Below are positions 1 through 64,000 of a stretch of 64,000 nt of DNA, in pieces (positions within the stretch are counted from its first letter, which is position 1; each line of letters opens with the position of its first letter). The stretch is taken from the NCBI RefSeq assembly GCF_003391335.1, contig NZ_CP028374.1, forward strand, positions 377,335 through 441,334. The letters are read 5' to 3'. Under the pieces are notes generated by a model. That model ran no database searches and was not told the DNA's origin. It saw only the letters and a program-made list of their open reading frames with translations. Made by a program: the position numbers and the translations under genes. This DNA comes from Candidatus Purcelliella pentastirinorum. GTDB taxonomy: Bacteria; Pseudomonadota; Gammaproteobacteria; Enterobacterales; Enterobacteriaceae.

Positions 1-902
1 TTTTTATCTATATAAAAATCATTTGCTTTTTTATCACTTACGATTATTTCTATTTTTTTTTTTTTTTTTAGTAAATATTTAATTTTATATTTAATGAATA
101 TTGGTAGATTAAAATATGGTGTGCATATTATTAATTTTTTTTTAGTCGATGATATTATATTAATTATAGTTTGATTTACTGAATTTTTTTTACCTATACC
201 TACTATAGGAGCTATTGATAATTCATTATTTTTTGCTTTATTTTTATAAGAATAGTTTATATTTTTTATTTTATTTTTTGTTTTTTTGTTTTTTGTTTTT
301 TTGTTTATACAATTTTTATTTGATTTATTGATAAGATTTTTATTTATCCATGTATACATTATATTTGTTAAATATTTATTTTTTATAATTTGATATCTAT
401 CGTGTCTATATTTTTTTTTTTGTTGTAAATATAAGTTATTCATATTAGCGCCGCTGTAAATTAAATAATTATCTATTATAATTCCTTTTAGATGTAAAAC
501 CCCCATTGTTTCTCTATTTGCTATTGATATTCCATGTATTGGAATAAAATTTTTATTTTTTTTTGCTATTTTTATATACCAATCCATATTTGTAATTTTT
601 TTTTTTGATCCTATAAGATTACGTCTTGCCCTAAACCAATCAACTAAAATATTTATTTTTATTTTTGGGTTCTTTTTTTTAATAGAATATAATTCTTTTA
701 ATATATTATATCCACTTTCGTCATTTTCTAAATATAAGGTTACTATGCATATTCTATTTTTTGCATTTTTTATTTTTTTTATTAATGTTTTACGAAATTT
801 TTTTGGTGATATTAAAAATGTTATGTCTTTTTTTAATAATGGTATTTTTGGAATAGATTTTAGATATTTTTTATTTTTATATAATTTTTTTTTTTGCAAC
901 AT
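1..902 (-). CDS. pssA: CDP-diacylglycerol--serine O-phosphatidyltransferase, N-terminal two thirds (runs off window start)
   Basis: Phosphatidylserine synthase makes phosphatidylserine from CDP-diacylglycerol and serine, the committed step to phosphatidylethanolamine. The frame opens at an ATG at 902 (MLQKKKLYKNKK) and stays open to base 1, about 300 of the roughly 450 residues usual for PssA. Recognisable stretches include ICIVTLYLEND, ILVDWFRARR, the first HKD-type motif HLKG, IYSGANMNNLYLQQ, ICTPYFNLP and IEIIVSDKKANDFYI, all in E. coli PssA order. The second HKD motif would lie outside. A 17-nt A run (coding sense; 53-69 on the plus strand) sits in frame inside the gene. The assignment is firm; intactness beyond the edge is unknown. 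Confidence 0.93.
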   Translation of the reverse strand, partial: MLQKKKLYKNKKYLKSIPKIPLLKKDITFLISPKKFRKTLIKKIKNAKNRICIVTLYLENDESGYNILKELYSIKKKNPKIKINILVDWFRARRNLIGSKKKITNMDWYIKIAKKNKNFIPIHGISIANRETMGVLHLKGIIIDNYLIYSGANMNNLYLQQKKKYRHDRYQIIKNKYLTNIMYTWINKNLINKSNKNCINKKTKNKKTKNKIKNINYSYKNKAKNNELSIAPIVGIGKKNSVNQTIINIISSTKKKLIICTPYFNLPIFIKYKIKYLLKKKKKIEIIVSDKKANDFYIDK

Positions 903-959
903 ATATTTTATTTTTTTTTAATATTTTTATATTAATTTTATTTTTATTATTTTAATTAA

Positions 960-1340
960 TTAGTTTTCTGCAATTGCAACTGCACATGCATATTTTTTTT
1001 CATCAGAAATCGTTAAATGAAATGTTTTTATTCCTATATTTTTAGTTATATTTTTTATTTTTTTTGAAAGAAATATTTTAGGTTTGCCGAAATTATTATT
1101 GTAAATTTCCAGTTGATTGAATGATAGTCCACATCTCATTCCCATCCCAAATGATTTAACTATAGCTTCTTTTGCGGCAAATCTTTTTGCTAAAAAATGT
1201 ATTGGTTTTTTGTTTTTTAAATATTGTTGAAATTCATTTTTATTTAATATTTTTATTGCTAATGTATTTCCTGATTTTTTTACTATTTTTTTTATTCTTA
1301 TTATTTCAACAATATCTATACCTATTCCTATAATTGTCAT
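960..1340 (-). CDS. acpS: holo-[acyl-carrier-protein] synthase
   Basis: AcpS transfers 4'-phosphopantetheine from CoA to apo-ACP and so activates fatty-acid synthesis. The 126-residue product is full length compared with E. coli. The two Mg-binding acidic residues are present: Asp9 in GIGIDIVE and Glu58 in RFAAKEA. It lies just downstream of a pdxJ fossil, the same pdxJ-acpS order as in E. coli, and upstream of pssA. The coding sequence is very rich in Lys, Ile and Asn, as in its neighbours, with no sign of transfer. Confidence 0.95.
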   Translation of the reverse strand: MTIIGIGIDIVEIIRIKKIVKKSGNTLAIKILNKNEFQQYLKNKKPIHFLAKRFAAKEAIVKSFGMGMRCGLSFNQLEIYNNNFGKPKIFLSKKIKNITKNIGIKTFHLTISDEKKYACAVAIAEN

Positions 1341-1351
1341 TTATTAAATGG

Positions 1352-1607
1352 TTATTTTATTAGTTGTTTTATTTCTTGCATTGTTTTTTAAATCCTACAA
1401 ATATTGTTTTATTAAAAATTGTATGTTTAATATTTAATATTTTTATTTTTTATATGTTTTTTATCCTCTCTTAAGTTGATATTTATATAATTTTTATTGT
1501 TTTTTTAGTTATTAATATTATTTTTAACAAATTTTTACATTTTATATTTCTAGTATTTTTATTGTTGTAAAGTGATCTATATTTATTCCTAATTTTGTTT
1601 TTTTCAT
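1352..1607 (-). pseudogene. pdxJ: eroded remnant of pdxJ (pyridoxine 5'-phosphate synthase)
   Basis: This stretch between era and acpS is exactly where E. coli carries recO and pdxJ. On the minus strand an ATG at 1607 opens MKKTKLGINIDHFTTIK, matching the PdxJ N-terminus (LGVNIDHIATLR), then hits a stop. In another frame, near 1445-1480, INLREDKKHI matches the PdxJ motif VHLREDRRHI. The tail near 1352-1400 reads TIFVGFKK, then after a frameshift MQEIKQLIK and a stop, matching the PdxJ C-terminus. Only about 250 of roughly 730 nt remain, so the gene is a deletion- and frameshift-ridden fossil. De novo PLP synthesis by this route is lost unless a second copy exists. Confidence 0.8.
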
Positions 1608-1660
1608 ATTTACTTTTATTTATTATTATTTTATAAGTTTTTTTAAATAAATAAATTTTG

Positions 1661-2554
1661 TTAGTTTAAATTTATTTTGTTTATTAATTTATATTTATTT
1701 TTCCATTTTTTTTTTACATTTACTGTTAGATTTAAATTTATTTCTTTATTTAAAAAAATATTAATTTGTTTTTTTGCTTCTATTTTTATTTTTTTTATTA
1801 AATTACCATTTCTTCCTATTATTATTTTTTTTTGGCTTTTTTTTTCCACCCATATTGAACATTTTATATAATAAATATTATTTTTTTTTATTATATGTTT
1901 TAATTCTACATGTATAGAATATGGTAATTCTTTAAATAAATTAAATATTATTTTTTTACGGATGATTTCTGATATTAAAAAATTTTTTGATTGATTTGTT
2001 ATATATTTATATGAAAAAAAATGTTTTTTTTTAGATAGATTATTATTAATAATTTTTTTTAATTTGTTTATATTTTCTCCCGTTTTTACAGATACTGGTA
2101 TTATATCTTGAAAATTGACATGTTGACTAATTTTTTTTATATATGGTAATAATTTTCTTTTATCTTTTATTTTGTCAATTTTGTTTATTATTATTATTAT
2201 AGGTTTTTTTATTTTTTTTAATTTATTTATAATAAAAAGATCATTTTTATCTAATTGTGTCTTGTTTAATAAAAAAATAATTATATCAGTATTATTTATT
2301 GTTTTAATGGAATTTTTGTTCATTATTTTATCTATCATTTTTTTTTGTTCTGAATTTATACCAGGTGTATCAATAAAAATTTTTTGTTTATTTTTTTTAG
2401 TCTTAACTCCTATTATGGTATTTCTAGTTGTATGTTTTTTATTTGACACCATTGAAATATTTTTTTTAACTAGTTTATTTAATAATGTTGATTTTCCTGT
2501 ATTTGTTTTCCCTATAATTGTAAAATATCCACAGTAATTTTTTTTTATTTTCAT
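1661..2554 (-). CDS. era: ribosome biogenesis GTPase Era
   Basis: Era binds the 3' end of 16S rRNA and checks 30S maturation. The 297-residue protein has the P-loop GKTNTGKST (15-23), DTPG (62-65) and NKID (124-127), followed by a C-terminal KH domain around GRNGNLIKKI. Its length matches E. coli Era (301). The start codon overlaps the rnc stop by 4 nt (ATGA type), so the two are translationally coupled, as in the enteric rnc-era operon. recO, which normally follows, is gone. Confidence 0.96.
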   Translation of the reverse strand: MKIKKNYCGYFTIIGKTNTGKSTLLNKLVKKNISMVSNKKHTTRNTIIGVKTKKNKQKIFIDTPGINSEQKKMIDKIMNKNSIKTINNTDIIIFLLNKTQLDKNDLFIINKLKKIKKPIIIIINKIDKIKDKRKLLPYIKKISQHVNFQDIIPVSVKTGENINKLKKIINNNLSKKKHFFSYKYITNQSKNFLISEIIRKKIIFNLFKELPYSIHVELKHIIKKNNIYYIKCSIWVEKKSQKKIIIGRNGNLIKKIKIEAKKQINIFLNKEINLNLTVNVKKKWKNKYKLINKINLN

Positions 2555-3231
2555 AATATTTTCAATTTGATAAGTGCTTGTTTTGCAGCTTCTTGTTCAG
2601 CTTTTTTTTTACTTAACCCTATACCTAAAATTAAATCAGTTTTATTATTTATTTTACATTGTATTGTAAATTTTTGTTCGTGTGTTATTCCTTCCATTTT
2701 TATTAATGAATATGATGGTAATGGTAAATTCATTTTTTGCAGATATTCTTGTAATCTTGTTTTTGGATCCTTGAAAATTTTATTTGGATAGATATTTTGT
2801 AGTTTTTTTTTATACCATTTGAGGATTATTTTTTCAATGGTTATTATATTACTATCTAAAAATATTCCACCTATCAATGCTTCTATTGAATTTGCTAAAA
2901 TAGATTTTTTTTTAAATCCTTTATTTTTTATTTCTCCAGGACCTAAATTTAGGTATTGACCTAATGTGAATTCTTTAGCTATTATTGTTAGTGTATTTCC
3001 GTTTACTAGATTTGATCTTATTCTACTCATATTACCTTCTCTAATTGTTGGAAAATTTTTGTATAGTGTGCTACTTATTACATAATTTAAAATTGCATCT
3101 CCTAAAAATTCCATTCTTTCATTATGTTGTTTGTTTGCACTTCTATGAGTTAATGTTTGTTTTAATATTTTTTGATTACTAAAAGTATATCCTATTTTTT
3201 TTTGTAATGATGTTAATATAATATTATCCAT
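2551..3231 (-). CDS. rnc: ribonuclease III, with an unusual Asn at a metal-ligand position
   Basis: RNase III cleaves double-stranded RNA during rRNA processing. The 226-residue protein is colinear with the E. coli enzyme. The signature NERMEFLGDAIL carries Glu38, Glu41 and Asp45, and Glu117 is present. Position 114, Asp in E. coli (ILADTVEALIG), is Asn here (ILANSIEALIG; codon AAT at 2890-2892). A dsRNA-binding domain occupies the last third (KDPKTRLQEYLQ to the C-terminus). The gene is coupled to era. Whether the Asp-to-Asn change lowers cleavage cannot be read from sequence; Asn may still coordinate metal weakly. Confidence 0.95.
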   Translation of the reverse strand: MDNIILTSLQKKIGYTFSNQKILKQTLTHRSANKQHNERMEFLGDAILNYVISSTLYKNFPTIREGNMSRIRSNLVNGNTLTIIAKEFTLGQYLNLGPGEIKNKGFKKKSILANSIEALIGGIFLDSNIITIEKIILKWYKKKLQNIYPNKIFKDPKTRLQEYLQKMNLPLPSYSLIKMEGITHEQKFTIQCKINNKTDLILGIGLSKKKAEQEAAKQALIKLKIL

Positions 3232-3267
3232 GATTTTATAAATATTAATTATTTAATTTATTTATTT

Positions 3268-3287
3268 TATATAATATATATTATATA
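3268..3287. repeat. perfect 20-bp AT palindrome in the rnc leader
   Basis: The 80-nt spacer between lepB and rnc contains a perfect 20-nt palindrome (TATATAATAT followed by its reverse complement). It includes a TATAAT -10-like hexamer on each strand. In E. coli the rnc leader forms a stem-loop that RNase III cleaves for autoregulation, so this may be a leftover leader hairpin or promoter. Chance is a serious alternative at this base composition. Confidence 0.4.
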
Positions 3288-3311
3288 TTTATTTTTTTTA
3301 TATTATTTATT

Positions 3312-4142
3312 CTATTGAATTTTACCAATTCTATTTAATCTAATTCCAGTAGGCCATTTACCATCTTCTTGTTTTAAGTTCATCCATATAAATTTTGCTT
3401 TACCTACGATATTTATTTTTGGAACAAATCCCCAAAATCTGCTATCGTAACTATTATCTCTATTATCTCCTAATACAAAATAATTATTTTTTGGTATTTT
3501 CCATGTTTTTATATATTTATTTGATGGATATATTAATAAGTTATTTTTTTTTTTTGTATTATTTATTAAAATATAATGTTTTTTATTTTCTATTTTTTCT
3601 TCTATTAATATTTTATTGTTTTCATTTTTTTTAGTGTGATAAATTACTGATATATTTTTTTGTTTTCTATATATTTTAATTGTTTTTTTCAAATTATTAT
3701 ATGATATTACATCGCCTGGTATGCCTATTATTCTTTTTATATAATATAATTTTGTATTTTGAGGGTATTTGAATACTATAACGTCCCCTCTTTTTGGGTT
3801 TTTTAATTTTATTAGTGTTCTTTGTGTTATTGGATCTTTTAATCCGTAGGAGAATTTTTCTACTAAAATAAAATCTCTTACTATAAGATTAGGTAGCATT
3901 GATTTTGATGGTATTTGAAATGGTTCGTAAATGAATGATCTTATTATAAATACAAATAATAAAGTAGGAAATATTGATGCAATATTTTTTATTAAGTATT
4001 CTTTTTTTGTAAATCTTATTTTTTCTTTTTTTTTTTTAGTTTTTTTTTGTATATATGATATTAATTTTAATTTTTCTGCAATCCATATAGTTGCTGTAAA
4101 TATTGTAATTATTTCTAGTATTATGGAAAAATAATTGTTCAT
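3312..4142 (-). CDS. lepB: signal peptidase I
   Basis: Leader peptidase removes Sec and Tat signal peptides at the periplasmic face of the inner membrane. The 276-residue protein is shorter than E. coli LepB (324). It has an N-terminal hydrophobic helix, a basic cytoplasmic loop (about 30-50) and a second membrane helix (about 56-70). The Ser/Lys dyad is Ser81 in QIPSKSMLPNL and Lys136 in YYIKRIIGIPGD. The conserved box GDNRDNSYDSRFWGFVP is near the C-terminus. The lepA-lepB-rnc-era order is the enteric one. Confidence 0.96.
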   Translation of the reverse strand: MNNYFSIILEIITIFTATIWIAEKLKLISYIQKKTKKKKEKIRFTKKEYLIKNIASIFPTLLFVFIIRSFIYEPFQIPSKSMLPNLIVRDFILVEKFSYGLKDPITQRTLIKLKNPKRGDVIVFKYPQNTKLYYIKRIIGIPGDVISYNNLKKTIKIYRKQKNISVIYHTKKNENNKILIEEKIENKKHYILINNTKKKNNLLIYPSNKYIKTWKIPKNNYFVLGDNRDNSYDSRFWGFVPKINIVGKAKFIWMNLKQEDGKWPTGIRLNRIGKIQ

Positions 4143-4164
4143 AATTATTCCTAAATATATTATT

Positions 4165-5955
4165 TTATTTTTGGTTTATATTTAAAATCGATAAAAATAC
4201 ATTTTTTGGTATATTTATATTTCCTATTTGTTTCATTTTTTTTTTTCCTTTTTTTTGTTTTTTTAGTAATTTTTTTTTTCTTGTTATATCTCCACCATAG
4301 CATTTTGCTATTACATTTTTACGTAATTGTTTTATTTTTCTACTAATAATTATTTTTTTGTTGCATTGTGCTTGAATTATTATATCAAATTGTGTTCTTG
4401 AAATTAATGGTATTATTTTATCTATCATTTTTTTTGATATAATTTGCGCGTTTGATTTATGTGTAATTGTTGATAATATATCTATATTAATTTTATTAAT
4501 TAATATTTCTATATATACCATATTTGAATTTTTAAATTCCTTAAAAGAATATTGCACAGAAGCATATCCATTTGATATAGATTTTATATTATTATAGAAA
4601 TCGAAAATTATCTCTACCATAGGTATTTCATATTTTAAAATTATATAGTCATCATTATGATAAGATATATTTTTTTGTATACCTCTTTTTTTATTACATA
4701 ATTTTATTATTTTTCCTAAATATTTTTTATTTAGTAAAATAATACATTTTGCAAATGGTTCTTGAAAATCTTTTATATTTTTTATTGAATAAAATTTTTT
4801 AGGATTATTTAAATATATTATTTTATTACAAAATGTTTTTACTCTATATACAACTGAAGGTAAAGTATTTATAATATTTATATTATATTCTCTTTTTATT
4901 CTTTCTTTTATTATTTCCATATGTAATAACCCTAAAAATCCACATTTGAAACCAGGTCCTAATGTTGAAGAATTTTCAATTTCATAGATTAATGCAGAAT
5001 CGTTTAGTTTTAGTTTTTTTAATGCTATTTCTAGATTTTTGTGATATTTTTGTTCAATTGGGAATATTCTTGCATATACTTGTGGTTTTATTTTTTTAAA
5101 ATTTTTTAAATTTTTTTTCGCTGGGTTTATTTTTTTTGTTATTGTATCTCCTACCGGAACCGATTCAATATCTTTAGTTCCACAAAAAATCCATCCTACT
5201 TCACCACAGTGAAGTTTTTTTTTTTTTATTTCTTTAGGATTAAATTTTATAATTTTATTTATTTTATATTTTTTTTTTGTACTCATTACTAGAATAATAT
5301 CTCCTATTTTTAGGTATCCATTTTTGATCTTTATTAGTGATATTATTCCTTGATATTTATCAAATTTTGAATCAATTACTAGTGCTTGTAATGGTTTATT
5401 TTTATTACCGTTTGGTTTTGGTATTTTTTTAATTATTTTTTTAATTATTTTTTTAACTCCATATCCTGTTTTTGCAGAGCAAAAAAATATTTTTTTATCT
5501 TTTATATTAAAGGTATTTTTTATTTGTTTTGTTACTTTTTTTATATTTGCTGTTTTTAGATCTATTTTATTTATTACAGTTATTATTTTTAATTTCATTT
5601 TAGTTGCTATTTGATAATTAGCAATTGTTTGTGCTTCTATACCCTGAGATGCATCTATTAACAATATTGCTCCTTCACAAGCTGATATTGAACGTGATAC
5701 TTCATATGAAAAGTCTACATGTCCTGGAGTATCTATTAAATTTAATTTATATTTATTTTTGTTTTTATCTATATAATTTAAATTTATACAATTTGCTTTT
5801 ATTGTAATTCCTCTTTCTTTTTCTAGTTCCATTGAGTGTAATATTTTATTTTTTATTGATATATTTTTGTTACAAATTTGAATTAATTTATTAGATAATG
5901 TTGATTTTCCGTGATCAATATGTGCTATTATAGAAAAATTTCTTATATATTTCAT
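4165..5955 (-). CDS. lepA: elongation factor 4 (back-translocating GTPase LepA)
   Basis: LepA/EF4 is a ribosome-associated translational GTPase. The 596-residue length matches E. coli (599). The N-terminus has the G1 motif AHIDHGKST, the switch region with ERGITIKA, DTPGHVDFS, and NKID; EF-G-like domains and the LepA-specific C-terminal domain (CYGGDITRKKKLLKKQKKGK) follow. A 13-nt A run (5215-5227 on the plus strand) encodes KKKK in frame, and a 12-nt tandem repeat near 5426-5455 encodes a KKII repeat. It heads the lepA-lepB-rnc-era cluster. Confidence 0.97.
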   Translation of the reverse strand: MKYIRNFSIIAHIDHGKSTLSNKLIQICNKNISIKNKILHSMELEKERGITIKANCINLNYIDKNKNKYKLNLIDTPGHVDFSYEVSRSISACEGAILLIDASQGIEAQTIANYQIATKMKLKIITVINKIDLKTANIKKVTKQIKNTFNIKDKKIFFCSAKTGYGVKKIIKKIIKKIPKPNGNKNKPLQALVIDSKFDKYQGIISLIKIKNGYLKIGDIILVMSTKKKYKINKIIKFNPKEIKKKKLHCGEVGWIFCGTKDIESVPVGDTITKKINPAKKNLKNFKKIKPQVYARIFPIEQKYHKNLEIALKKLKLNDSALIYEIENSSTLGPGFKCGFLGLLHMEIIKERIKREYNINIINTLPSVVYRVKTFCNKIIYLNNPKKFYSIKNIKDFQEPFAKCIILLNKKYLGKIIKLCNKKRGIQKNISYHNDDYIILKYEIPMVEIIFDFYNNIKSISNGYASVQYSFKEFKNSNMVYIEILINKINIDILSTITHKSNAQIISKKMIDKIIPLISRTQFDIIIQAQCNKKIIISRKIKQLRKNVIAKCYGGDITRKKKLLKKQKKGKKKMKQIGNINIPKNVFLSILNINQK

Positions 5956-6208
5956 GATTTTATATTTTATAGTTTTAATTATTATTTTTTATATTTTAAA
6001 ATGATTATTATATTTATTTATTATTAATTTTAACTAATTTTGTATTTTTTTATTCTCTATTTTTAAAATTATATAATTAATATATTTTTATGTAAAAATA
6101 TTATTTTTTATATTTTAATAATTTAATTAATTTTTTATATTTTAGAATATTATAAATGTTTAATAAAATTAATATATTATTATATTATATAAAATTTTGG
6201 GGAATAAG

Positions 6209-6793
6209 ATGTATCTTAAAAAGGTTGCAAGGGCAAAATTACCTACTAAATGGGGTAATTTTTTAATATTCGGTTTTGAAGAATTATTAACTAAGAATAA
6301 TCATGTTGCTATTGTATATGGTAAAATAAATTCTGATTCTCCAATTCTTGTTAGAATTCATTCTGAATGTTTAACTGGTGATGCTTTATATAGTTTAAGA
6401 TGTGATTGTGGTTTTCAATTGGAAGCTTCTTTATCTATAATATCTAAAGTTGGTAATGGAATTTTATTATATCATCGTCAGGAAGGTAGGAATATAGGTT
6501 TATTAAATAAGATTAAAGCGTATTGTTTGCAGGATCAAGGTCATGACACAGTTGATGCTAATCGTATTTTAGGTTTTTCTGAAGATGAACGTGATTTTAA
6601 AATTTGTGTTGATATGTTAAATATTTTAGGTGTAAAAAAGATACGTTTATTAACAAATAATCCCTGTAAAGTTTTATTTTTATCACAAGCTGGTATTAAT
6701 GTTGTTGAACGTATACCATTAGTTGTTGGTAATAATCCTAAGAATTATGATTATTTACATACTAAATTTAATAAAATGGGTCATTTAATATGA
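6209..6793 (+). CDS. ribA: GTP cyclohydrolase II
   Basis: RibA opens the GTP ring in the first step of riboflavin synthesis. The start is placed at the ATG at 6209, giving [12 protein letters not shown] and 194 residues, colinear with E. coli RibA. A TTG four codons upstream would add MGNK but overlaps the strong Shine-Dalgarno stretch TTGGGG. The zinc cysteines Cys54, Cys65 and Cys67 ([20 protein letters not shown]), the [10 protein letters not shown] motif and LLTNNPCK are intact. Retention fits riboflavin supply for self or host. It is convergent with cysB; in E. coli both lie in the same region. Confidence 0.96.
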
Positions 6794-6828
6794 TGTTTTT
6801 TATATTATTAAATTATAAATTAACATTT

Positions 6829-8125
<1,297 letters not shown>

Positions 8126-8857
8126 ATGAATTATATTTTTGATGTCAATTTATTGAAAGATCGTGTTATATTAATAACAGGCGCTACTGGTGATATTGGT
8201 AAATGTGTCGCTATTACTTATGCTAAATGTGGAGCTAAAGTTATTTTATTAGGTCGTAATTTTTATAAATTAAGGAATGTAAAAAATTATATTAATTCTA
8301 TAAGAAAATTTAGTGCTAGTAGTTATGTAATTGATATGAATAAATTAACATATAATAATGCTAAAAAATTTGTTAGTAAGGTGAAAAATAAATATGTAAA
8401 ATTAGATGGAGTTTTACATAATTCAGGAGATTTAGGTTTATTATTATCTATAAATAAATATCCTATTTATTTATGGAAACGTGTTATTAGAGTTAATTTA
8501 GATTCTGTGTTTATTTTAACAAGGGTATTATTGCCTTTATTGTTAAAATCATCTTCTTCATCATTATTATTTACCACTTCTAGTGTTGGTAGAATAGGCA
8601 GATCCAAATGGGGTGCTTATTCTATTTCTAAATTTGCTATTGAGGGTATGATGCAAATTTTATCATTAGAATATAAGGATACGTCTTTACGTGTAAATTG
8701 TGTTAATCCAGGACAAATAAGAACTAAAATGCGTACTTTGGCATATCCAAATGAAGATGTCTCATTATTAAATGATCCTATAGATATAATGCCTATGTAT
8801 TTATATTTAATGAGTAACGATAGTATTAAAAAAACAGGTTTTAGTTTTGATGTTTAA
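8126..8857 (+). CDS. yciK: YciK-family short-chain dehydrogenase/reductase
   Basis: This is a Rossmann-fold NAD(P)-dependent oxidoreductase of unknown physiological substrate. The 243-residue product resembles E. coli YciK (252) throughout, including LDGVLHNSG, SVNRVGR-like SSVGRIGRSKWGAYSISKFA and the C-terminal DIMPMYLYLMSNDSIKKTG. The nucleotide motif is TGATGDIG and the catalytic Ser-Tyr-Lys set is in SSVG...YSISK. The usual NAG motif is NSG. The C-terminus is slightly short, and the last 17 nt overlap the end of the convergent emtA. Confidence 0.93.
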   Translation: MNYIFDVNLLKDRVILITGATGDIGKCVAITYAKCGAKVILLGRNFYKLRNVKNYINSIRKFSASSYVIDMNKLTYNNAKKFVSKVKNKYVKLDGVLHNSGDLGLLLSINKYPIYLWKRVIRVNLDSVFILTRVLLPLLLKSSSSSLLFTTSSVGRIGRSKWGAYSISKFAIEGMMQILSLEYKDTSLRVNCVNPGQIRTKMRTLAYPNEDVSLLNDPIDIMPMYLYLMSNDSIKKTGFSFDV

Positions 8858-9482
8858 TATTATTATTTATATTATTATATAAATAATTTACTTTAATTAA
8901 ATATTTGTATATTTGTTTATATGGATGTTTTGTTTTTATATACCATAAAAATTTGTTTGGTGATATTTTATTTATTATTTTCATAGATATTTCTTGTTTT
9001 TTTGAAAAAATTTTTAATAATGCACCTATACCACCTACATATGAAACTATTATAGCATATCGTAATATTTTTTTATTTTTAATTTTATTCAACATTTTAT
9101 ATTGTAATAAATATATATAATTTGTACCTATATCAATGTTTATTTTAGGGTTTTTTAATTTTTTTTTAGATGGTTGTCCTTCTATTTTTCTATATTTATA
9201 TACTTCTTTACCTGCTGTAGAAGGTTTAATTTGCATTAAACCTATTGCATTTGATTTGCTTATAGCGCAAGGATTACCATTAGATTCTATTTTAATTAGA
9301 GATATTATTAATTTTATATTTATTTTATATTTTTTAGATGCATCAAGTATTAATTTATTCCATTTTTCTACTGTTTTTAAATCTTTATAAAATATTTTAT
9401 TGTTTATTTGTTTATTATGATTTTGGTTATGTATACAACTTATTATCATGAATATTATTGGTATTATTTTTTTTATTTTCAT
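8841..9482 (-). CDS. emtA: membrane-bound lytic murein transglycosylase (EmtA/MltE type)
   Basis: This lipoprotein enzyme cleaves peptidoglycan glycan strands endolytically. The 213-residue protein starts with a lipoprotein signal (MKIKKIIPIIFMIISC; predicted lipidated Cys16). The SLT-type domain has catalytic Glu66 in IKIESNGNP, then SKSNAIGLMQIKPSTAG and YVGGIGALLKIFS, matching E. coli EmtA. The 3' end overlaps the convergent yciK by 17 nt. Its presence implies a maintained murein sacculus. Confidence 0.92.
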   Translation of the reverse strand: MKIKKIIPIIFMIISCIHNQNHNKQINNKIFYKDLKTVEKWNKLILDASKKYKINIKLIISLIKIESNGNPCAISKSNAIGLMQIKPSTAGKEVYKYRKIEGQPSKKKLKNPKINIDIGTNYIYLLQYKMLNKIKNKKILRYAIIVSYVGGIGALLKIFSKKQEISMKIINKISPNKFLWYIKTKHPYKQIYKYLIKVNYLYNNINNNIKHQN

Positions 9483-9517
9483 TTTATAAAAAAAATTGAT
9501 TTTTATATTTTTTTTAA

Positions 9518-9835
9518 TTATATTTTATTTTTTCCTATGATTTTTAATTTTTTTGATATATCTCTACGTTCTTTTGATAATTCTGCATTTTTTATTATAT
9601 ATTCATCAATTCTTTCTTCATAATCATTACTCATTGTTTTTATTATTTTTTTTATTGCATCTGTTGTTATGTTTGGTTTTATATATTCATTTAAATTTTT
9701 TAATAATAATATTCTATTTTTATCATCTTGTATTTTGTTTTCTATTTCTTTGATTTCTCTTTTTAATTTATTTTTTTTTCTAAATGTTTTTACGAATTCT
9801 AATAAATTTTTGAATGTTTGTTTTGAATTTTCCAT
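9518..9835 (-). CDS. tmaR: TmaR (YeeX, DUF496), PTS polar-localisation factor
   Basis: In E. coli TmaR sequesters PTS enzyme I at the cell pole and is phosphorylated on Tyr72. The 105-residue product is colinear with it: [36 protein letters not shown] and [19 protein letters not shown]. The tyrosine corresponding to Tyr72 is kept ([11 protein letters not shown]). The protein is charged and probably coiled-coil. A ggat-type ribosome site precedes the ATG. Survival of a non-essential localisation factor suggests that a PTS, or another role, is still under selection. Confidence 0.93.
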
Positions 9836-10199
9836 ATTATCCTTATTAATTTTTTATTAATATTATATAGTTTTTAAAATTATTATTTTATTTATTATAT
9901 ATTTGATTTTAATTTAATTTAAATTAAGCATCATATTTTTATTATCTTAATTATTATTTATATATATTTTATTATTTTTTAAAATATTATTTTTAATATT
10001 TAATATTAAATATTAGTATTTTATTTTTATTTAATATTTTGTATTAATTTTTTTATTATTGATGATATAATAAATTTTATTTAATAATTTTTTTACTAAT
10101 GTATATTATATAACAATAATAATAATTTAGATTTATTTTTTAATAATTAATATTTTTTTATACAATGTAATTATATTTTTTATATATTCAGGATAATAT
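9836..10199. other. intergenic, upstream of ssb
   Basis: This is 364 nt of almost pure A/T between the divergent tmaR and ssb genes. A loose inverted pair (AATTAAG...CTTAATT, about 9918-9952) is visible but unremarkable. In E. coli uvrA is divergent from ssb; no uvrA remnant was recognised. Confidence 0.55.
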
Positions 10200-10652
10200 A
10201 TGGTTAGCAGAGGTGTTAATAAAGTAATTCTAATTGGTAATTTAGGTCAAGATCCTGAAATACGTTATATGCAAAATGGTAATGCTGTTACAAATATTAC
10301 TTTAGCAACATCTGAAAGTTGGCGTGATAAACAAACTGGTGAAAATAAAGAAAGAACTGAATGGCATAGAGTTGTTTTATTTGGTAAATTAGCAGAAATT
10401 GCTAATGAATATTTACGTAAAGGATCACAAGTTTATGTCGAAGGTTCCTTGCAAAAAAGAAAATGGCAGGATAAAAATAATCAGGAGCATTATATTACAG
10501 AAATTATTGTTAATCTTAATGGTACTATGCATATGTTAGGTAATAAAAAAAATTTTACTATTACTTCTTCATTAAAAGACAAGGATAATTGGGATCAGAA
10601 AAAAACAAATATTAGTGAAGATACAATTTTGGATGACGACATTCCTTTTTAA
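10200..10652 (+). CDS. ssb: single-stranded DNA-binding protein
   Basis: SSB coats single-stranded DNA during replication and repair. The 150-residue protein has the OB-fold with [45 protein letters not shown] and [12 protein letters not shown]. The Gly/Gln-rich linker is shortened relative to E. coli (178). The partner-binding acidic tail DDDIPF is intact, so docking of replication and repair proteins should be kept. It sits 23 nt upstream of thrS, an arrangement different from E. coli. Confidence 0.97.
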
Positions 10653-10675
10653 TTTAATATATTATATAGATTATT

Positions 10676-11899
10676 ATGAATCTACTTAAAGAAAGAGATC
10701 ATCGTAAAATTAATAAATATCTTGATTTTTATCATATTGAAGATATTTCTTCTGGTATTGTTTTTTGGCATAATAATGGATGGATAGTATTTAAGGAATT
10801 AGAAAGTCTAATACGTTTGAAATTAAAAGAATATGATTATCAAGAAGTAAAGACACCAATGATTTTAAGTAAAAAAATTTGGGATATGACTGGTCATTTA
10901 GATAATTTTAAAGAATTAATATTTACCACGTATTTTGAAGATACTGAATATTGTATAAAACCTATGAATTGTCCTTGTCATATTCAAATTTTTAAGTATG
11001 GAATTAAATCTTATCGGGATTTACCTATAAGAATTTCTGAATTTGGTAGTTGTCATCGTAAAGAATTTTCAGGTTCTTTATATGGTTTGATGCGATTGAG
11101 ACATTTTACTCAGGATGATGCTCATATATTTTGTAGTTTTGATCAAGTTCGTTCTGAAGTAAATAGTTGTATTAAAATGATTTATGATATTTATAATATT
11201 TTTGGTTTTAAAAATATTTTAGTAAAATTATCTACAAGACCTGATAAAAGATTAGGAGAAGATAGTTTATGGGATTTAGCTGAAAAGGATTTATTATCTG
11301 TATTAGAAAGTAATAACATAAATTTTAGTTATCAATATGGTGAAGGTGCTTTTTATGGTCCTAAAATTGAATTTATTTTGAATGATTGCTTAAATCGTTC
11401 TTGGCAATGTGGTACAATTCAATTAGATTTTATATTATCTAATAAATTAAATGTATTTTATATTAATAAGGATAATGAACGTATTTCCCCTGTTATCATA
11501 CATAGAGCAGTGCTTGGTTCTATAGAAAGATTTATAGGTATATTGATAGAAGAAACTTATGGTCATTTACCAACTTGGTTATCTCCAATTCAAGTTGTTG
11601 TATTATATATAACTGATAGTCAAAAATTTTATGCTAATGAAGTAAAAAATTTATTAGAAATTGAAGATATTCGTGTTAAATTAGATACTAGAAATGAAAA
11701 AATTGGTTTCAAAATACGTGAATATACTTTAAAAAGAATTCCTTATTTGTTAATTTGTGGAAATAATGAAGTTAAAAATAATACTGTTTCTATACGTACT
11801 TGTTTAGGTAAAAAGATTAACAATATTTTTCTTTGTGTATTTATTAATAGACTAAAGAAAGAAATTGATAATTATAGTATTAATAAAATGGAAAATTAA
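10676..11899 (+). CDS. thrS: threonyl-tRNA synthetase lacking the TGS and editing domains
   Basis: ThrRS charges tRNA-Thr. The product has 407 residues against 642 in E. coli. Its first residues (MNLLKERDHRKINKYLDFYHIE) align with the start of the catalytic core, about residue 240 of the E. coli protein. The whole N-terminal TGS and N2 editing region is therefore absent, and ssb ends 23 nt upstream, leaving no room for it. The catalytic core (FGSCHRKEFSGSLYGLMR, GSIERFIGIL) and zinc ligands (Cys in PMNCPCH, His in QDDAHIF, His in IHRAVLGS) are intact, as is the C-terminal anticodon domain. Mischarged Ser-tRNA-Thr could not be cleared in cis, and the translational-operator binding domain is lost too. 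Confidence 0.95.
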   Translation: MNLLKERDHRKINKYLDFYHIEDISSGIVFWHNNGWIVFKELESLIRLKLKEYDYQEVKTPMILSKKIWDMTGHLDNFKELIFTTYFEDTEYCIKPMNCPCHIQIFKYGIKSYRDLPIRISEFGSCHRKEFSGSLYGLMRLRHFTQDDAHIFCSFDQVRSEVNSCIKMIYDIYNIFGFKNILVKLSTRPDKRLGEDSLWDLAEKDLLSVLESNNINFSYQYGEGAFYGPKIEFILNDCLNRSWQCGTIQLDFILSNKLNVFYINKDNERISPVIIHRAVLGSIERFIGILIEETYGHLPTWLSPIQVVVLYITDSQKFYANEVKNLLEIEDIRVKLDTRNEKIGFKIREYTLKRIPYLLICGNNEVKNNTVSIRTCLGKKINNIFLCVFINRLKKEIDNYSINKMEN

Positions 11900-11905
11900 G
11901 ACGTT

Positions 11906-12442
11906 ATGATTTTAAAAAAAATGTATTCTATGATATCTAATAAAATAAATAGAGAAATAAATGTTGATAAAGTTCGTTTAATAGGTGTAAATGGTGAAAA
12001 AATAGGTATTGTTACTTTAAATGATGCTTTATTTATGGCAGAAAGAGCTGGTGTTGATTTGGTAGAAATTAATGCTAATACAAATCCTCATGTATGTCGT
12101 ATTATAGATTATGGTAAATTAATTTATGAACGAGGTAAATCATTAAAAAATAATAAAAAAAAACAAAAAGTTATACAAACAAAAGAGGTAAAATTTAGAC
12201 CTGCAACAGATAAGGGTGATTATAACGTTAAATTACGTAATTTGCTTCGTTTTCTATTAAACGGATGTAGAGTTAAGGTTACTTTACGGTTTAGGGGTAG
12301 AGAAATATCTCATCAACAATTAGGTATAGATATGTTAAATCGTATTAAATTAGATTTGATGGATTGTGCTAATGTTGAGTCTTTTCCTTTAAAAATAGAA
12401 GGTAGACAGATGATTATGTTATTAATTCCTAAAAAAAAATGA
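11906..12442 (+). CDS. infC: translation initiation factor IF-3
   Basis: IF-3 prevents premature subunit joining and inspects initiator tRNA and start codon. The 178-residue protein matches E. coli over both domains ([63 protein letters not shown]). In E. coli the gene starts at a rare AUU used for autoregulation. Here an ATG at 11906 is directly followed by an in-frame ATT, and the ATG is the likelier start. It lies 6 nt after thrS, in the order thrS-infC-rpmI-rplT-pheS-pheT. Confidence 0.96.
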
Positions 12443-12490
12443 TAAGAAAATAATTATTTTTTTATTTAATTATAATATTGAGAGAAGCTT

Positions 12491-12688
12491 ATGTCTAAAA
12501 TAAAAACAATACGATCTGTTTATAAGAGATTTAAGAAAAATCCTTCAGGATTAGTGAAACGTAAAAGAGCTAATTTGCGTCATTTATTATTTAAAAAAAG
12601 TAGTAAACGTAAAAGACATTTAAGACAAAAAGCTGTTGTTTTAAGATGTGATTTAGTTCATATATTACCTTGTCTACCATATGTTTGA
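12491..12688 (+). CDS. rpmI: 50S ribosomal protein L35
   Basis: L35 is a small basic large-subunit protein. The 65 residues are the standard length, starting [16 protein letters not shown] and ending LPCLPYV, with the conserved [19 protein letters not shown] block. A gagag-type ribosome-binding sequence precedes the ATG. It belongs to the infC-rpmI-rplT unit. Confidence 0.97.
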
Positions 12689-12717
12689 TTTATTGTTATA
12701 TTTTGAAGGATTATATT

Positions 12718-13062
12718 ATGGTTAGAATTAAAAGGGGTGTTGTATCTCATGCACGTCATAAAAAAATTTTAAGTAGTGCTAAGGGTTATTATGGTTCTCG
12801 TTCTAGAGTATATAGAGTAGCTGTACAAGCTGTTATAAAAGCAGGACAGTATTCTTATCGTGATCGTAAACAACGTAAAAGACAATTTAGGCGTTTATGG
12901 ATTATTAGAATAAATGCTTTTGTTAGAAATTATGGAATTAATTATAGTAATTTTGTATATCTTATGAAAAAAGCTTCTATTTCTTTGAATAGAAAAATAT
13001 TAGCAGATATGGCTATTAATGATAGTAAAAGTTTTATTATTTTAATGAAGAAATTAATTTAA
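12718..13062 (+). CDS. rplT: 50S ribosomal protein L20
   Basis: L20 is an early assembly protein of the 50S subunit. The start is set at the ATG at 12718 ([16 protein letters not shown]), preceded by GAAGGA and matching E. coli MARVKRGVIARARHKK. A longer in-frame reading from 12670 runs back into rpmI and is unlikely. The 114-residue product has the conserved [22 protein letters not shown] core and KILADMAI segment. Confidence 0.97.
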
Positions 13063-13105
13063 TTTATTTATATTTTTTTAAAATTTACTATTAAAATTTT
13101 AAGAT

Positions 13106-14101
13106 ATGATCATGTTTAATTTTTCAAAATTTTTGTTAAAAGCTTGTGATGAAATAAATAGTATTAAAGATTATGTGGAATTAGATAGTTTACGTATTAA
13201 GTATTTAGGTAAAAATAGTTTTTTAAATTTTCAATTTAAAGAAATGATTAAATTAGATAAGCAAGATAGAATAAAATTAGGTTCTATTTTGAATAGAGTA
13301 AAAAATAGTTTATTGAAAATTATTAGTCGTCGTAAATCTAAGTTAGATTATTTATTTTGTAAAAATGATTTATTTTTAAAAAACAAAATTGATATATCTT
13401 TGCCTGGAAGACAGATAAGAAATGGTTCTTTACATCCTATAAATATAATTATCAATTTATCAAAAATCTTTTTTTCTTCTTTAGGTTTTTCTTACGTTTT
13501 TGGTCCTGAAATTGAAGATTATTATCATAATTTTGATGCTTTAAATATACCTTATGGTCATCCTTCCAGGAGTAAAAAAGATACTTTTTGGTTTAATAAT
13601 AAATATTTATTACGTACTCAGACCTCATCTGTACAAATAAGATTTATGAAGAAAACCTCCCCTCCAATTCGTTTTATTAGCTTAGGTCGTGTATATAGAA
13701 ATGATTGTGATAGATTACATACACCTATGTTTCATCAAATTGAAGGTGTTATGGTTGATAAAAATATTAGTATTTCTAATTTAAAATGGATAATTATTAA
13801 TTTTTTACGTGCTTTATTTATTAATAAAAAATATTATATTCGTTTTCGTCCGTCTTATTTTCCTTTTACAGAACCATCTATTGAAGTAGATATTAAAATA
13901 AATAATAGTAAATGGTTAGAAATATTAGGTTGTGGGATGATACATACCAATGTATTGAGTAATGTTAATATAGATTCAAATATTTATTCTGGATTTGCTT
14001 TTGGTATAGGTGTAGAAAGATTAACTATGTTGTATTATAATATTAAAGATTTACGTGTTTTATTTGAAAATGATATAAGATTTTTAAAACAATTTAAATA
14101 A
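13106..14101 (+). CDS. pheS: phenylalanyl-tRNA synthetase alpha subunit
   Basis: PheS carries the catalytic site of the alpha2-beta2 PheRS. The 331-residue protein shows class II motifs in FGPEIEDYYHNFDALN, RTQTSSVQIRFM, HQIEGVMVD, FRPSYFPFTEPSIEVD and GIGVERLTMLYY, matching E. coli (327). The start may be the ATG at 13106 or 13112. Only 43 nt separate it from rplT, so the pheM leader and attenuator found in E. coli are absent. Confidence 0.97.
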   Translation: MIMFNFSKFLLKACDEINSIKDYVELDSLRIKYLGKNSFLNFQFKEMIKLDKQDRIKLGSILNRVKNSLLKIISRRKSKLDYLFCKNDLFLKNKIDISLPGRQIRNGSLHPINIIINLSKIFFSSLGFSYVFGPEIEDYYHNFDALNIPYGHPSRSKKDTFWFNNKYLLRTQTSSVQIRFMKKTSPPIRFISLGRVYRNDCDRLHTPMFHQIEGVMVDKNISISNLKWIIINFLRALFINKKYYIRFRPSYFPFTEPSIEVDIKINNSKWLEILGCGMIHTNVLSNVNIDSNIYSGFAFGIGVERLTMLYYNIKDLRVLFENDIRFLKQFK

Positions 14102-14124
14102 TTTAAGATTTATAGGTTTGATTA

Positions 14125-16515
14125 ATGAGATTTAGTAGAAATTGGTTAAATGAATTTATTGATATTTCTGAAAATAGTAAATTATTATATAAACAATTTA
14201 CTATGTTAGGGATGGAAGTAAATAGTATTACATCAATTTATTGTATGTTTAGTAATATTATAGTCGGAGAGATCTTTAATGTTTGTTGTTTATCTAATAA
14301 AGATGGTATATATCTTGTTAAAGTGTTTGTAGGTAACGATTTTTTTTTAAATGTTATTAGTAAAAAATTTAGTTTTGTTATTGGAATGAAGGTTGCTATT
14401 GCTACAATAGAATCAATTTTACCTAATAGTTTGTATATTAAAAGACAAGTATTTAAAAATTTTATTTCTGATGGTATTATATGTTCATATCACGTACTAG
14501 GTATTGAATGTAATAATTTTAATATAATTATTTTACCAAATTATGTTAAGGCAGGTAAAGATATATTAAATTATTTTGATTTTAAAGATAAAATTATAGA
14601 TATTTCTATAAATTATAATCGATCTGATTGTCAAAATATGTTAGGTTTAGCCAGAGAATTATCTGTTTTAAGTTTTAGAAATATTAAAGAATTTGATATC
14701 CTTACTAAAATAAATATTAACAACAGTAATTATTTACCTATTACTGTTGAAGATAATTGTTTATCTCCAATTTATTTAGGTAGAATAATAAAAAATATTA
14801 ATATTAATAATATTATTCCTATATGGATGAGTGAAAGACTACGTCGTAGTGATATTGTTTTAGTTAATTCTGTTGTGGATATTATAAATTATGTTTTTTT
14901 AGAATTTGGTTTATTTGTGAATGTATTTGATTTAGATTTTATCGATGGAAGAATAAATATTAGATTAAATAAATTAGGTGAAAAAATAATTTTAATTGAT
15001 AATTCTGATTTTATATTAAATGATACTAATATTTTAGTAGTTGGGGATAATAATAAAATTATAGAAATTGCTGGTTTTTCAAATAGTAAGTATTGTGTTC
15101 TGGGTAAGAAAACAAAAAATTTATTTTTAGAATGTGCTTTGTTTTCTTCTAAAATTATTAATAATTTTATTATTAATAATAAAATTAAAACAAATTTTAT
15201 TCGTTTTAATTCTAAGAACACAGATTTTTCTTTTTTTCGTAGAGTTATAGATAGAGTTACTTATTTTATTTTAAGTATATGCGGTGGGGAAGCTGGGTCT
15301 ATTATTGATGTTTCAGATTTGAATTTTTTACCTAAAAAATATTATATAAAATTGAATTATAAGAAGATTAATTTATTTATAGGCCATAAAATAAGTTATA
15401 AGTTTATAATAAAAACTTTAGAATTTATTGGTTGTATATTAGATATTAATGATGATATTTTAAATGTTTATCCTCCATATTGGCGTTCAGATCTCTTAAC
15501 TGAAGAGGATTTAATTGAAGAAATAATTCGTTTTTATGGTTATGATAAGATCCCTGATATTCCTATATTAGGTAATAATATACTAAAGACATTTAGTTCA
15601 AATTTATCTATTGATCGTGTTAAGACTCTTTTAGTTGATAAGGGATATCATGAAGTAATTACTTATGGTTTTGTTGATAATGATTTACAAACTTTATTGT
15701 ATCCTAAAATTAATGGTTTATCTGTTCTAAATCCATTTTCATTAGAAAAATCTGTTATGCGTTTATCTTTATTTACTGGTTTATTAACTGTATTACAATA
15801 TAATGTTAATCGTCAACAAAATGATATTTCTATATTTGAATTTGGTGTTTGTTTTTTACCTAAATTAACAACTGATTTTATAGTAAAGGAGAGATTGTTA
15901 TTGAGTGCTTTATTAAGTGGAACAAAGTATAATGAATATTGGGATATGTTATCTGTAAATGTTGATTTTTATGATTTAAAAGGTACTATAGAATCTGTTT
16001 TGAGTTTATTTTATGATTTAAATTTAATTAATTTTAAAGCTAAAGAATATTCTTTTTTACATCCTGGTAAAAGTGCATCTATTTATTATAAAAATATATA
16101 TATTGGTTGTATTGGTGTTATTCATCCTTTAATTGCAAAATATTTAGTTTTTGATAAACCTGTTATTTTATTTGAATTAATTTGGAATAGATTATTGGCC
16201 GCTTCTTTTTTTAATTTTAATGAAATATCTGTTTTTCCTGTTAATAGAAGAGATATTTCTTTGCTAGTTGATGATAATATATATGTCATGGATATTATAA
16301 ATATTTGTAAAAAAGTTATTGGTAAATTATTAGTAAATATATATTTATTTGATGTTTATTATGGAAATTCTATACCTAAAGGGTATAAGAGTATTAGTAT
16401 TGCTATTTTTTTACAGAGTTTTAATAAAACTTTAGAAGATTATGAAATATCTATAATTATAGATAAATGTGTGTGTTATTTACAAAATAGATTTAATATT
16501 AAATTGAGATATTAA
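14125..16515 (+). CDS. pheT: phenylalanyl-tRNA synthetase beta subunit, editing pocket altered
   Basis: PheT binds tRNA-Phe and, in most bacteria, hydrolyses Tyr-tRNA-Phe in its B3/B4 domain. The 796-residue protein is full length; B5 (WRSDLLTEEDLIEEIIRFYGYDKIPD) and the C-terminal anticodon-binding fold are recognisable. In the editing domain, recalled E. coli residues differ. His265 (GQPMHAFD) is Asn266 (GLFVNVFD), the Gly318 position is Asn320, and Ala356 in TDASHRYE is Phe368 (TDFSFF). The equivalents of Glu334 (LECA) and Thr354 are kept. About ten residues are inserted before the TDF segment. Proofreading is probably weak or lost. ihfA, which follows pheT in E. coli, is absent. Confidence 0.96.
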   Translation: MRFSRNWLNEFIDISENSKLLYKQFTMLGMEVNSITSIYCMFSNIIVGEIFNVCCLSNKDGIYLVKVFVGNDFFLNVISKKFSFVIGMKVAIATIESILPNSLYIKRQVFKNFISDGIICSYHVLGIECNNFNIIILPNYVKAGKDILNYFDFKDKIIDISINYNRSDCQNMLGLARELSVLSFRNIKEFDILTKININNSNYLPITVEDNCLSPIYLGRIIKNININNIIPIWMSERLRRSDIVLVNSVVDIINYVFLEFGLFVNVFDLDFIDGRINIRLNKLGEKIILIDNSDFILNDTNILVVGDNNKIIEIAGFSNSKYCVLGKKTKNLFLECALFSSKIINNFIINNKIKTNFIRFNSKNTDFSFFRRVIDRVTYFILSICGGEAGSIIDVSDLNFLPKKYYIKLNYKKINLFIGHKISYKFIIKTLEFIGCILDINDDILNVYPPYWRSDLLTEEDLIEEIIRFYGYDKIPDIPILGNNILKTFSSNLSIDRVKTLLVDKGYHEVITYGFVDNDLQTLLYPKINGLSVLNPFSLEKSVMRLSLFTGLLTVLQYNVNRQQNDISIFEFGVCFLPKLTTDFIVKERLLLSALLSGTKYNEYWDMLSVNVDFYDLKGTIESVLSLFYDLNLINFKAKEYSFLHPGKSASIYYKNIYIGCIGVIHPLIAKYLVFDKPVILFELIWNRLLAASFFNFNEISVFPVNRRDISLLVDDNIYVMDIINICKKVIGKLLVNIYLFDVYYGNSIPKGYKSISIAIFLQSFNKTLEDYEISIIIDKCVCYLQNRFNIKLRY

Positions 16516-16537
16516 TTTTTATTTTTTTTTATTTTTT

Positions 16538-18160
16538 TTATTTTTTTAATAAATTTTTTATTTGGGTTTTTTTAATTCTATTAAATAATTTTTTAGGTTT
16601 TTTAATTTTGTGATTTAGTAGTGGTTTATCAATATTTTTTAATATTAAATTTGTATTGAGAAGTTTTTCTATTTTATTTGATAATTTAGGTAATATTGGT
16701 TTTAATAAAGTCATTAATATTTTAAATAGATTTATCCCTGTTGTGCATATTTCATGTATTTTATTTTTATTTTTTGATATTTTTATTAGTTTCCATGGGC
16801 TTTTTTGATCTATGTAGTAATTAGCGTTTTTTGTAAGTTCCATTATTTTTTTTATTATTTGTGAAAAATTACAATTATTAAAATATTTTAAAATATTTTT
16901 AGATTTTTTTACAAAAGTTTTATATAAATCATAATTATCCAATTTTTTAGATAATTTATTATTGTATAGTTTATTAATAAAGCTTAGGTTTCTATAGGCT
17001 AAATTTACTAATTTATTAACAATATCGTTATTTATTTTTTTTTTAAAATCTATTAAATTTAGATCAATATCTTCTAATTTATGTGATAATTTACTTGCAA
17101 AATAATATCTTAAACTATCAGAATTAAAGTATTTTAACCATGTTTTTGCTTTTATATATGTTTTTTTTGATTTAGACATTTTTATTTTATTGATAGTTAA
17201 ATGTCCATGTATAAATATTTTATTTGGTTTTCTTAATTTACATCCTTCTAGTATTGCTATCCAAAACAAACTATGGAAATAAATGATATCTTTTCCTATA
17301 AAATGATATAGTTTTGTTTTTGTATTTTTATTCCAGAATTCATTAAAATTTATTTTTTTTTTTTTATTACATAAATTTTTAAATGTACTAATGTATCCAA
17401 TTGTTGCATCTAACCATACATAAAAATATTTATTTGTTTTTGGTATTTTAAATCCAAAATAAGGTGCATCTCTTGAAATATTCCATTTTTTTAGTCCAAT
17501 TTTAAACCATTCTATAATTTTATTTGATACATTTTTATTTAGTGTTCCTGAAGATATCCAGTTTTTTAACATTTTTGTAAATTTTGGCAAATTAAAGAAA
17601 TAATGTATTGAATTTTTTAATATTGGTATACTATTTGAAATAGTTGATTTTGGGTTTATTATTTCTTTGTATGAGTAAGTTGATCCACATATTTCACAAT
17701 TATCACTATATTGATTTTTTGTTTTACATTTAGGACAAGTACCTATTACTAATCTATCAGGTAAAAACATTTTTTCTTTTATATCGTAAAATTGTAAAGT
17801 TTTCTTTTTTTTAATAAGTTTTCTTTTTTTTAATATATTATATATTTTTACCAATATTTTTTTATTTTCTGAGCTGTGTGTTGAATGGTAATTATCATGA
17901 ATAATATTAAAATTTTTAAAATCTGTTTTATGTTCTTTATATATTTTTTTTATTAATTGTTCTGGTGTTGATTTTATTTTTTTAGCTTTCAGCATGATTG
18001 GTGTTCCATGAGCGTCATCTGCACATATAAACCAAACTTCGTTATTTATCATTCTTTGATATCTTACCCATATATCAGCTTGTATGTGTTCTAATATATG
18101 TCCTAAATGTAATGATCCATTTGCATAAGGTAGAGCACAAGTTACTATAATTTTTTCCAT
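16538..18160 (-). CDS. metG: methionyl-tRNA synthetase without C-terminal tRNA-binding domain
   Basis: MetRS charges elongator and initiator tRNA-Met. The 540-residue protein has the HIGH-type motif NGSLHLGHILEH, a zinc knuckle with Cys142, Cys145, Cys155 and Cys158, the KMSKS loop (KMSKSKKTY) and the alpha-helical anticodon domain. E. coli MetRS has 677 residues; the C-terminal dimerisation/Trbp111-like domain is missing here. A monomeric core of about this size is active in E. coli, so activity is expected. It is convergent with pheT. Confidence 0.96.
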   Translation of the reverse strand: MEKIIVTCALPYANGSLHLGHILEHIQADIWVRYQRMINNEVWFICADDAHGTPIMLKAKKIKSTPEQLIKKIYKEHKTDFKNFNIIHDNYHSTHSSENKKILVKIYNILKKRKLIKKKKTLQFYDIKEKMFLPDRLVIGTCPKCKTKNQYSDNCEICGSTYSYKEIINPKSTISNSIPILKNSIHYFFNLPKFTKMLKNWISSGTLNKNVSNKIIEWFKIGLKKWNISRDAPYFGFKIPKTNKYFYVWLDATIGYISTFKNLCNKKKKINFNEFWNKNTKTKLYHFIGKDIIYFHSLFWIAILEGCKLRKPNKIFIHGHLTINKIKMSKSKKTYIKAKTWLKYFNSDSLRYYFASKLSHKLEDIDLNLIDFKKKINNDIVNKLVNLAYRNLSFINKLYNNKLSKKLDNYDLYKTFVKKSKNILKYFNNCNFSQIIKKIMELTKNANYYIDQKSPWKLIKISKNKNKIHEICTTGINLFKILMTLLKPILPKLSNKIEKLLNTNLILKNIDKPLLNHKIKKPKKLFNRIKKTQIKNLLKK

Positions 18161-18341
18161 TATTTATATAATATAAATTTTTTATTTCATTTATAATATT
18201 TAAGTTTTAATGTTTTAATTGTTTTTTATTATATTAATATATTTATGTTAAAATTAAAATTAAATTATTAGATAATAATTTTAAAATTAAATTTTATTTA
18301 ATTAAAAATTCTAAAATAAAAATAGTAATTTTGGAGATTAT

Positions 18342-20189
18342 ATGTTTGTTTTTTTTATACAAAATGTTGTGTATTTTTTTAAAAAATTATTAAAATTTTT
18401 ATCTTTTATTCGTATTTGTATTTTTAATTTTTTATTTATTTCAGTTATTTTATTAGTATTTATGTTTTTTTTTCATGTTAATTTTTTTAATATGTCTGCT
18501 ACGAGTAGATTTAAAGCGTTAAGAATAAATTTAGTAGGTAATTTAATTGATAAACCTATAAATGATAATAATTTTAATAAATTTTTTCATACATTTTTTA
18601 AAAATAATGATATTGTTTTAAAAGAAAATTCTTTATTTGATATTATTAATCGTATTCGTTTAGCTAAAGAAGATTGTTCTATTAGTGGTATTGTTCTTGA
18701 TTTAAAAGATTTTTTGAGTTCTGATTTATCTTCTTTAATTTATTTAGGAAAAGTTTTAATGGAATTTAGATCATCGGGTAAATATATATATGCTTTAGGA
18801 GATAATTATACTCAAACGCAATATTTTTTAGCTAGTTTTTCAAATAAAATATATTTATCTCCTGAAGGTGTTGTGGATTTACATGGGTTTTCTATTTATA
18901 ATTTATATTATAAAGATTTTTTAAATAAATTAAGAGTTAATACTCACGTTTTTCGTGCCGGTATTTATAAATCAGCAGTTGAACCATTTATTTTTAATAA
19001 AATGAGTACTTCTTCTAAGAAAATATATAATAATTTAACAAATAATTTATGGAAAAATTATTTGTTAACTATATCTAGAAATAGACACATTAATATACAT
19101 AGAGTATTTCCTGATATAGATAATATGTTACTTAAATTAAAAATAGTAAATGGTGATTATTCAAAATATGCTAAATATTTAGGATTAATAGATATCATAA
19201 AACCCAGAACATTAGTTGAAAAAGATTTTGAAAAAATTTTTGGTATTAACAAAGAAAGTAAAACTTATAATTTTATTGATATTTATGATTATTATCCTAA
19301 AAGTAATAAATCTAGTGTTTCCTTTAATGTAGCTGTTATTGTTATTAATGGAATAATTTCTGATATTAAATCACCACTAGGGATATCTAATAGTGATTTG
19401 ATTATTAATCAAATACGTTATGCTAGATTAACAAATAGTATAAAAGCAATAATATTGAGGATTAATAGTCCTGGTGGAAGTGTTTCTGCTTCAGAGAAAA
19501 TATATAATGAATTATTGACATTAAAATATACAGGTAAACCATTAATTGTATCAATGGGTGGTATGGCTGCTTCTGGAGGATATTGGATTACAACTACATC
19601 TAATTATATTATTGGTGATTGTAATACCATTACTGGATCTATTGGTGTTTTTGGTATCTTAAATACTTTAGATAGATCATTACATTCTATTGGTATAAAT
19701 AGTGATGGTGTTTCTACATCTGTATTGTCTGATATTTCTATTTTTCGTTCTTTGCCTGTTAAAGTAAAACAAATTATTCAGTTAAATATATTACATAAAT
19801 ATAATAATTTTATTAAATTAGTTTCACTATCTAGAAATAAAACTATTTGTCAAATTGATAAAATTGCTAAAGGACATATTTGGTTAGGTAAAGAAGCAAA
19901 ATCTAACGGATTGATTGATGAATTAGGAGATTTTGATAGTGCTGTAAGTAAAGCTATAGAATTAGCAAATTTAAAGTATGTGAATTTATATTGGTTTAAT
20001 AATAGTGAGAATATTTTATCTTTTGTAATTGATCAATTAAAAATTTTTGTTAATGATATTTTTTTAAATAAAGTAAATAATTCTTTTAGTGTTCAATTAG
20101 TTAATAATTATATTAATAATAGTTATTATTTTTTTAATAAAAAGAATACTATTTATTCTTTTTGTTTTTTTAATTTATGTTTGATTTAA
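18342..20189 (+). CDS. sppA: signal peptide peptidase A (protease IV)
   Basis: SppA is a membrane-anchored serine protease that degrades cleaved signal peptides at the periplasmic face. The 615-residue length matches E. coli (618). A hydrophobic anchor spans about residues 25-47. The Lys/Ser dyad is Lys210 (RAGIYKSAVEPF) and Ser411 (MGGMAASGGYWI), in the two-repeat SppA 67K arrangement; NSPGGSVSASE is also conserved. A GGAG Shine-Dalgarno precedes the ATG. Retention alongside lepB suggests active secretion. Confidence 0.95.
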   Translation: MFVFFIQNVVYFFKKLLKFLSFIRICIFNFLFISVILLVFMFFFHVNFFNMSATSRFKALRINLVGNLIDKPINDNNFNKFFHTFFKNNDIVLKENSLFDIINRIRLAKEDCSISGIVLDLKDFLSSDLSSLIYLGKVLMEFRSSGKYIYALGDNYTQTQYFLASFSNKIYLSPEGVVDLHGFSIYNLYYKDFLNKLRVNTHVFRAGIYKSAVEPFIFNKMSTSSKKIYNNLTNNLWKNYLLTISRNRHINIHRVFPDIDNMLLKLKIVNGDYSKYAKYLGLIDIIKPRTLVEKDFEKIFGINKESKTYNFIDIYDYYPKSNKSSVSFNVAVIVINGIISDIKSPLGISNSDLIINQIRYARLTNSIKAIILRINSPGGSVSASEKIYNELLTLKYTGKPLIVSMGGMAASGGYWITTTSNYIIGDCNTITGSIGVFGILNTLDRSLHSIGINSDGVSTSVLSDISIFRSLPVKVKQIIQLNILHKYNNFIKLVSLSRNKTICQIDKIAKGHIWLGKEAKSNGLIDELGDFDSAVSKAIELANLKYVNLYWFNNSENILSFVIDQLKIFVNDIFLNKVNNSFSVQLVNNYINNSYYFFNKKNTIYSFCFFNLCLI

Positions 20190-20325
20190 TTTTATTTTTT
20201 TTTTTATATATTATTAAATTAATATTTTATCAAATATAATTGTTATATATTTTAAATATGATAAATTAAGTTGTTTTTTTTAATAAAATATTAAAGTATA
20301 ATTATTTTATTTTTATGAGGTTTTA

Positions 20326-21288
20326 ATGATAAATAAAATTGCTATATTAACTAGTGGTGGAGATGCTCCAGGAATGAATGCTGCAATAAGAAGTGTTGTT
20401 TATGCGGCTTTTAGAGCTAAATGTGATGTTTTTGGAGTTTATGATGGTTTTTTAGGATTATATGAAAATCGTATGATCAATTTAAATTTAGATCATGTAT
20501 CTGATATTATTAGTAAAGGTGGAACTATATTAGGTTCAACTAGATATTCTGGTTTTTTTAATAAAAGTATACGTAAAATAGCTATAAATAATATGAAAAA
20601 TATTGGTATTAATGCTTTAATAGTTATAGGAGGAGATGGTTCATATTCTGGAGCAATGAGTATATTTAAAATGGGTTTTCCTTGTGTATGTTTGCCGGGA
20701 ACAATAGATAATGATGTTGCAGGTACTGATTATACTATAGGTTATTTTACAGCTTTAGAAACAATAGTTGAAGCTATAGATAAATTAAGGGATACTTCTA
20801 TTTCTCATCAACGTATATTTATAGTAGAGGTTATGGGTCGTTATTGTGGTGATTTGACTTTAGCAGCTTCTGTAGCCGGAGGTTGTGAATTTGTTATTTT
20901 ACCTGAAGTAGATTATTTACCTGAAGAATTAGTTAATAGAATTAAATTAAGTATAATTCATGGTAGGAAACATGCTATTGTTTTAATAACGGAACGAGTT
21001 TGTGATATTAATGAATTAGCTGTATTTCTTGGTAATGAAATTAAATGTGAAACTAGAACTACTGTTTTGGGACATATTCAACGTGGCGGTAGTCCTGTTG
21101 CTTATGATCGTATTTTAGCTTCTCGTATGGGAGTTTATTCTATTGAATTATTATTAAATGGTTATAGTGGCAAATGTATTGCAGTAAAAAATGATAAAAT
21201 AATACATTATGATATTATTGATACCATAAAAAATATGAAACGTGTTATTAAAACTGATTTATTAGAAATAGCTAAAAATATTTATTAA
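20326..21288 (+). CDS. pfkA: ATP-dependent 6-phosphofructokinase
   Basis: PfkA phosphorylates fructose 6-phosphate in glycolysis. The 320-residue protein equals E. coli PfkA in length. It has the ATP loop [24 protein letters not shown], the catalytic [12 protein letters not shown] segment, [10 protein letters not shown] and [14 protein letters not shown] ribosome site (ATGAGGTTTTA) precedes the ATG. Glycolysis seems to be kept. Confidence 0.97.
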
Positions 21289-21311
21289 TCATTTTTTTAA
21301 TTATATTTTAT

Positions 21312-21881
21312 TTATTTATAATTGTGTAATTTATTCATAGCTATTATTATATTTTTTTTTATTAATATTTTTATAGATTTTATTGCTTTTTTTATTGCAT
21401 TATTTATTAATTTTTTTTCATTTTTTTTGGGTTTGTTTAATACAAATTTATTTATATTATTATTTTTTACCGGATGTCCTATACCTATTCTTAATCTATA
21501 AAATTTATCATATTTTATTTTTTTTGCTATATGTTTTATTCCGTTATGACCACAACAATTTATACCTCTTTTAAATTTAGCAATTCCTGGAATTAAATCT
21601 AATTCATCATGTACAATTATTATATTTTTTTTTTTAATTTTATAATATTTTATAAATAGTAATACTGAATTTCCACTTAAATTTATATAAGTGTTTGGAA
21701 TTAATAAATATACTTTTTTTTTATTTATTTCTATTTTACTTATTTTACCCAAAAATATTTTTTTTATTTTAAATTTTTTTTTATATGTTTTTGCTAATGT
21801 TTCAACAAACCATGATCCAATATTATGTCTTGTATTTTTATATTTTAAATTATTATTATTTAATCCTACTATAAGTTTCAT
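21312..21881 (-). CDS. pth: peptidyl-tRNA hydrolase
   Basis: Pth recycles tRNAs from abortive peptidyl-tRNAs. The 189-residue protein has the catalytic histidine in KNTRHNIGSWFVE (His19), the loop IPNTYINLSG, and IIVHDELDL followed by RGINCCGHNGIKH. Compared with E. coli (194) it is complete apart from small length differences. It lies downstream of prs in the same orientation. In E. coli the pth/prs block is also linked to prfA. Confidence 0.95.
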   Translation of the reverse strand: MKLIVGLNNNNLKYKNTRHNIGSWFVETLAKTYKKKFKIKKIFLGKISKIEINKKKVYLLIPNTYINLSGNSVLLFIKYYKIKKKNIIIVHDELDLIPGIAKFKRGINCCGHNGIKHIAKKIKYDKFYRLRIGIGHPVKNNNINKFVLNKPKKNEKKLINNAIKKAIKSIKILIKKNIIIAMNKLHNYK

Positions 21882-21933
21882 ATGTATTATTTATTAATTT
21901 TTTATGTAATTTATTTTGTTAAATGTTATTTTT

Positions 21934-22884
21934 TTAATATTCAAACATAGCTGATATGGATTCATTATTATTTATTCTTCTTATAGCTTCTGCAAGCATT
22001 CCTGATAAAGTTAATGTGCGTATTTTTGATATTTTTTTTATATTTTTATTTAATGGTATAGTATCGCATACTATTATTTCATCTATAGATGAATGCATAA
22101 TATTTTTTTTAGCATTTCCTGAAAAAATAGGATGTGTTGCATATGCATATACTTGTTTTGCACCTCTTTTTTTTAATGCATTAGCAGCTTTACATAATGT
22201 ACTTCCTGTGTCTATCATATCATCTATTAATATGCAATTTCGTTGATTTACATCACCTATAACATTCATAACTTGTGATATATTTTTTGACTTTGGTCTT
22301 CTTTTGTCAATTATTGCCATATTTGTTTCATTGAGTAATTTAGCAATTGCTCTTGCACGTATAACACCTCCTATATCCGGTGATACTACTATTGGATTCT
22401 CTAAATTTATTTGTAATATATCTTCTATTAAAATAGGACTACCGAATACATTATCAACTGGTATATCAAAAAATCCTTGAATTTGTTCTGCATGTAAATC
22501 CACTGTTAATACTCTGTCTACACCTACTATTGATAGAAAATCTGCTATAACTTTTGCTGTTATTGGTACTCTAGCAGATCTAACTCTTCTATCTTGTCTT
22601 GCATATCCAAAATATGGTATAACTGCTGTTATTCTTCCTGCAGATGCTCTTCTTAAAGCATCTACAATTACTACTAATTCCATGATATTATCATTTGTAG
22701 GTGCACAAGTTGATTGTATAATGAATATATCATCTCCTCTTACATTTTCATTTATTTGTACGCTTATTTCTCCATCACTAAAACGACTTACTATTGCGTT
22801 TCCTAAATTTGTATTTAACCTTTTAGCTATTAGATTAGCTAATTTAGGAATAGCGTTTCCTGAAAAAAGTTTCATATTAGGCAC
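21934..22884 (-). CDS. prs: ribose-phosphate pyrophosphokinase
   Basis: Prs makes PRPP for nucleotide, histidine, tryptophan and NAD synthesis. The 316-residue protein is nearly colinear with E. coli (315), with [33 protein letters not shown] and the PRPP loop [10 protein letters not shown]-like segment [12 protein letters not shown]. The start is GTG at 22884 (PNMKLFSG follows), preceded by GAGGT; E. coli prs also starts with GTG. Conservation and G+C are higher than in most neighbours. Confidence 0.97.
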
Positions 22885-23205
22885 AAATAAATTACCTCAT
22901 TTTTTTATTTATTTTTTTTTTTGTAAAATTGATTAATTTTGTAATTTTTTTGATTTATTAAGTATATCATGTAAAATTTTATAGTTAATAATTTATTAAT
23001 GAATTTATTTATAAAATATTTAATTTGTTTTTATTTTCATGTTTTTAAAATATATATAAATATTTTATTTAAGTTTAACAAATAAATTAATTAATTTTAA
23101 TTAATTTAATTTTATTTAATCTAATTTTTATTTAATAGTTGTATATTTTAATATATAATTTTAATTTAAAATTATTATTTTTAAAATTAAATATAAAATT
23201 TATTC
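22885..23205. other. intergenic, divergent prs/prfA spacer
   Basis: This is 321 nt of A/T-rich DNA between divergent prs and prfA. In E. coli ispE, lolB and hemA occupy this interval; none leaves a recognisable fragment here. Apart from the GAGGT ribosome site of prs at its left edge, no signal can be supported. Confidence 0.6.
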
Positions 23206-24273
23206 ATGAAAAATTCCATCATTTCTAAATTAGTTTTTATAAAAAATCGTTATAAAGAAATTGAAAATGATTTAAATAAAATTAAAATAATAAATAATAA
23301 AAATATATACAAAAAATTATCTAAGGAATATTCTAAATTAGGTGAAATAGTAAATTATTTTTTGATTTGGAAAAAATTACAAAAAGATATAAAAATTATT
23401 AAATCATTTTTAAGTGATGATGAGATGTTTGATTTAGCTGAAGATGAACTTAAAAAAAATTATTCTTATATTAAAATTATTGAAAATAAAATTAAATTAT
23501 TACTTATTCCTAGTTGTCAAGAAGATACATTTAATTGTTTTATTGAAATTAGAGCGGCTACTGGTGGTAATGAAGCAGCTATTTTTGCAAAGGAATTATT
23601 TAAAATGTATTATAAATATATTGAATTATATAATTGGAATATTGAATTTATTAGTATATGTAATTCTGATTTAAATGGTTATAAGGAAATAATTTTTAAA
23701 GTTATTGGTAAAGGTGCTTATGGTAGATTAAAATTTGAATCTGGAGGTCATAGGGTTCAAAGAGTTCCAGCAACTGAATCTCAAGGAAGGGTACATACTT
23801 CAACTTGTACTGTAGCAGTAATGTCAGAATCTTCTAATAATGAAATTTTAAAAATTAATTCTAATGATATTAAAGTAGATAGTTATCGATCTTCTGGTGC
23901 TGGTGGACAACATGTAAATACAACGGATTCAGCTATTAGAGTTACACATTTACCTACTGGTATTACTGTAGAGTGTCAAGATGAACGTTCTCAGCATAAA
24001 AATAAAGCTAAGGCATTATCTGTTTTGTATGCTAGGATTAATGCTATTAGACTTGCTAAGTTACGTGCTAATAGAGATGCTACAAGACGTTCTTTATTAG
24101 GTACTGGAGATAGATCTGATAGAAATAGAACTTATAATTTTCATCAGGGTAGAGTTACTGATCATCGTATTAATTTAACTTTATATCAATTGAATGAAAT
24201 TATGTCTGGTAAATTAGATTTATTAATTGAACCTATATTACTTAAATATAATTCTAATAAATTTATTGATTGA
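23206..24273 (+). CDS. prfA: peptide chain release factor 1
   Basis: RF1 terminates translation at UAA and UAG. The 355-residue protein has the codon-recognition motif PAT ([14 protein letters not shown]) and the catalytic GGQ ([14 protein letters not shown]), with conserved [17 protein letters not shown] near the C-terminus. The N-terminal helical domain is Lys/Asn/Ile-rich. prmC, which methylates the GGQ glutamine, follows after 9 nt. Confidence 0.97.
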
Positions 24274-24282
24274 ATACTATTG

Positions 24283-25110
24283 ATGAAAATTAGTTCATGG
24301 ATTTCTAGTATAATTCCGCTAATATCATATTGTAATCCTAAATTATATGCAGAAATATTTCTTATTTATGTAACTGGTAGATCAAAAAAATGGTTATTAT
24401 TGCATGATGATTATTTGTTGAATTCATATCAAATTATAAGTTTGAAAAAATGTGTTGATAGGTTATGTATGGGTGAACCTGTTTGTTATATAGTTAAAGA
24501 ATGTGAATTTTGGTCTTTACCCTTAATACTAAATAATGATGTATTTATACCTCGTCCTGAAACTGAAATTTTAGTTGAAAAATTATTAGATAAATTGTCA
24601 ATTAATTGTAATAGTAAAATATTAGAATTAGGTACCGGTTCTGGTGCTATTAGTTTAGCTATAGCTAAAGAAAGACCTTTTAGTAAAATTATAGCAGTGG
24701 ATTATTCTATTAATTCAATTAGATTAGCTAAATATAATGCAATGATGTTAAAATTAAATAATGTTTCTTTTTTTTTAAGTGATTGGTATGTTATATTTGA
24801 TTCTATTAAATTTGAATATATTATAAGTAACCCTCCTTATTTATCCATTCATGATATTAATTGTAATAATAGTTTAAAGTTTGAACCATATGGTGCTTTG
24901 TTTTCTAAATATGATGGTATATATGATATAGAATTTATAATTAATAATTCTAGTAAATATTTATATAATAATGGTTGGTTATTATTAGAACATAGTTATA
25001 ATCAAAAAAATATTGTACAAGATATTTTTTATAATAATAATTTTGTAAATATTTTTACTTTTAAAGATTATCATGGTCATGATCGTGTTACTTTGGGTAT
25101 GAAATATTAA
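24283..25110 (+). CDS. prmC: release factor glutamine methyltransferase
   Basis: PrmC (HemK) methylates the glutamine of the GGQ loop of RF1 and RF2. The start is taken at the ATG at 24283 (MKISSWISSI); a TTG directly before it is the only alternative. The 275-residue protein has an N-terminal helical domain, CEFWSLPLILNNDVFIPRPETE, the SAM-binding LELGTGSGAISLAIA and the catalytic ISNPPYLS. It forms a two-gene unit with prfA. Confidence 0.96.
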   Translation: MKISSWISSIIPLISYCNPKLYAEIFLIYVTGRSKKWLLLHDDYLLNSYQIISLKKCVDRLCMGEPVCYIVKECEFWSLPLILNNDVFIPRPETEILVEKLLDKLSINCNSKILELGTGSGAISLAIAKERPFSKIIAVDYSINSIRLAKYNAMMLKLNNVSFFLSDWYVIFDSIKFEYIISNPPYLSIHDINCNNSLKFEPYGALFSKYDGIYDIEFIINNSSKYLYNNGWLLLEHSYNQKNIVQDIFYNNNFVNIFTFKDYHGHDRVTLGMKY

Positions 25111-25593
25111 TATTTTTAAAATTTTTAATTTATTAAAATAAAAATTTTGGTTTTATTATTTTTATAAAATTTAATTGTTTTCATATGTTTTTTATTTTAT
25201 GTAATTGTGATATAAATATGATTTTAAATATAATATATTTTTTGAGTATTTTATTTTAAATTATAAGGTATTTTGTTTAATGATTTTAAAAAAATATTTT
25301 TCATTTTATCAATTTAAATAATTTATATAAATTATTTATTTTTTATTATAAATATTTTTATTATATTTTATTTGGATATATTATAAATATAATTTTATAT
25401 TCTTATTATTTATAATATTAATTAATTAATATTATATTATTAATAAAATTATTGTTTTATATTTATAAATAAAATGAATTAATTATTTTTATTTTTATTC
25501 CATTTTTTTTTATTTTTTTAAAGTATTTTCCTTGTATTTGCTATTTTTATTTATAATTATTATTTAATATAATAGCATTATGGGAGTTGATGT
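25111..25593. other. intergenic, former sirB2 position
   Basis: This is 483 nt without a convincing ORF between prmC and sirB1. E. coli has sirB2 here; no part of it could be identified with confidence. The spacer holds a 26-bp perfect palindrome (25411-25436) and ends with a GGGAG ribosome site for sirB1. Confidence 0.6.
25411..25436. repeat. perfect 26-bp AT palindrome
   Basis: The 13-nt arm TATAATATTAATT is followed directly by its reverse complement. It is the longest uninterrupted perfect palindrome I noticed and lies mid-spacer between prmC and sirB1. It contains a TATAAT box on each strand. It may be a hairpin, a promoter pair or a chance product of extreme AT content. Confidence 0.45.
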
Positions 25594-26409
25594 ATGAAAT
25601 CTGCGTTTGATTTTGATTTTTCTAAAATATCAATTTGTGAAGCTTTAGTAAAAATTCTATGTGTTGTTTGCACAGATTGTTTTATTAATGATGTTTTTGA
25701 TAAGTTAAATATTTTAGAAAATGAAGCTAATATCTATTTTAATAATTATATTGTAAAAAATGAATATGATAAATTAAAAATTTTACTTAGATTGTTTTAT
25801 AAAGAATGGAACTTTAGAAGTGCTGATGGTATATATAAACTTTCAGAAGTTTTATTAATAGATAAAGTAATTTTTTATCGTAAGGGGACAGCAATTTCTT
25901 TAGGAATTTTATTATTACATATTGCACAGAAATTTTCTATATCATTAAATCCTGTAATTTTTCCTACTCAATTGATTTTAAGATCTGATTTTTCTGATGG
26001 AAGGATATTATATATAGATCCTTTTAATGGAGATATTTTGAGTAGACATATTTTAGAATTATGGTTAAAGGGTAATGTCAGTTTTTTTGCCACTTTACAT
26101 GATAATTATTTATCTAAAGCTGATTCTTTTAATGTAATACGAAAAATTTTTAATATTTTAAAAGGAGCATTAATGGAGGAAAAGAAAATGGAAGAAGCAT
26201 TAAATATTAGTAATTTATTATTAAAATTGAACCCTGAAGATCCTTATGAAATTAGAGATAGAGGATTAATTTATGCTCATTTAGATTGTGGAAATGCTGC
26301 ATTAAATGATTTGATGTATTTTGTAGAACATTGTCCAGAAGATCCTATTAGTGAAATAATTAAAATTCAAATTCATTCTATAGAAAGAAAACATGTTATT
26401 TTTCATTAG
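25594..26409 (+). CDS. sirB1: SirB1 (YchA) family transglutaminase-like/TPR protein
   Basis: This conserved gammaproteobacterial protein has an unclear biochemical role. The 271 residues match E. coli YchA (269) almost end to end: LRLFYKEWNFRSADGIYKLSE, GTAISLGILLLHIAQ, PVIFPTQLILR, YIDPFNGDILSRHILELWLKG and a C-terminal TPR-like NPEDPYEIRDRGLIYAHLDC. High conservation suggests an important function. The prmC-sirB1 neighbourhood is the enteric one with sirB2 and kdsA lost. Confidence 0.93.
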   Translation: MKSAFDFDFSKISICEALVKILCVVCTDCFINDVFDKLNILENEANIYFNNYIVKNEYDKLKILLRLFYKEWNFRSADGIYKLSEVLLIDKVIFYRKGTAISLGILLLHIAQKFSISLNPVIFPTQLILRSDFSDGRILYIDPFNGDILSRHILELWLKGNVSFFATLHDNYLSKADSFNVIRKIFNILKGALMEEKKMEEALNISNLLLKLNPEDPYEIRDRGLIYAHLDCGNAALNDLMYFVEHCPEDPISEIIKIQIHSIERKHVIFH

Positions 26410-26600
26410 TTTTATATTATTTTATAATAAATATTATATATTTATATAAGATTTTTTTGTTTAAAAATTAATATTAAATTTTAATTTATTTTAATAATTT
26501 ATTATTTTTTTCATTAATTTTATTATAAATTTTTATGTAAAATATTATTTTATAATATATTTATTTTTAAAAATATATTTTTAGTATAAATTAAATATTA

Positions 26601-26640
26601 AAATTTTATTTTGTATAAATGTTTTTTATATTTTAATTAT
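26601..26640. repeat. 40-bp dispersed repeat, copy 1
   Basis: These 40 bases differ at one position (G at 26621) from 34039-34078. This copy spans the last codons of rpoD (minus strand) and the spacer downstream of sirB1; the other lies just downstream of rho. Both copies begin with AAATTTTATTTTGTATAAAT on the plus strand. Confidence 0.5.
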
Positions 26641-28441
26641 CTAAAAAACTTCTTAATATTTCAGATCTACTGGGATGTCTTAGTTTTCTTAATGCTTTAG
26701 CTTCTATTTGACGTATTCTTTCTCTTGTTACATCAAATTGTTTGCCTACTTCTTCTAGTGTGTGATCTGTACTCATATCAATTCCAAATCTCATTCTTAA
26801 TACTTTTGCTTCTCTTTCTGTTAATCCTGAAAGGACATTGTTTGTTGCTGTTTTTAAACTTTCCGATGTCGCTGATTCTAATGGTAATTTAATTGTTTGA
26901 TCTTCTATAAAATCTCCTAAATGTGAATCTTCGTCATCTCCCAATGGGGTTTCCATAGATATAGGTTCTTTAGCTATTTTTAATATTTTTCTAATTTTAT
27001 CTTCTGGTATCATCATTTTTTCTGATAATTCTTCTGGTGTAGGTTCTCTACCTATTTCTTGTAATATTATCCTTGATATTCTATTTAATTTATTAATAGT
27101 TTCAATCATATGTACTGGTATTCTAATAGTTCTTGCTTGATCAGCTATAGATCTAGTTATTGCTTGTCTTATCCACCATGTTGCATAAGTAGAAAATTTA
27201 TATCCTCTACGGTATTCAAATTTATCTACAGCTTTCATTAATCCTATATTTCCTTCTTGTATAAGATCTAAAAATTGTAATCCTCTATTTGTATATTTTT
27301 TAGCAATAGAAATTACTAATCTCAAATTAGCTTCTATCATTTCTTTTTTTGCTTTTTTTGCTTTAGTTTCTCCTATTAATATTTTTTTATTTATATTTTT
27401 AATTTGTTTAATAGTTAAACCTGCTTTTTGTTCAATTTTATATAGTTTTTTTTTTATTAAATCTATATCTTTTTTAATATTTTTAAAATTTATTTTTATT
27501 TGTTTATTCTTTGATATTTTTTGATTTAAGAATGTATTATATAATTTATTATTATTAAATAATTTAATGAATTTTTTTTTTGATATATTATATTTTTCGA
27601 TATATAATTTCATGATTATTTTTTCTTGTTTTTTAATTTTATTCATTGTTTTTTTTGTATTATACATTAAATGATCAAATTGTTTTGTCACTAGTTTAAA
27701 TTTTTTGAATATATTTGATAAATTTTTTATTTGTTTTATTGAATCTTGATGTTTTCTTCCTTTTTTATTGATTATTTTTTTTGTTATTTTATATTGTTCA
27801 TATAGTTCTTGAAATTTTTTATTTGCAATCATTGGATCAATTATGTTTTCTTCATCATTATTTTTATTTCCATTTAAATTTTTATTTGATTGAATTATAA
27901 TTTCTTTATCAATATTATTTGTTATAAAAGTTTTTTTTTCATCTATAAATCCTATTATTAATTCAGATAATTTTATTTCACCTTTTTTAACTTTTTTATA
28001 TTGTTTTAATAAGTATTTTATAGTTTCTGGAAGTTCTGCTATTGAAATTTGTATTTGATTTATACCTTCTTCTATACGTTTTGCTATATCTATTTCTCCT
28101 TCTCTAGTTAAAAGTGAAACTGTTCCCATTTCTCTCATATACATTCTGACAGGATCGTTTGTTCTTCCTAGTTCAGATTCTACATTTGATAAAACTTTGT
28201 TTGTTACTGTAATAACATCTGTATCGTTATTATTTTCATTTAGTACTAAATCATTTGTATTTGGTGTTTCTTCTAAAACTTGAATACCCATATCATTAAT
28301 TATTTGCATTATATCAGTAATTTGTTCTGTAGTAATAAATTCATCCATAAGATAATCATTTACTTCAGAGTAAGTTAAGTATCCTTGCTCTTTTCCTTTA
28401 GTAACAAGTAACTTTATTTGTAATTGATGATGTTTAATCAT
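26633..28441 (-). CDS. rpoD: RNA polymerase sigma-70 factor
   Basis: The housekeeping sigma factor. The 602-residue protein (E. coli 613) has region 1.1, region 1.2 ([20 protein letters not shown]), a non-conserved spacer whose acidic run has shrunk and become Lys-rich, and near-identical regions 2-4. These include [18 protein letters not shown], the -10-recognising [14 protein letters not shown] and the -35-recognising [18 protein letters not shown]. Standard -35/-10 recognition is expected. It is the last gene of rpsU-dnaG-rpoD. Confidence 0.98.
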
Positions 28442-28497
28442 ATATAATCCGTTTTTTTATTTTTATTTTAAATATATTATACTGTTGATTATATATT

Positions 28498-30288
28498 TTA
28501 TTCATTTAATTTTATCTTATTATTTATTTTTGCTAAAGTTTTATTTATATTCCATAAAATGATTTTATTTTTTTTATTTAATCCATCAGTTTTAGCTTTT
28601 TTTAATAATTTGTTTTGTTGTTTTTGTAATATAAATTTATAAATTTTATTTAGTCCGTCATTTAAAAATAGGTTTTGATCTTTTTTTTTTATCATATGAT
28701 CCCATGTTGAAAGATGATTTATTATTCTATAATATTTATTTCCTCTATACAATTCTAATAGTTGACCTGTATTTATTTTTTTGATTTTTTTACAATATTT
28801 TGTTAGGTGTATAAATATTTTAATTCCTGGTATTTTTAGTTTTTTTATTTCTTTGTTATTTAATTTATTATTTATTAAATTTATTAATTTTGGATTTTGT
28901 ATTAATAGTGCAATTAATATTTTTATAATATTGTATCCTGTTTTTATGGGTATATCGAATGAATTTAATTTTATTTTTCTGGGATATAAAATATTAATTT
29001 GTTTTTCTAGTTTTGGGTCGTATATTATTCCTTGAATTTTATTTAATTTTTGTTTTAATAATGTTTTTGTTATCTTACCTGGTATTTTTTCTATTAGTGG
29101 TAAAGCTATTACATTTAATTTTGTTATTTCATTATAATATTTTTTTTTTATTTTTTTTAATAATTTTTTGAATAGAAATTCTGATAGGGGGGTGGAATTT
29201 TTTATTATTTTTTTAAATTTTATTGTACCAATCTTACGTATTAAAGAATCTGGATCTTCTCCTTTAGGTAAAATAATAAAATTTATTTGTTTTGTATCTT
29301 CTATATATGGTAATGTTGATTTTAATGTATTCCATGTAGCTTTTTTACCTGCTTTATCACCATCATAGCAGCAAATAATATTATCTGTTATTCTAAATAG
29401 TATTTCTATTTGTTCTTTTGATATATGTATTCCTAAAGAAGCTACAGTAAAATCAATTTTATATTGTGTTAATGTAATTACATCTGTATATCCTTCTACT
29501 ATAATTATTTTTTTAGGATTTTTATTTTTTTTTTGTATTTCGTATAGTCCATATAATTGTTTTTTTTTATGAAATATTTTTGTTTCCGGGGAATTTATAT
29601 ATTTTGGTATTTCATTATTCAATGATCTACCTCCAAATCCAACAATATTTCCTATTTTATTTTTTATTGGAAACATTATACGATTTCTGAAATGATTATA
29701 ATATTGTTTTTTTTTATTTATTATTATCATTCCAGATTCTACTAATAATTTTTTTTTTTCTTTATTGTAGTTAAAAAATTTTATTAAATCTTTTGATTCC
29801 GACGTTGATAAACCTACATTAAATTTTTTAATTATATCATTATTTAGATTTTTTTCTTTTAAAAAATTTTTTACTGATTCATTTTTTGTATTTTTTAGAT
29901 TTTTTTGATAAAATATGTTTATTATTTTTAATATTTCATATATTTTTTTTCTTTTTATTATATTTTTTTGTAAATTGTTATTAAATTTTTTATAAGGTAT
30001 TTTTATATTGCATATATAAGATAATTCTTCTATACTTTCTATAAAATTTAAGTTATCATGATTCATTAAGAAATCTATAGCATTTCCATGTATACCACAC
30101 CCAAAACAGTAAAAAAATTGTTTTTCTTTATTTATTATAAAAGAAGGATGATCTTCTTTATGAAATGGACATAATGAGGAAAAATTTTTTCCTTTTTTAT
30201 GAACGTTGATTTTGTTACTGATTAATTCAACTATATCTGTTTGAAATAATAATTCAGTAATAAATTCTTTTGATATAATTTTATTCAT
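28498..30288 (-). CDS. dnaG: DNA primase
   Basis: DnaG makes RNA primers at the replication fork. The 596-residue protein has the N-terminal zinc finger with Cys40, His43, Cys61 and Cys64, and the TOPRIM core (IIVEGYTDVITL, CYDGDKAGKKA). A poorly conserved Lys/Asn/Ile-rich C-terminal region should bind DnaB. dnaB is also present in this window. It lies between rpsU and rpoD as in E. coli. Confidence 0.97.
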   Translation of the reverse strand: MNKIISKEFITELLFQTDIVELISNKINVHKKGKNFSSLCPFHKEDHPSFIINKEKQFFYCFGCGIHGNAIDFLMNHDNLNFIESIEELSYICNIKIPYKKFNNNLQKNIIKRKKIYEILKIINIFYQKNLKNTKNESVKNFLKEKNLNNDIIKKFNVGLSTSESKDLIKFFNYNKEKKKLLVESGMIIINKKKQYYNHFRNRIMFPIKNKIGNIVGFGGRSLNNEIPKYINSPETKIFHKKKQLYGLYEIQKKNKNPKKIIIVEGYTDVITLTQYKIDFTVASLGIHISKEQIEILFRITDNIICCYDGDKAGKKATWNTLKSTLPYIEDTKQINFIILPKGEDPDSLIRKIGTIKFKKIIKNSTPLSEFLFKKLLKKIKKKYYNEITKLNVIALPLIEKIPGKITKTLLKQKLNKIQGIIYDPKLEKQINILYPRKIKLNSFDIPIKTGYNIIKILIALLIQNPKLINLINNKLNNKEIKKLKIPGIKIFIHLTKYCKKIKKINTGQLLELYRGNKYYRIINHLSTWDHMIKKKDQNLFLNDGLNKIYKFILQKQQNKLLKKAKTDGLNKKNKIILWNINKTLAKINNKIKLNE

Positions 30289-30361
30289 GTTTATTGATTA
30301 CCAATATAATTATTTCATTAATTTTTATAATTAATTTAATTTTAATTGAATTAATTATTTA

Positions 30362-30577
30362 TTAATATAATCTAATTCTTCTTGAATTTTCTCTTATTAG
30401 TTTTTTCATTGTTCTTTTAATTGCTGATGCTTTTGCTCTTTTCCTTTCTGTTGTTGGTTTTTCATAAAATTCACGTTTTCTTATTTCTGCTAAAATTCCA
30501 GCTTTTTCACATGAACGTTTAAATCTTCTTAATGCTATATCGAATGGTTCATTTTCACGAATTTTTATTACAGGCAT
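30362..30577 (-). CDS. rpsU: 30S ribosomal protein S21
   Basis: S21 helps mRNA initiation on the 30S subunit. The 71-residue product is standard ([20 protein letters not shown]; ends [10 protein letters not shown]). A GAGG Shine-Dalgarno precedes the ATG. It is the first gene of rpsU-dnaG-rpoD and is divergent from tsaD, the enteric arrangement. Confidence 0.98.
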
Positions 30578-30715
30578 TTTTTTTTACCTCTTATTTAAAA
30601 TATATTGTATATTTATAAATATTTTTTATTTATATTAATATACTTTGGTATAGAATATATTTCAATTATTTGTTTTATTTTTATTTTTATAGTTTTTATT
30701 TTTTTTATTAATTTT

Positions 30716-31717
30716 ATGCTTACTTTAGGTATTGAAACATCTTGTGATGAGACAGCTGTTGCTATTTATGATAGTAATATAGGTTTGATATTTGATAAAA
30801 TTTATAGTCAATCATTACATAGTAAATATGGTGGTGTAGTGCCAGAGTTAGCTTCTAGAGATCATTTAAGAAAAATAATATCTCTTATTAGGATTTCTTT
30901 TTTAGAGTATAGGTTATGTTTTTCTGATATTGATGTAATAGCTTATACAGCAGGTCCTGGTTTAATTGGTTCTCTATTGGTTGGGGCTACAATTGCTTGT
31001 ACTTTAGGTTTTGCGTTAAATTTACCTGTTATTCCTATTAATCATTTAGAAGCTCATATACATACTCCTATGATGGAAGGTGTTATTACCGATTACCCTT
31101 TTATTTCTTTATTGGTATCTGGTGGGCATACTCAATTGATTTATGTTAAAAATTTTAGAGATTATGAATTATTAGGTCAATCTATTGATGATGCTGCTGG
31201 AGAAGCTTTTGATAAGGTTGCAAAATTATTAGGTTTGCAATATCCAGGTGGTAAATTATTATCGGATATGGCTAGATATGGTAAACTTAATAAGTTTATT
31301 TTTCCTAGACCTATGTTAAATAAAGATAATTTAAATTTTAGTTTTTCTGGAATAAAAACTTTTGCTTTAAATATTTTAAAAAATATTAAATATAATATTG
31401 AATTGTATGCAGATATAGCTAGAGCTTTTGAAGATGCTATGATTGATGTTTTAGTTAATAAATGCATTAGTGCCATTAAAAAAACAGGTTTAAAGCGTGT
31501 CGTTTTAGTTGGTGGTGTTAGTGCAAATGATGTTTTACGTGATAAATTATCTACTTCGCTTAAATTATATAATGGTAAAGCGTTTTATTCAAGTAAAATT
31601 TTTTGTACAGATAATGCAGCGATGATTGCTTATACTGGAATGATACATTTTTTTAGTAAAAATATTCATGATAATAAATTAAATATTAAGGTGTATCCAA
31701 GATGGTCATTAGTATGA
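30716..31717 (+). CDS. tsaD: tRNA N6-adenosine threonylcarbamoyltransferase
   Basis: TsaD transfers threonylcarbamoyl to A37 of ANN-decoding tRNAs. The start is taken at the ATG at 30716 (MLTLGIETSCDETAVAIYD), matching E. coli MRVLGIETSCDETGIAIYD and giving 333 residues. A longer reading frame upstream codes only a low-complexity Phe/Ile leader and is treated as untranslated. The metal-site segment INHLEAHIH, the LLVSGGHTQL loop, SIDDAAGEAFDKVAK and GGVSANDVLRDKL are all present. Confidence 0.97.
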   Translation: MLTLGIETSCDETAVAIYDSNIGLIFDKIYSQSLHSKYGGVVPELASRDHLRKIISLIRISFLEYRLCFSDIDVIAYTAGPGLIGSLLVGATIACTLGFALNLPVIPINHLEAHIHTPMMEGVITDYPFISLLVSGGHTQLIYVKNFRDYELLGQSIDDAAGEAFDKVAKLLGLQYPGGKLLSDMARYGKLNKFIFPRPMLNKDNLNFSFSGIKTFALNILKNIKYNIELYADIARAFEDAMIDVLVNKCISAIKKTGLKRVVLVGGVSANDVLRDKLSTSLKLYNGKAFYSSKIFCTDNAAMIAYTGMIHFFSKNIHDNKLNIKVYPRWSLV

Positions 31718-31910
31718 TAATTAACTATTAAATTTTAATATGTATTTTTTATTTTAAATATTATATTATATTTAAAATATTGTTTATTTTTGATTTTATT
31801 AATAAATTATATAGATAAAGTTAATTTTTATGTAGTTAATATTAATTTTAAGTATAAATATTAAATTTGTTTAAATGTTTGTTTTTAGTTTCATTAACTA
31901 AATCTATTTT

Positions 31911-31983
31911 AGGGACGTAGTTCAATTGGTAGAGCACTGGTCTCCAAAACCAGTAGTTAGGGGTTCGAGTCCCTTCGTCCCTG
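31911..31983 (+). tRNA. trpT: tRNA-Trp (CCA anticodon)
   Basis: A full cloverleaf: acceptor AGGGACG/CGTCCCT, anticodon stem CTGGT/ACCAG and loop CTCCAAA with anticodon CCA at 31944-31946. The T loop is TTCGAGT and the discriminator G is at 31983. No CCA end is encoded. It lies upstream of trxA-rho; E. coli trpT lies in the same wider region beside rrnC. Confidence 0.97.
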
Positions 31984-32168
31984 ATTGTTATTTTAAATAT
32001 TTTAGTTTATTTTTTCATTTTTTTTTGTTATTATTTTATATTCATAGTATAGTTTAATATTATTTTATATATTAGATATATTTTATTTATTTTAGATATT
32101 ATATTTTATTTGTTATATGTAATATTTTTTTTATATAAACTTTTATTTATTTATTTGGAGGTTTATTA

Positions 32169-32498
32169 ATGATTGATAATAAGATTATTAAATTAACTGA
32201 TAATAATTTTAATGATTATATTATTAGTTGTTCTAAATTAATTTTAATAGATTTTTGGGCTGAATGGTGTTCTCCATGTAAGGCTTTTTCATTAGTATTA
32301 GATAAAATTGTTGACGAATATATAAATTTAATTATAGCTAAAGTAAATGTTGATGATAGTTTACTTGTTACTAAAAAATATAAAGTTAAAAGTATACCGA
32401 CTTCTTTATTATTTAAAAATGGATGTGTTGTAGCAGAAAAGATAGGCTCTTCTTCTTTTCAAGAAATGAAAATATTTTTAGATAAATATTTACTTTAA
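32169..32498 (+). CDS. trxA: thioredoxin 1 with a CSPC active site
   Basis: Thioredoxin reduces ribonucleotide reductase and other disulfide proteins. The 109-residue protein has FWAEWCSPC where E. coli has FWAEWCGPC: the active-site glycine is Ser35. The helix proline (Pro40 in E. coli) is Leu42. The buried Asp28 and the cis-proline in SIPTSLLFKNG are kept. A GGAG ribosome site precedes the ATG. The trxA-rho order is enteric; rhlB, which should be nearby, is gone. Confidence 0.96.
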   Translation: MIDNKIIKLTDNNFNDYIISCSKLILIDFWAEWCSPCKAFSLVLDKIVDEYINLIIAKVNVDDSLLVTKKYKVKSIPTSLLFKNGCVVAEKIGSSSFQEMKIFLDKYLL

Positions 32499-32754
32499 CT
32501 GTTTAGTTTATTAAAATAAATGGTGTAGTTATTTATTATGGATTATTTTTTTTAGTTTTATATTTATTTTTTTATTTAAATATGTATTACAGGTACAAAT
32601 TTTTTATTTAAAATTTAAAATATAATTTTTAATGTTTTTTTATTTAGGATATATTTAAAATATTTTTGAATAAGAGTATTTTGTCGCATTAAATATTATA
32701 GATCTGCACATTGTAGTTATTTATAACTTTCTGATTTAATAAGAATTTTTTATT
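32499..32754 (+). promoter_or_regulatory. rho leader region
   Basis: This is the 256-nt spacer upstream of rho. Its last 75 nt are noticeably less AT-biased than other spacers (gtcgcatt, gatctgcaca) and contain a short inverted repeat AGTTAT-TT-ATAACT at 32715-32728. E. coli rho has an autogenously attenuated leader, so residual leader function is possible; this is inference from position and composition. Confidence 0.35.
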
Positions 32755-34014
32755 ATGAATCTTACCGAATTAAAAAACACTCCTGTATCAGAATTAATTG
32801 TAGTTGGTAACAATATAGGATTAGAAAATTTACCACATATGCGTAAGCAGGATATTATTTTCACGATACTCAGGCAACATTCTAAATCTGGTGAAGATAT
32901 ATTTGGAGATGGTGTATTAGAAATCTTACAAGATGGTTTTGGATTTTTACGTTCATCTGACAGTTCTTATTTGGCAGGACCTGATGATATATATGTATCT
33001 CCCAGTCAAATACGTCGTTTTAATCTTAGAACTGGAGATAGTATTTTTGGTAAAATACGTCCTCCAAAAGATGGTGAAAGATATTTTGCTTTATTAAAGG
33101 TAAATAAAGTTAATTATAATAAACCTGAAAGTGCACGTAGTAAAATTTTATTTGAAAATTTAACTCCTATACATGCTAATTCTCGATTGTATATGGAAAG
33201 AGGTAATGGTTCAACTGAGGATTTAACAGCACGTGTTTTGGATTTAGTTTCTCCTGTAGGTTTAGGTCAGAGAGGATTAATTGTTGCTCCTCCTAAAGCT
33301 GGTAAAACTATGCTTTTACAAAATATGGCTCAAAATATTGCATATAATTATTCTAACTACGTATTAATAGTTTTATTAATTGATGAACGTCCAGAAGAAG
33401 TTACTGAAATGCAACGTTTAGTTAATGGCGAAGTAGTTGCTTCTACGTTTGACGAACCTGCATCTCGACATGTACATGTTTCTGAAATGATTTTAGAAAA
33501 AGCAAAACGTTTAGTGGAACACAAAAAAGATGTTATAATTTTATTAGATTCTATTACTAGATTAGCTAGAGCTTATAATACAGTTGCTCCTTTGTCAGGC
33601 AAAGTTCTTACTGGTGGTGTTGATGCCAATGCTTTACACAGACCCAAACGTTTTTTTGGAGCTGCTAGAAATATGGAAGAGGGAGGAAGTTTAACAATTA
33701 TAGCTACTGCATTAATTGATACTGGATCCAAAATGGATGAAGTTATTTACGAAGAATTTAAGGGTACAGGAAATATGGAATTACATTTATCACGTAAAAT
33801 TGCTGAAAAGCGTGTTTTTCCAGCTATTGATTATAATCGTTCTGGTACACGTAAAGAAGAATTATTAGTTTCTTCTCATGAATTACAAAAAATGTGGATT
33901 TTACGTAAAATAGTACATCCTATGAATGAAATTGATGCAATTGAATTTTTAATTAATAAATTAGCTATGACTAAAACTAATAATGAATTTTTTGATATGA
34001 TGAGAAGATCATAG
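32755..34014 (+). CDS. rho: transcription termination factor Rho
   Basis: Rho is the hexameric RNA helicase that terminates transcription. The 419-residue length equals E. coli. The primary RNA-binding fold includes [18 protein letters not shown]; the Walker A motif is [12 protein letters not shown]; Walker B is in [16 protein letters not shown]; the R loop follows. The nucleotide sequence is strikingly well conserved relative to its neighbours. I saw no intrinsic terminators in the window, so Rho may carry most termination. Confidence 0.98.
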
Positions 34015-34038
34015 ATGATTATTTTTTTATTTTTTTAT

Positions 34039-34078
34039 AAATTTTATTTTGTATAAATATTTTTTATATTTTAATTAT
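34039..34078. repeat. 40-bp dispersed repeat, copy 2
   Basis: One mismatch (A at 34059) to 26601-26640. It lies 25 nt after the rho stop codon. It may mark gene conversion or a shared 3'-end signal, or be chance in AT-rich DNA. Confidence 0.5.
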
Positions 34079-34172
34079 GTTATATTATTTAAATAAAATA
34101 AAATTTATTTTTTTAATAAATTTTGTGTTTTTATTTAATTTGCAATAATTATATTAATTACAGGATTTGTAT

Positions 34173-35292
34173 ATGATTTTATTAAATATTCTATCTATTT
34201 TTAGAACTGAAATTGAGTATGTTAATTTTGTCATATTTGATATTAAATCTAATAAAAACAATAAATTTATACAATTATGTGAAAATTGATTTTAAAGTAA
34301 ATTTAATTTTAAGAAAATTTTTCTAACAACTTCATGTACTTCTTTTTTAGAAATGTTAGATTTGTTAATTAATGTTTAACCTGAGATGAAATTATAATGT
34401 TTAGTCATATAATTTGTTTTCACAGCTAATATATTTATATTGAGAGGAGCTGTAGTTGTATTTGTTGATATTCGTCCAGATACATTAAATAATAAATAAA
34501 AATCTTATTGAAAAAGTAATTATCTCAAAAACCAAAGCAATAGTTGCAATTCATTATGCTGGAGTTAATTTTAATATGTATTTAATTATGTTTGTAGTTA
34601 TGAAATATAATTTATATGTGATAGAAAGAAGATAAGGGATAATGTTTAAATATAAAGATGTATATTTGGGTTGTATAGGTTATACTAATTGTTTTAATTT
34701 TCATAAAACCAAAAATTATACTTTTTGTGGTGAAGGTGGATTATAATAATTAATGATGATTTATTAATAAAATGATTTTATATGATATATGAAGAGGGTA
34801 TTAAACGATCAATTACTACCTTAAATAAAATAAATAATTATATGTGGTTTGATGTTTGATCACATTTGTTAAATTTATAAGTTGCATATTTATGAGTTCA
34901 ATTAAGGGTATCAAGACATATTTATAATTATCGTATGAATTTATGGAATAATTATTTTAATAATATATTTTATTTAAGTAAAAATAAAGAGGTATAATTA
35001 TCTAACATTCCAAAATATTGCAAACATAATGTATATATTTTTTATTTAAAAATGAAAAATAAGAATGAATTTTATTATTTAATAAATTGGTTAATGGTAT
35101 ATAAGATTTTTTTTTCTTTTCATTATGTTTCTTCACATACTTATTCTGTAGCTAAAATGTTTAGTTGTTTTGTAAAAATGATTTTATACTACAGTTGAAG
35201 GTAAGAGTTTAATACGTATTATAATATATTATAATTTAACTCTTGATGATCAGAATATTATCATTAAATATTTAAAAACATTTTTTAAATAG
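34173..35292 (+). pseudogene. wecE: inactivated wecE (rffA), dTDP-4-oxo-6-deoxyglucose aminotransferase
   Basis: WecE supplies the aminosugar of enterobacterial common antigen. The whole length of the gene can still be followed from the ATG at 34173 (MILLNILSIFRTEIEYV, E. coli MIPFNAPPVVGTELDYM) to the stop at 35292 (IIYYNLTLDDQN...). Conserved fragments include LTTSCTSFLEM, RGAVVVFVDIRPDTLN, IVAIHYAGVN and the PLP-lysine segment FHKTKNYTFCGEGG. Several in-frame stops and frameshifts separate them. Size is nearly intact, so the loss looks recent. Position between rho and tRNA-Arg/His is exactly that of the enteric wec cluster, of which this is the only visible trace. Confidence 0.92.
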
Positions 35293-35330
35293 TTATTGAT
35301 TTAAAATTAATATTTTAAATAGTTTTATTT

Positions 35331-35404
35331 GCGCTCGTAGCTTAATTTGGTAGAGCACTATTTTCCGAAGATAGAAGGTTCAGGTTCAATTCCTGTCGAG
35401 CGTT
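35331..35404 (+). tRNA. argX: tRNA-Arg (CCG anticodon)
   Basis: Anticodon stem CTATT/GATAG with loop TTCCGAA and anticodon CCG at 35365-35367. The acceptor GCGCTCG pairs with CGAGCGT, so position 1-72 is a G-U pair and the discriminator is U, unlike E. coli (G-C, G73). No CCA is encoded. argX-hisR order as in E. coli. Confidence 0.94.
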
Positions 35405-35445
35405 TTATTCAATATTATTTTTTATAAATAATAATAATTATTATT

Positions 35446-35519
35446 GGTGACTATAGCTCAATTGGTAGAGTGCTGGATTGTGGATCCGGTGGTTATGGGT
35501 TCGATCCCCATTAGTCACC
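35446..35519 (+). tRNA. hisR: tRNA-His (GTG anticodon)
   Basis: The extra G(-1) at 35446 faces the C discriminator at 35519, the HisRS identity pair. The acceptor is GTGACTA/TAGTCAC and the loop TTGTGGA has anticodon GTG at 35480-35482. CCA is not encoded. Follows tRNA-Arg by 41 nt; the Leu and Pro tRNAs that come next in E. coli are absent here. Confidence 0.96.
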
Positions 35520-35695
35520 CAAATATTTTTTTTTAATGAATACGATGAAATATGATAGTTGTATTAGTTTAAATAATTAATTTTTTATTTTTATGTGTGT
35601 TTAAGTTATTTATTTTCTATTTCTTTTAATATTTTTTTTGTTATTTTGTATTATATTTAATATTTTAATAAGTATAAATTTATATTGGTTTGTTT

Positions 35696-37189
35696 ATGTT
35701 TGAACAATGTTTTATTTATAATATACAAAATATTTTTGTTCTTTCTATTACATTAATATTTGTATTATTTTATGAGATTATTAATGGTTTTCATGATACA
35801 GCTAATTCTGTTGTTACATTAATTTATACTAAAACTATGGAAGTTAAATCTTCTGTAATTTTATCTAGTATATTTAATTTTTTTGGTGTTTTATTTGGTG
35901 GTTTAACTGTTGCTTATGCTATAATTCATTTGTTTACAATAAATTTATTAATAGATATTATTTCTGTAAATGGTTTAAAAGTAATTTTTTCTATTTTATT
36001 ATCTTCAATTATATGGAATCTTATTACTTGGTATTTTGGTTTCCCTTCATCTAGTTCGCATGCTTTGATTGGTTCTATTATTGGTATTAATTTGATACAT
36101 TCTTTTATTAATAATATTTCTATTTTTAATATATTACATACTTATGAGATTATTAATGTTTTATTATCTTTAATTTTTTCTCCGATTATTGGTTTATTAT
36201 TATCTGGTACTATTATTATATTGTTACGTAAATTTTTAATTAATAATTCAAAATATGCATATATACATATGACTCCCCTTGATTATTATAAGAGATTTGG
36301 TATAAAAAAACCACCTTTTTGGATTAGATTATTTATTATTTTTTTTTCTGTAGGTGTTAGTTATGCTCATGGATCTAATGATGGGCAAAAAGGTATAGGT
36401 TTAATTATGTTAATATTAATTTGTATAATGCCAGGTTGTTTTGTTTTAAATTTGAATTCTTCTTGTTATGAAATAATGCGCACAAGAAATTCTGTAAATA
36501 ATTTTAAAGATTTTTATGAAAAAAAAATAGAAAATGAATTTAAAATTATTTGTTCATCTAACTCTTATACTGTTGATATTAATAATGTTATTTTATTAAA
36601 AAAAGATTTTCATGATAATTTAAATATTTATAGTGTTATTAATTTTGTTCAATTATTACTATCTAATTTATTGGATTATAATAGTTTGAGTTTTGTTCAA
36701 CGAATTAATTTAAGATTTTTATTAATATATGTATCTAATTATATTAATCAGATATTGAATCGTTCAGATATAAGTTGTTCTGATAAACAATTTTTAAATA
36801 TTATTAATAGTAATATATTATATACTATTGAGTATGCTCCTATTTGGATTTTTATTATTGTTGCAATTTCACTTTCTTTTGGAACTATATTAGGATGGAA
36901 AAGGGTAACTTTAACTATGGGAAAGAAAATAGGTCGTAAAAATACTACTTATGCTCAAAGTATATCTTCTCAAATTACATCTTCTTTTGCTATTGTTATC
37001 GCTAGTTATTTTGGAATACCAGTATCTACAACTCATATTATTTCTTCTTCAATAGCAGGTTCTATGTTATTTGATAAGGTAGGTTTACAATTTAGTATTA
37101 TAAAGAGTATTTTTTTAACTTGGGTATTAACTTTACCTATATCAATTTTATTTTCTATTATTTTTTATTTGTTTTTTTTAAAAATATAA
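35696..37189 (+). CDS. pitA: low-affinity inorganic phosphate transporter PitA
   Basis: PitA imports phosphate as a metal-phosphate complex using the proton gradient. The start is placed at the ATG at 35696 (497 residues; E. coli 499); a TTG two codons earlier is the alternative. The two PHO-4 repeats carry FYEIINGFHDTANSVVTLIYT plus FGFPSSSSHALIGSIIG and, in the second half, SYAHGSNDGQKGIGL plus FGIPVSTTHIISSS. About ten hydrophobic helices flank a hydrophilic loop (about 250-360). Confidence 0.95.
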   Translation: MFEQCFIYNIQNIFVLSITLIFVLFYEIINGFHDTANSVVTLIYTKTMEVKSSVILSSIFNFFGVLFGGLTVAYAIIHLFTINLLIDIISVNGLKVIFSILLSSIIWNLITWYFGFPSSSSHALIGSIIGINLIHSFINNISIFNILHTYEIINVLLSLIFSPIIGLLLSGTIIILLRKFLINNSKYAYIHMTPLDYYKRFGIKKPPFWIRLFIIFFSVGVSYAHGSNDGQKGIGLIMLILICIMPGCFVLNLNSSCYEIMRTRNSVNNFKDFYEKKIENEFKIICSSNSYTVDINNVILLKKDFHDNLNIYSVINFVQLLLSNLLDYNSLSFVQRINLRFLLIYVSNYINQILNRSDISCSDKQFLNIINSNILYTIEYAPIWIFIIVAISLSFGTILGWKRVTLTMGKKIGRKNTTYAQSISSQITSSFAIVIASYFGIPVSTTHIISSSIAGSMLFDKVGLQFSIIKSIFLTWVLTLPISILFSIIFYLFFLKI

Positions 37190-37202
37190 ATTAAATATAT
37201 AT

Positions 37203-38207
37203 TTATTTGATATTTTGATTATATTTAATATCCGCGTTATTTTTTAGATTTGATATAATATATTCAATTTCTATTTGTTTATTATATTGTTTTAATTTAT
37301 TTATTTTTACATTATTTATATTTATTTTGTCATGGTATATTTTTATTAACTTTATTAATAGTAAAATATTTTTATTGTTTTTACATTCACTTAAATAATA
37401 TATTGGTTTATTATTTATAGGTGCTTGTAAATTAAATATTGTTTCATTTATATTTTTATTATTTTTTTTTGACAATGTTAATATTATTTTTTTATTAAAT
37501 TTTATTTTTAATTTATTTAAATCTATATATATACCTTTATTGAGATTATTTATTATTTGTAATATTTGTTTTTTTTTTTCAATTTTATTTTTATCTTTGT
37601 AATTTTTTAAATTTATTTTTGCTATTTGTACAATACGTTTTTGATTTATTAAATTGATTAATAATTTTATTTCTTTATTTAAGATAAAATTTGAATTTTT
37701 TATATTTTTTATTATTTCCTTTATTAATATTTTATCTTTCAATATTTTTATGTATTGATTTACTGTTAAATTTATATTCCTTAAAGTTATTAAGTATTTA
37801 TTATTATTAAATATACCATTTATTTTAAATGATTTATTATTTAAAATGAAATTTTTTATTTTATCATCTGTTATTTTAAAATTTAATTTTTTTATATATT
37901 GTTTTAATAATATTTCATTTATAAATTGTTCTGTTATATTTCTTTGTATTTCATTTATAAATTTTTTGTTTTTTTGTAATTTAATGAAATTTTTTCCATA
38001 TATTATTTTTTGTTGATCAATTTCATATTTATATTTATTTATGAGTTTTATAAAAGTTATTTTTTCTTTATTTATTTTTATTATATAATTGTTGTTAAAT
38101 TTAATGATATGATTGCTAATACTAGTAAATATTATTGATGTAATTATTATAAATAAGATTGTGTTGAGTATTATTTTCCTATATTTTTTTTTAATATTTT
38201 TTATCAT
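37203..38207 (-). CDS. ppiD: PpiD-like periplasmic chaperone with the parvulin domain deleted
   Basis: PpiD is an inner-membrane-anchored chaperone at the Sec translocon. This product has 334 residues against 623 in E. coli. The N-terminus matches: a single membrane helix at about 12-33 and the SurA-N-like segment (ITEQFINEILLKQYIKKLNF, ILKDKILIKEIIKNIKNSNF). The C-terminus also matches (FNLQAPINNKPIYYLSE, IEYIISNLKNNADIKYN). The middle, including the parvulin PPIase-like domain (about 280-290 residues), is missing in frame. hupB, between ppiD and lon in E. coli, is absent. The low-complexity composition makes exact boundaries uncertain. Confidence 0.85.
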   Translation of the reverse strand: MIKNIKKKYRKIILNTILFIIITSIIFTSISNHIIKFNNNYIIKINKEKITFIKLINKYKYEIDQQKIIYGKNFIKLQKNKKFINEIQRNITEQFINEILLKQYIKKLNFKITDDKIKNFILNNKSFKINGIFNNNKYLITLRNINLTVNQYIKILKDKILIKEIIKNIKNSNFILNKEIKLLINLINQKRIVQIAKINLKNYKDKNKIEKKKQILQIINNLNKGIYIDLNKLKIKFNKKIILTLSKKNNKNINETIFNLQAPINNKPIYYLSECKNNKNILLLIKLIKIYHDKININNVKINKLKQYNKQIEIEYIISNLKNNADIKYNQNIK

Positions 38208-38261
38208 TTTATTTTTTTTATTTTTTTAAATTAACTAGAAGTATTATTTTTATAAATATGT

Positions 38262-40589
38262 TTAATTTTTTTTTTCTAATGCTAGATCCAATACTTCTTC
38301 TATATTTTTTACCGCATGAATTTTTAGTGCAGAGGTGATATTTTTAGGTATTTCTTCTAAATCACGTTTATTTTCATAAGGTATAATTACTATTTTCACT
38401 CCTCCTCTGTGTGCTGCTAATAATTTTTCCTTTAATCCTCCTATTGATAATACTAATCCGTGTAATGTTATTTCTCCTGTCATAGCTATGTTAGAACGTA
38501 TTGCTTTTTTTGTTAAGCAAGATATTAATGCTGTGCTCATAGCTATTCCTGCACTGGGTCCATCCTTAGGTATTGCTCCTTCTGGGACATGCACATGTAT
38601 ATCACATTTTTCATAAAAGTTTTTTTTAATATAAAATTTGTCTGTTCTGGCTCTAACTACAGTCATTGCTGTTTGAATGGATTCTTGCATTACCTCTCCT
38701 AATGAACCTGTATAGGTTAATTTTCCTTTGCCAGGTACACATTCGGTTTCAATAGTTAATAGTTCACCTCCTACTTCTGTCCATGCTAATCCTGTTACTC
38801 TTCCTATTTTATTAATTTTATCAATTTTATTTAAATAAAATTTTGGAATGCCCAAATATTTTTTTAGGTTTTTATTATGTATTTTTATTTTTTTGATTGA
38901 TTTATTCATAAATAAAGTTTTTACTGTTTTTCTGCATATTTTAGATAATTCTTTTTCTAAATTCCTTACTCCAGCTTCACGTGTGTAATGTCTTATTATA
39001 TTTATTATTGTTTTTTTATTTAAATATAATTCGTCATTTTTTAATGCGTTTCTTTTTATTTGTTTTGGTAATAGATATTTTTTTGCAATATTTAATTTTT
39101 CATCTTCAGTATAACCTGATAATTTAATTATTTCCATTCTATCAATAAGTGCTGCTGGTATATTCATGGAATTAGAAGTTGCGATGAACATTACATCAGA
39201 AAAATCATAATCAACTTCTAAATAATGATCATTAAATGTTGTATTTTGTTCAGGATCTAATACTTCTAATAATGCTGATGCTGGATCACCTCTTATATCT
39301 GAAGAAATTTTATCTATTTCATCAAGTAGAAATAATGGATTTTTTACTCTAATTTTAGTCATTTTTTGTATTAATTTACCTGGCATTGATCCTATATATG
39401 TACGTCTATGTCCTCTTATTTCTGCTTCATCTCTCATTCCTCCTAGGGACATTCTTAAATATTTTCTTCCCGTTGCTTTAGCTATTGATTCACCTAATGA
39501 AGTTTTTCCAACTCCTGGAGGTCCTACTAAGCATAGAATAGGACCTTTTATTTTTTTTGTTCTAGTTTGTACAGCTAAATATTCAATTATTCTTTCTTTC
39601 ACATTTTCTAAACCAAAGTGATCCATATCTAATATATTTTTTGCTTTTTTTAAATCTTTTTTTATTTTTGATCTTGCATACCATGGTACTTGTATCATCC
39701 AGTCTATATATCCTCTTACTACTGTTGCTTCTGCTGACATGGGTGACATCATTTTTAATTTTTTTAATTCTGATTTTGTTTTTTTCTGTATTTCTTTTGG
39801 CATTTTTGCTACATTTATTTTTTTTTTTAAATTTTCATATTCATCATTTATATTTTCTATATCACCTAATTCTTTTTGTATTGCTTTTATTTGTTCATTT
39901 AAATAATATTCTCTTTGACTTTTTTCCATTTGATTTTTTACTCTATTTCTTATTCTTTTTTCTACTTGTAAAAGATCTATTTCTGATTCCATTATGATCA
40001 TGAGATTTTCTAATCTTTTACTTATGTCAAATGTTTCTAAAATTGTTTGTTTGTCTTTTATTTTCATTGACATGTGAGCTGCTATAGTATCAGCTAATTT
40101 TTCTGGATCTTTTATTTTATTAATTGTTGATAATACTTCAGTTGGTATTTTTTTATTTAATTTGATGTAACATTCAAATTGATTTATTGTTGTTCTAATT
40201 AATATTTCTTGTTCACGTTTTTTTATTATGGGTGATTGTATATAATTTATATATGCTAAAAAATGATTTTCGTTTTCAGTAAAATTATTTATTTTTGCTC
40301 TTTGTAATCCTTCTATTAATACTTTTACTGTTCCATCAGGTAATTTCAACATTTGTAAAATTTTTGATATTGTTCCAATGGAAAATAAGTCTTTTATTTC
40401 TGGTTTATCTATAGATGCTTCTTTTTGTGCAACTAATATTATTTTTTTGTCTGTTTGCATTGCTTTTTCTAAACAGTTAATTGATTTTTTTCTACCCACA
40501 AATAATGGGATAACCATATGGGGGTAAACTACTACATCACGTAGCGGTAAAGCAGGAATTTTAATATTTTTAGAATGCTCGATATTCAT
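38262..40589 (-). CDS. lon: ATP-dependent protease Lon
   Basis: Lon degrades misfolded and regulatory proteins. The 775-residue protein (E. coli 784) has the N-terminal substrate domain (PALPLRDVVVYPHMVIPLFVG), a coiled-coil region, the AAA+ module (LVGPPGVGKTSLGESIA; LFLLDEIDKISSD) and the protease domain with the catalytic serine in PKDGPSAGIAM. Its retention with ClpXP indicates full proteostasis by degradation. The gene order lon-clpX-clpP is enteric. Confidence 0.97.
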   Translation of the reverse strand: MNIEHSKNIKIPALPLRDVVVYPHMVIPLFVGRKKSINCLEKAMQTDKKIILVAQKEASIDKPEIKDLFSIGTISKILQMLKLPDGTVKVLIEGLQRAKINNFTENENHFLAYINYIQSPIIKKREQEILIRTTINQFECYIKLNKKIPTEVLSTINKIKDPEKLADTIAAHMSMKIKDKQTILETFDISKRLENLMIIMESEIDLLQVEKRIRNRVKNQMEKSQREYYLNEQIKAIQKELGDIENINDEYENLKKKINVAKMPKEIQKKTKSELKKLKMMSPMSAEATVVRGYIDWMIQVPWYARSKIKKDLKKAKNILDMDHFGLENVKERIIEYLAVQTRTKKIKGPILCLVGPPGVGKTSLGESIAKATGRKYLRMSLGGMRDEAEIRGHRRTYIGSMPGKLIQKMTKIRVKNPLFLLDEIDKISSDIRGDPASALLEVLDPEQNTTFNDHYLEVDYDFSDVMFIATSNSMNIPAALIDRMEIIKLSGYTEDEKLNIAKKYLLPKQIKRNALKNDELYLNKKTIINIIRHYTREAGVRNLEKELSKICRKTVKTLFMNKSIKKIKIHNKNLKKYLGIPKFYLNKIDKINKIGRVTGLAWTEVGGELLTIETECVPGKGKLTYTGSLGEVMQESIQTAMTVVRARTDKFYIKKNFYEKCDIHVHVPEGAIPKDGPSAGIAMSTALISCLTKKAIRSNIAMTGEITLHGLVLSIGGLKEKLLAAHRGGVKIVIIPYENKRDLEEIPKNITSALKIHAVKNIEEVLDLALEKKN

Positions 40590-40773
40590 AGAGCTCTCTC
40601 TTTAATTTAGTTTTAGGTAGGACATGAAAACTGTATAAATAATACTAGTAATAAATATATATTTCAAGTTTTAAGTATATTCTAATATATAGGTTTATAT
40701 ATGATAATTAGTATCGATTATATTATAATTTTTTTATTTTTATTTAATAAAAATAATTTTTATTTAAATCATT

Positions 40774-41994
40774 TTAATTTTTATATATTATAATTGGTTT
40801 TGATTTTTTATCAACTGCAGAACTATTAACTATAATTTTTTTTATTCCTTTTATTGATGGAATATTATACATACTATCTAATAATATGTCTTCCATAATT
40901 GATCTTAGTCCTCTTGCTCCTGTTCCTTTTAATAAGGCTTTTTTTGCTATTTTATTTAATGCTTTTTTATGAAATTCTAGAGTTATTCCTTCCATATTAA
41001 ATAATTCTATGTATTGTTTTGTTAATGAGTTTTTAGGTATGCTTAATATTTTTATTAAAGTTTTTTTATTTAGTTGTTTTAGTGTTGTTATTATTGATAA
41101 TCTACCAATAAATTCAGGTATGATACCGTATTTTATCAAATCTTCTGGTTCTACTTTATTTATTATATTTTTTGTTTGATTTTTTTTATTTTTTTTTCTC
41201 CTATTGAATCCAATTAAATTTTTTTTTTCAATTCTATTTAAAATAATTTTTTCTAATCCATTAAATACTCCTCCGCAAATAAATAAAATTTTTGAAGTAT
41301 CTACTTGTAAAAATTCTTGTTGTGGATGTTTTCTTCCTCCATATTGAGGTATTGATGCTATTGTACCTTCGATTAATTTTAACAATGCTTGTTGAACACC
41401 TTCTCCAGATACATCTCTTGTTATTGATGGATTATCTGTTTTTTTTGATATTTTATCTATTTCATCTATGTAAATTATTCCATTTTGTGCTTTTTTTATA
41501 TTATAATCACATTTTTGTAATAATTTTTGTATTATATTTTCTACATCTTCTCCAACATAACCCGCTTCTGTTAATGTTGTTGCATCCGCTATACTAAATG
41601 GTACATTTAACATTTGTGCTAATGTTTCTGCTAATAATGTTTTTCCACTTCCTGTTGGGCCTATTAATAAAATATTGCTTTTACCAAGTTTGCAATTATT
41701 GTATTTTAATTTTTTATAATGATTATATACTGCTACAGATAAAATTTTTTTTGTTTTTTTTTGATTAATTACATATTCATCTAATTGTTTTTTTATGTGT
41801 TTTGGTGTTGGTATATTTTTGTATTTATTAATTATTTCTTTTGATTCATTTTCGATAATATTATTACATATTTTTATACATTCATTGCAAATATATGCTG
41901 ATGATCCAGCTATTAATTTTTGTACTTCATTTTGATTTTTTTTACAAAAAGAACAAAATAATAATTTATTTAAAGTATTATTATTTTCTGTCAT
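40774..41994 (-). CDS. clpX: ClpX ATPase subunit of ClpXP
   Basis: ClpX unfolds substrates and feeds them to ClpP. The 406-residue protein (E. coli 424) has the N-terminal zinc-binding domain ([21 protein letters not shown]), the Walker A motif [15 protein letters not shown], the pore loop in [12 protein letters not shown], Walker [12 protein letters not shown] and the ClpP-docking IGF tripeptide (LIGFNRRKK). It is downstream of clpP in the same orientation. Confidence 0.97.
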
Positions 41995-42064
41995 TTTTTT
42001 GTCCTAATTTTGTAGATTTTAATATTTGTATTATAATAATTTTTATTATTTATAAATATTTTAT

Positions 42065-42682
42065 TTATTTAGTATTTTTTTTTACTAAAATTTTATCAAT
42101 AATACCATAATTTATCGCTTCTTTGGTAGTAAAGAAATAATCTCTTTCTGTATCATTTTTTATTTTTTCTATTGTTTTCCCTGTATTTTTGGCTAATATT
42201 TCGTTTATTATATTTTTTATTTTTACTATATTTTTGGTATGTATTTCTATATCAGTTACTTGTCCTTTATAAGCACTTAATGGTTGATGTATCATTATTG
42301 TAGAATTAGGTAAGGAGAATCTTTTATTTTTTTTACCTGATGATAATAAAAATGCTCCCATAGAACATGCTTGTCCTATACATATTGTATTTATATCTGG
42401 TTTAATAAAGTTTATTGTATCATATATAGATAATCCAGATGTTATGTTACCTCCAGGAGAATTAATATATAAATATATGTCTTTTTTTGGATTTTCGGCT
42501 TCTAAAAATAACATTTGTGCAATAGTTAAATTTGATAATTCATCATTTATTATACCATTTATAAATATTATTCTTTCTTTTAATAAACGAGAGTATATGT
42601 CATAAAATCTTTCTCTATTATTACAATTTTCTATTACCATTGGAATAATAGTATTGTTTATTTTGTTATTTTTAATTTTCAT
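42065..42682 (-). CDS. clpP: ClpP protease subunit
   Basis: ClpP is the serine protease barrel partner of ClpX. The 205-residue protein has the catalytic serine in [14 protein letters not shown] (E. coli GQAASMG), histidine in [14 protein letters not shown] and the aspartate region downstream ([10 protein letters not shown]). The N-terminal propeptide region is short. tig, which precedes clpP in E. coli, is missing; tyrS lies there instead. Confidence 0.97.
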
Positions 42683-42741
42683 TTTAATCTTTATTAATTA
42701 TTAAATATTTTTTCTTTTTTTTTTATCAAATTATTTTTTAT

Positions 42742-44022
42742 TTATTGCCATGTTATCATAAAATGTTTTTTTTTTCCCTTTTTTATAATTGTATATTTAT
42801 TAAATAATTTTTCGGATTTATCTATTATGTGTTCTGTGTTTTTTTGTTTTTTATTGTTTATCATTATTGCATTTGATATAATTATTTTTCTTGCTTGTGT
42901 TTTTGATGTTGTCAATTTTATCTTAATTAAAATTTCTGTTAAATTTATATTTTCGTTATTTTTAATTTTTATATGTGGTATACCACCTTGTTTTAATTGT
43001 TCAATATTTTTTTTTGTTATGTTTTTTATTTTTTTATGAAATAATATTTTTGTTATATTTTCAGCTATCTTTGTATTTTTTTCTCCATGAATCATTGTTG
43101 TTATTTTTTTTGCTAAAATTGATTGTACTATGTTTTTTTTTTCATGTTTTTTGTTTTTTTTTATTAATAATTTTATTTTTGATATTTTCATAAATGTAAA
43201 TATTTTTAATAAATTATATATTTCTTTGTCATTAATATTCATCCAAAATTGATAAAATTTATAAGGACTAGTTTTTTTTTCATCTAACCAAATATTTTGT
43301 TTTTCACTTTTTCCAAATTTTTCTCCATTAGACTTAGTTAATAATGGTACTGTTAATGCAAATGTTTTTTTTTTATTAATTTTTTTTATTAATTCTATGC
43401 CTGAAATCATATTTCCCCATTGATCTGCACCTCCAATTTGTAATATTACATTATGTTTTTTATTTAGTTTATAAAAATCATAACTTTGTAATAAATTATA
43501 TGAAAATTCACTAAAAGATATTCCATGTTTTATGTTTTTTATTCTTTTTTTAATAAAATCTTTATTTATCATATTATTTATAGAAAAATATTTCCCTATT
43601 TTAATAAGAAAATTCAAAATTTTTGTATTTTTAAACCAAGTATAATTATTAATTATATTAAGATTTTTATTGTTTGTTTTATCTTTTAAAATTTTGTTTA
43701 TTTGTATTTTTATTTTTTTTGTATATTTATTTGTTTGTTTTTTAGATAATTTTTTTCTTTCTTTTTTTTTTAAAGTAGGATCTCCAATTATACTTGTTGC
43801 TCCTCCAATTAGTATTACTGGTATATGTCCGTATTTTTGAAAATGTTTTAAGCAAATTATAGGTATTAGATGACCCAAGTGTAAACTTTCCGCTGTAGGA
43901 TCAAACCCACAATATAATTTAATATTTTCATTTTTTATTTTTCTTATTAATTTTTTTTCATTAGTTATATTTTTTATTAGCCCTCTTTTTTTTAGTTTTT
44001 TAATAAGATTTATATTTTTCAT
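42742..44022 (-). CDS. tyrS: tyrosyl-tRNA synthetase
   Basis: TyrRS charges tRNA-Tyr. The 426-residue protein (E. coli 424) has the class I signature HLGHLIPIICLKHFQ, the tyrosine pocket in FSYNLLQSYDFYKL, QIGGADQWGNM and the KMSKS-equivalent KFGKS. A C-terminal S4-like domain is present (TSKTQARKIIISNAIMINNK). It is transcribed toward clpP. Confidence 0.97.
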   Translation of the reverse strand: MKNINLIKKLKKRGLIKNITNEKKLIRKIKNENIKLYCGFDPTAESLHLGHLIPIICLKHFQKYGHIPVILIGGATSIIGDPTLKKKERKKLSKKQTNKYTKKIKIQINKILKDKTNNKNLNIINNYTWFKNTKILNFLIKIGKYFSINNMINKDFIKKRIKNIKHGISFSEFSYNLLQSYDFYKLNKKHNVILQIGGADQWGNMISGIELIKKINKKKTFALTVPLLTKSNGEKFGKSEKQNIWLDEKKTSPYKFYQFWMNINDKEIYNLLKIFTFMKISKIKLLIKKNKKHEKKNIVQSILAKKITTMIHGEKNTKIAENITKILFHKKIKNITKKNIEQLKQGGIPHIKIKNNENINLTEILIKIKLTTSKTQARKIIISNAIMINNKKQKNTEHIIDKSEKLFNKYTIIKKGKKKHFMITWQ

Positions 44023-44468
44023 ATGTTAAGTTTATTTTATGATTTATTTTTTTTAAAAAATTTAATTTTTTAAAATTACATTTTTAATATTTGATTTATT
44101 TAATTAAAATTATTTATTTAATTTTATTAAAATAATATATTTATTTTATTATTTAATATTATTCTTTTTTTAAATTAAATTAATATTTAATATATTTATG
44201 TATTTTTTAATATTAGTAATTATTATTTTATTTTTTATGTTTATCTGTTACCAATAAAATATTTAATAATTTAAATTAATTAAAATATTTTTTTTTTATT
44301 AAATATTTTTGTTTTATTTTTATATTTTTTTATTTAAGTTTTTTTATTTGTATAAGTATCTATTATTAAATTGATTTATTATAAATAAGTTTATCATATG
44401 TATCATTTTTTTTCTAAAAAATGATAAAATAATTTATCTTAATTATATAATTTATATAGATTATTATT
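44023..44468. other. intergenic, divergent tyrS/murJ spacer
   Basis: This is 446 nt between divergent genes, with no ORF or RNA gene recognised. The only clear structure is the 11-bp hairpin at 44401-44426, about 45 nt before the murJ start. E. coli pdxH precedes tyrS; no pdxH fragment was found. Confidence 0.6.
44401..44426 (+). promoter_or_regulatory. 11-bp perfect hairpin upstream of murJ
   Basis: Arms TATCATTTTTT (44401-44411) and AAAAAATGATA (44416-44426) enclose a 4-nt loop. It lies in the divergent tyrS/murJ spacer. It could be a leader hairpin or an operator-like dyad; no known regulator site is recognised. Confidence 0.35.
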
Positions 44469-45992
44469 ATGTTTAAATCTTTTATTTTTGTTAGTTTTAT
44501 CACATGTTTATCTCGTTTTTTAGGTTTTGTACGTGATGCTGTAGTTGCATATGTATTCGGTGTAAGTATTGAAACGGATGCTTTTTATATTGCATTTAAA
44601 CTACCAAATTTATTAAGAAGAATATTTGCTGATGGTGGTGTTTCTCAAGTTCTTGTTCCTATATTATATAAATATAAATCTGATAAAAATAAAGAAGAAA
44701 TAAAAATTTTTCTTTCATCTATTTTAGGTTTATTTTTTTTTATTTTATTATTTATAGTATTTTTAGGTATTATTAATTCTTCTATAATAATATCATTTTT
44801 TTTGCCTGGTTATTCTTGTGATATACATAAATTATATTTAGCTAAAATCTTATTTAGTATTATGTTTCCTTACATAATATTTATTTCAATTTCGTCCTTA
44901 TATGGATTGGTATTGAATACTTGGAATAAATATACAATTTCATCTTTTATACCTATTTTACTTAATATAAGTATGATTTTTTTTTCTTTATTTATAATTA
45001 AATATTTTAATCATCCTATTATAGGTTTGGCATGGTCTGTTTTATTTGGTGGATGTTTACAATTTTTGTATCCACTTCCTTTTTTGAAAAAATTAGGTCT
45101 ATTGGTATTTCCATATTTTAATTTTCGTAATATTAAAATATATCATATTTTTTATAAAATAATTCCTATGATGATTGTAACTTTTATAAGTCAAATATCT
45201 GTGTTTATAAATACTATTTTATCTTCTTATTTTACAACTGGTTCTGTTTCATGGATATATTATGCTGAGAGGTTAGTAGAGTTTCCTAGTGGTGTTTTAG
45301 GAGTATCTATCAGTTCTATTTTATTACCGTCTTTATCTAGAAGTTTTTTTATTAAGGATTATAAAAAATGTTCTTCTTTAATTGATTGGGGATTGCGTCT
45401 TTGTTTTTTATTAGCTTTGCCTGCAACTGTTGCATTGATTATATTATCTGGCCCTATTATTTTAATTTTGTTTCAATATGGTAAATTTACAGCTTTTGAT
45501 TCATTAATGACTCAGCATATTTTACTTGCTTATTCTTTTGGTTTATTAGGATTTATTACAGTTAAAATTTTATCTACTAGTTTTTATTCTTTTCAAAATA
45601 TTGTTGTTCCTATAAAGATTTCTTTTATAATTTTAGTACTTTCTCAATTTATGAATTTTTTATTTGTTTATTTTTTTGAATATATAGGTATTGCTTTATC
45701 AACTAGTTTTTCTGGTTTAATAAATGCTTTTTTATTGTATTATGAGTTACGTAAAAAAAATATTTTTACACCTAATCCTGGTTGGTTTATTTTTTTATTT
45801 CGTATATTTTTTTCAGTCTTTGTTATGGCTAGTGTTTTGTTTATTTGTATGTATTTTATGCCATCTTGGGAGATAGGTAATTTTTTTTATAAAATATTTC
45901 GTTTATTTTTATTATGTTTTATTGGTTTAATTACATATTTAATAATGCTTTTTTTATTAAAATTGCGTATATCGGATTTTACTCGCTATTAA
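44469..45992 (+). CDS. murJ: lipid II flippase MurJ
   Basis: MurJ (MviN) flips lipid II across the inner membrane for peptidoglycan synthesis. The 507-residue, highly hydrophobic protein (E. coli 511) has about 14 membrane helices and MVF motifs such as [38 protein letters not shown] and [19 protein letters not shown]. Its last 14 nt overlap the 3' end of convergent rne. In E. coli the flagellar flg cluster lies between murJ and rne; it has been removed entirely. Confidence 0.96.
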
Positions 45993-48234
45993 TTTTTTTT
46001 ATTTTATTTTTTGTTTTGCTGTTTTTTATTTTTGTTATAGGGGCACTTACATGTTTATATCCAAAATTTTTTGATAATTTTTTTGTTTTTTTAATTAAAT
46101 TTTTGTAGTTATTTTTTAGATTAATATTTTTTTGTTTTTTATTGATTTTTATATTTTTATTTTTAATTATATTTTTAATTTTTTTTATTTTTTTATTATT
46201 TTTTTGATTTTTATATTTTGTATTATTTAGTATGTTCTTTTGTATAATATTTTTTGATGTACATATTTTACACATTGTCCATTCTAATGTATACATTGCA
46301 TAATCTATTTTTTTTATTAATTTTTTATTTTTTATTTTTTTATTTTTGATATTTTGTTTTTTTATTTTTAATATTTTATTATTTTTATTTTGTAATTTTA
46401 GTACATTGGTTATTTTATTTTTTTTTGATTTTATATTTTTGAAATAAATATATTTTATTTGATTATTTTTTTCTTTTTTTTTAGGAATTTTATTTAAAAG
46501 ATTTATATTTATTATATTTTTTATTTTTTTGATTAGATTTTTCAAAGATAAAAATTTTTTAATTATTATAAAAATTTTTTTGTAATATAAATTTTTTATT
46601 AAATAATTATTTGTATATTCTTTTTTAATATTATATTTATTTTTTATTTCATTTATATTAGAATATTGTTTTTTTTTATATTTTTCCACTTCATTTGTAC
46701 ATTTTATTTTAGATTTATATTTCTTATATAATTCATAACTTAATATATTATTTTCTTTTTTTTTACATATTCTAGATACTAAATAATTTGGTGTTTCAAT
46801 TTTTTTATTTGGTACTATAATTATTTTTACTCTTTTTTGTCTTTGTTCTATTTCATTTAATGCATCACGTTTTTCATTAAGTAGATATGAGGCAACTTTA
46901 ACAGGTACAAATACGTGTACTTTATATGTATTTTCTTTTGTTGATTTTTCTTCTATTAGTCTTAGAATAGATAGTGCCAGTGATTCATTATCCCTAATAT
47001 TACCTGTTCCATTACATCTAGGACATACATAATGACTTGATTCTCTTAGAGATGTACTTAATCTTTGTCTTGACATCTCTAATAATCCAAATTTGGAAAT
47101 ATGATTTATTTGAATTCTAGCTCTATCTTCTTTTATTATTTCTTTTAATTTGTTTTCTATTATTCTTTGATTTTTTACTGATGACATATCTATAAAATCT
47201 ATAACGATTAATCCTCCTAAATCTCTTAATCTTAATTGTCTTGATATTTCATTTATTGCTTCATGATTAGTATGAAATGCAGTTTCTTCTATATCTATTC
47301 CTTTTTTAGATTGAGAAGAATTTATGTCTATAGATGTTAATGCTTCTGTTGTATCTATTATTATATCTCCCCCGGATGGTAATTTTACTTTTCTTTGAAA
47401 TGCAGTTTCAATTTGTGATTCGATTTGATAATAATTAAAAAGTGGGATTTCACCTTTATATAATTTTATTTTGTTATTAAAATCTAATCTTCCTAATTCA
47501 GTTATATGTTTGTGTGCTAATTTTAATATATTAGGGTTATCAATTAATATTTCTTCTATATCTGGTTTTAGATAATCTCTAAATGCTCGAATTATTATAT
47601 TGCTTTCTTGATATATTAAAAATGGTGAAGATTTTTTTTTAGCTAATTTTTTTATAGATTCCCAATGCTTTAATCTAAAATTTAAATCCCATTGTAATGA
47701 ATTTATAGTTTTTCCTAATCCTGCTGTTCTTATTATTATCCCCATACCATTTGGTATTTTTAATAATGAAGTCAATTCTTTTATTTCTATCCTTTCCTCA
47801 CCTTCTATTTTACGTGATATACCTCCAGCCTTGGGATTATTGGGCATTAATACTAAGTAACTCCCTGCTAGGCTAATAAATGTAGTAAGGGCAGCTCCTT
47901 TATTTCCTCTTTCTTCTTTATTAACTTGTATTATTATTTCTTGTCCTTCTGATAATATTTCTTTTATATTAAGTTTATTTATTTTATTATAACCCTTAGG
48001 ATAATATTCATTTGATATTTCTTTTAAGGGTAGAAATCCATGTTTTTCTGTTCCATAATTTACAAATGCTGCTTCTAAACTTGGTTCAATCCTTATTATT
48101 TTTCCTTTGTATATATTAGATTTTTTTTGTTCATATCTTGGACTTTCTATATCTAAATCATATAAATTTTGTCCGTCAACTAAAGCAACTCTTAATTCTT
48201 CTTTTTGAGTTGCATTTATTAACATTCTTTTCAT
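45979..48234 (-). CDS. rne: ribonuclease E, shortened C-terminal half
   Basis: RNase E drives mRNA decay and tRNA/rRNA processing. The start is set at the ATG at 48234 ([20 protein letters not shown]), identical in position to E. coli; five upstream in-frame codons are probably leader. The catalytic half is well preserved: S1 domain, DIN and DFIDM aspartates, and the zinc link CPRCNGTG. Total length is 751 against 1061. The degradosome scaffold has become Lys/Asn/Ile low complexity, yet the extreme C-terminus keeps KHVSAPITK, matching the conserved enteric HHASAPMTRP tail. The gene is divergent from rluC as in E. coli. Confidence 0.95.
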
Positions 48235-48601
48235 GATAATTATACTCATTTTATATAATTAATTAAATTACATAATATTAAATAACAACTTATATAGATA
48301 GATGAATTATTTTAATTATATTGTTTATTTTATTTAAATTTATATTTTATTAAATTTTATTTAGTAAATATTATTTAAAGTTTATTTTTTCAATTTTATT
48401 ATTTTATATAGTTTATAATTTATAAAAATACATATATATGTGTTCATAATATAAGAATTGATAAAATTATTCAATTTATTACTAATCGATTTATATTGTA
48501 TTGAATTGATAATTTGTATTATTATAAATAACAAATAAGTTTTTTAATTAAATAATGTTATCATTTTGTTATATTTTTCTTAATAAAATTTTGTTTAATA
48601 T
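48235..48601. other. intergenic, rne/rluC divergent leader
   Basis: This is 367 nt between divergent rne and rluC. In E. coli the rne transcript has a long structured 5' leader for autoregulation; the length here is similar, but only a weak dyad (ACATATATATGT, 48430-48441) is visible. No gene is seen. Confidence 0.5.
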
Positions 48602-49549
48602 ATGTCAAATTATAAAAATAGTGTACAAATTTTTACTATAGGAGTAAATGAATTGGATCAACGTATTGATAACTATTTGTTTAAATCCTTAAAATATATA
48701 CCTAAAAGTAAAATATATAGTTTATTAAGAAAAGGTGGAATACGTGTTAATGGTAGACATGTTAAACATATTTATAGATTAAAAATAAATGATGTGATAA
48801 GAGTTTCTTCTTTGTGGTATTTTAATAAAAATAATAATATTGTTAAATATTTTAATAATAAATTTATTATGTTATTACAACGATCAATATTATATGAAGA
48901 TGAAGATTTGTTAATTATTAATAAGCCTTCTGGTATTGCTGTACATGATGGTACAAGATTATCTAATAATATATTAGACGGTTTGCGTTTTTTATATTCT
49001 TATAATGTATTTCTTGAATTAGTACATAGAATTGATCGTGATACTTCAGGTTTATTATTACTTGCTAAAAATCGTTATTCTTTATGTTGTTTACATAGAC
49101 AATTTCGTAATTATCAAATAAAAAAAAAGTATTTGGCTTTAGTTTATGGTAAATGGCCTATAGATCTTAAAATAGTTGATATTCCTGTTATTCATAAGAA
49201 AATATGTATAAATAGTATTAAAAATAAATTTTCATCTATTAATATAAAATATTCGGAAACTCATTTTAGTGTAAAAAGATATTTTAAATTTTCTACTTTA
49301 ATTCGAGCTAAATTAATTACTGGTAAAACACATCAAATTAGATTACATACTAGTTATTTAGGTCATTGTATTGCTTTTGATAAACTATATGGTAAATTTA
49401 AATTTGATAATCAGTTAGTTCATACAGGATTGAAAAGATTATTTTTACATGCTTATGAATTAAAATTTATTCACCCTAGAACTAATAAAACAATATTAAT
49501 TCGTGCACCTTTGGATAAAGATTTAAAAATTTGTTTAGATAATCTTTAA
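48602..49549 (+). CDS. rluC: 23S rRNA pseudouridine synthase RluC
   Basis: RluC makes pseudouridines at 955, 2504 and 2580 of 23S rRNA in E. coli. The 315-residue protein has an N-terminal S4 domain (RIDNYLFKSLKYIPKSKIYSL, GGIRVNG) and the catalytic segment with aspartate in VHRIDRDTSGLLLLAKN, followed by KTHQIRLHTSYLGH. Divergent from rne, as in E. coli. The downstream yceF-rpmF-plsX genes of E. coli are not here. Confidence 0.95.
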   Translation: MSNYKNSVQIFTIGVNELDQRIDNYLFKSLKYIPKSKIYSLLRKGGIRVNGRHVKHIYRLKINDVIRVSSLWYFNKNNNIVKYFNNKFIMLLQRSILYEDEDLLIINKPSGIAVHDGTRLSNNILDGLRFLYSYNVFLELVHRIDRDTSGLLLLAKNRYSLCCLHRQFRNYQIKKKYLALVYGKWPIDLKIVDIPVIHKKICINSIKNKFSSINIKYSETHFSVKRYFKFSTLIRAKLITGKTHQIRLHTSYLGHCIAFDKLYGKFKFDNQLVHTGLKRLFLHAYELKFIHPRTNKTILIRAPLDKDLKICLDNL

Positions 49550-49710
49550 TTAAAAAATAAGTATTTTTTATTTTAAAATATATTAATATTAAAATAGTAT
49601 TTTTTTTTTTATTTGTTAATATTATTTTTTTTAAAAATATTATATTTTCTATATTAATTTTATTATTTTATTTATTTTTGAATATTTTTTTAATTTTATG
49701 GTATTAAATT

Positions 49711-51117
49711 GTGAATGATAATTTATTAATCAATAAATCGATTAAAAATAAAAAATCTCAATCTTCAAAGTTCAGAACTCCACCTTATTCTTTGGAAGCT
49801 GAACAATCAATTTTGGGAGGTTTGATGTTAGATAATGATAAATGGGATATTGTTTCTGAATTATTGGTTGTTGATGATTTTTTTAGTAGTGCACATCGTG
49901 TAATATTTACTACTATGCAATATTTATTTGATAACGGTAATCCTATAGATTTAATCACTCTTTCAGAATCTCTAGAACAAAATGGTAATATAGATAATGT
50001 TGGTGGATTTGCTTATTTAGCTGAATTATCCAAGAATGTTCCAAGTAGTACTAATATTTCAGCTTATGCATCTATTGTTCGTGAAAGATCTATTATTAGA
50101 AATATAATTTCAGTTGCAAATAAAATTGTTGATACTGGTTATTTTTTAAATGGGAAGACGAGTGAAGATTTAATAGATTTTGCAGAATCTAGTATAATGA
50201 ATGTATCTAGAGAAAGATTTAATAAATCATTTGGTCCAAAACGTATAGAACGTATACTTGACATAACTATATCTAATATAGAAAGATTATTTAATATTCC
50301 TAATGGAGATATTACCGGTATAAATACTGGTTATATAGATATTAATAAAAAAACTGCTGGTTTACAACCTTCGGATTTGATTATTGTAGCTGCTAGACCG
50401 TCAATGGGGAAAACAACTTTAGCAATGAATATATGTGAAAATGTTTCTATGATTTATGATAAACCTATTTTAATATTTAGTTTGGAAATGTCTTCTGAAC
50501 AAATTATGATACGTATGTTATCTTCATTATCTAGAGTAGATCAATCTAAAATACGTGCTGGTAAATTAAATGATGAGGATTGGTTAAGAATTTCTAGTAC
50601 TGTAAAAGTTTTATTAGATCGTAAAAATATATATATTGATGATTCTTCTAGTTTAACTCCTATTGAAATGAGCTCAAGAGCTAGACGTATATATCGTGAA
50701 AATAATGGTTTAAGTTTAATTATGATAGATTATTTGCAATTAATGCGTGTTCCTTATATTTCAGATAATAGAAATGTTGAAATAGGTGAAATATCTAGGT
50801 CATTAAAGTCATTAGCAAAAGAATTGAAAGTACCAATTATGGCACTTTCACAATTAAATCGTTCTTTGGAACAAAGAGTGGATAAAAGACCTGTTAATTC
50901 TGATTTACGTGAATCTGGTTCTATTGAGCAAGATGCTGATTTAATAATGTTTATTTATAGAGATGAATTATATAATGAGCATAGTGATTTAAAAGGTGTT
51001 GCAGAGATTATTATAGGCAAACAAAGAAATGGTCCTATTGGAACTGTTCGTTTGATTTTTAATGGTAATTGGTCTAGATTTGATAATTATACTAATTTTA
51101 ATTATGAAAATAATTAA
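49711..51117 (+). CDS. dnaB: replicative DNA helicase
   Basis: DnaB unwinds DNA at the replication fork. The 468-residue protein (E. coli 471) starts at a GTG at 49711 (NDNLLINKS follows). The N-terminal primase-binding domain begins at PPYSLEAEQSILGG; the RecA-like domain has the Walker A motif ARPSMGKTTLAMN, FSLEMSSEQ, MIDYLQLMR and SQLNRSLEQR. No intein is present. Confidence 0.97.
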   Translation: MNDNLLINKSIKNKKSQSSKFRTPPYSLEAEQSILGGLMLDNDKWDIVSELLVVDDFFSSAHRVIFTTMQYLFDNGNPIDLITLSESLEQNGNIDNVGGFAYLAELSKNVPSSTNISAYASIVRERSIIRNIISVANKIVDTGYFLNGKTSEDLIDFAESSIMNVSRERFNKSFGPKRIERILDITISNIERLFNIPNGDITGINTGYIDINKKTAGLQPSDLIIVAARPSMGKTTLAMNICENVSMIYDKPILIFSLEMSSEQIMIRMLSSLSRVDQSKIRAGKLNDEDWLRISSTVKVLLDRKNIYIDDSSSLTPIEMSSRARRIYRENNGLSLIMIDYLQLMRVPYISDNRNVEIGEISRSLKSLAKELKVPIMALSQLNRSLEQRVDKRPVNSDLRESGSIEQDADLIMFIYRDELYNEHSDLKGVAEIIIGKQRNGPIGTVRLIFNGNWSRFDNYTNFNYENN

Positions 51118-51145
51118 TTATTTTATAATTTGTTTTTTTTTAATT

Positions 51146-52408
51146 TTAAATTTTTTCTGTTAAATTATAAATAATTTCCATATAAGTTTTAATTGTTTTT
51201 ATTATATCTTTTTTTAGTACTTTTTCTTTTGGTGAGTGACTAATTCCTTTAATACATCTAATAAATATCATTCCTATAGGCCATTTTTTTGCCATAGAAA
51301 TAGCGTCATGTCCAGCACCACTTGCAAGTGATGGACAATTACCTTGTGTTTTATTAATTGTTTTTTTTATTATATTTTTAATTTTTTTATTACATTTAAT
51401 AGATTTTGTGGAATAATATTTTTTTGAATTAAATATTATATTTCTTTTTTTAGAAATTTCTTTAGCTTTTTTTAATATATTAGATATTGTTTTATTTAAT
51501 TCATTATTTTTTGGACCTCTTATATCCAATGTTAATTTTATTTTATTAGGTATTACATTGGTTGCTCCAGGGTAACAATTTATTTTACCAATAGTTGCTA
51601 CTATTTTTGTTTTGGATTTTAGTAATTCATTCTCTATAAATAATATCCATTCTGATGTAGCTATAAGTGGATCTTTTCTCATATATATTGGTACTGTACC
51701 AGCATGACCTGATTCGCCGGTAAATGTGCAATTAATTCTTTTAGCTCCATTTATTGCACTTACTACTCCCATACTTGAATTATTTTTATATAGATATGGA
51801 CCTTGTTCTATATGTAATTCAATATATGCTTTTATATCTTTGGTGTTTCTTTTTGCTAAACATATTTTATTTGTATTTAATCCTATATTTTTCATTGCAT
51901 GTGCAATTGTAATTTTATTTTTATCTTTATAATTTAACCATTTTTTTTTCCACTTATTTGTTAATGCTTTACTTCCTAATAATGTTATACCAAAGCGTGT
52001 TCCTTCTTCATCTGCAAAACCAACGATTTCTATTGCTTTTTTTAAGTGTATTTTATTTTTATTTAAATGGTTTACAACTTCTATTGAGGTTAATACTCCT
52101 AGAATTCCATCATATTTACCTGCATTAGGTACTGTATCTAAATGTGAACCTAATAGAATTGCTGGTTGTTTTTTTGTACATGCTTCATATCTGCCGTATA
52201 TATTACCTACTTGATCTTGCCATGTTTGCATTCCGGCTAATTTCATCCATTTTTCCACAATTTTATTTGTTTTGATATGTTCTATTGATAAATAAAGACG
52301 TGTAGTATTGTTTTTATTTTCGCTTATTTTTGATAATTTTTCTATTCTATTTAATATACGTGTAGCATATTTTATTGATTCATTATTATTTATTTTAGGA
52401 TAGTACAT
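51146..52408 (-). CDS. hpxK: allantoate amidohydrolase (AllC/HpxK type)
   Basis: This M20-family binuclear metal enzyme hydrolyses allantoate to ureidoglycine, ammonia and CO2. The 420-residue protein shows metal ligands in GSHLDTVPNAGKYDG (His89, Asp91 and Asp100), Glu pair FADEEGTRFG, HIEQGPYLY and the C-terminal ASGAGHDA. The dimerisation segment has GESGHAGTVPIYMRKDP. N-carbamoyl amino acid hydrolases are close relatives, but the linkage to hpxJ, hpxXY and puuE argues for allantoate. The hpxJ-hpxK order and orientation match the Klebsiella hpx cluster; the gap to hpxJ is 24 nt. Confidence 0.88.
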   Translation of the reverse strand: MYYPKINNNESIKYATRILNRIEKLSKISENKNNTTRLYLSIEHIKTNKIVEKWMKLAGMQTWQDQVGNIYGRYEACTKKQPAILLGSHLDTVPNAGKYDGILGVLTSIEVVNHLNKNKIHLKKAIEIVGFADEEGTRFGITLLGSKALTNKWKKKWLNYKDKNKITIAHAMKNIGLNTNKICLAKRNTKDIKAYIELHIEQGPYLYKNNSSMGVVSAINGAKRINCTFTGESGHAGTVPIYMRKDPLIATSEWILFIENELLKSKTKIVATIGKINCYPGATNVIPNKIKLTLDIRGPKNNELNKTISNILKKAKEISKKRNIIFNSKKYYSTKSIKCNKKIKNIIKKTINKTQGNCPSLASGAGHDAISMAKKWPIGMIFIRCIKGISHSPKEKVLKKDIIKTIKTYMEIIYNLTEKI

Positions 52409-52432
52409 ATTAACAATATCCTTAATTTATTA

Positions 52433-53647
52433 TTATACATTTATGTTATAAAAATCCCATGTTGCTTGTAATGCTTCACCTTGAGTAGTTTTAAATCCTA
52501 GTTTATTAAGTATTGATTCTAATGCTGTTAATGTTCTTAATACGCAATCTTTACGAGAATTATAACCCATAGTACCAATTCTCCAAATTCTTCCTTTTAA
52601 AGGGCCAAAGGATGTTCCTATTTCTATACCAAAATCATCTAACATAAGTTTTCTTACTTGTTCTCCATTTATTCTTTTGGGTATTATTACTCCTAATATA
52701 TTATTCATTTTATGTTTTATATCCCCGAAAATTTTTAATCCCATATTTTTTATTCCATGTAATAGAGCATCTCCATGTAATTTATGACGTAATATTCTAT
52801 TATGTATACCTTCTTTAATGATTAATCTTGCACATTCGTGTGCTGCATACAATGCTGTTGTTGCTTCTGTATGATGATTTAGACGCTTTTCACTCCAATA
52901 ATCTATTATCATATTTATATCGAAATAATTTGAAAAAATAATTTTTTTGTCATCTATATTTTTCCCAAATTCTACACGTTGTCTTTGTTGTATAATTTCT
53001 ATTGTTTTATCATTAATTGTTATAGGAGATGTTCCGGATGGTCCTCCTAAGCATTTTTGCATACCAGCTGAAACTGCATCTATTTTCCAATCATCTGTTT
53101 TTAAATAATTTCCACCACATGAAGCTGTGGCATCTGTATAAAATATTACTTCATATTTTTGACAGATTAATCCTATTTCTTCTAATGGTTGTAACATTGT
53201 AGTTGAAGTATCTCCATGTACTGTAAGTAGAAATTTGGGTTTTATTTTTTTAATTGAATATTCTATTTTATCTGGTTCAAATATTTCACCCCATGGTACT
53301 TCTATTGTATGGACATGAGCTTTACATCGTTTTGATATTTCATATAATAATTGTCCGAATCTACCGAATATTGGTATTAATACTTTGTCCCCAGGTTTAA
53401 TCATAGATATAAATATTGCTTCAATTCCTGCTCTTGATGTTCCATCTATTAATAGAGTATTTAAATTTTTTGTATTAAAAATTATACGATATAATTGCAT
53501 TACTTCATTCATATAATTAGTCATCATTGGATCATATTGCCCAATTAATTTATTTGACATGGTATGTAATATTCTTGGATCTATATTAATAGGTCCAGGA
53601 CCCATTAAAAGTCTTTCAGGTGGAGTTATTTGATCAAATTCATTCAT
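52433..53647 (-). CDS. hpxJ: (S)-ureidoglycine aminotransferase (HpxJ/PucG family)
   Basis: A class V PLP aminotransferase that, in this family, moves the amino group of ureidoglycine to a 2-oxo acid such as glyoxylate or pyruvate, giving oxalurate and an amino acid. The 404-residue protein has the N-terminal LMGPGPINIDPRIL, DGTSRAGIEAIF, VHGDTSTTMLQPLEEIG, TDATASCGGN and the Schiff-base lysine (Lys198) in SAGMQKCLGGPSGTSP. Serine-pyruvate or alanine-glyoxylate aminotransferase activity cannot be excluded from sequence alone. The immediate neighbours are all ureide genes. It is divergent from hpxXY. Confidence 0.88.
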   Translation of the reverse strand: MNEFDQITPPERLLMGPGPINIDPRILHTMSNKLIGQYDPMMTNYMNEVMQLYRIIFNTKNLNTLLIDGTSRAGIEAIFISMIKPGDKVLIPIFGRFGQLLYEISKRCKAHVHTIEVPWGEIFEPDKIEYSIKKIKPKFLLTVHGDTSTTMLQPLEEIGLICQKYEVIFYTDATASCGGNYLKTDDWKIDAVSAGMQKCLGGPSGTSPITINDKTIEIIQQRQRVEFGKNIDDKKIIFSNYFDINMIIDYWSEKRLNHHTEATTALYAAHECARLIIKEGIHNRILRHKLHGDALLHGIKNMGLKIFGDIKHKMNNILGVIIPKRINGEQVRKLMLDDFGIEIGTSFGPLKGRIWRIGTMGYNSRKDCVLRTLTALESILNKLGFKTTQGEALQATWDFYNINV

Positions 53648-53961
53648 GTATTATTTCCTTATAATTTATTTTTTAGCTTTATTTAAAAAAAAAAGTTATT
53701 TTAATTCTATTCTTTATTTTCTTATTTTTATTTGTTTTGTATTAATTAAATTATTATATATAATTATATTTTTTTATATAGAATTTCCGTTTTTGATATA
53801 TATGTTTTTATTTTAAAATCATTATTTCACAATTGTTTATTTTATATAATAAAATAATTTTATTAAATATTTTTTTGATATGTATAATATAATTTATTTG
53901 TTTTAATTTTATTTATTTAAAATTACTAATTTTTTATTTTTATATTTTTATAGGTCTATAA
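53648..53961. promoter_or_regulatory. divergent hpxJK / hpxXY promoter region
   Basis: This 314-nt A/T-rich spacer must carry promoters for both arms of the ureide cluster. A TATAAT hexamer at 53883-53888, directly after TTGATATG, is a candidate -10 for hpxXY about 70 nt upstream of its start. No operator dyad or regulator gene (such as hpxS or hpxU) is visible, so regulation may have been lost. Confidence 0.35.
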
Positions 53962-54144
53962 ATGAAAACGTTTAATTGTGAAGATTATGTTAAAAATTTT
54001 ATTAAAGTCTTTAGTATATCTGTAGATGAAAAAAGATATGAAGATTTATTATTAAATTTTGTTTATATATTTAATATAACAAAGCCATTAATTTTATATT
54101 CTTTATCTAGTGATATTGAAATAGCAGGAGTATATAATGCATGA
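53962..54144 (+). CDS. hpxX: AtzG/HpxX-like small amidase subunit (DUF4089)
   Basis: A 60-residue protein beginning MKTFNCEDYVKNFIKVFSI. Position, size and helical composition fit the DUF4089/AtzG family, small GatC-like partners of AtzE-type amidases. It ends in ATGA, overlapping the hpxY start by 4 nt, which implies coupled translation and a complex. Klebsiella hpxX has the same relation to hpxY. The sequence itself is too short and diverged for more than family-level assignment. Confidence 0.75.
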   Translation: MKTFNCEDYVKNFIKVFSISVDEKRYEDLLLNFVYIFNITKPLILYSLSSDIEIAGVYNA

Positions 54145-55547
54145 TTGAAGATATTCGTTTTTTAACAATTTCAGAAATAAATAAATGTTTAATTAAAGGT
54201 GATTTAAGCGCCATGGAAATAGCTGAATCTACTTTGCATGCAATAAAGAAGTATAATCCTATTATTAATGCTTGGACTGAAATTACTTCTAATCGTATGT
54301 TTAAAGAAGCTAATTTAATTGATAAATATTTGATATCTGGTAAAAAATTGTCAAAATTAGTTGGTATTCCTTATGCTGTAAAAAATTTGTTTGATGTGCG
54401 CGGTTATGTTACTTTAGTCGGTTCTATTTTATTTGCAAATAACCCAGTAGCAAAATGTGATGCTTATTTAATTGACAGATTAAGTAGTAATGGAGCATTG
54501 CTAAGTGGTATGTTAAATATGGATGCTTATGCTTATGGTTTTACTACGGAAAATAGTTATTATGGTACTACTAGAAATCCTTATGATTTAAATCGTATTG
54601 CTGGTGGTTCATCAGGTGGATCTGCAGCTGCTGTAGCTGCTGGTTTAGTACATTTTTCTTTAGGATCAGATACTAATGGATCTGTACGTGTTCCATCTTC
54701 GCTTTGTGGTGTTTTAAGTTTAAAACCAACTTTTGGTAGATTATCTCGTACTGGTATGTATCCTTTTTCTTATAGTTTAGATCATGCCGGGTATTTTGCT
54801 AGGAATATTGGTGATTTAGTTGATGTATATAATGTTTTACAAGGTATTGATGAAAAAGATTTATCTCAATCTACTAAATCAAAAGATAAAATATTTTTAG
54901 ATTATAATAATTCTATTAATAGTATACGTTTTTGTTTACTATCTGGTTATTTTTATACTTGGTGTAATGATGAAGTACGTAATATTATAGATATTGTTTC
55001 TAAGGCTTTAGGTGTTAAAGATGATATAGATTTATCGGATGTAGAATTAGCTAGATCTTCTGCTTTTATTATTACGGCTGCTGAAGGTGGTAATTTATAT
55101 TGGTCTAGATTATTAGATACTCCAGAATTATTTGAACCTTTTTCTAGAGAAAGATTATTGGCCGGGTCTATTATACCTGCTAATTGGTATATTAAAGCTC
55201 AACGTTTTAGAACATATTTTAGACATAAAGTTAATGATATTTTTAATAATTTTGATGTTTTAATAGCTCCAGCTACCCCTTGTTCTGCTACTATGATTGG
55301 TCAAAAATTTATTCGTATTAATAATACTGATTTATTGATAAAATCTAACATGGGTATGTTAACTCAACCTATATCTTTTATTGGATTACCTGTTATAACT
55401 GTACCAATTAGGGTAGGTGATAATTTACCTATTGGTATTCAATTAATTGCAGCTCCTTTTAAGGAAGATTTATGTTTTAAAGCTGCTTTATTATTAGAAA
55501 AAAAAGGTTTAATTATGAAACATGACAATTTAATTAATTTAAATTAA
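54141..55547 (+). CDS. hpxY: AtzE-family amidase (HpxY), probable oxalurate or related ureide amidohydrolase
   Basis: An amidase-signature hydrolase of 468 residues. The catalytic Ser-cisSer-Lys set is visible: Lys81 (GIPYAVKNLFDVRG), the cis-serine in AGGSSGGSAAAVAAG (157-158) and nucleophile Ser181 in SDTNGSVRVPSSLCG. The DTNGS form is as I recall it for AtzE rather than GatA. No gatB lies nearby. In Klebsiella, hpxXY accompany urate degradation, and by analogy with carboxybiuret hydrolase the likely substrate is oxalurate. That substrate is inference. The stop overlaps the convergent puuE end by 4 nt. Confidence 0.83.
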   Translation: MIEDIRFLTISEINKCLIKGDLSAMEIAESTLHAIKKYNPIINAWTEITSNRMFKEANLIDKYLISGKKLSKLVGIPYAVKNLFDVRGYVTLVGSILFANNPVAKCDAYLIDRLSSNGALLSGMLNMDAYAYGFTTENSYYGTTRNPYDLNRIAGGSSGGSAAAVAAGLVHFSLGSDTNGSVRVPSSLCGVLSLKPTFGRLSRTGMYPFSYSLDHAGYFARNIGDLVDVYNVLQGIDEKDLSQSTKSKDKIFLDYNNSINSIRFCLLSGYFYTWCNDEVRNIIDIVSKALGVKDDIDLSDVELARSSAFIITAAEGGNLYWSRLLDTPELFEPFSRERLLAGSIIPANWYIKAQRFRTYFRHKVNDIFNNFDVLIAPATPCSATMIGQKFIRINNTDLLIKSNMGMLTQPISFIGLPVITVPIRVGDNLPIGIQLIAAPFKEDLCFKAALLLEKKGLIMKHDNLINLN

Positions 55548-56479
55548 TTAAATTCAATTTTGTGATATTTAATCCAATGATTAGCAATTTCTTGTCTTGT
55601 ACATATCCATATATCTTTGTAGTTTTTTATATAATCTAAAAAATTTATTAATGCCTTAAATCTTCCAGGCTTACCTATTATTCTGCAATGCATTCCTATT
55701 GACATCATTTTTGGTTTTGTTTTTCCTTCTTTATATAATATATCAAAAGTATCTCTTAAATATTGATAAAATTGTTTAGATGTATTAAATCCTGGTTGTA
55801 CTACAAATTTCATATCATTTGTTTCTAATGAATATGGTATAATCAAATGTTTCTTTTTTTTACCATTTTTTAAATAAATATCCATCCAAAAAGGTAAATC
55901 GTCTCCATAATAATCGCTATCGTAAATTATGTTACTATATTTTATTATTAATTTTCTAGTATTTGGACTATCTCTACCAGTGTACCAGCCCTGGGGATAT
56001 TTACCAAATATTTTTTTAAATATTTTAATTGATTTAATAATATCTTTTTTTTCTTTTTTATAGTCTATTTTTTGATATTCAATCCATTTTAGTCCGTGAC
56101 ATACTACATCATATTTTTCTTTTATTATTGTTTTTGTTATTTCTGGATTTCTAATAAAAGCCATTACTACTCCAAATATAGTTAATGGTATTTTTCTATT
56201 TTTAAATTCATTATGAATTCTCCAAAAACCTACTCTAGATCCGTATTCATATAAAGATTCTATAGACATATGACGATTTTTATAATTTTTACAATTTATT
56301 AAATCAGAAAGAAATGTTTCAGATGAATTATCACCATGTAATATGTTTTTTTCCGCTCCTTCTTCATAGTTTAATACAAATTGTATTGCTATTTTTGCAT
56401 TGTTTGGCCATGATACCGTCGGGGGGTTATTTCCGTAGCCTAATAAATTTCTAGGATATTTTTTATTTTTAATTTTCAT
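55544..56479 (-). CDS. puuE: allantoinase PuuE (polysaccharide-deacetylase fold)
   Basis: PuuE opens the allantoin ring to allantoate; it is unrelated to metal-dependent AllB. The 311-residue protein matches the family closely from the N-terminus (YPRNLLGYGNNPPTVSWPNN) through VLNYEEGAEKNILHGDN, SIESLYEYGSRVGFWRI, VCHGLKWIEYQ, GWYTGRDSPNTR, YDSDYYGDDLPFW and SIGMHCRIIGKPGRF. Klebsiella HpxB is of the same type. It supplies the substrate of the allantoate amidohydrolase 3 kb away. Confidence 0.92.
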   Translation of the reverse strand: MKIKNKKYPRNLLGYGNNPPTVSWPNNAKIAIQFVLNYEEGAEKNILHGDNSSETFLSDLINCKNYKNRHMSIESLYEYGSRVGFWRIHNEFKNRKIPLTIFGVVMAFIRNPEITKTIIKEKYDVVCHGLKWIEYQKIDYKKEKKDIIKSIKIFKKIFGKYPQGWYTGRDSPNTRKLIIKYSNIIYDSDYYGDDLPFWMDIYLKNGKKKKHLIIPYSLETNDMKFVVQPGFNTSKQFYQYLRDTFDILYKEGKTKPKMMSIGMHCRIIGKPGRFKALINFLDYIKNYKDIWICTRQEIANHWIKYHKIEFN

Positions 56480-56888
56480 TTTATTTTATTTATTTTAGGA
56501 ATATTTTAATTATTAAATTAATTTTAAATAGTTTTAATGATATTAATATTTCTATTATTTTAATAGTTGGACTAATATCTTCTATAATTCATATATTCAA
56601 TTTTTTTGTTAAATAATTAGATAATAATGGTAACGTTATACTATATTTTAATGTTATAAAATTAAAATTGTTATTTTTTTATTAAATAATATTTATTTAT
56701 AATTTTTTTTAATATATTTACAATATATATAGTTTTATTTTAATAGTTTTTTATTAAAAAATATTATTTATGTATTTTGTTGTAATTATTTTTTAAATTT
56801 ATGATTACATTATTTATAAGTAATATATTGTATATTACTTATTTTTAATAGAATAAAATATTTTAAGTTATATTTTTTATTTTATTTG
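56480..56888. other. intergenic, upstream of puuE
   Basis: This is 409 nt of A/T-rich sequence between the puuE start and the 3' end of tRNA-Asp. No ORF, RNA gene or pseudogene fragment was recognised. It must include the puuE promoter. Confidence 0.6.
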
Positions 56889-56962
56889 CGGTGCGGACGG
56901 GACTTGAACCCGTGACCCCCGGCGTGACAGGCCGATGTTCTGACCAACTGAACTACCGCACC
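56889..56962 (-). tRNA. aspV: tRNA-Asp (GTC anticodon)
   Basis: Acceptor GGTGCGG/CCGCACC, anticodon loop CTGTCAC with anticodon GTC (56926-56928 on the plus strand) and discriminator G at 56889. No CCA is encoded (CAA follows). It lies directly downstream of dnaQ, as aspV does in E. coli. Confidence 0.97.
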
Positions 56963-56982
56963 GATTATATTATTATTTTTAA

Positions 56983-57666
56983 TTATTTTATTAACAAATT
57001 TTTATTTAATATATTCTTATATTCTTTATTTAATTCTAATTCTTCTTTATTTGCAAATATTATTTTTAATTTTTTATTATTTATTTTTATATTTTTAATA
57101 TTTTGTTTTTTTATTTTTTTATTTTTAAACAATTTTTTTTGATTACTTGTTAAATATAAATATATATCTGCTAATATTTTAGCATCTTTTAAAGCTCCGT
57201 GTTTTTTTCTTTTTCTTATGTCTATTCCATAGTATTTACATAGTGAATTTAAACTATTATTTTTCCCTGGAAATATTTTTCTTGCTATTGTTAAATTATC
57301 TACTATTTTACAATAATCTGAAATTTTATCTTTTCTTTTTAATAAAAATAATTCATAATTTATGAATTCTATATCAAATTTAGCATTATGTATTATTATT
57401 TTAGATCCATATATATATTTAATAAATTTATTTAATATTTCTTTAAATGTTGGTTTATATTTTAAGAATTCATTTGATATTCCATGTATATTAAATGATT
57501 CTTCACTTATAGATCGATTTGGGTTTAAATATACATGAAAGTTATTATTAGTTAATGTTCTGTTTATCATTTCTACTGCACCTATTTCTATGATTTTATG
57601 CCCGCTGTAATGTTTTCCGATTTGGTTTATTCCTGTTGTTTCAGTATCAAGTATAATTTTTCTCAT
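56983..57666 (-). CDS. dnaQ: DNA polymerase III epsilon subunit (3'-5' exonuclease)
   Basis: DnaQ proofreads replication. The 227-residue protein (E. coli 243) has the DEDDh residues: Asp and Glu in ILDTETTGIN, Asp in IHNAKFDIEF, and His/Asp in KKHGALKDAKILADIY. The C-terminal polymerase-binding tail is Lys/Asn-rich and diverged. DNA proofreading is thus apparently kept even though aminoacyl-tRNA proofreading is eroded. Divergent from rnhA, as in E. coli. Confidence 0.96.
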   Translation of the reverse strand: MRKIILDTETTGINQIGKHYSGHKIIEIGAVEMINRTLTNNNFHVYLNPNRSISEESFNIHGISNEFLKYKPTFKEILNKFIKYIYGSKIIIHNAKFDIEFINYELFLLKRKDKISDYCKIVDNLTIARKIFPGKNNSLNSLCKYYGIDIRKRKKHGALKDAKILADIYLYLTSNQKKLFKNKKIKKQNIKNIKINNKKLKIIFANKEELELNKEYKNILNKNLLIK

Positions 57667-57724
57667 ATTATTTTTTCAATTTTGTTTTTTATTTATTCTA
57701 TCAAAAATTAAGGGATTTATTAAT

Positions 57725-58180
57725 ATGTTAAAAAAAAATATAGTATTTATTGATGGATCTTGTCTAGGTAATCCTGGTCCTGGTGGGTATGGAGTGTTTA
57801 TAAAAAATAGTGTGAAGAAAATTTATTTTAGTGCTGGATTTTTTCTTACCACAAATAATCGTATGGAAATTATGGCGGCAATTATTGCACTTGAACATTT
57901 TATTAATAAATCAAATATTATTATTTATACTGATAGTACATATCTACGTAGTGGTATTACTGAATGGATTTTGAGTTGGAAAAAACGTAATTGGAGAACT
58001 TGTAATAATAGTGTTGTTAAAAATGTAGATTTATGGATTAGATTAGAAAAAGCAATTAATTGTCATATTATTGATTGGAAATGGATAAAGAGTCATACTG
58101 GTAATATGGGAAATGAATTATGTGATAGATTAGCTCGTAATGCTGCTAAAAATCCATTTTTAGATGATATTATTTATTAA
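57725..58180 (+). CDS. rnhA: ribonuclease HI
   Basis: RNase HI removes RNA from RNA-DNA hybrids. The 151-residue protein (E. coli 155) has the four acidic active-site residues: Asp in FIDGSCLGNPGPGGYG, Glu in NRMEIMAAI, Asp in IYTDSTYLRSGI and Asp in GNELCDRLAR. The handle region with WKKRNWRTCNN is present. Confidence 0.97.
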   Translation: MLKKNIVFIDGSCLGNPGPGGYGVFIKNSVKKIYFSAGFFLTTNNRMEIMAAIIALEHFINKSNIIIYTDSTYLRSGITEWILSWKKRNWRTCNNSVVKNVDLWIRLEKAINCHIIDWKWIKSHTGNMGNELCDRLARNAAKNPFLDDIIY

Positions 58181-58228
58181 TTAATTATGTTTTTTATATT
58201 TTTAATTTTTTATTTTGTTTTTATTTAT

Positions 58229-58301
58229 TGGAGCTAGGCGGTTTCGAACCCCCGACCTTCTGCTTGCAAAGCAGATGCTCTACCAACTGAGCTATAGCCC
58301 C
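58229..58301 (-). tRNA. alaV: tRNA-Ala (TGC anticodon)
   Basis: Acceptor GGGGCTA/TAGCTCC, anticodon loop TTTGCAA with anticodon TGC (58266-58268) and discriminator A at 58229. No CCA is encoded. It follows tRNA-Ile by 6 nt, the order found in the 16S-23S spacer of enteric rRNA operons, but no rRNA is adjacent. Confidence 0.97.
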
Positions 58302-58307
58302 TATTTG

Positions 58308-58380
58308 TAGGCTTGAGTGGATTTGAACCACCTACCTCACCCTTATCAGGGGTGTGCTCTGCCTAATGAGCTACAAGCCT
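58308..58380 (-). tRNA. ileV: tRNA-Ile (GAT anticodon)
   Basis: Acceptor AGGCTTG/CAAGCCT, anticodon loop CTGATAA with anticodon GAT (58345-58347) and discriminator A at 58308. No CCA is encoded. With tRNA-Ala it forms an orphan rRNA-spacer pair. Confidence 0.97.
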
Positions 58381-58817
58381 AATAATTATTTATTATATTT
58401 TATCAATATTTTTACATATCATGAATTTTTATTATGTATTTTTATTTTTTTGTTTTTTTTCAATATTTTTTAAAGAAAAATTATATGTTTTTATGTATAG
58501 AATATTTTAATTTTTAAAATAAATATTTTTTTAATATTGATCTTATATTTATTAAGTATAATTTTTTTTAAACTCAAAATAACTAATATAATTAATATGT
58601 ATTCCATTAAATATAAAATTTTATTGTTTAAATTTTTTATTTTAACAATTTTAATGATAAAATCAAGATATTCTATTATTGATTTTGTATTATTTTAATT
58701 AATTAAATAATATTATTAATTAAATATTTAATATTTTTGTATTTTTTAAAATAATTTATTAATAGTAATTAATTATTTTATATCTTTCTGTTTTTTTTCA
58801 ATTATATAAATATTATT
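58381..58817. other. intergenic, upstream of the Ile-Ala tRNA pair
   Basis: This is 437 nt, where a 16S rRNA gene would stand if the operon were whole. No 16S-like sequence is present; the spacer is A/T-only with loose palindromes (for example around 58696-58722). It must contain the promoter of the tRNA pair. Confidence 0.6.
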
Positions 58818-60467
58818 TTATTCTTCTATATCTGTTAATAATGCTTCCATTAAATCTAAATCATGGGATAATTTTAACATAATTTCGTTGCTAATTTTTT
58901 TTGTTGCTCTCATATGGTATAATTCAGTTCTTTCAGCTCTTAAAGCTACCAGTCTTAATCTTTTTTCTAAATTCTCTTTAAATTGTGCTTGTTTTAAATC
59001 ATTATGAGTATTTATTTTATTTCTAATATTACCAATTATTTTAGTATTAACTTCTTTTAGTAATTCTGTATCTATATTATCTGTGTTTTCTTTAATCAAA
59101 GTTTCTTCTATTTTATATAGGCTTTCTATTGCTAAATCTGCCATTTTTGCTTTTGCTAATTGTAATTCTTTATAATAATTTATTTTATTAATTCCATCGA
59201 TTCCTTTAAGCATTATTGGTAAAAATATAACTCCTATTATTAATGAAAATAAAATTACCCCGGTTGCAATAAATATAAGTTCATATCTAGCAGGAAAAAC
59301 TGATCCATTATTAAGATATAATGGTATTGATAATATTCCAGCTAAAGTTATAGCACCGCAAACACCAGCAAAAGATGTAATTAATAGTTCACGATTACTG
59401 TAATTAGTAAAAGCTAATGGATGTTTTTTTAATAAAAATATACTTGCATGTTTCATTACCCACAACCATATAAATCTTACTATTATCAATGATATGTATA
59501 TAATAATTATATCACATAGTAAAATCCATAATTGTACGTTAGGATCTTTTTTTGCTTCTATTATTGATATTTGTATAATATCTGGTAATTGTAAACCTAA
59601 CATAAGAAATACTATTCCATTAAATACAAATTCTAGCATTTGCCATACACCCTTAGCTCTTAATCTCATTGTTAATGGTGCTTGACGTAAAATATTAAAT
59701 TTATTTATAGTCATACCTGATGCTACAGATGCTAAAATACCTGATACTCCTAAATGTTCTGCTATTAAATATGAGGTAAATGGTAATAAAAGTAATAATA
59801 TTGTTTGTGTTGCTGTATCATCACCACTCCATTTTCTGAATAATTTTAATAATTTACCATATGTTTTGCATACTATTATTCCGGATAATAATCCTCCTAT
59901 AGCTATTTTTAGAAATTCTAATATTGCTTCTGGTATTGTAAAAATCATTGACCCCGTTGCTACTGCAACTGAAAATTTTAATGATACTAATCCAGATGCA
60001 TCATTCATGAGTGCTTCACCATTTAGTATAGTCATTATTTTTTTAGGTATTTTCCTTTTACCCAATATTCCTGATAATGCTACTGCATCTGTAGGTGAAA
60101 GTACTGCTGCTAATGCAAATGCAGGTGTTAATGATATTCCTGGGGTTATCCAAGAAATTAAATATCCTATACCTATAACTGTTATTATTACCAATATCAA
60201 TGCTAATGCTATTATTTCTCTTCCATTATTTAAAAATTCATTAATTGGTGTTTTTAGTCCGTCTACAAATAATAATGGTGGAATAAATAGTACTAAGAAT
60301 AGTTCTGGATCAAAATCTACATGCAGTCCAAATTTAGGCCATGCTAATAATGCTCCTGCTGTTATTTGCATCAATGGTAAAGGTATTTTAAATGGGATAA
60401 TTTTAGAAACAATACCGGAAAGTGATACTACTAATGTCATTATCAATATTGTAAAAAAAATTTCCAT
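58818..60467 (-). CDS. yjcE: YjcE-type Na+/H+ (CPA1) antiporter
   Basis: A cation-proton antiporter for Na+/pH homeostasis. The 549-residue protein equals E. coli YjcE in length and is very similar from MEIFFTILIMTLVVSLSG to the C-terminus. About 12 membrane helices carry LSPTDAVALSG and GEALMNDASGL, the ion-binding region, followed by a cytoplasmic helical tail of about 120 residues. In GVCGAITLAG the conserved CPA1 arginine (GVRGAITLAG) is Cys370 (codon TGC at 59358-59360). Strong overall conservation suggests selection. Confidence 0.95.
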   Translation of the reverse strand: MEIFFTILIMTLVVSLSGIVSKIIPFKIPLPLMQITAGALLAWPKFGLHVDFDPELFLVLFIPPLLFVDGLKTPINEFLNNGREIIALALILVIITVIGIGYLISWITPGISLTPAFALAAVLSPTDAVALSGILGKRKIPKKIMTILNGEALMNDASGLVSLKFSVAVATGSMIFTIPEAILEFLKIAIGGLLSGIIVCKTYGKLLKLFRKWSGDDTATQTILLLLLPFTSYLIAEHLGVSGILASVASGMTINKFNILRQAPLTMRLRAKGVWQMLEFVFNGIVFLMLGLQLPDIIQISIIEAKKDPNVQLWILLCDIIIIYISLIIVRFIWLWVMKHASIFLLKKHPLAFTNYSNRELLITSFAGVCGAITLAGILSIPLYLNNGSVFPARYELIFIATGVILFSLIIGVIFLPIMLKGIDGINKINYYKELQLAKAKMADLAIESLYKIEETLIKENTDNIDTELLKEVNTKIIGNIRNKINTHNDLKQAQFKENLEKRLRLVALRAERTELYHMRATKKISNEIMLKLSHDLDLMEALLTDIEE

Positions 60468-60707
60468 CTTTTTTCCCTATCTATAAAACATTTACTTAAT
60501 TATAGTTGTGTGATAATTTATTTTAAAATTGATTAATTGGATAATTGATTATATTTTATTTTTTTATATTTTATTTTTTTACATATTTTAATTTAATTTC
60601 TTTTTTAAATATTGTAGTATTTTATTTATGTTTTATTTTGTTTTTTATTATTTTTTTTATAATATTTTAAGGTTTAAATTTATATATTTCAAAATTATTT
60701 TTATATT

Positions 60708-60780
60708 GCCCGGATAGCTCAGTTGGTAGAGCAGGGGATTGAAAATCCCCGTGTCGGTGGTTCGATTCCACCTTCGGGCA
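60708..60780 (+). tRNA. tRNA-Phe (GAA anticodon)
   Basis: Acceptor GCCCGGA/TTCGGGC, anticodon stem GGGGA/TCCCC with loop TTGAAAA and anticodon GAA at 60741-60743, and discriminator A at 60780. No CCA is encoded. Confidence 0.97.
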
Positions 60781-60946
60781 TATTAATTAATAGATAATAT
60801 ATAAATATTATATTTTTGAGTATATTAATAATATTAATTATATAAAATATTATTTAACTTAAAAAATTTCATTATTAAAGTATATTTTTTTTATAAGTTA
60901 ATAAAGTTTCCTTTTAATTTTTTTATATTTTTTTTTTTTTATTTTA

Positions 60947-61033
60947 CGGAGGAAGAGAGATTCGAACTCTCGAACGATTTTAATCGTCTGCGGTTTTCAA
61001 GACCGCTGCCATAAACCACTCGACCATTCCTCC
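60947..61033 (-). tRNA. tRNA-Ser (TGA anticodon)
   Basis: An 87-nt class II tRNA with a long variable arm (gacgattaaaatcgt). Acceptor GGAGGAA/TTCCTCC, anticodon stem GCGGT/ACCGC, loop CTTGAAA with anticodon TGA (60997-60999) and discriminator G at 60947. No CCA is encoded. Confidence 0.97.
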
Positions 61034-61185
61034 ATATATTTTTAAAAATTATATCTATATGATATAGGATTTTAATTTATTATTTTATATAAGAAATTAT
61101 ATATTTTATACTTTTATTATTTCAAATAAAATATTTTTTTGTTATAATATTTGTGTATTTTAATTTACAATGCTTTATTTAAAAC

Positions 61186-62112
61186 ATGAATAAAATTATT
61201 TTTGATACAGATATTGGAATTGATGATGCTTTTGCTTTATTATTAGCTTATAAAACTCAAAATATTTTAGGTATTACTACAGTTTTTGGTAACACTAATA
61301 TAAATCAGGTTACTAATAATGCTGTCTTATTTTCTAAAAAATTTGATATAGATGTACCTATTTATAAAGGTTGTTCAAATTCACTTGTATATAATAATTC
61401 ATTTGATGATTCTATTAATATTCATGGTAATAATGGTTTAGGTGATATATTTAATGATTATGTCAATTATGTTGCTTATGATGCTTTAGAATTTATTATT
61501 GATAGTATAAATGATAATCCTCATGAAATAATTTTAGTTGCTTTAGGTCCTTTGACTAATATTGCTACAGTTATTAAAAAATGTCCTGAATTGGTATCTA
61601 AGATTAAGTTTTTGATTATAATGGGGGGAGCTTTTGGTACTGATGGTTGTTTTGGTAATATAACATGTAATAGTGAATTTAATGTATGGTCTGATCCTCA
61701 TGCAGCTCAATTAATTTTTTTATCAAAATTACCTATTGTAGTTGTACCTTTAGATGTTACACATAAAATTGTTATAACAGAAGATGATTTATTATCTTTA
61801 AATAATAATTTTTTAATCGATTTATCTCGTTGTTATATGTCGTTTTATAGAAATAAAAAATTTTTTGATGGAATGGTATTGCATGATCCTATAGTAATTT
61901 CTTATTTAATTGAAGATAAATGGTTTGATGTTAAAGATGTATATGTAGAAGTTTTGACTGATAGTTTGTATAGAGGTAGTACTCTTATGTATGATAAGAA
62001 ATATGATTTTCATAATATATTACATCATAATGATAGTTTATTAAGAAAAGTTTGTTTAAATTTAGATGTTGTAAATGTTAAATCTAATTTATTAAGTATA
62101 TTAAAAATATAA
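61186..62112 (+). CDS. inosine-uridine type ribonucleoside hydrolase
   Basis: A nucleoside hydrolase that splits ribonucleosides into base and ribose. The 308-residue protein has the Ca-binding aspartate cluster FDTDIGIDDAFAL (usual DTDPGIDD), the ligand segment LVALGPLTNIATVI, IIMGGAF, NSEFNVWSDPHAA and the group I catalytic histidine in VLHDPIVIS (His233-Asp234). I cannot say which of RihA, RihB or RihC it corresponds to. It could release purine bases feeding urate formation, a tempting link to the ureide genes 5 kb away, but that link is inference. Confidence 0.88.
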   Translation: MNKIIFDTDIGIDDAFALLLAYKTQNILGITTVFGNTNINQVTNNAVLFSKKFDIDVPIYKGCSNSLVYNNSFDDSINIHGNNGLGDIFNDYVNYVAYDALEFIIDSINDNPHEIILVALGPLTNIATVIKKCPELVSKIKFLIIMGGAFGTDGCFGNITCNSEFNVWSDPHAAQLIFLSKLPIVVVPLDVTHKIVITEDDLLSLNNNFLIDLSRCYMSFYRNKKFFDGMVLHDPIVISYLIEDKWFDVKDVYVEVLTDSLYRGSTLMYDKKYDFHNILHHNDSLLRKVCLNLDVVNVKSNLLSILKI

Positions 62113-62139
62113 TATAAATATTATTTTTTATTTTTTAGT

Positions 62140-63594
62140 TTATATATTAGTTCTTATTATATTAATTATTGATTGAGGATATATTCCTATAAATACAATA
62201 AAAATTATAGATAAATATATTAATATTTTTTGTAATTTTTCATTTTTATTTATTTTTATTATATTTTCAATATTTTGTTTTTTACAAAATATTATTTTAA
62301 TAATATGTAAATAATAACATATTCCAATAATATTGCTAAATATTATCAAAATTGTTAACCACCATAAATGAGAAGTAATAGTCAACATCATTATATAAAA
62401 TTTACTTATAAAACCTACTGTTGTTGGAAACCCTGCGAATGATAATATTGTTATAGTTAGCATCAGGGCATATGTTTTATTTTCCCAGAATATTCCTTTT
62501 ATATAATTTATAGGATAATTTTCTTTTTTATCTTTTATTTTATTATATAATAAATTTATTATACCAAATATCCCGGTAGAATTTAATAAATAACTTATAA
62601 TGTATATAATTGAAGTTTCAAATGATAAAATATTTTTTGAATTTATTATTACTAATAATAAATTACCTATGTGAGTTATAGATGTATATGCGAATAGCTT
62701 TTTTATATTTTTTTGTAATAATGCCATTAAATTTCCTAAAATTATTGATAAATATGTCATTATTTCTAATATTATTTTTATTGAATGAATATTTATAATA
62801 AATGTGTTTAAAATTAGATTATAAGTTGCGTAAAAATAAGCTATTTTGTTTGTTGTATTTAGAAAATTTATTGTTGGAATAGATGATCCCTTATATACAT
62901 CCGATATCCATAAATGAAATGGAGTAGTTGATAATTTAAATCCTAAACCAACTAAAATCATAGAAAAACCAATGATTGCTAATGGTTTATTTATTATTAA
63001 TTGCATTATTATATTATATGTAATATTTCCTGTTGTTATATAAATTAATGATATTCCAAAAATTATGAATGATAATGATATGCTAGCTAATATTTTATAT
63101 TTTATTGCAGCTTTTAGAGAAGAATTTTTTTTTAATGGATATCCTATTAATCCTGTGGTGGGTATTGATATCAACTCAATTCCTACTAAAAAAGATAATA
63201 AATTATTTGTATTTATTATAATTATATTTCCTAAAGATGAAATTAGTATAAATATATAAAATTCATTTTTATCTTTATTATTTTCATTTATCCATTGTTT
63301 TGCATATATACATGTTGATAAACTTCCTACTAATGTGATTAATGTATATATTATGGTATGTTTATTTACATATAGTAATGTTGTTAATTGATTTATTTTA
63401 TTGTTTATATTAAATATTAAAAATAATATTAATGTTGATATTGATATTATAGTTAAAAAATAACTTTCTTGTTTTTTTATTCCTATTATTGTTAATATCA
63501 TAATAGTAATTAATGTTCCAATTATAATAGATATTGGTAATATTATATTTAATGATTCAAAAATGTATTTCATATAAAGTTTATTTATTTTCAA
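62140..63594 (-). CDS. nuoN: NADH-quinone oxidoreductase subunit N
   Basis: NuoN is a proton-pumping membrane subunit of respiratory complex I. The 484-residue hydrophobic protein (E. coli 485) has about 14 helices and family motifs such as FLVGIELISIPTTGLIGY, GLGFKLSTTPFHLWISDVYKG, GNLMALLQKNIKKLFAYTSI and SFAGFPTTVGFISKFY. It overlaps the nuoM end by 14 nt; an internal ATG at 63573 is a plausible alternative start that removes the overlap. Complex I implies aerobic respiration. Confidence 0.95.
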   Translation of the reverse strand: MKINKLYMKYIFESLNIILPISIIIGTLITIMILTIIGIKKQESYFLTIISISTLILFLIFNINNKINQLTTLLYVNKHTIIYTLITLVGSLSTCIYAKQWINENNKDKNEFYIFILISSLGNIIIINTNNLLSFLVGIELISIPTTGLIGYPLKKNSSLKAAIKYKILASISLSFIIFGISLIYITTGNITYNIIMQLIINKPLAIIGFSMILVGLGFKLSTTPFHLWISDVYKGSSIPTINFLNTTNKIAYFYATYNLILNTFIINIHSIKIILEIMTYLSIILGNLMALLQKNIKKLFAYTSITHIGNLLLVIINSKNILSFETSIIYIISYLLNSTGIFGIINLLYNKIKDKKENYPINYIKGIFWENKTYALMLTITILSFAGFPTTVGFISKFYIMMLTITSHLWWLTILIIFSNIIGICYYLHIIKIIFCKKQNIENIIKINKNEKLQKILIYLSIIFIVFIGIYPQSIINIIRTNI

Positions 63595-64000
63595 TATAAT
63601 AGTTAATATTATTTGTTTTGTATTTTATTTCTTTCAGAATGATTTCTGGGTATAGACCTATTAACAATGTGGTTATAATTAAGAAAATGTTTATACTTAA
63701 TATCTTAAAATTTATTTTTTGAACTTTTATTAATTTTTTTTTCTTTCCATAAAATATTTTTTGTAAAATTATTAATGAATATATAGAGGAAAATAATAAA
63801 TTTAATGACATTAATATTGATATTATTAATGATTTTTTAAAAATACCTAATAAAATTATTATTTCTCCTATAAAGTTACCAGTTCCTGGTAATCCTATAT
63901 TTGCTAATATGAAAAATAATGTTATTATAGGAAATATTTTTTTTTCTTTCCATAATCCACCCATTTTTTCTATGTTGAAGGTACTTAAATGTTCATGTAT
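63581..64000 (-). CDS. nuoM: NADH-quinone oxidoreductase subunit M, C-terminal part (runs off window end)
   Basis: The last roughly 140 codons of NuoM. The frame is open to base 64000 (HEHLSTFNIEKMGGLWKEK), so the ATG at 63962-63964 is internal, not a start. MMGGLW-like EKMGGLW, NIGLPGTGNFIGEIIILLG and the three terminal helices match E. coli NuoM. nuoM-nuoN order is that of the enteric nuo operon, and the rest should follow beyond the window. Confidence 0.94.
   Translation of the reverse strand: MHEHLSTFNIEKMGGLWKEKKIFPIITLFFILANIGLPGTGNFIGEIIILLGIFKKSLIISILMSLNLLFSSIYSLIILQKIFYGKKKKLIKVQKINFKILSINIFLIITTLLIGLYPEIILKEIKYKTNNINYYIENK

Follow-up and report, generated by a model that had tools for sequence, protein, structure and literature searches.

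Nitrogen recycling by symbionts with eroded genomes is usually framed as urease activity followed by ammonia assimilation. Blattabacterium and Blochmannia, two such symbionts that draw on host nitrogen waste, pair urease with glutamate dehydrogenase or glutamine synthetase, according to an extract of PMC8781418. In the planthopper Nilaparvata lugens recycling is divided between host and symbiont: the insect encodes uricase and OHCU decarboxylase, and its yeast-like symbiont has nearly all of the uricolytic genes (PMC4269174, in extract). The same extract describes uricase as rare in insects, other Hemiptera included. For Benitsuchiphilus, a stinkbug symbiont, urate oxidase and no allantoinase is reported in the excerpted part of PMC7218078. 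'Ca. Purcelliella', the symbiont of cixiid planthoppers, has so far been credited, in excerpts of its literature, with the supply of cysteine (PMC12505427) and B vitamins. Its published genome is 481,066 bp long with 21.7% GC and 99.25% completeness, and the pyridoxine genes survive in the Purcelliella of one host species but not in that of others (PMC12505427, in extract). A ureide module is unmentioned in the Purcelliella literature searched, a search that lay outside two earlier genome papers.

Here we describe a cluster of five genes in the window, the whole stretch of 64,000 nucleotides that was analysed, which would carry allantoin breakdown in a very small genome. This genome (G000) is a single contig of 479,855 bp with a completeness of 99.3%, and the GC content of the window is 21.1%. 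These values are close to those excerpted for Purcelliella (PMC12505427), and the pyridoxine pattern is also alike, since pdxJ is gone from G000 and intact in the same-genus G001, a putative Purcelliella. We consider it probable, at roughly 78%, that the cluster is the lower half of an hpx pathway that was inherited at its locus next to dnaQ-rnhA and is maintained by selection in an obligate insect symbiont, where it would turn externally supplied allantoin into amino nitrogen and ammonia.

The cluster shares PuuE, HpxK, HpxJ, HpxX, HpxY and their arrangement with the hpx clusters of Klebsiella pneumoniae and large genomes of the same family, from which G000 differs in that no OHCU decarboxylase, NCS1 permease, HpxW, HpxZ, HpxA, glutamine synthetase or PF00208 dehydrogenase was found in it. 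Judged by its predicted proteins, the cluster corresponds to the lower half of a purine pathway of the Klebsiella hpx type, the only half that this tiny genome keeps. An ORF check of 51146-56479 (window coordinates) found no internal stops in any of the five frames, as a sequence-only reading of this DNA had claimed, and hpxX and hpxY overlap by 4 bases (Table 1).

Table 1. Features of the ureide cluster and its flank, in window coordinates.
Feature	Coordinates	Strand	Assignment and basis
hpxK	51146..52408	-	predicted allantoate amidohydrolase (M20 family); NCBIfam matches and PDB relatives
hpxJ	52433..53647	-	predicted ureidoglycine aminotransferase (class V, PLP); PDB relative 3nnk
hpxJ-hpxX intergenic	53648..53961	.	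slot of hpxW in other reduced genomes; no trace in G000 or G001
hpxX	53962..54144	+	putative small non-catalytic partner (AtzG/GatC-like), 60 aa; position and partner
hpxY	54141..55547	+	AtzE-family amidase, presumed oxalurate amidohydrolase; NCBIfam and PDB
puuE	55544..56479	-	predicted allantoinase; NCBIfam and PDB
hpxA remnant	56526..56633	-	allantoin racemase; protein similarity to G001 and G014 copies
tRNA-Asp, dnaQ, rnhA flank	56888..58180	.	dnaQ-rnhA adjoins the cluster in 10/10 reduced genomes examined

The gene names proposed from the sequence alone have held up: PuuE, HpxK, HpxJ and HpxXY fall in ureide families by NCBIfam and PDB searches, with HpxX the weakest, and the placement in non-ureide families that was to count against the proposal was found for none of the four long genes. 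HpxK exceeds the NCBIfam cut-offs for NF006775 (486.8 of 479) and NF006771 (435.3 of 399), stays under that for NF006773 (560.5 of 584), and has AllC (1z2l) and 3n5f as solved relatives in the PDB search. Its residues H89, D100, E134, E135, H199 and H391, which we take to be the metal-site positions, are invariant in 24/24 aligned copies. By these affiliations HpxK is an allantoate amidohydrolase, its specificity for allantoate being predicted. HpxJ passes the cut-off of no NCBIfam model; its top PDB relative is the ureidoglycine-glyoxylate aminotransferase 3nnk (E 4.2e-194), presumably from Klebsiella like the structures 3qvj and 5hft cited below, and K198, presumably the PLP lysine, is invariant in all 24 aligned copies. 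HpxY exceeds the NCBIfam cut-offs for TIGR02715 and NF006631, is related to 6c62 (E 4.9e-126), and keeps K81, S157 and S181, assumed here to be catalytic, in 22/22 aligned copies. PuuE scores 451.9 bits against the TIGR03212 cut-off of 424.6 (NCBIfam) and is related to the PuuE allantoinase 3cl6 (E 5.9e-106). HpxX gave no Pfam match, no PDB relative at E <= 1, and 38.9 bits against NCBIfam NF033624; because the cut-off of that model is 70, HpxX was called mainly from its position and its HpxY partner, and it is the least secure of the five identities. The G001 copy of hpxX is open and 85% identical. AtzE is insoluble without AtzG in the excerpted text of PMC6219798, which would account for the retention of so short a gene.

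Selection was estimated as omega between G000 and G001 by NG86, which we quote because dS from YN00 was very high or uncomputable in this AT-rich pair. Omega (95% interval) was 0.074 (0.041-0.126) for HpxJ, 0.122 (0.071-0.198) for PuuE, 0.135 (0.085-0.206) for HpxK and 0.254 (0.172-0.369) for HpxY; for the very short HpxX the 95% interval was 0.19-1.42. The four long genes lie inside the range of five neighbours, which runs from 0.042 (NhaP) to 0.286 (RluC), and a separate run gave 0.158 for the neighbour Rne. The dN/dS comparison suggested earlier has therefore been made, with a same-genus symbiont rather than free-living relatives as reference, and yields values far from 1 (0.07-0.25) for the four long genes. 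These estimates support the view that purifying selection maintains the four long genes. At positions invariant in large-genome copies, 79-91% of residues are kept in G000 and G001, and among the eight other symbionts described below G148 alone is regularly as low.

The gene adjoining puuE provides an internal control for retention: hpxA has decayed beside five open neighbours, and its G001 copy is intact. What is left is a remnant of ~100 bp between puuE and tRNA-Asp, which matches the G001 protein at 79% over 33 aa and that of G014 at 53% over 32 aa. The intact G001 HpxA (225 aa) matches 3qvj and the allantoin racemase 5lfd in the PDB.

HpxJ was surveyed in 392 genomes of the family at E <= 1e-60 and matched in 155, at least one match (G271, E 6.8e-62) being too weak for a clear ortholog; genomes are called large or free-living here from their length. 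The catabolism had been described as rare in genomes this eroded, a view that has to be tempered: in a draw of 60 (own genome included), 2 of 11 other same-family genomes of <=1.2 Mb held an HpxJ ortholog, but the draw of 392 contained ten reduced holders, G000 among them. All five core genes are present in these ten, a co-retention conditional on their having been picked for HpxJ; HpxX matched in each, with an open frame confirmed in seven, the window included. Eight of the others (G014, G082, G119, G145, G247, G318, G377 and G148; 0.7-1.2 Mb) resemble G000 in the five genes, their order, the dnaQ-rnhA flank and the lack of OHCU decarboxylase, and differ from it in retaining hpxW (8/8) and mostly hpxA (7/8). 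The reduced genomes retain the same five genes while otherwise losing different parts of the cluster. We take G119 to be Pantoea carbekii and G148 to be Tachikawaea; G082, a putative Ishikawaella (stinkbug gut symbiont), also carries the module. A search of named genome contigs with HpxJ, from which own-genome records were possibly excluded, returned 4 loci, none from a reduced symbiont.

Two other histories of the cluster were considered and are unsupported. Horizontal gain finds no support, because the gene order and dnaQ-rnhA flank are shared among the reduced genomes and dnaQ lies near the cluster also in two large genomes, G253 and G025. Independence of the reduced lineages gains no support from a four-protein tree of the 19 genomes that have every one of these proteins (Alteromonas and G046 were omitted): all ten reduced genomes stand to one side of a branch, in a tree in which long branches meet (G148 with G000/G001) and letter composition differs.

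Neither marker searched for the upper arm of the pathway was found in G000. OHCU decarboxylase (PF09349) was found in 0/10 reduced HpxJ genomes and 2/2 large ones. Uricase (PF01014) was not found in G000 or G001, but four of four large relatives also have no PF01014 match; its loss was therefore dropped as a sign of a pathway cut at allantoin, and OHCU decarboxylase serves as the marker. The NCS1 family search found no allantoin transporter, the permease being absent from G000 and G001 and present in one of the ten reduced genomes (G014) and both large ones. Downstream, HpxW (PF01019) was found in neither G000 nor G001 and in 4/4 other genomes searched, and no credible remnant of hpxW or hpxZ was matched within the cluster; in G014, G082, G119, G148 and G318 the gap from hpxJ to hpxX is occupied by hpxW, and the G014 protein has the solved relative 5hft. 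Neither glutamine synthetase (PF00120) nor the PF00208 glutamate dehydrogenase was found in G000 or G001, in searches whose controls matched 14/14 for each family (14 and 12 above cut-off, respectively); G014 keeps both enzymes as well as NCS1. A search of G000 for class I/II aminotransferases (PF00155) gave only a cross-match at glyA, and GlyA itself is kept. The gene list drawn up in the sequence-only reading, as far as it was run, thus yields no uricase, OHCU decarboxylase, hpxW, glutamine synthetase or PF00208 enzyme, and a racemase (hpxA) as a remnant. On this gene content the module would begin at supplied allantoin and should end at oxamate.

We propose that allantoin would enter from outside, from host urate oxidation or plant sap. 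PuuE would convert it to allantoate, and HpxK would convert allantoate to ureidoglycine, ammonia and CO2. HpxJ would then place the amino group on a 2-oxo acid, giving alanine if the acceptor is pyruvate or glycine if it is glyoxylate, and leaving oxalurate, from which HpxXY would release ammonia and, after loss of CO2, oxamate. Because HpxW is gone, oxamate would be left as waste with one nitrogen stranded. Since neither glutamine synthetase nor PF00208 was found, the usual fixation of ammonia would be impossible for the symbiont and ammonia would return to the host cell; HpxJ would be the sole visible route from waste to amino nitrogen in this cell. The earlier idea that nitrogen reaches amino acids without passing through free ammonia therefore applies to one of the four nitrogens of allantoin, the one that passes through HpxJ, but not to those released as ammonia at the HpxK and HpxXY steps. 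Host-made allantoin can only be supposed, since uricase is called rare in insects in the extract of PMC4269174.

The prediction departs from the systems described above. Where Blattabacterium and Blochmannia use urease and an assimilation enzyme (PMC8781418, in extract), G000 would use ureide breakdown and transamination; where the fungus of N. lugens has nearly all uricolytic genes (PMC4269174, in extract), this bacterium would have only the part below allantoin; and Benitsuchiphilus, as excerpted from PMC7218078, shows the opposite split. The predicted metabolite of exchange between insect and bacterium is allantoin: the findings suggest that allantoin is passed to the bacterium, which returns it as amino acid nitrogen and ammonia, to the presumed benefit of the host. 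If so, a nitrogen role would be added to those credited to Purcelliella in the excerpted literature. We more tentatively advance, at somewhat under even odds, that hemipteran symbionts share a common hand-over at allantoin, with the urate arm lost or left to the insect and allantoin processed onward by the symbiont; in the smallest genomes transamination by HpxJ would be the symbiont's sole route from waste nitrogen to amino acid, possibly feeding the co-symbionts Vidania and Karelsulcia of the same insect.

The five genes might instead be undecayed leftovers of a free-living ancestor with no useful function, as the loss of hpxW, hpxZ, hpxA and the permease in parts of the genome set, and of 9-21% of large-genome invariant positions in the G000 and G001 copies, would lead one to expect. 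The low omegas, whose upper limit stays under 0.37 in each of the four long genes, and the shrinkage of adjacent hpxA while the five stayed open lead us to reject this reading, and the recurrence of the same five in all ten reduced holders also speaks against it; we regard it as very improbable. Somewhat easier to entertain, though still unlikely, is a role in detoxification or carbon-skeleton balance, or an HpxJ mainly of alanine-glyoxylate type that supplies glycine for GlyA and for serine and cysteine, nitrogen recovery being a by-product. HpxJ is kin to the alanine-glyoxylate aminotransferases, GlyA is retained, class I/II aminotransferases are missing and Purcelliella is credited with cysteine supply in the extract of PMC12505427. 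However, HpxJ would then suffice, the joint retention of PuuE, HpxK and HpxXY would go unexplained, and a source of glyoxylate would have to be assumed.

The host had been guessed to be a heteropteran whose gut symbiont recycles uric acid. The identical cluster and locus do occur in G082, a putative plataspid bug symbiont, and in G119 and G148, but the size, completeness and GC content of G000 and its loss of pdxJ and class I/II aminotransferases match published Purcelliella (PMC12505427, in extract), and OHCU decarboxylase and uricase are missing. The guess is therefore probably wrong, a heteropteran origin is improbable, and the cixiid planthopper symbiont 'Ca. Purcelliella' is the better match. 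Recovery of amino nitrogen from external allantoin in an obligate insect symbiont is the reading that we prefer.

Decay elsewhere in the window had been noted at wecE and pdxJ. Both are indeed dead, but at distances of ~16 kb and ~50 kb the word nearby was generous; the closer dead gene, hpxA, had been overlooked. No pdxJ family member was matched in G000, where a trace of 17 aa remains at 1607-1557, and since HpxJ needs PLP, PLP must be imported. The gene labelled wecE is broken into four pieces at 34173-35286, and its G001 frame is intact at 377 aa.

Each of the five genes of the ureide cluster, hpxK, hpxJ, hpxX, hpxY and puuE, is open from start to stop, and the names proposed for them by the sequence-only reading are borne out. 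HpxY and PuuE score above the NCBIfam cut-offs for the AtzE models and the PuuE allantoinase model, respectively; of two allantoate amidohydrolase equivalogs, HpxK reaches the cut-off of one and falls just short of the other. HpxJ is named by no NCBIfam model; its top solved relative in the PDB is the ureidoglycine-glyoxylate aminotransferase 3nnk. The weakest assignment is HpxX (38.9 bits versus an NCBIfam cut-off of 70, with no Pfam or PDB match), which is called because of where it lies, because it overlaps hpxY by 4 bases, and because the same-genus genome G001 has an open counterpart at 85% identity. The catalytic positions are invariant among the aligned copies of HpxJ (24/24), HpxK (24/24) and HpxY (22/22), Alteromonas and genome G046 being excluded from these alignments.

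Features of the cluster and its surroundings (window positions)
Feature	Position	Strand	State
pdxJ trace	1607-1557		17 residues, between frames 960-1340 and 1661-2554
wecE (so called)	34173-35286		four pieces
hpxK	51146-52408	-	open
hpxJ	52433-53647	-	open
hpxX	53962-54144	+	open
hpxY	54141-55547	+	open
puuE	55544-56479	-	open
hpxA remnant	56526-56633		~100 bp left
nucleoside hydrolase	61186-62112		intact

The genome of the window (G000) is a single contig of 479,855 bp, and the same cluster is present in the 483,447 bp contig of G001. Between these two genomes, dN/dS (omega; NG86 with a codon bootstrap) is 0.074 for HpxJ, 0.122 for PuuE, 0.135 for HpxK and 0.254 for HpxY, with all upper limits below 0.37, which bears out the selection proposed earlier for these four genes; HpxX, with only 60 codons, gives 0.43 (interval 0.19-1.42). 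Five flanking genes range from 0.042 (NhaP) to 0.286 (RluC), and a sixth, Rne, is at 0.158. The two dead genes that had been noted nearby are indeed dead in the window and intact in G001, as a 377-aa frame for the so-called wecE (L036:14172-15305) and a 239-aa pdxJ. The best control is internal to the cluster and was absent from the original gene list: hpxA, encoding allantoin racemase, is an intact 225-aa gene between puuE and tRNA-Asp in G001, matching the Pfam Asp/Glu/hydantoin racemase family, PDB 3qvj and the allantoin racemase 5lfd. Since hpxA has decayed in the window, decay deletes genes on this timescale and has spared the five core genes. The nucleoside hydrolase 5 kb from the cluster (PF01156; 95% identical in G001; best NCBIfam match RihC, 210.5 of 382 bits) is another gene for nucleoside breakdown that has been retained.

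Both genomes very probably belong to Purcelliella, and they resemble different published types of it. Excerpts of PMC12505427 and PMC12691624 describe the symbiont of Pentastiridius leporinus (481,066 bp, 21.7% GC, 99.25% complete) as without pyridoxine steps and without all but the last biotin step, and that of Oliarus polyphemus as keeping both. A search of G000 found no pdxJ, and in the class I/II aminotransferase search it gave a hit only at glyA, by cross-matching, which fits the P. leporinus type, whereas G001, with pdxJ and one strong aminotransferase match besides glyA, fits the O. polyphemus type. Because of that lone cross-match, G000 may have few transaminases besides HpxJ, as judged from the class I/II search.

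HpxJ matches (E <= 1e-60) occur in 155 of 392 family genomes, ten of them no larger than 1.2 Mb (G000, G001, G014, G082, G119, G145, G148, G247, G318 and G377). In all ten, which were selected by HpxJ possession, the five core genes form one cluster adjoining dnaQ-rnhA; hpxW is retained in 8/10, hpxA in 8/10 and hpxZ in 2/10. Sizes include 745,590 bp (G082, main contig), 1,150,626 bp (G119) and 708,439 bp (G148). In a 60-genome draw, 11 same-family genomes besides G000 were no larger than 1.2 Mb, and only two of these (G001 and G014) had an HpxJ ortholog; retention is therefore not general. A four-protein tree did not support independent origins. In the strongly reduced G148 (locus L077), hpxA and hpxZ are lost and hpxW is kept, the same cluster having eroded along a different path. 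The published symbiont Benitsuchiphilus is reported to have urate oxidase and to lack allantoinase (PMC7218078).

From the known chemistry of these families, PuuE would convert allantoin to allantoate, HpxK would release NH3 and CO2 from allantoate to give ureidoglycine, HpxJ would transfer nitrogen from ureidoglycine to a 2-oxo acid, yielding oxalurate and an amino acid, and HpxXY would release NH3 from oxalurate, with decarboxylation then leaving oxamate. HpxX would be required if, like AtzG, it kept its partner in solution. The AtzEG reaction is described in part of PMC6219798; in excerpts of PMC12625717, HpxY is an oxalurate amidohydrolase in the text and an oxamate carbamoyltransferase in one figure legend. 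The proposal that nitrogen reaches amino acids without free ammonia would hold for a quarter of it, because just one of four nitrogens, at the HpxJ step, would enter an amino acid directly; two would leave as ammonia and one would stay in oxamate.

What remains of the pathway in the window is a module that takes in allantoin and stops at either oxalurate or oxamate. With positive controls, neither G000 nor G001 has a match to PF01019 (HpxW, oxamate amidohydrolase), PF00120 (glutamine synthetase) or PF00208 (glutamate dehydrogenase), the last also missing from the large genome G021. OHCU decarboxylase is found in 0/10 reduced and 2/2 large genomes searched. Uricase (PF01014) is found in none of 14 genomes, a result uninformative about a pathway cut because four large genomes are among them.

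The enzymes and pathway are already known. Neither PMC12505427 nor PMC12691624 mentions allantoin, uric acid, nitrogen, ureides or recycling in its main text, and the first three are likewise absent from PMC10333215; among the matches listed, no title or displayed abstract concerned ureide degradation in Purcelliella, the earlier Oliarus symbiont genome papers being outside this scope. The variation seen here is that the module is minimal, lacking OHCU decarboxylase, HpxW, glutamine synthetase and the PF00208 dehydrogenase, and that the bacterium carrying it probably lives in a bacteriome. Purcelliella is described as exclusive to Cixiidae, in bacteriocytes encircled by Vidania tissue (PMC10073718, in part).

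If the allantoin supplied were the (S) form produced by enzymes, the loss of hpxA would be understandable. Synthesis by a planthopper host may be possible, because the planthopper N. lugens has uricase, rare in insects, and OHCU decarboxylase (excerpts of PMC4269174); allantoin from plant sap is an equal possibility. An NCS1 permease is present in 1/10 reduced genomes (G014) and 2/2 large genomes. In G119, which has no PF02133 match genome-wide, locus L075 partially matches the intact G014 permease (30.5% over 236 aa) and is perhaps a decayed allantoin permease.
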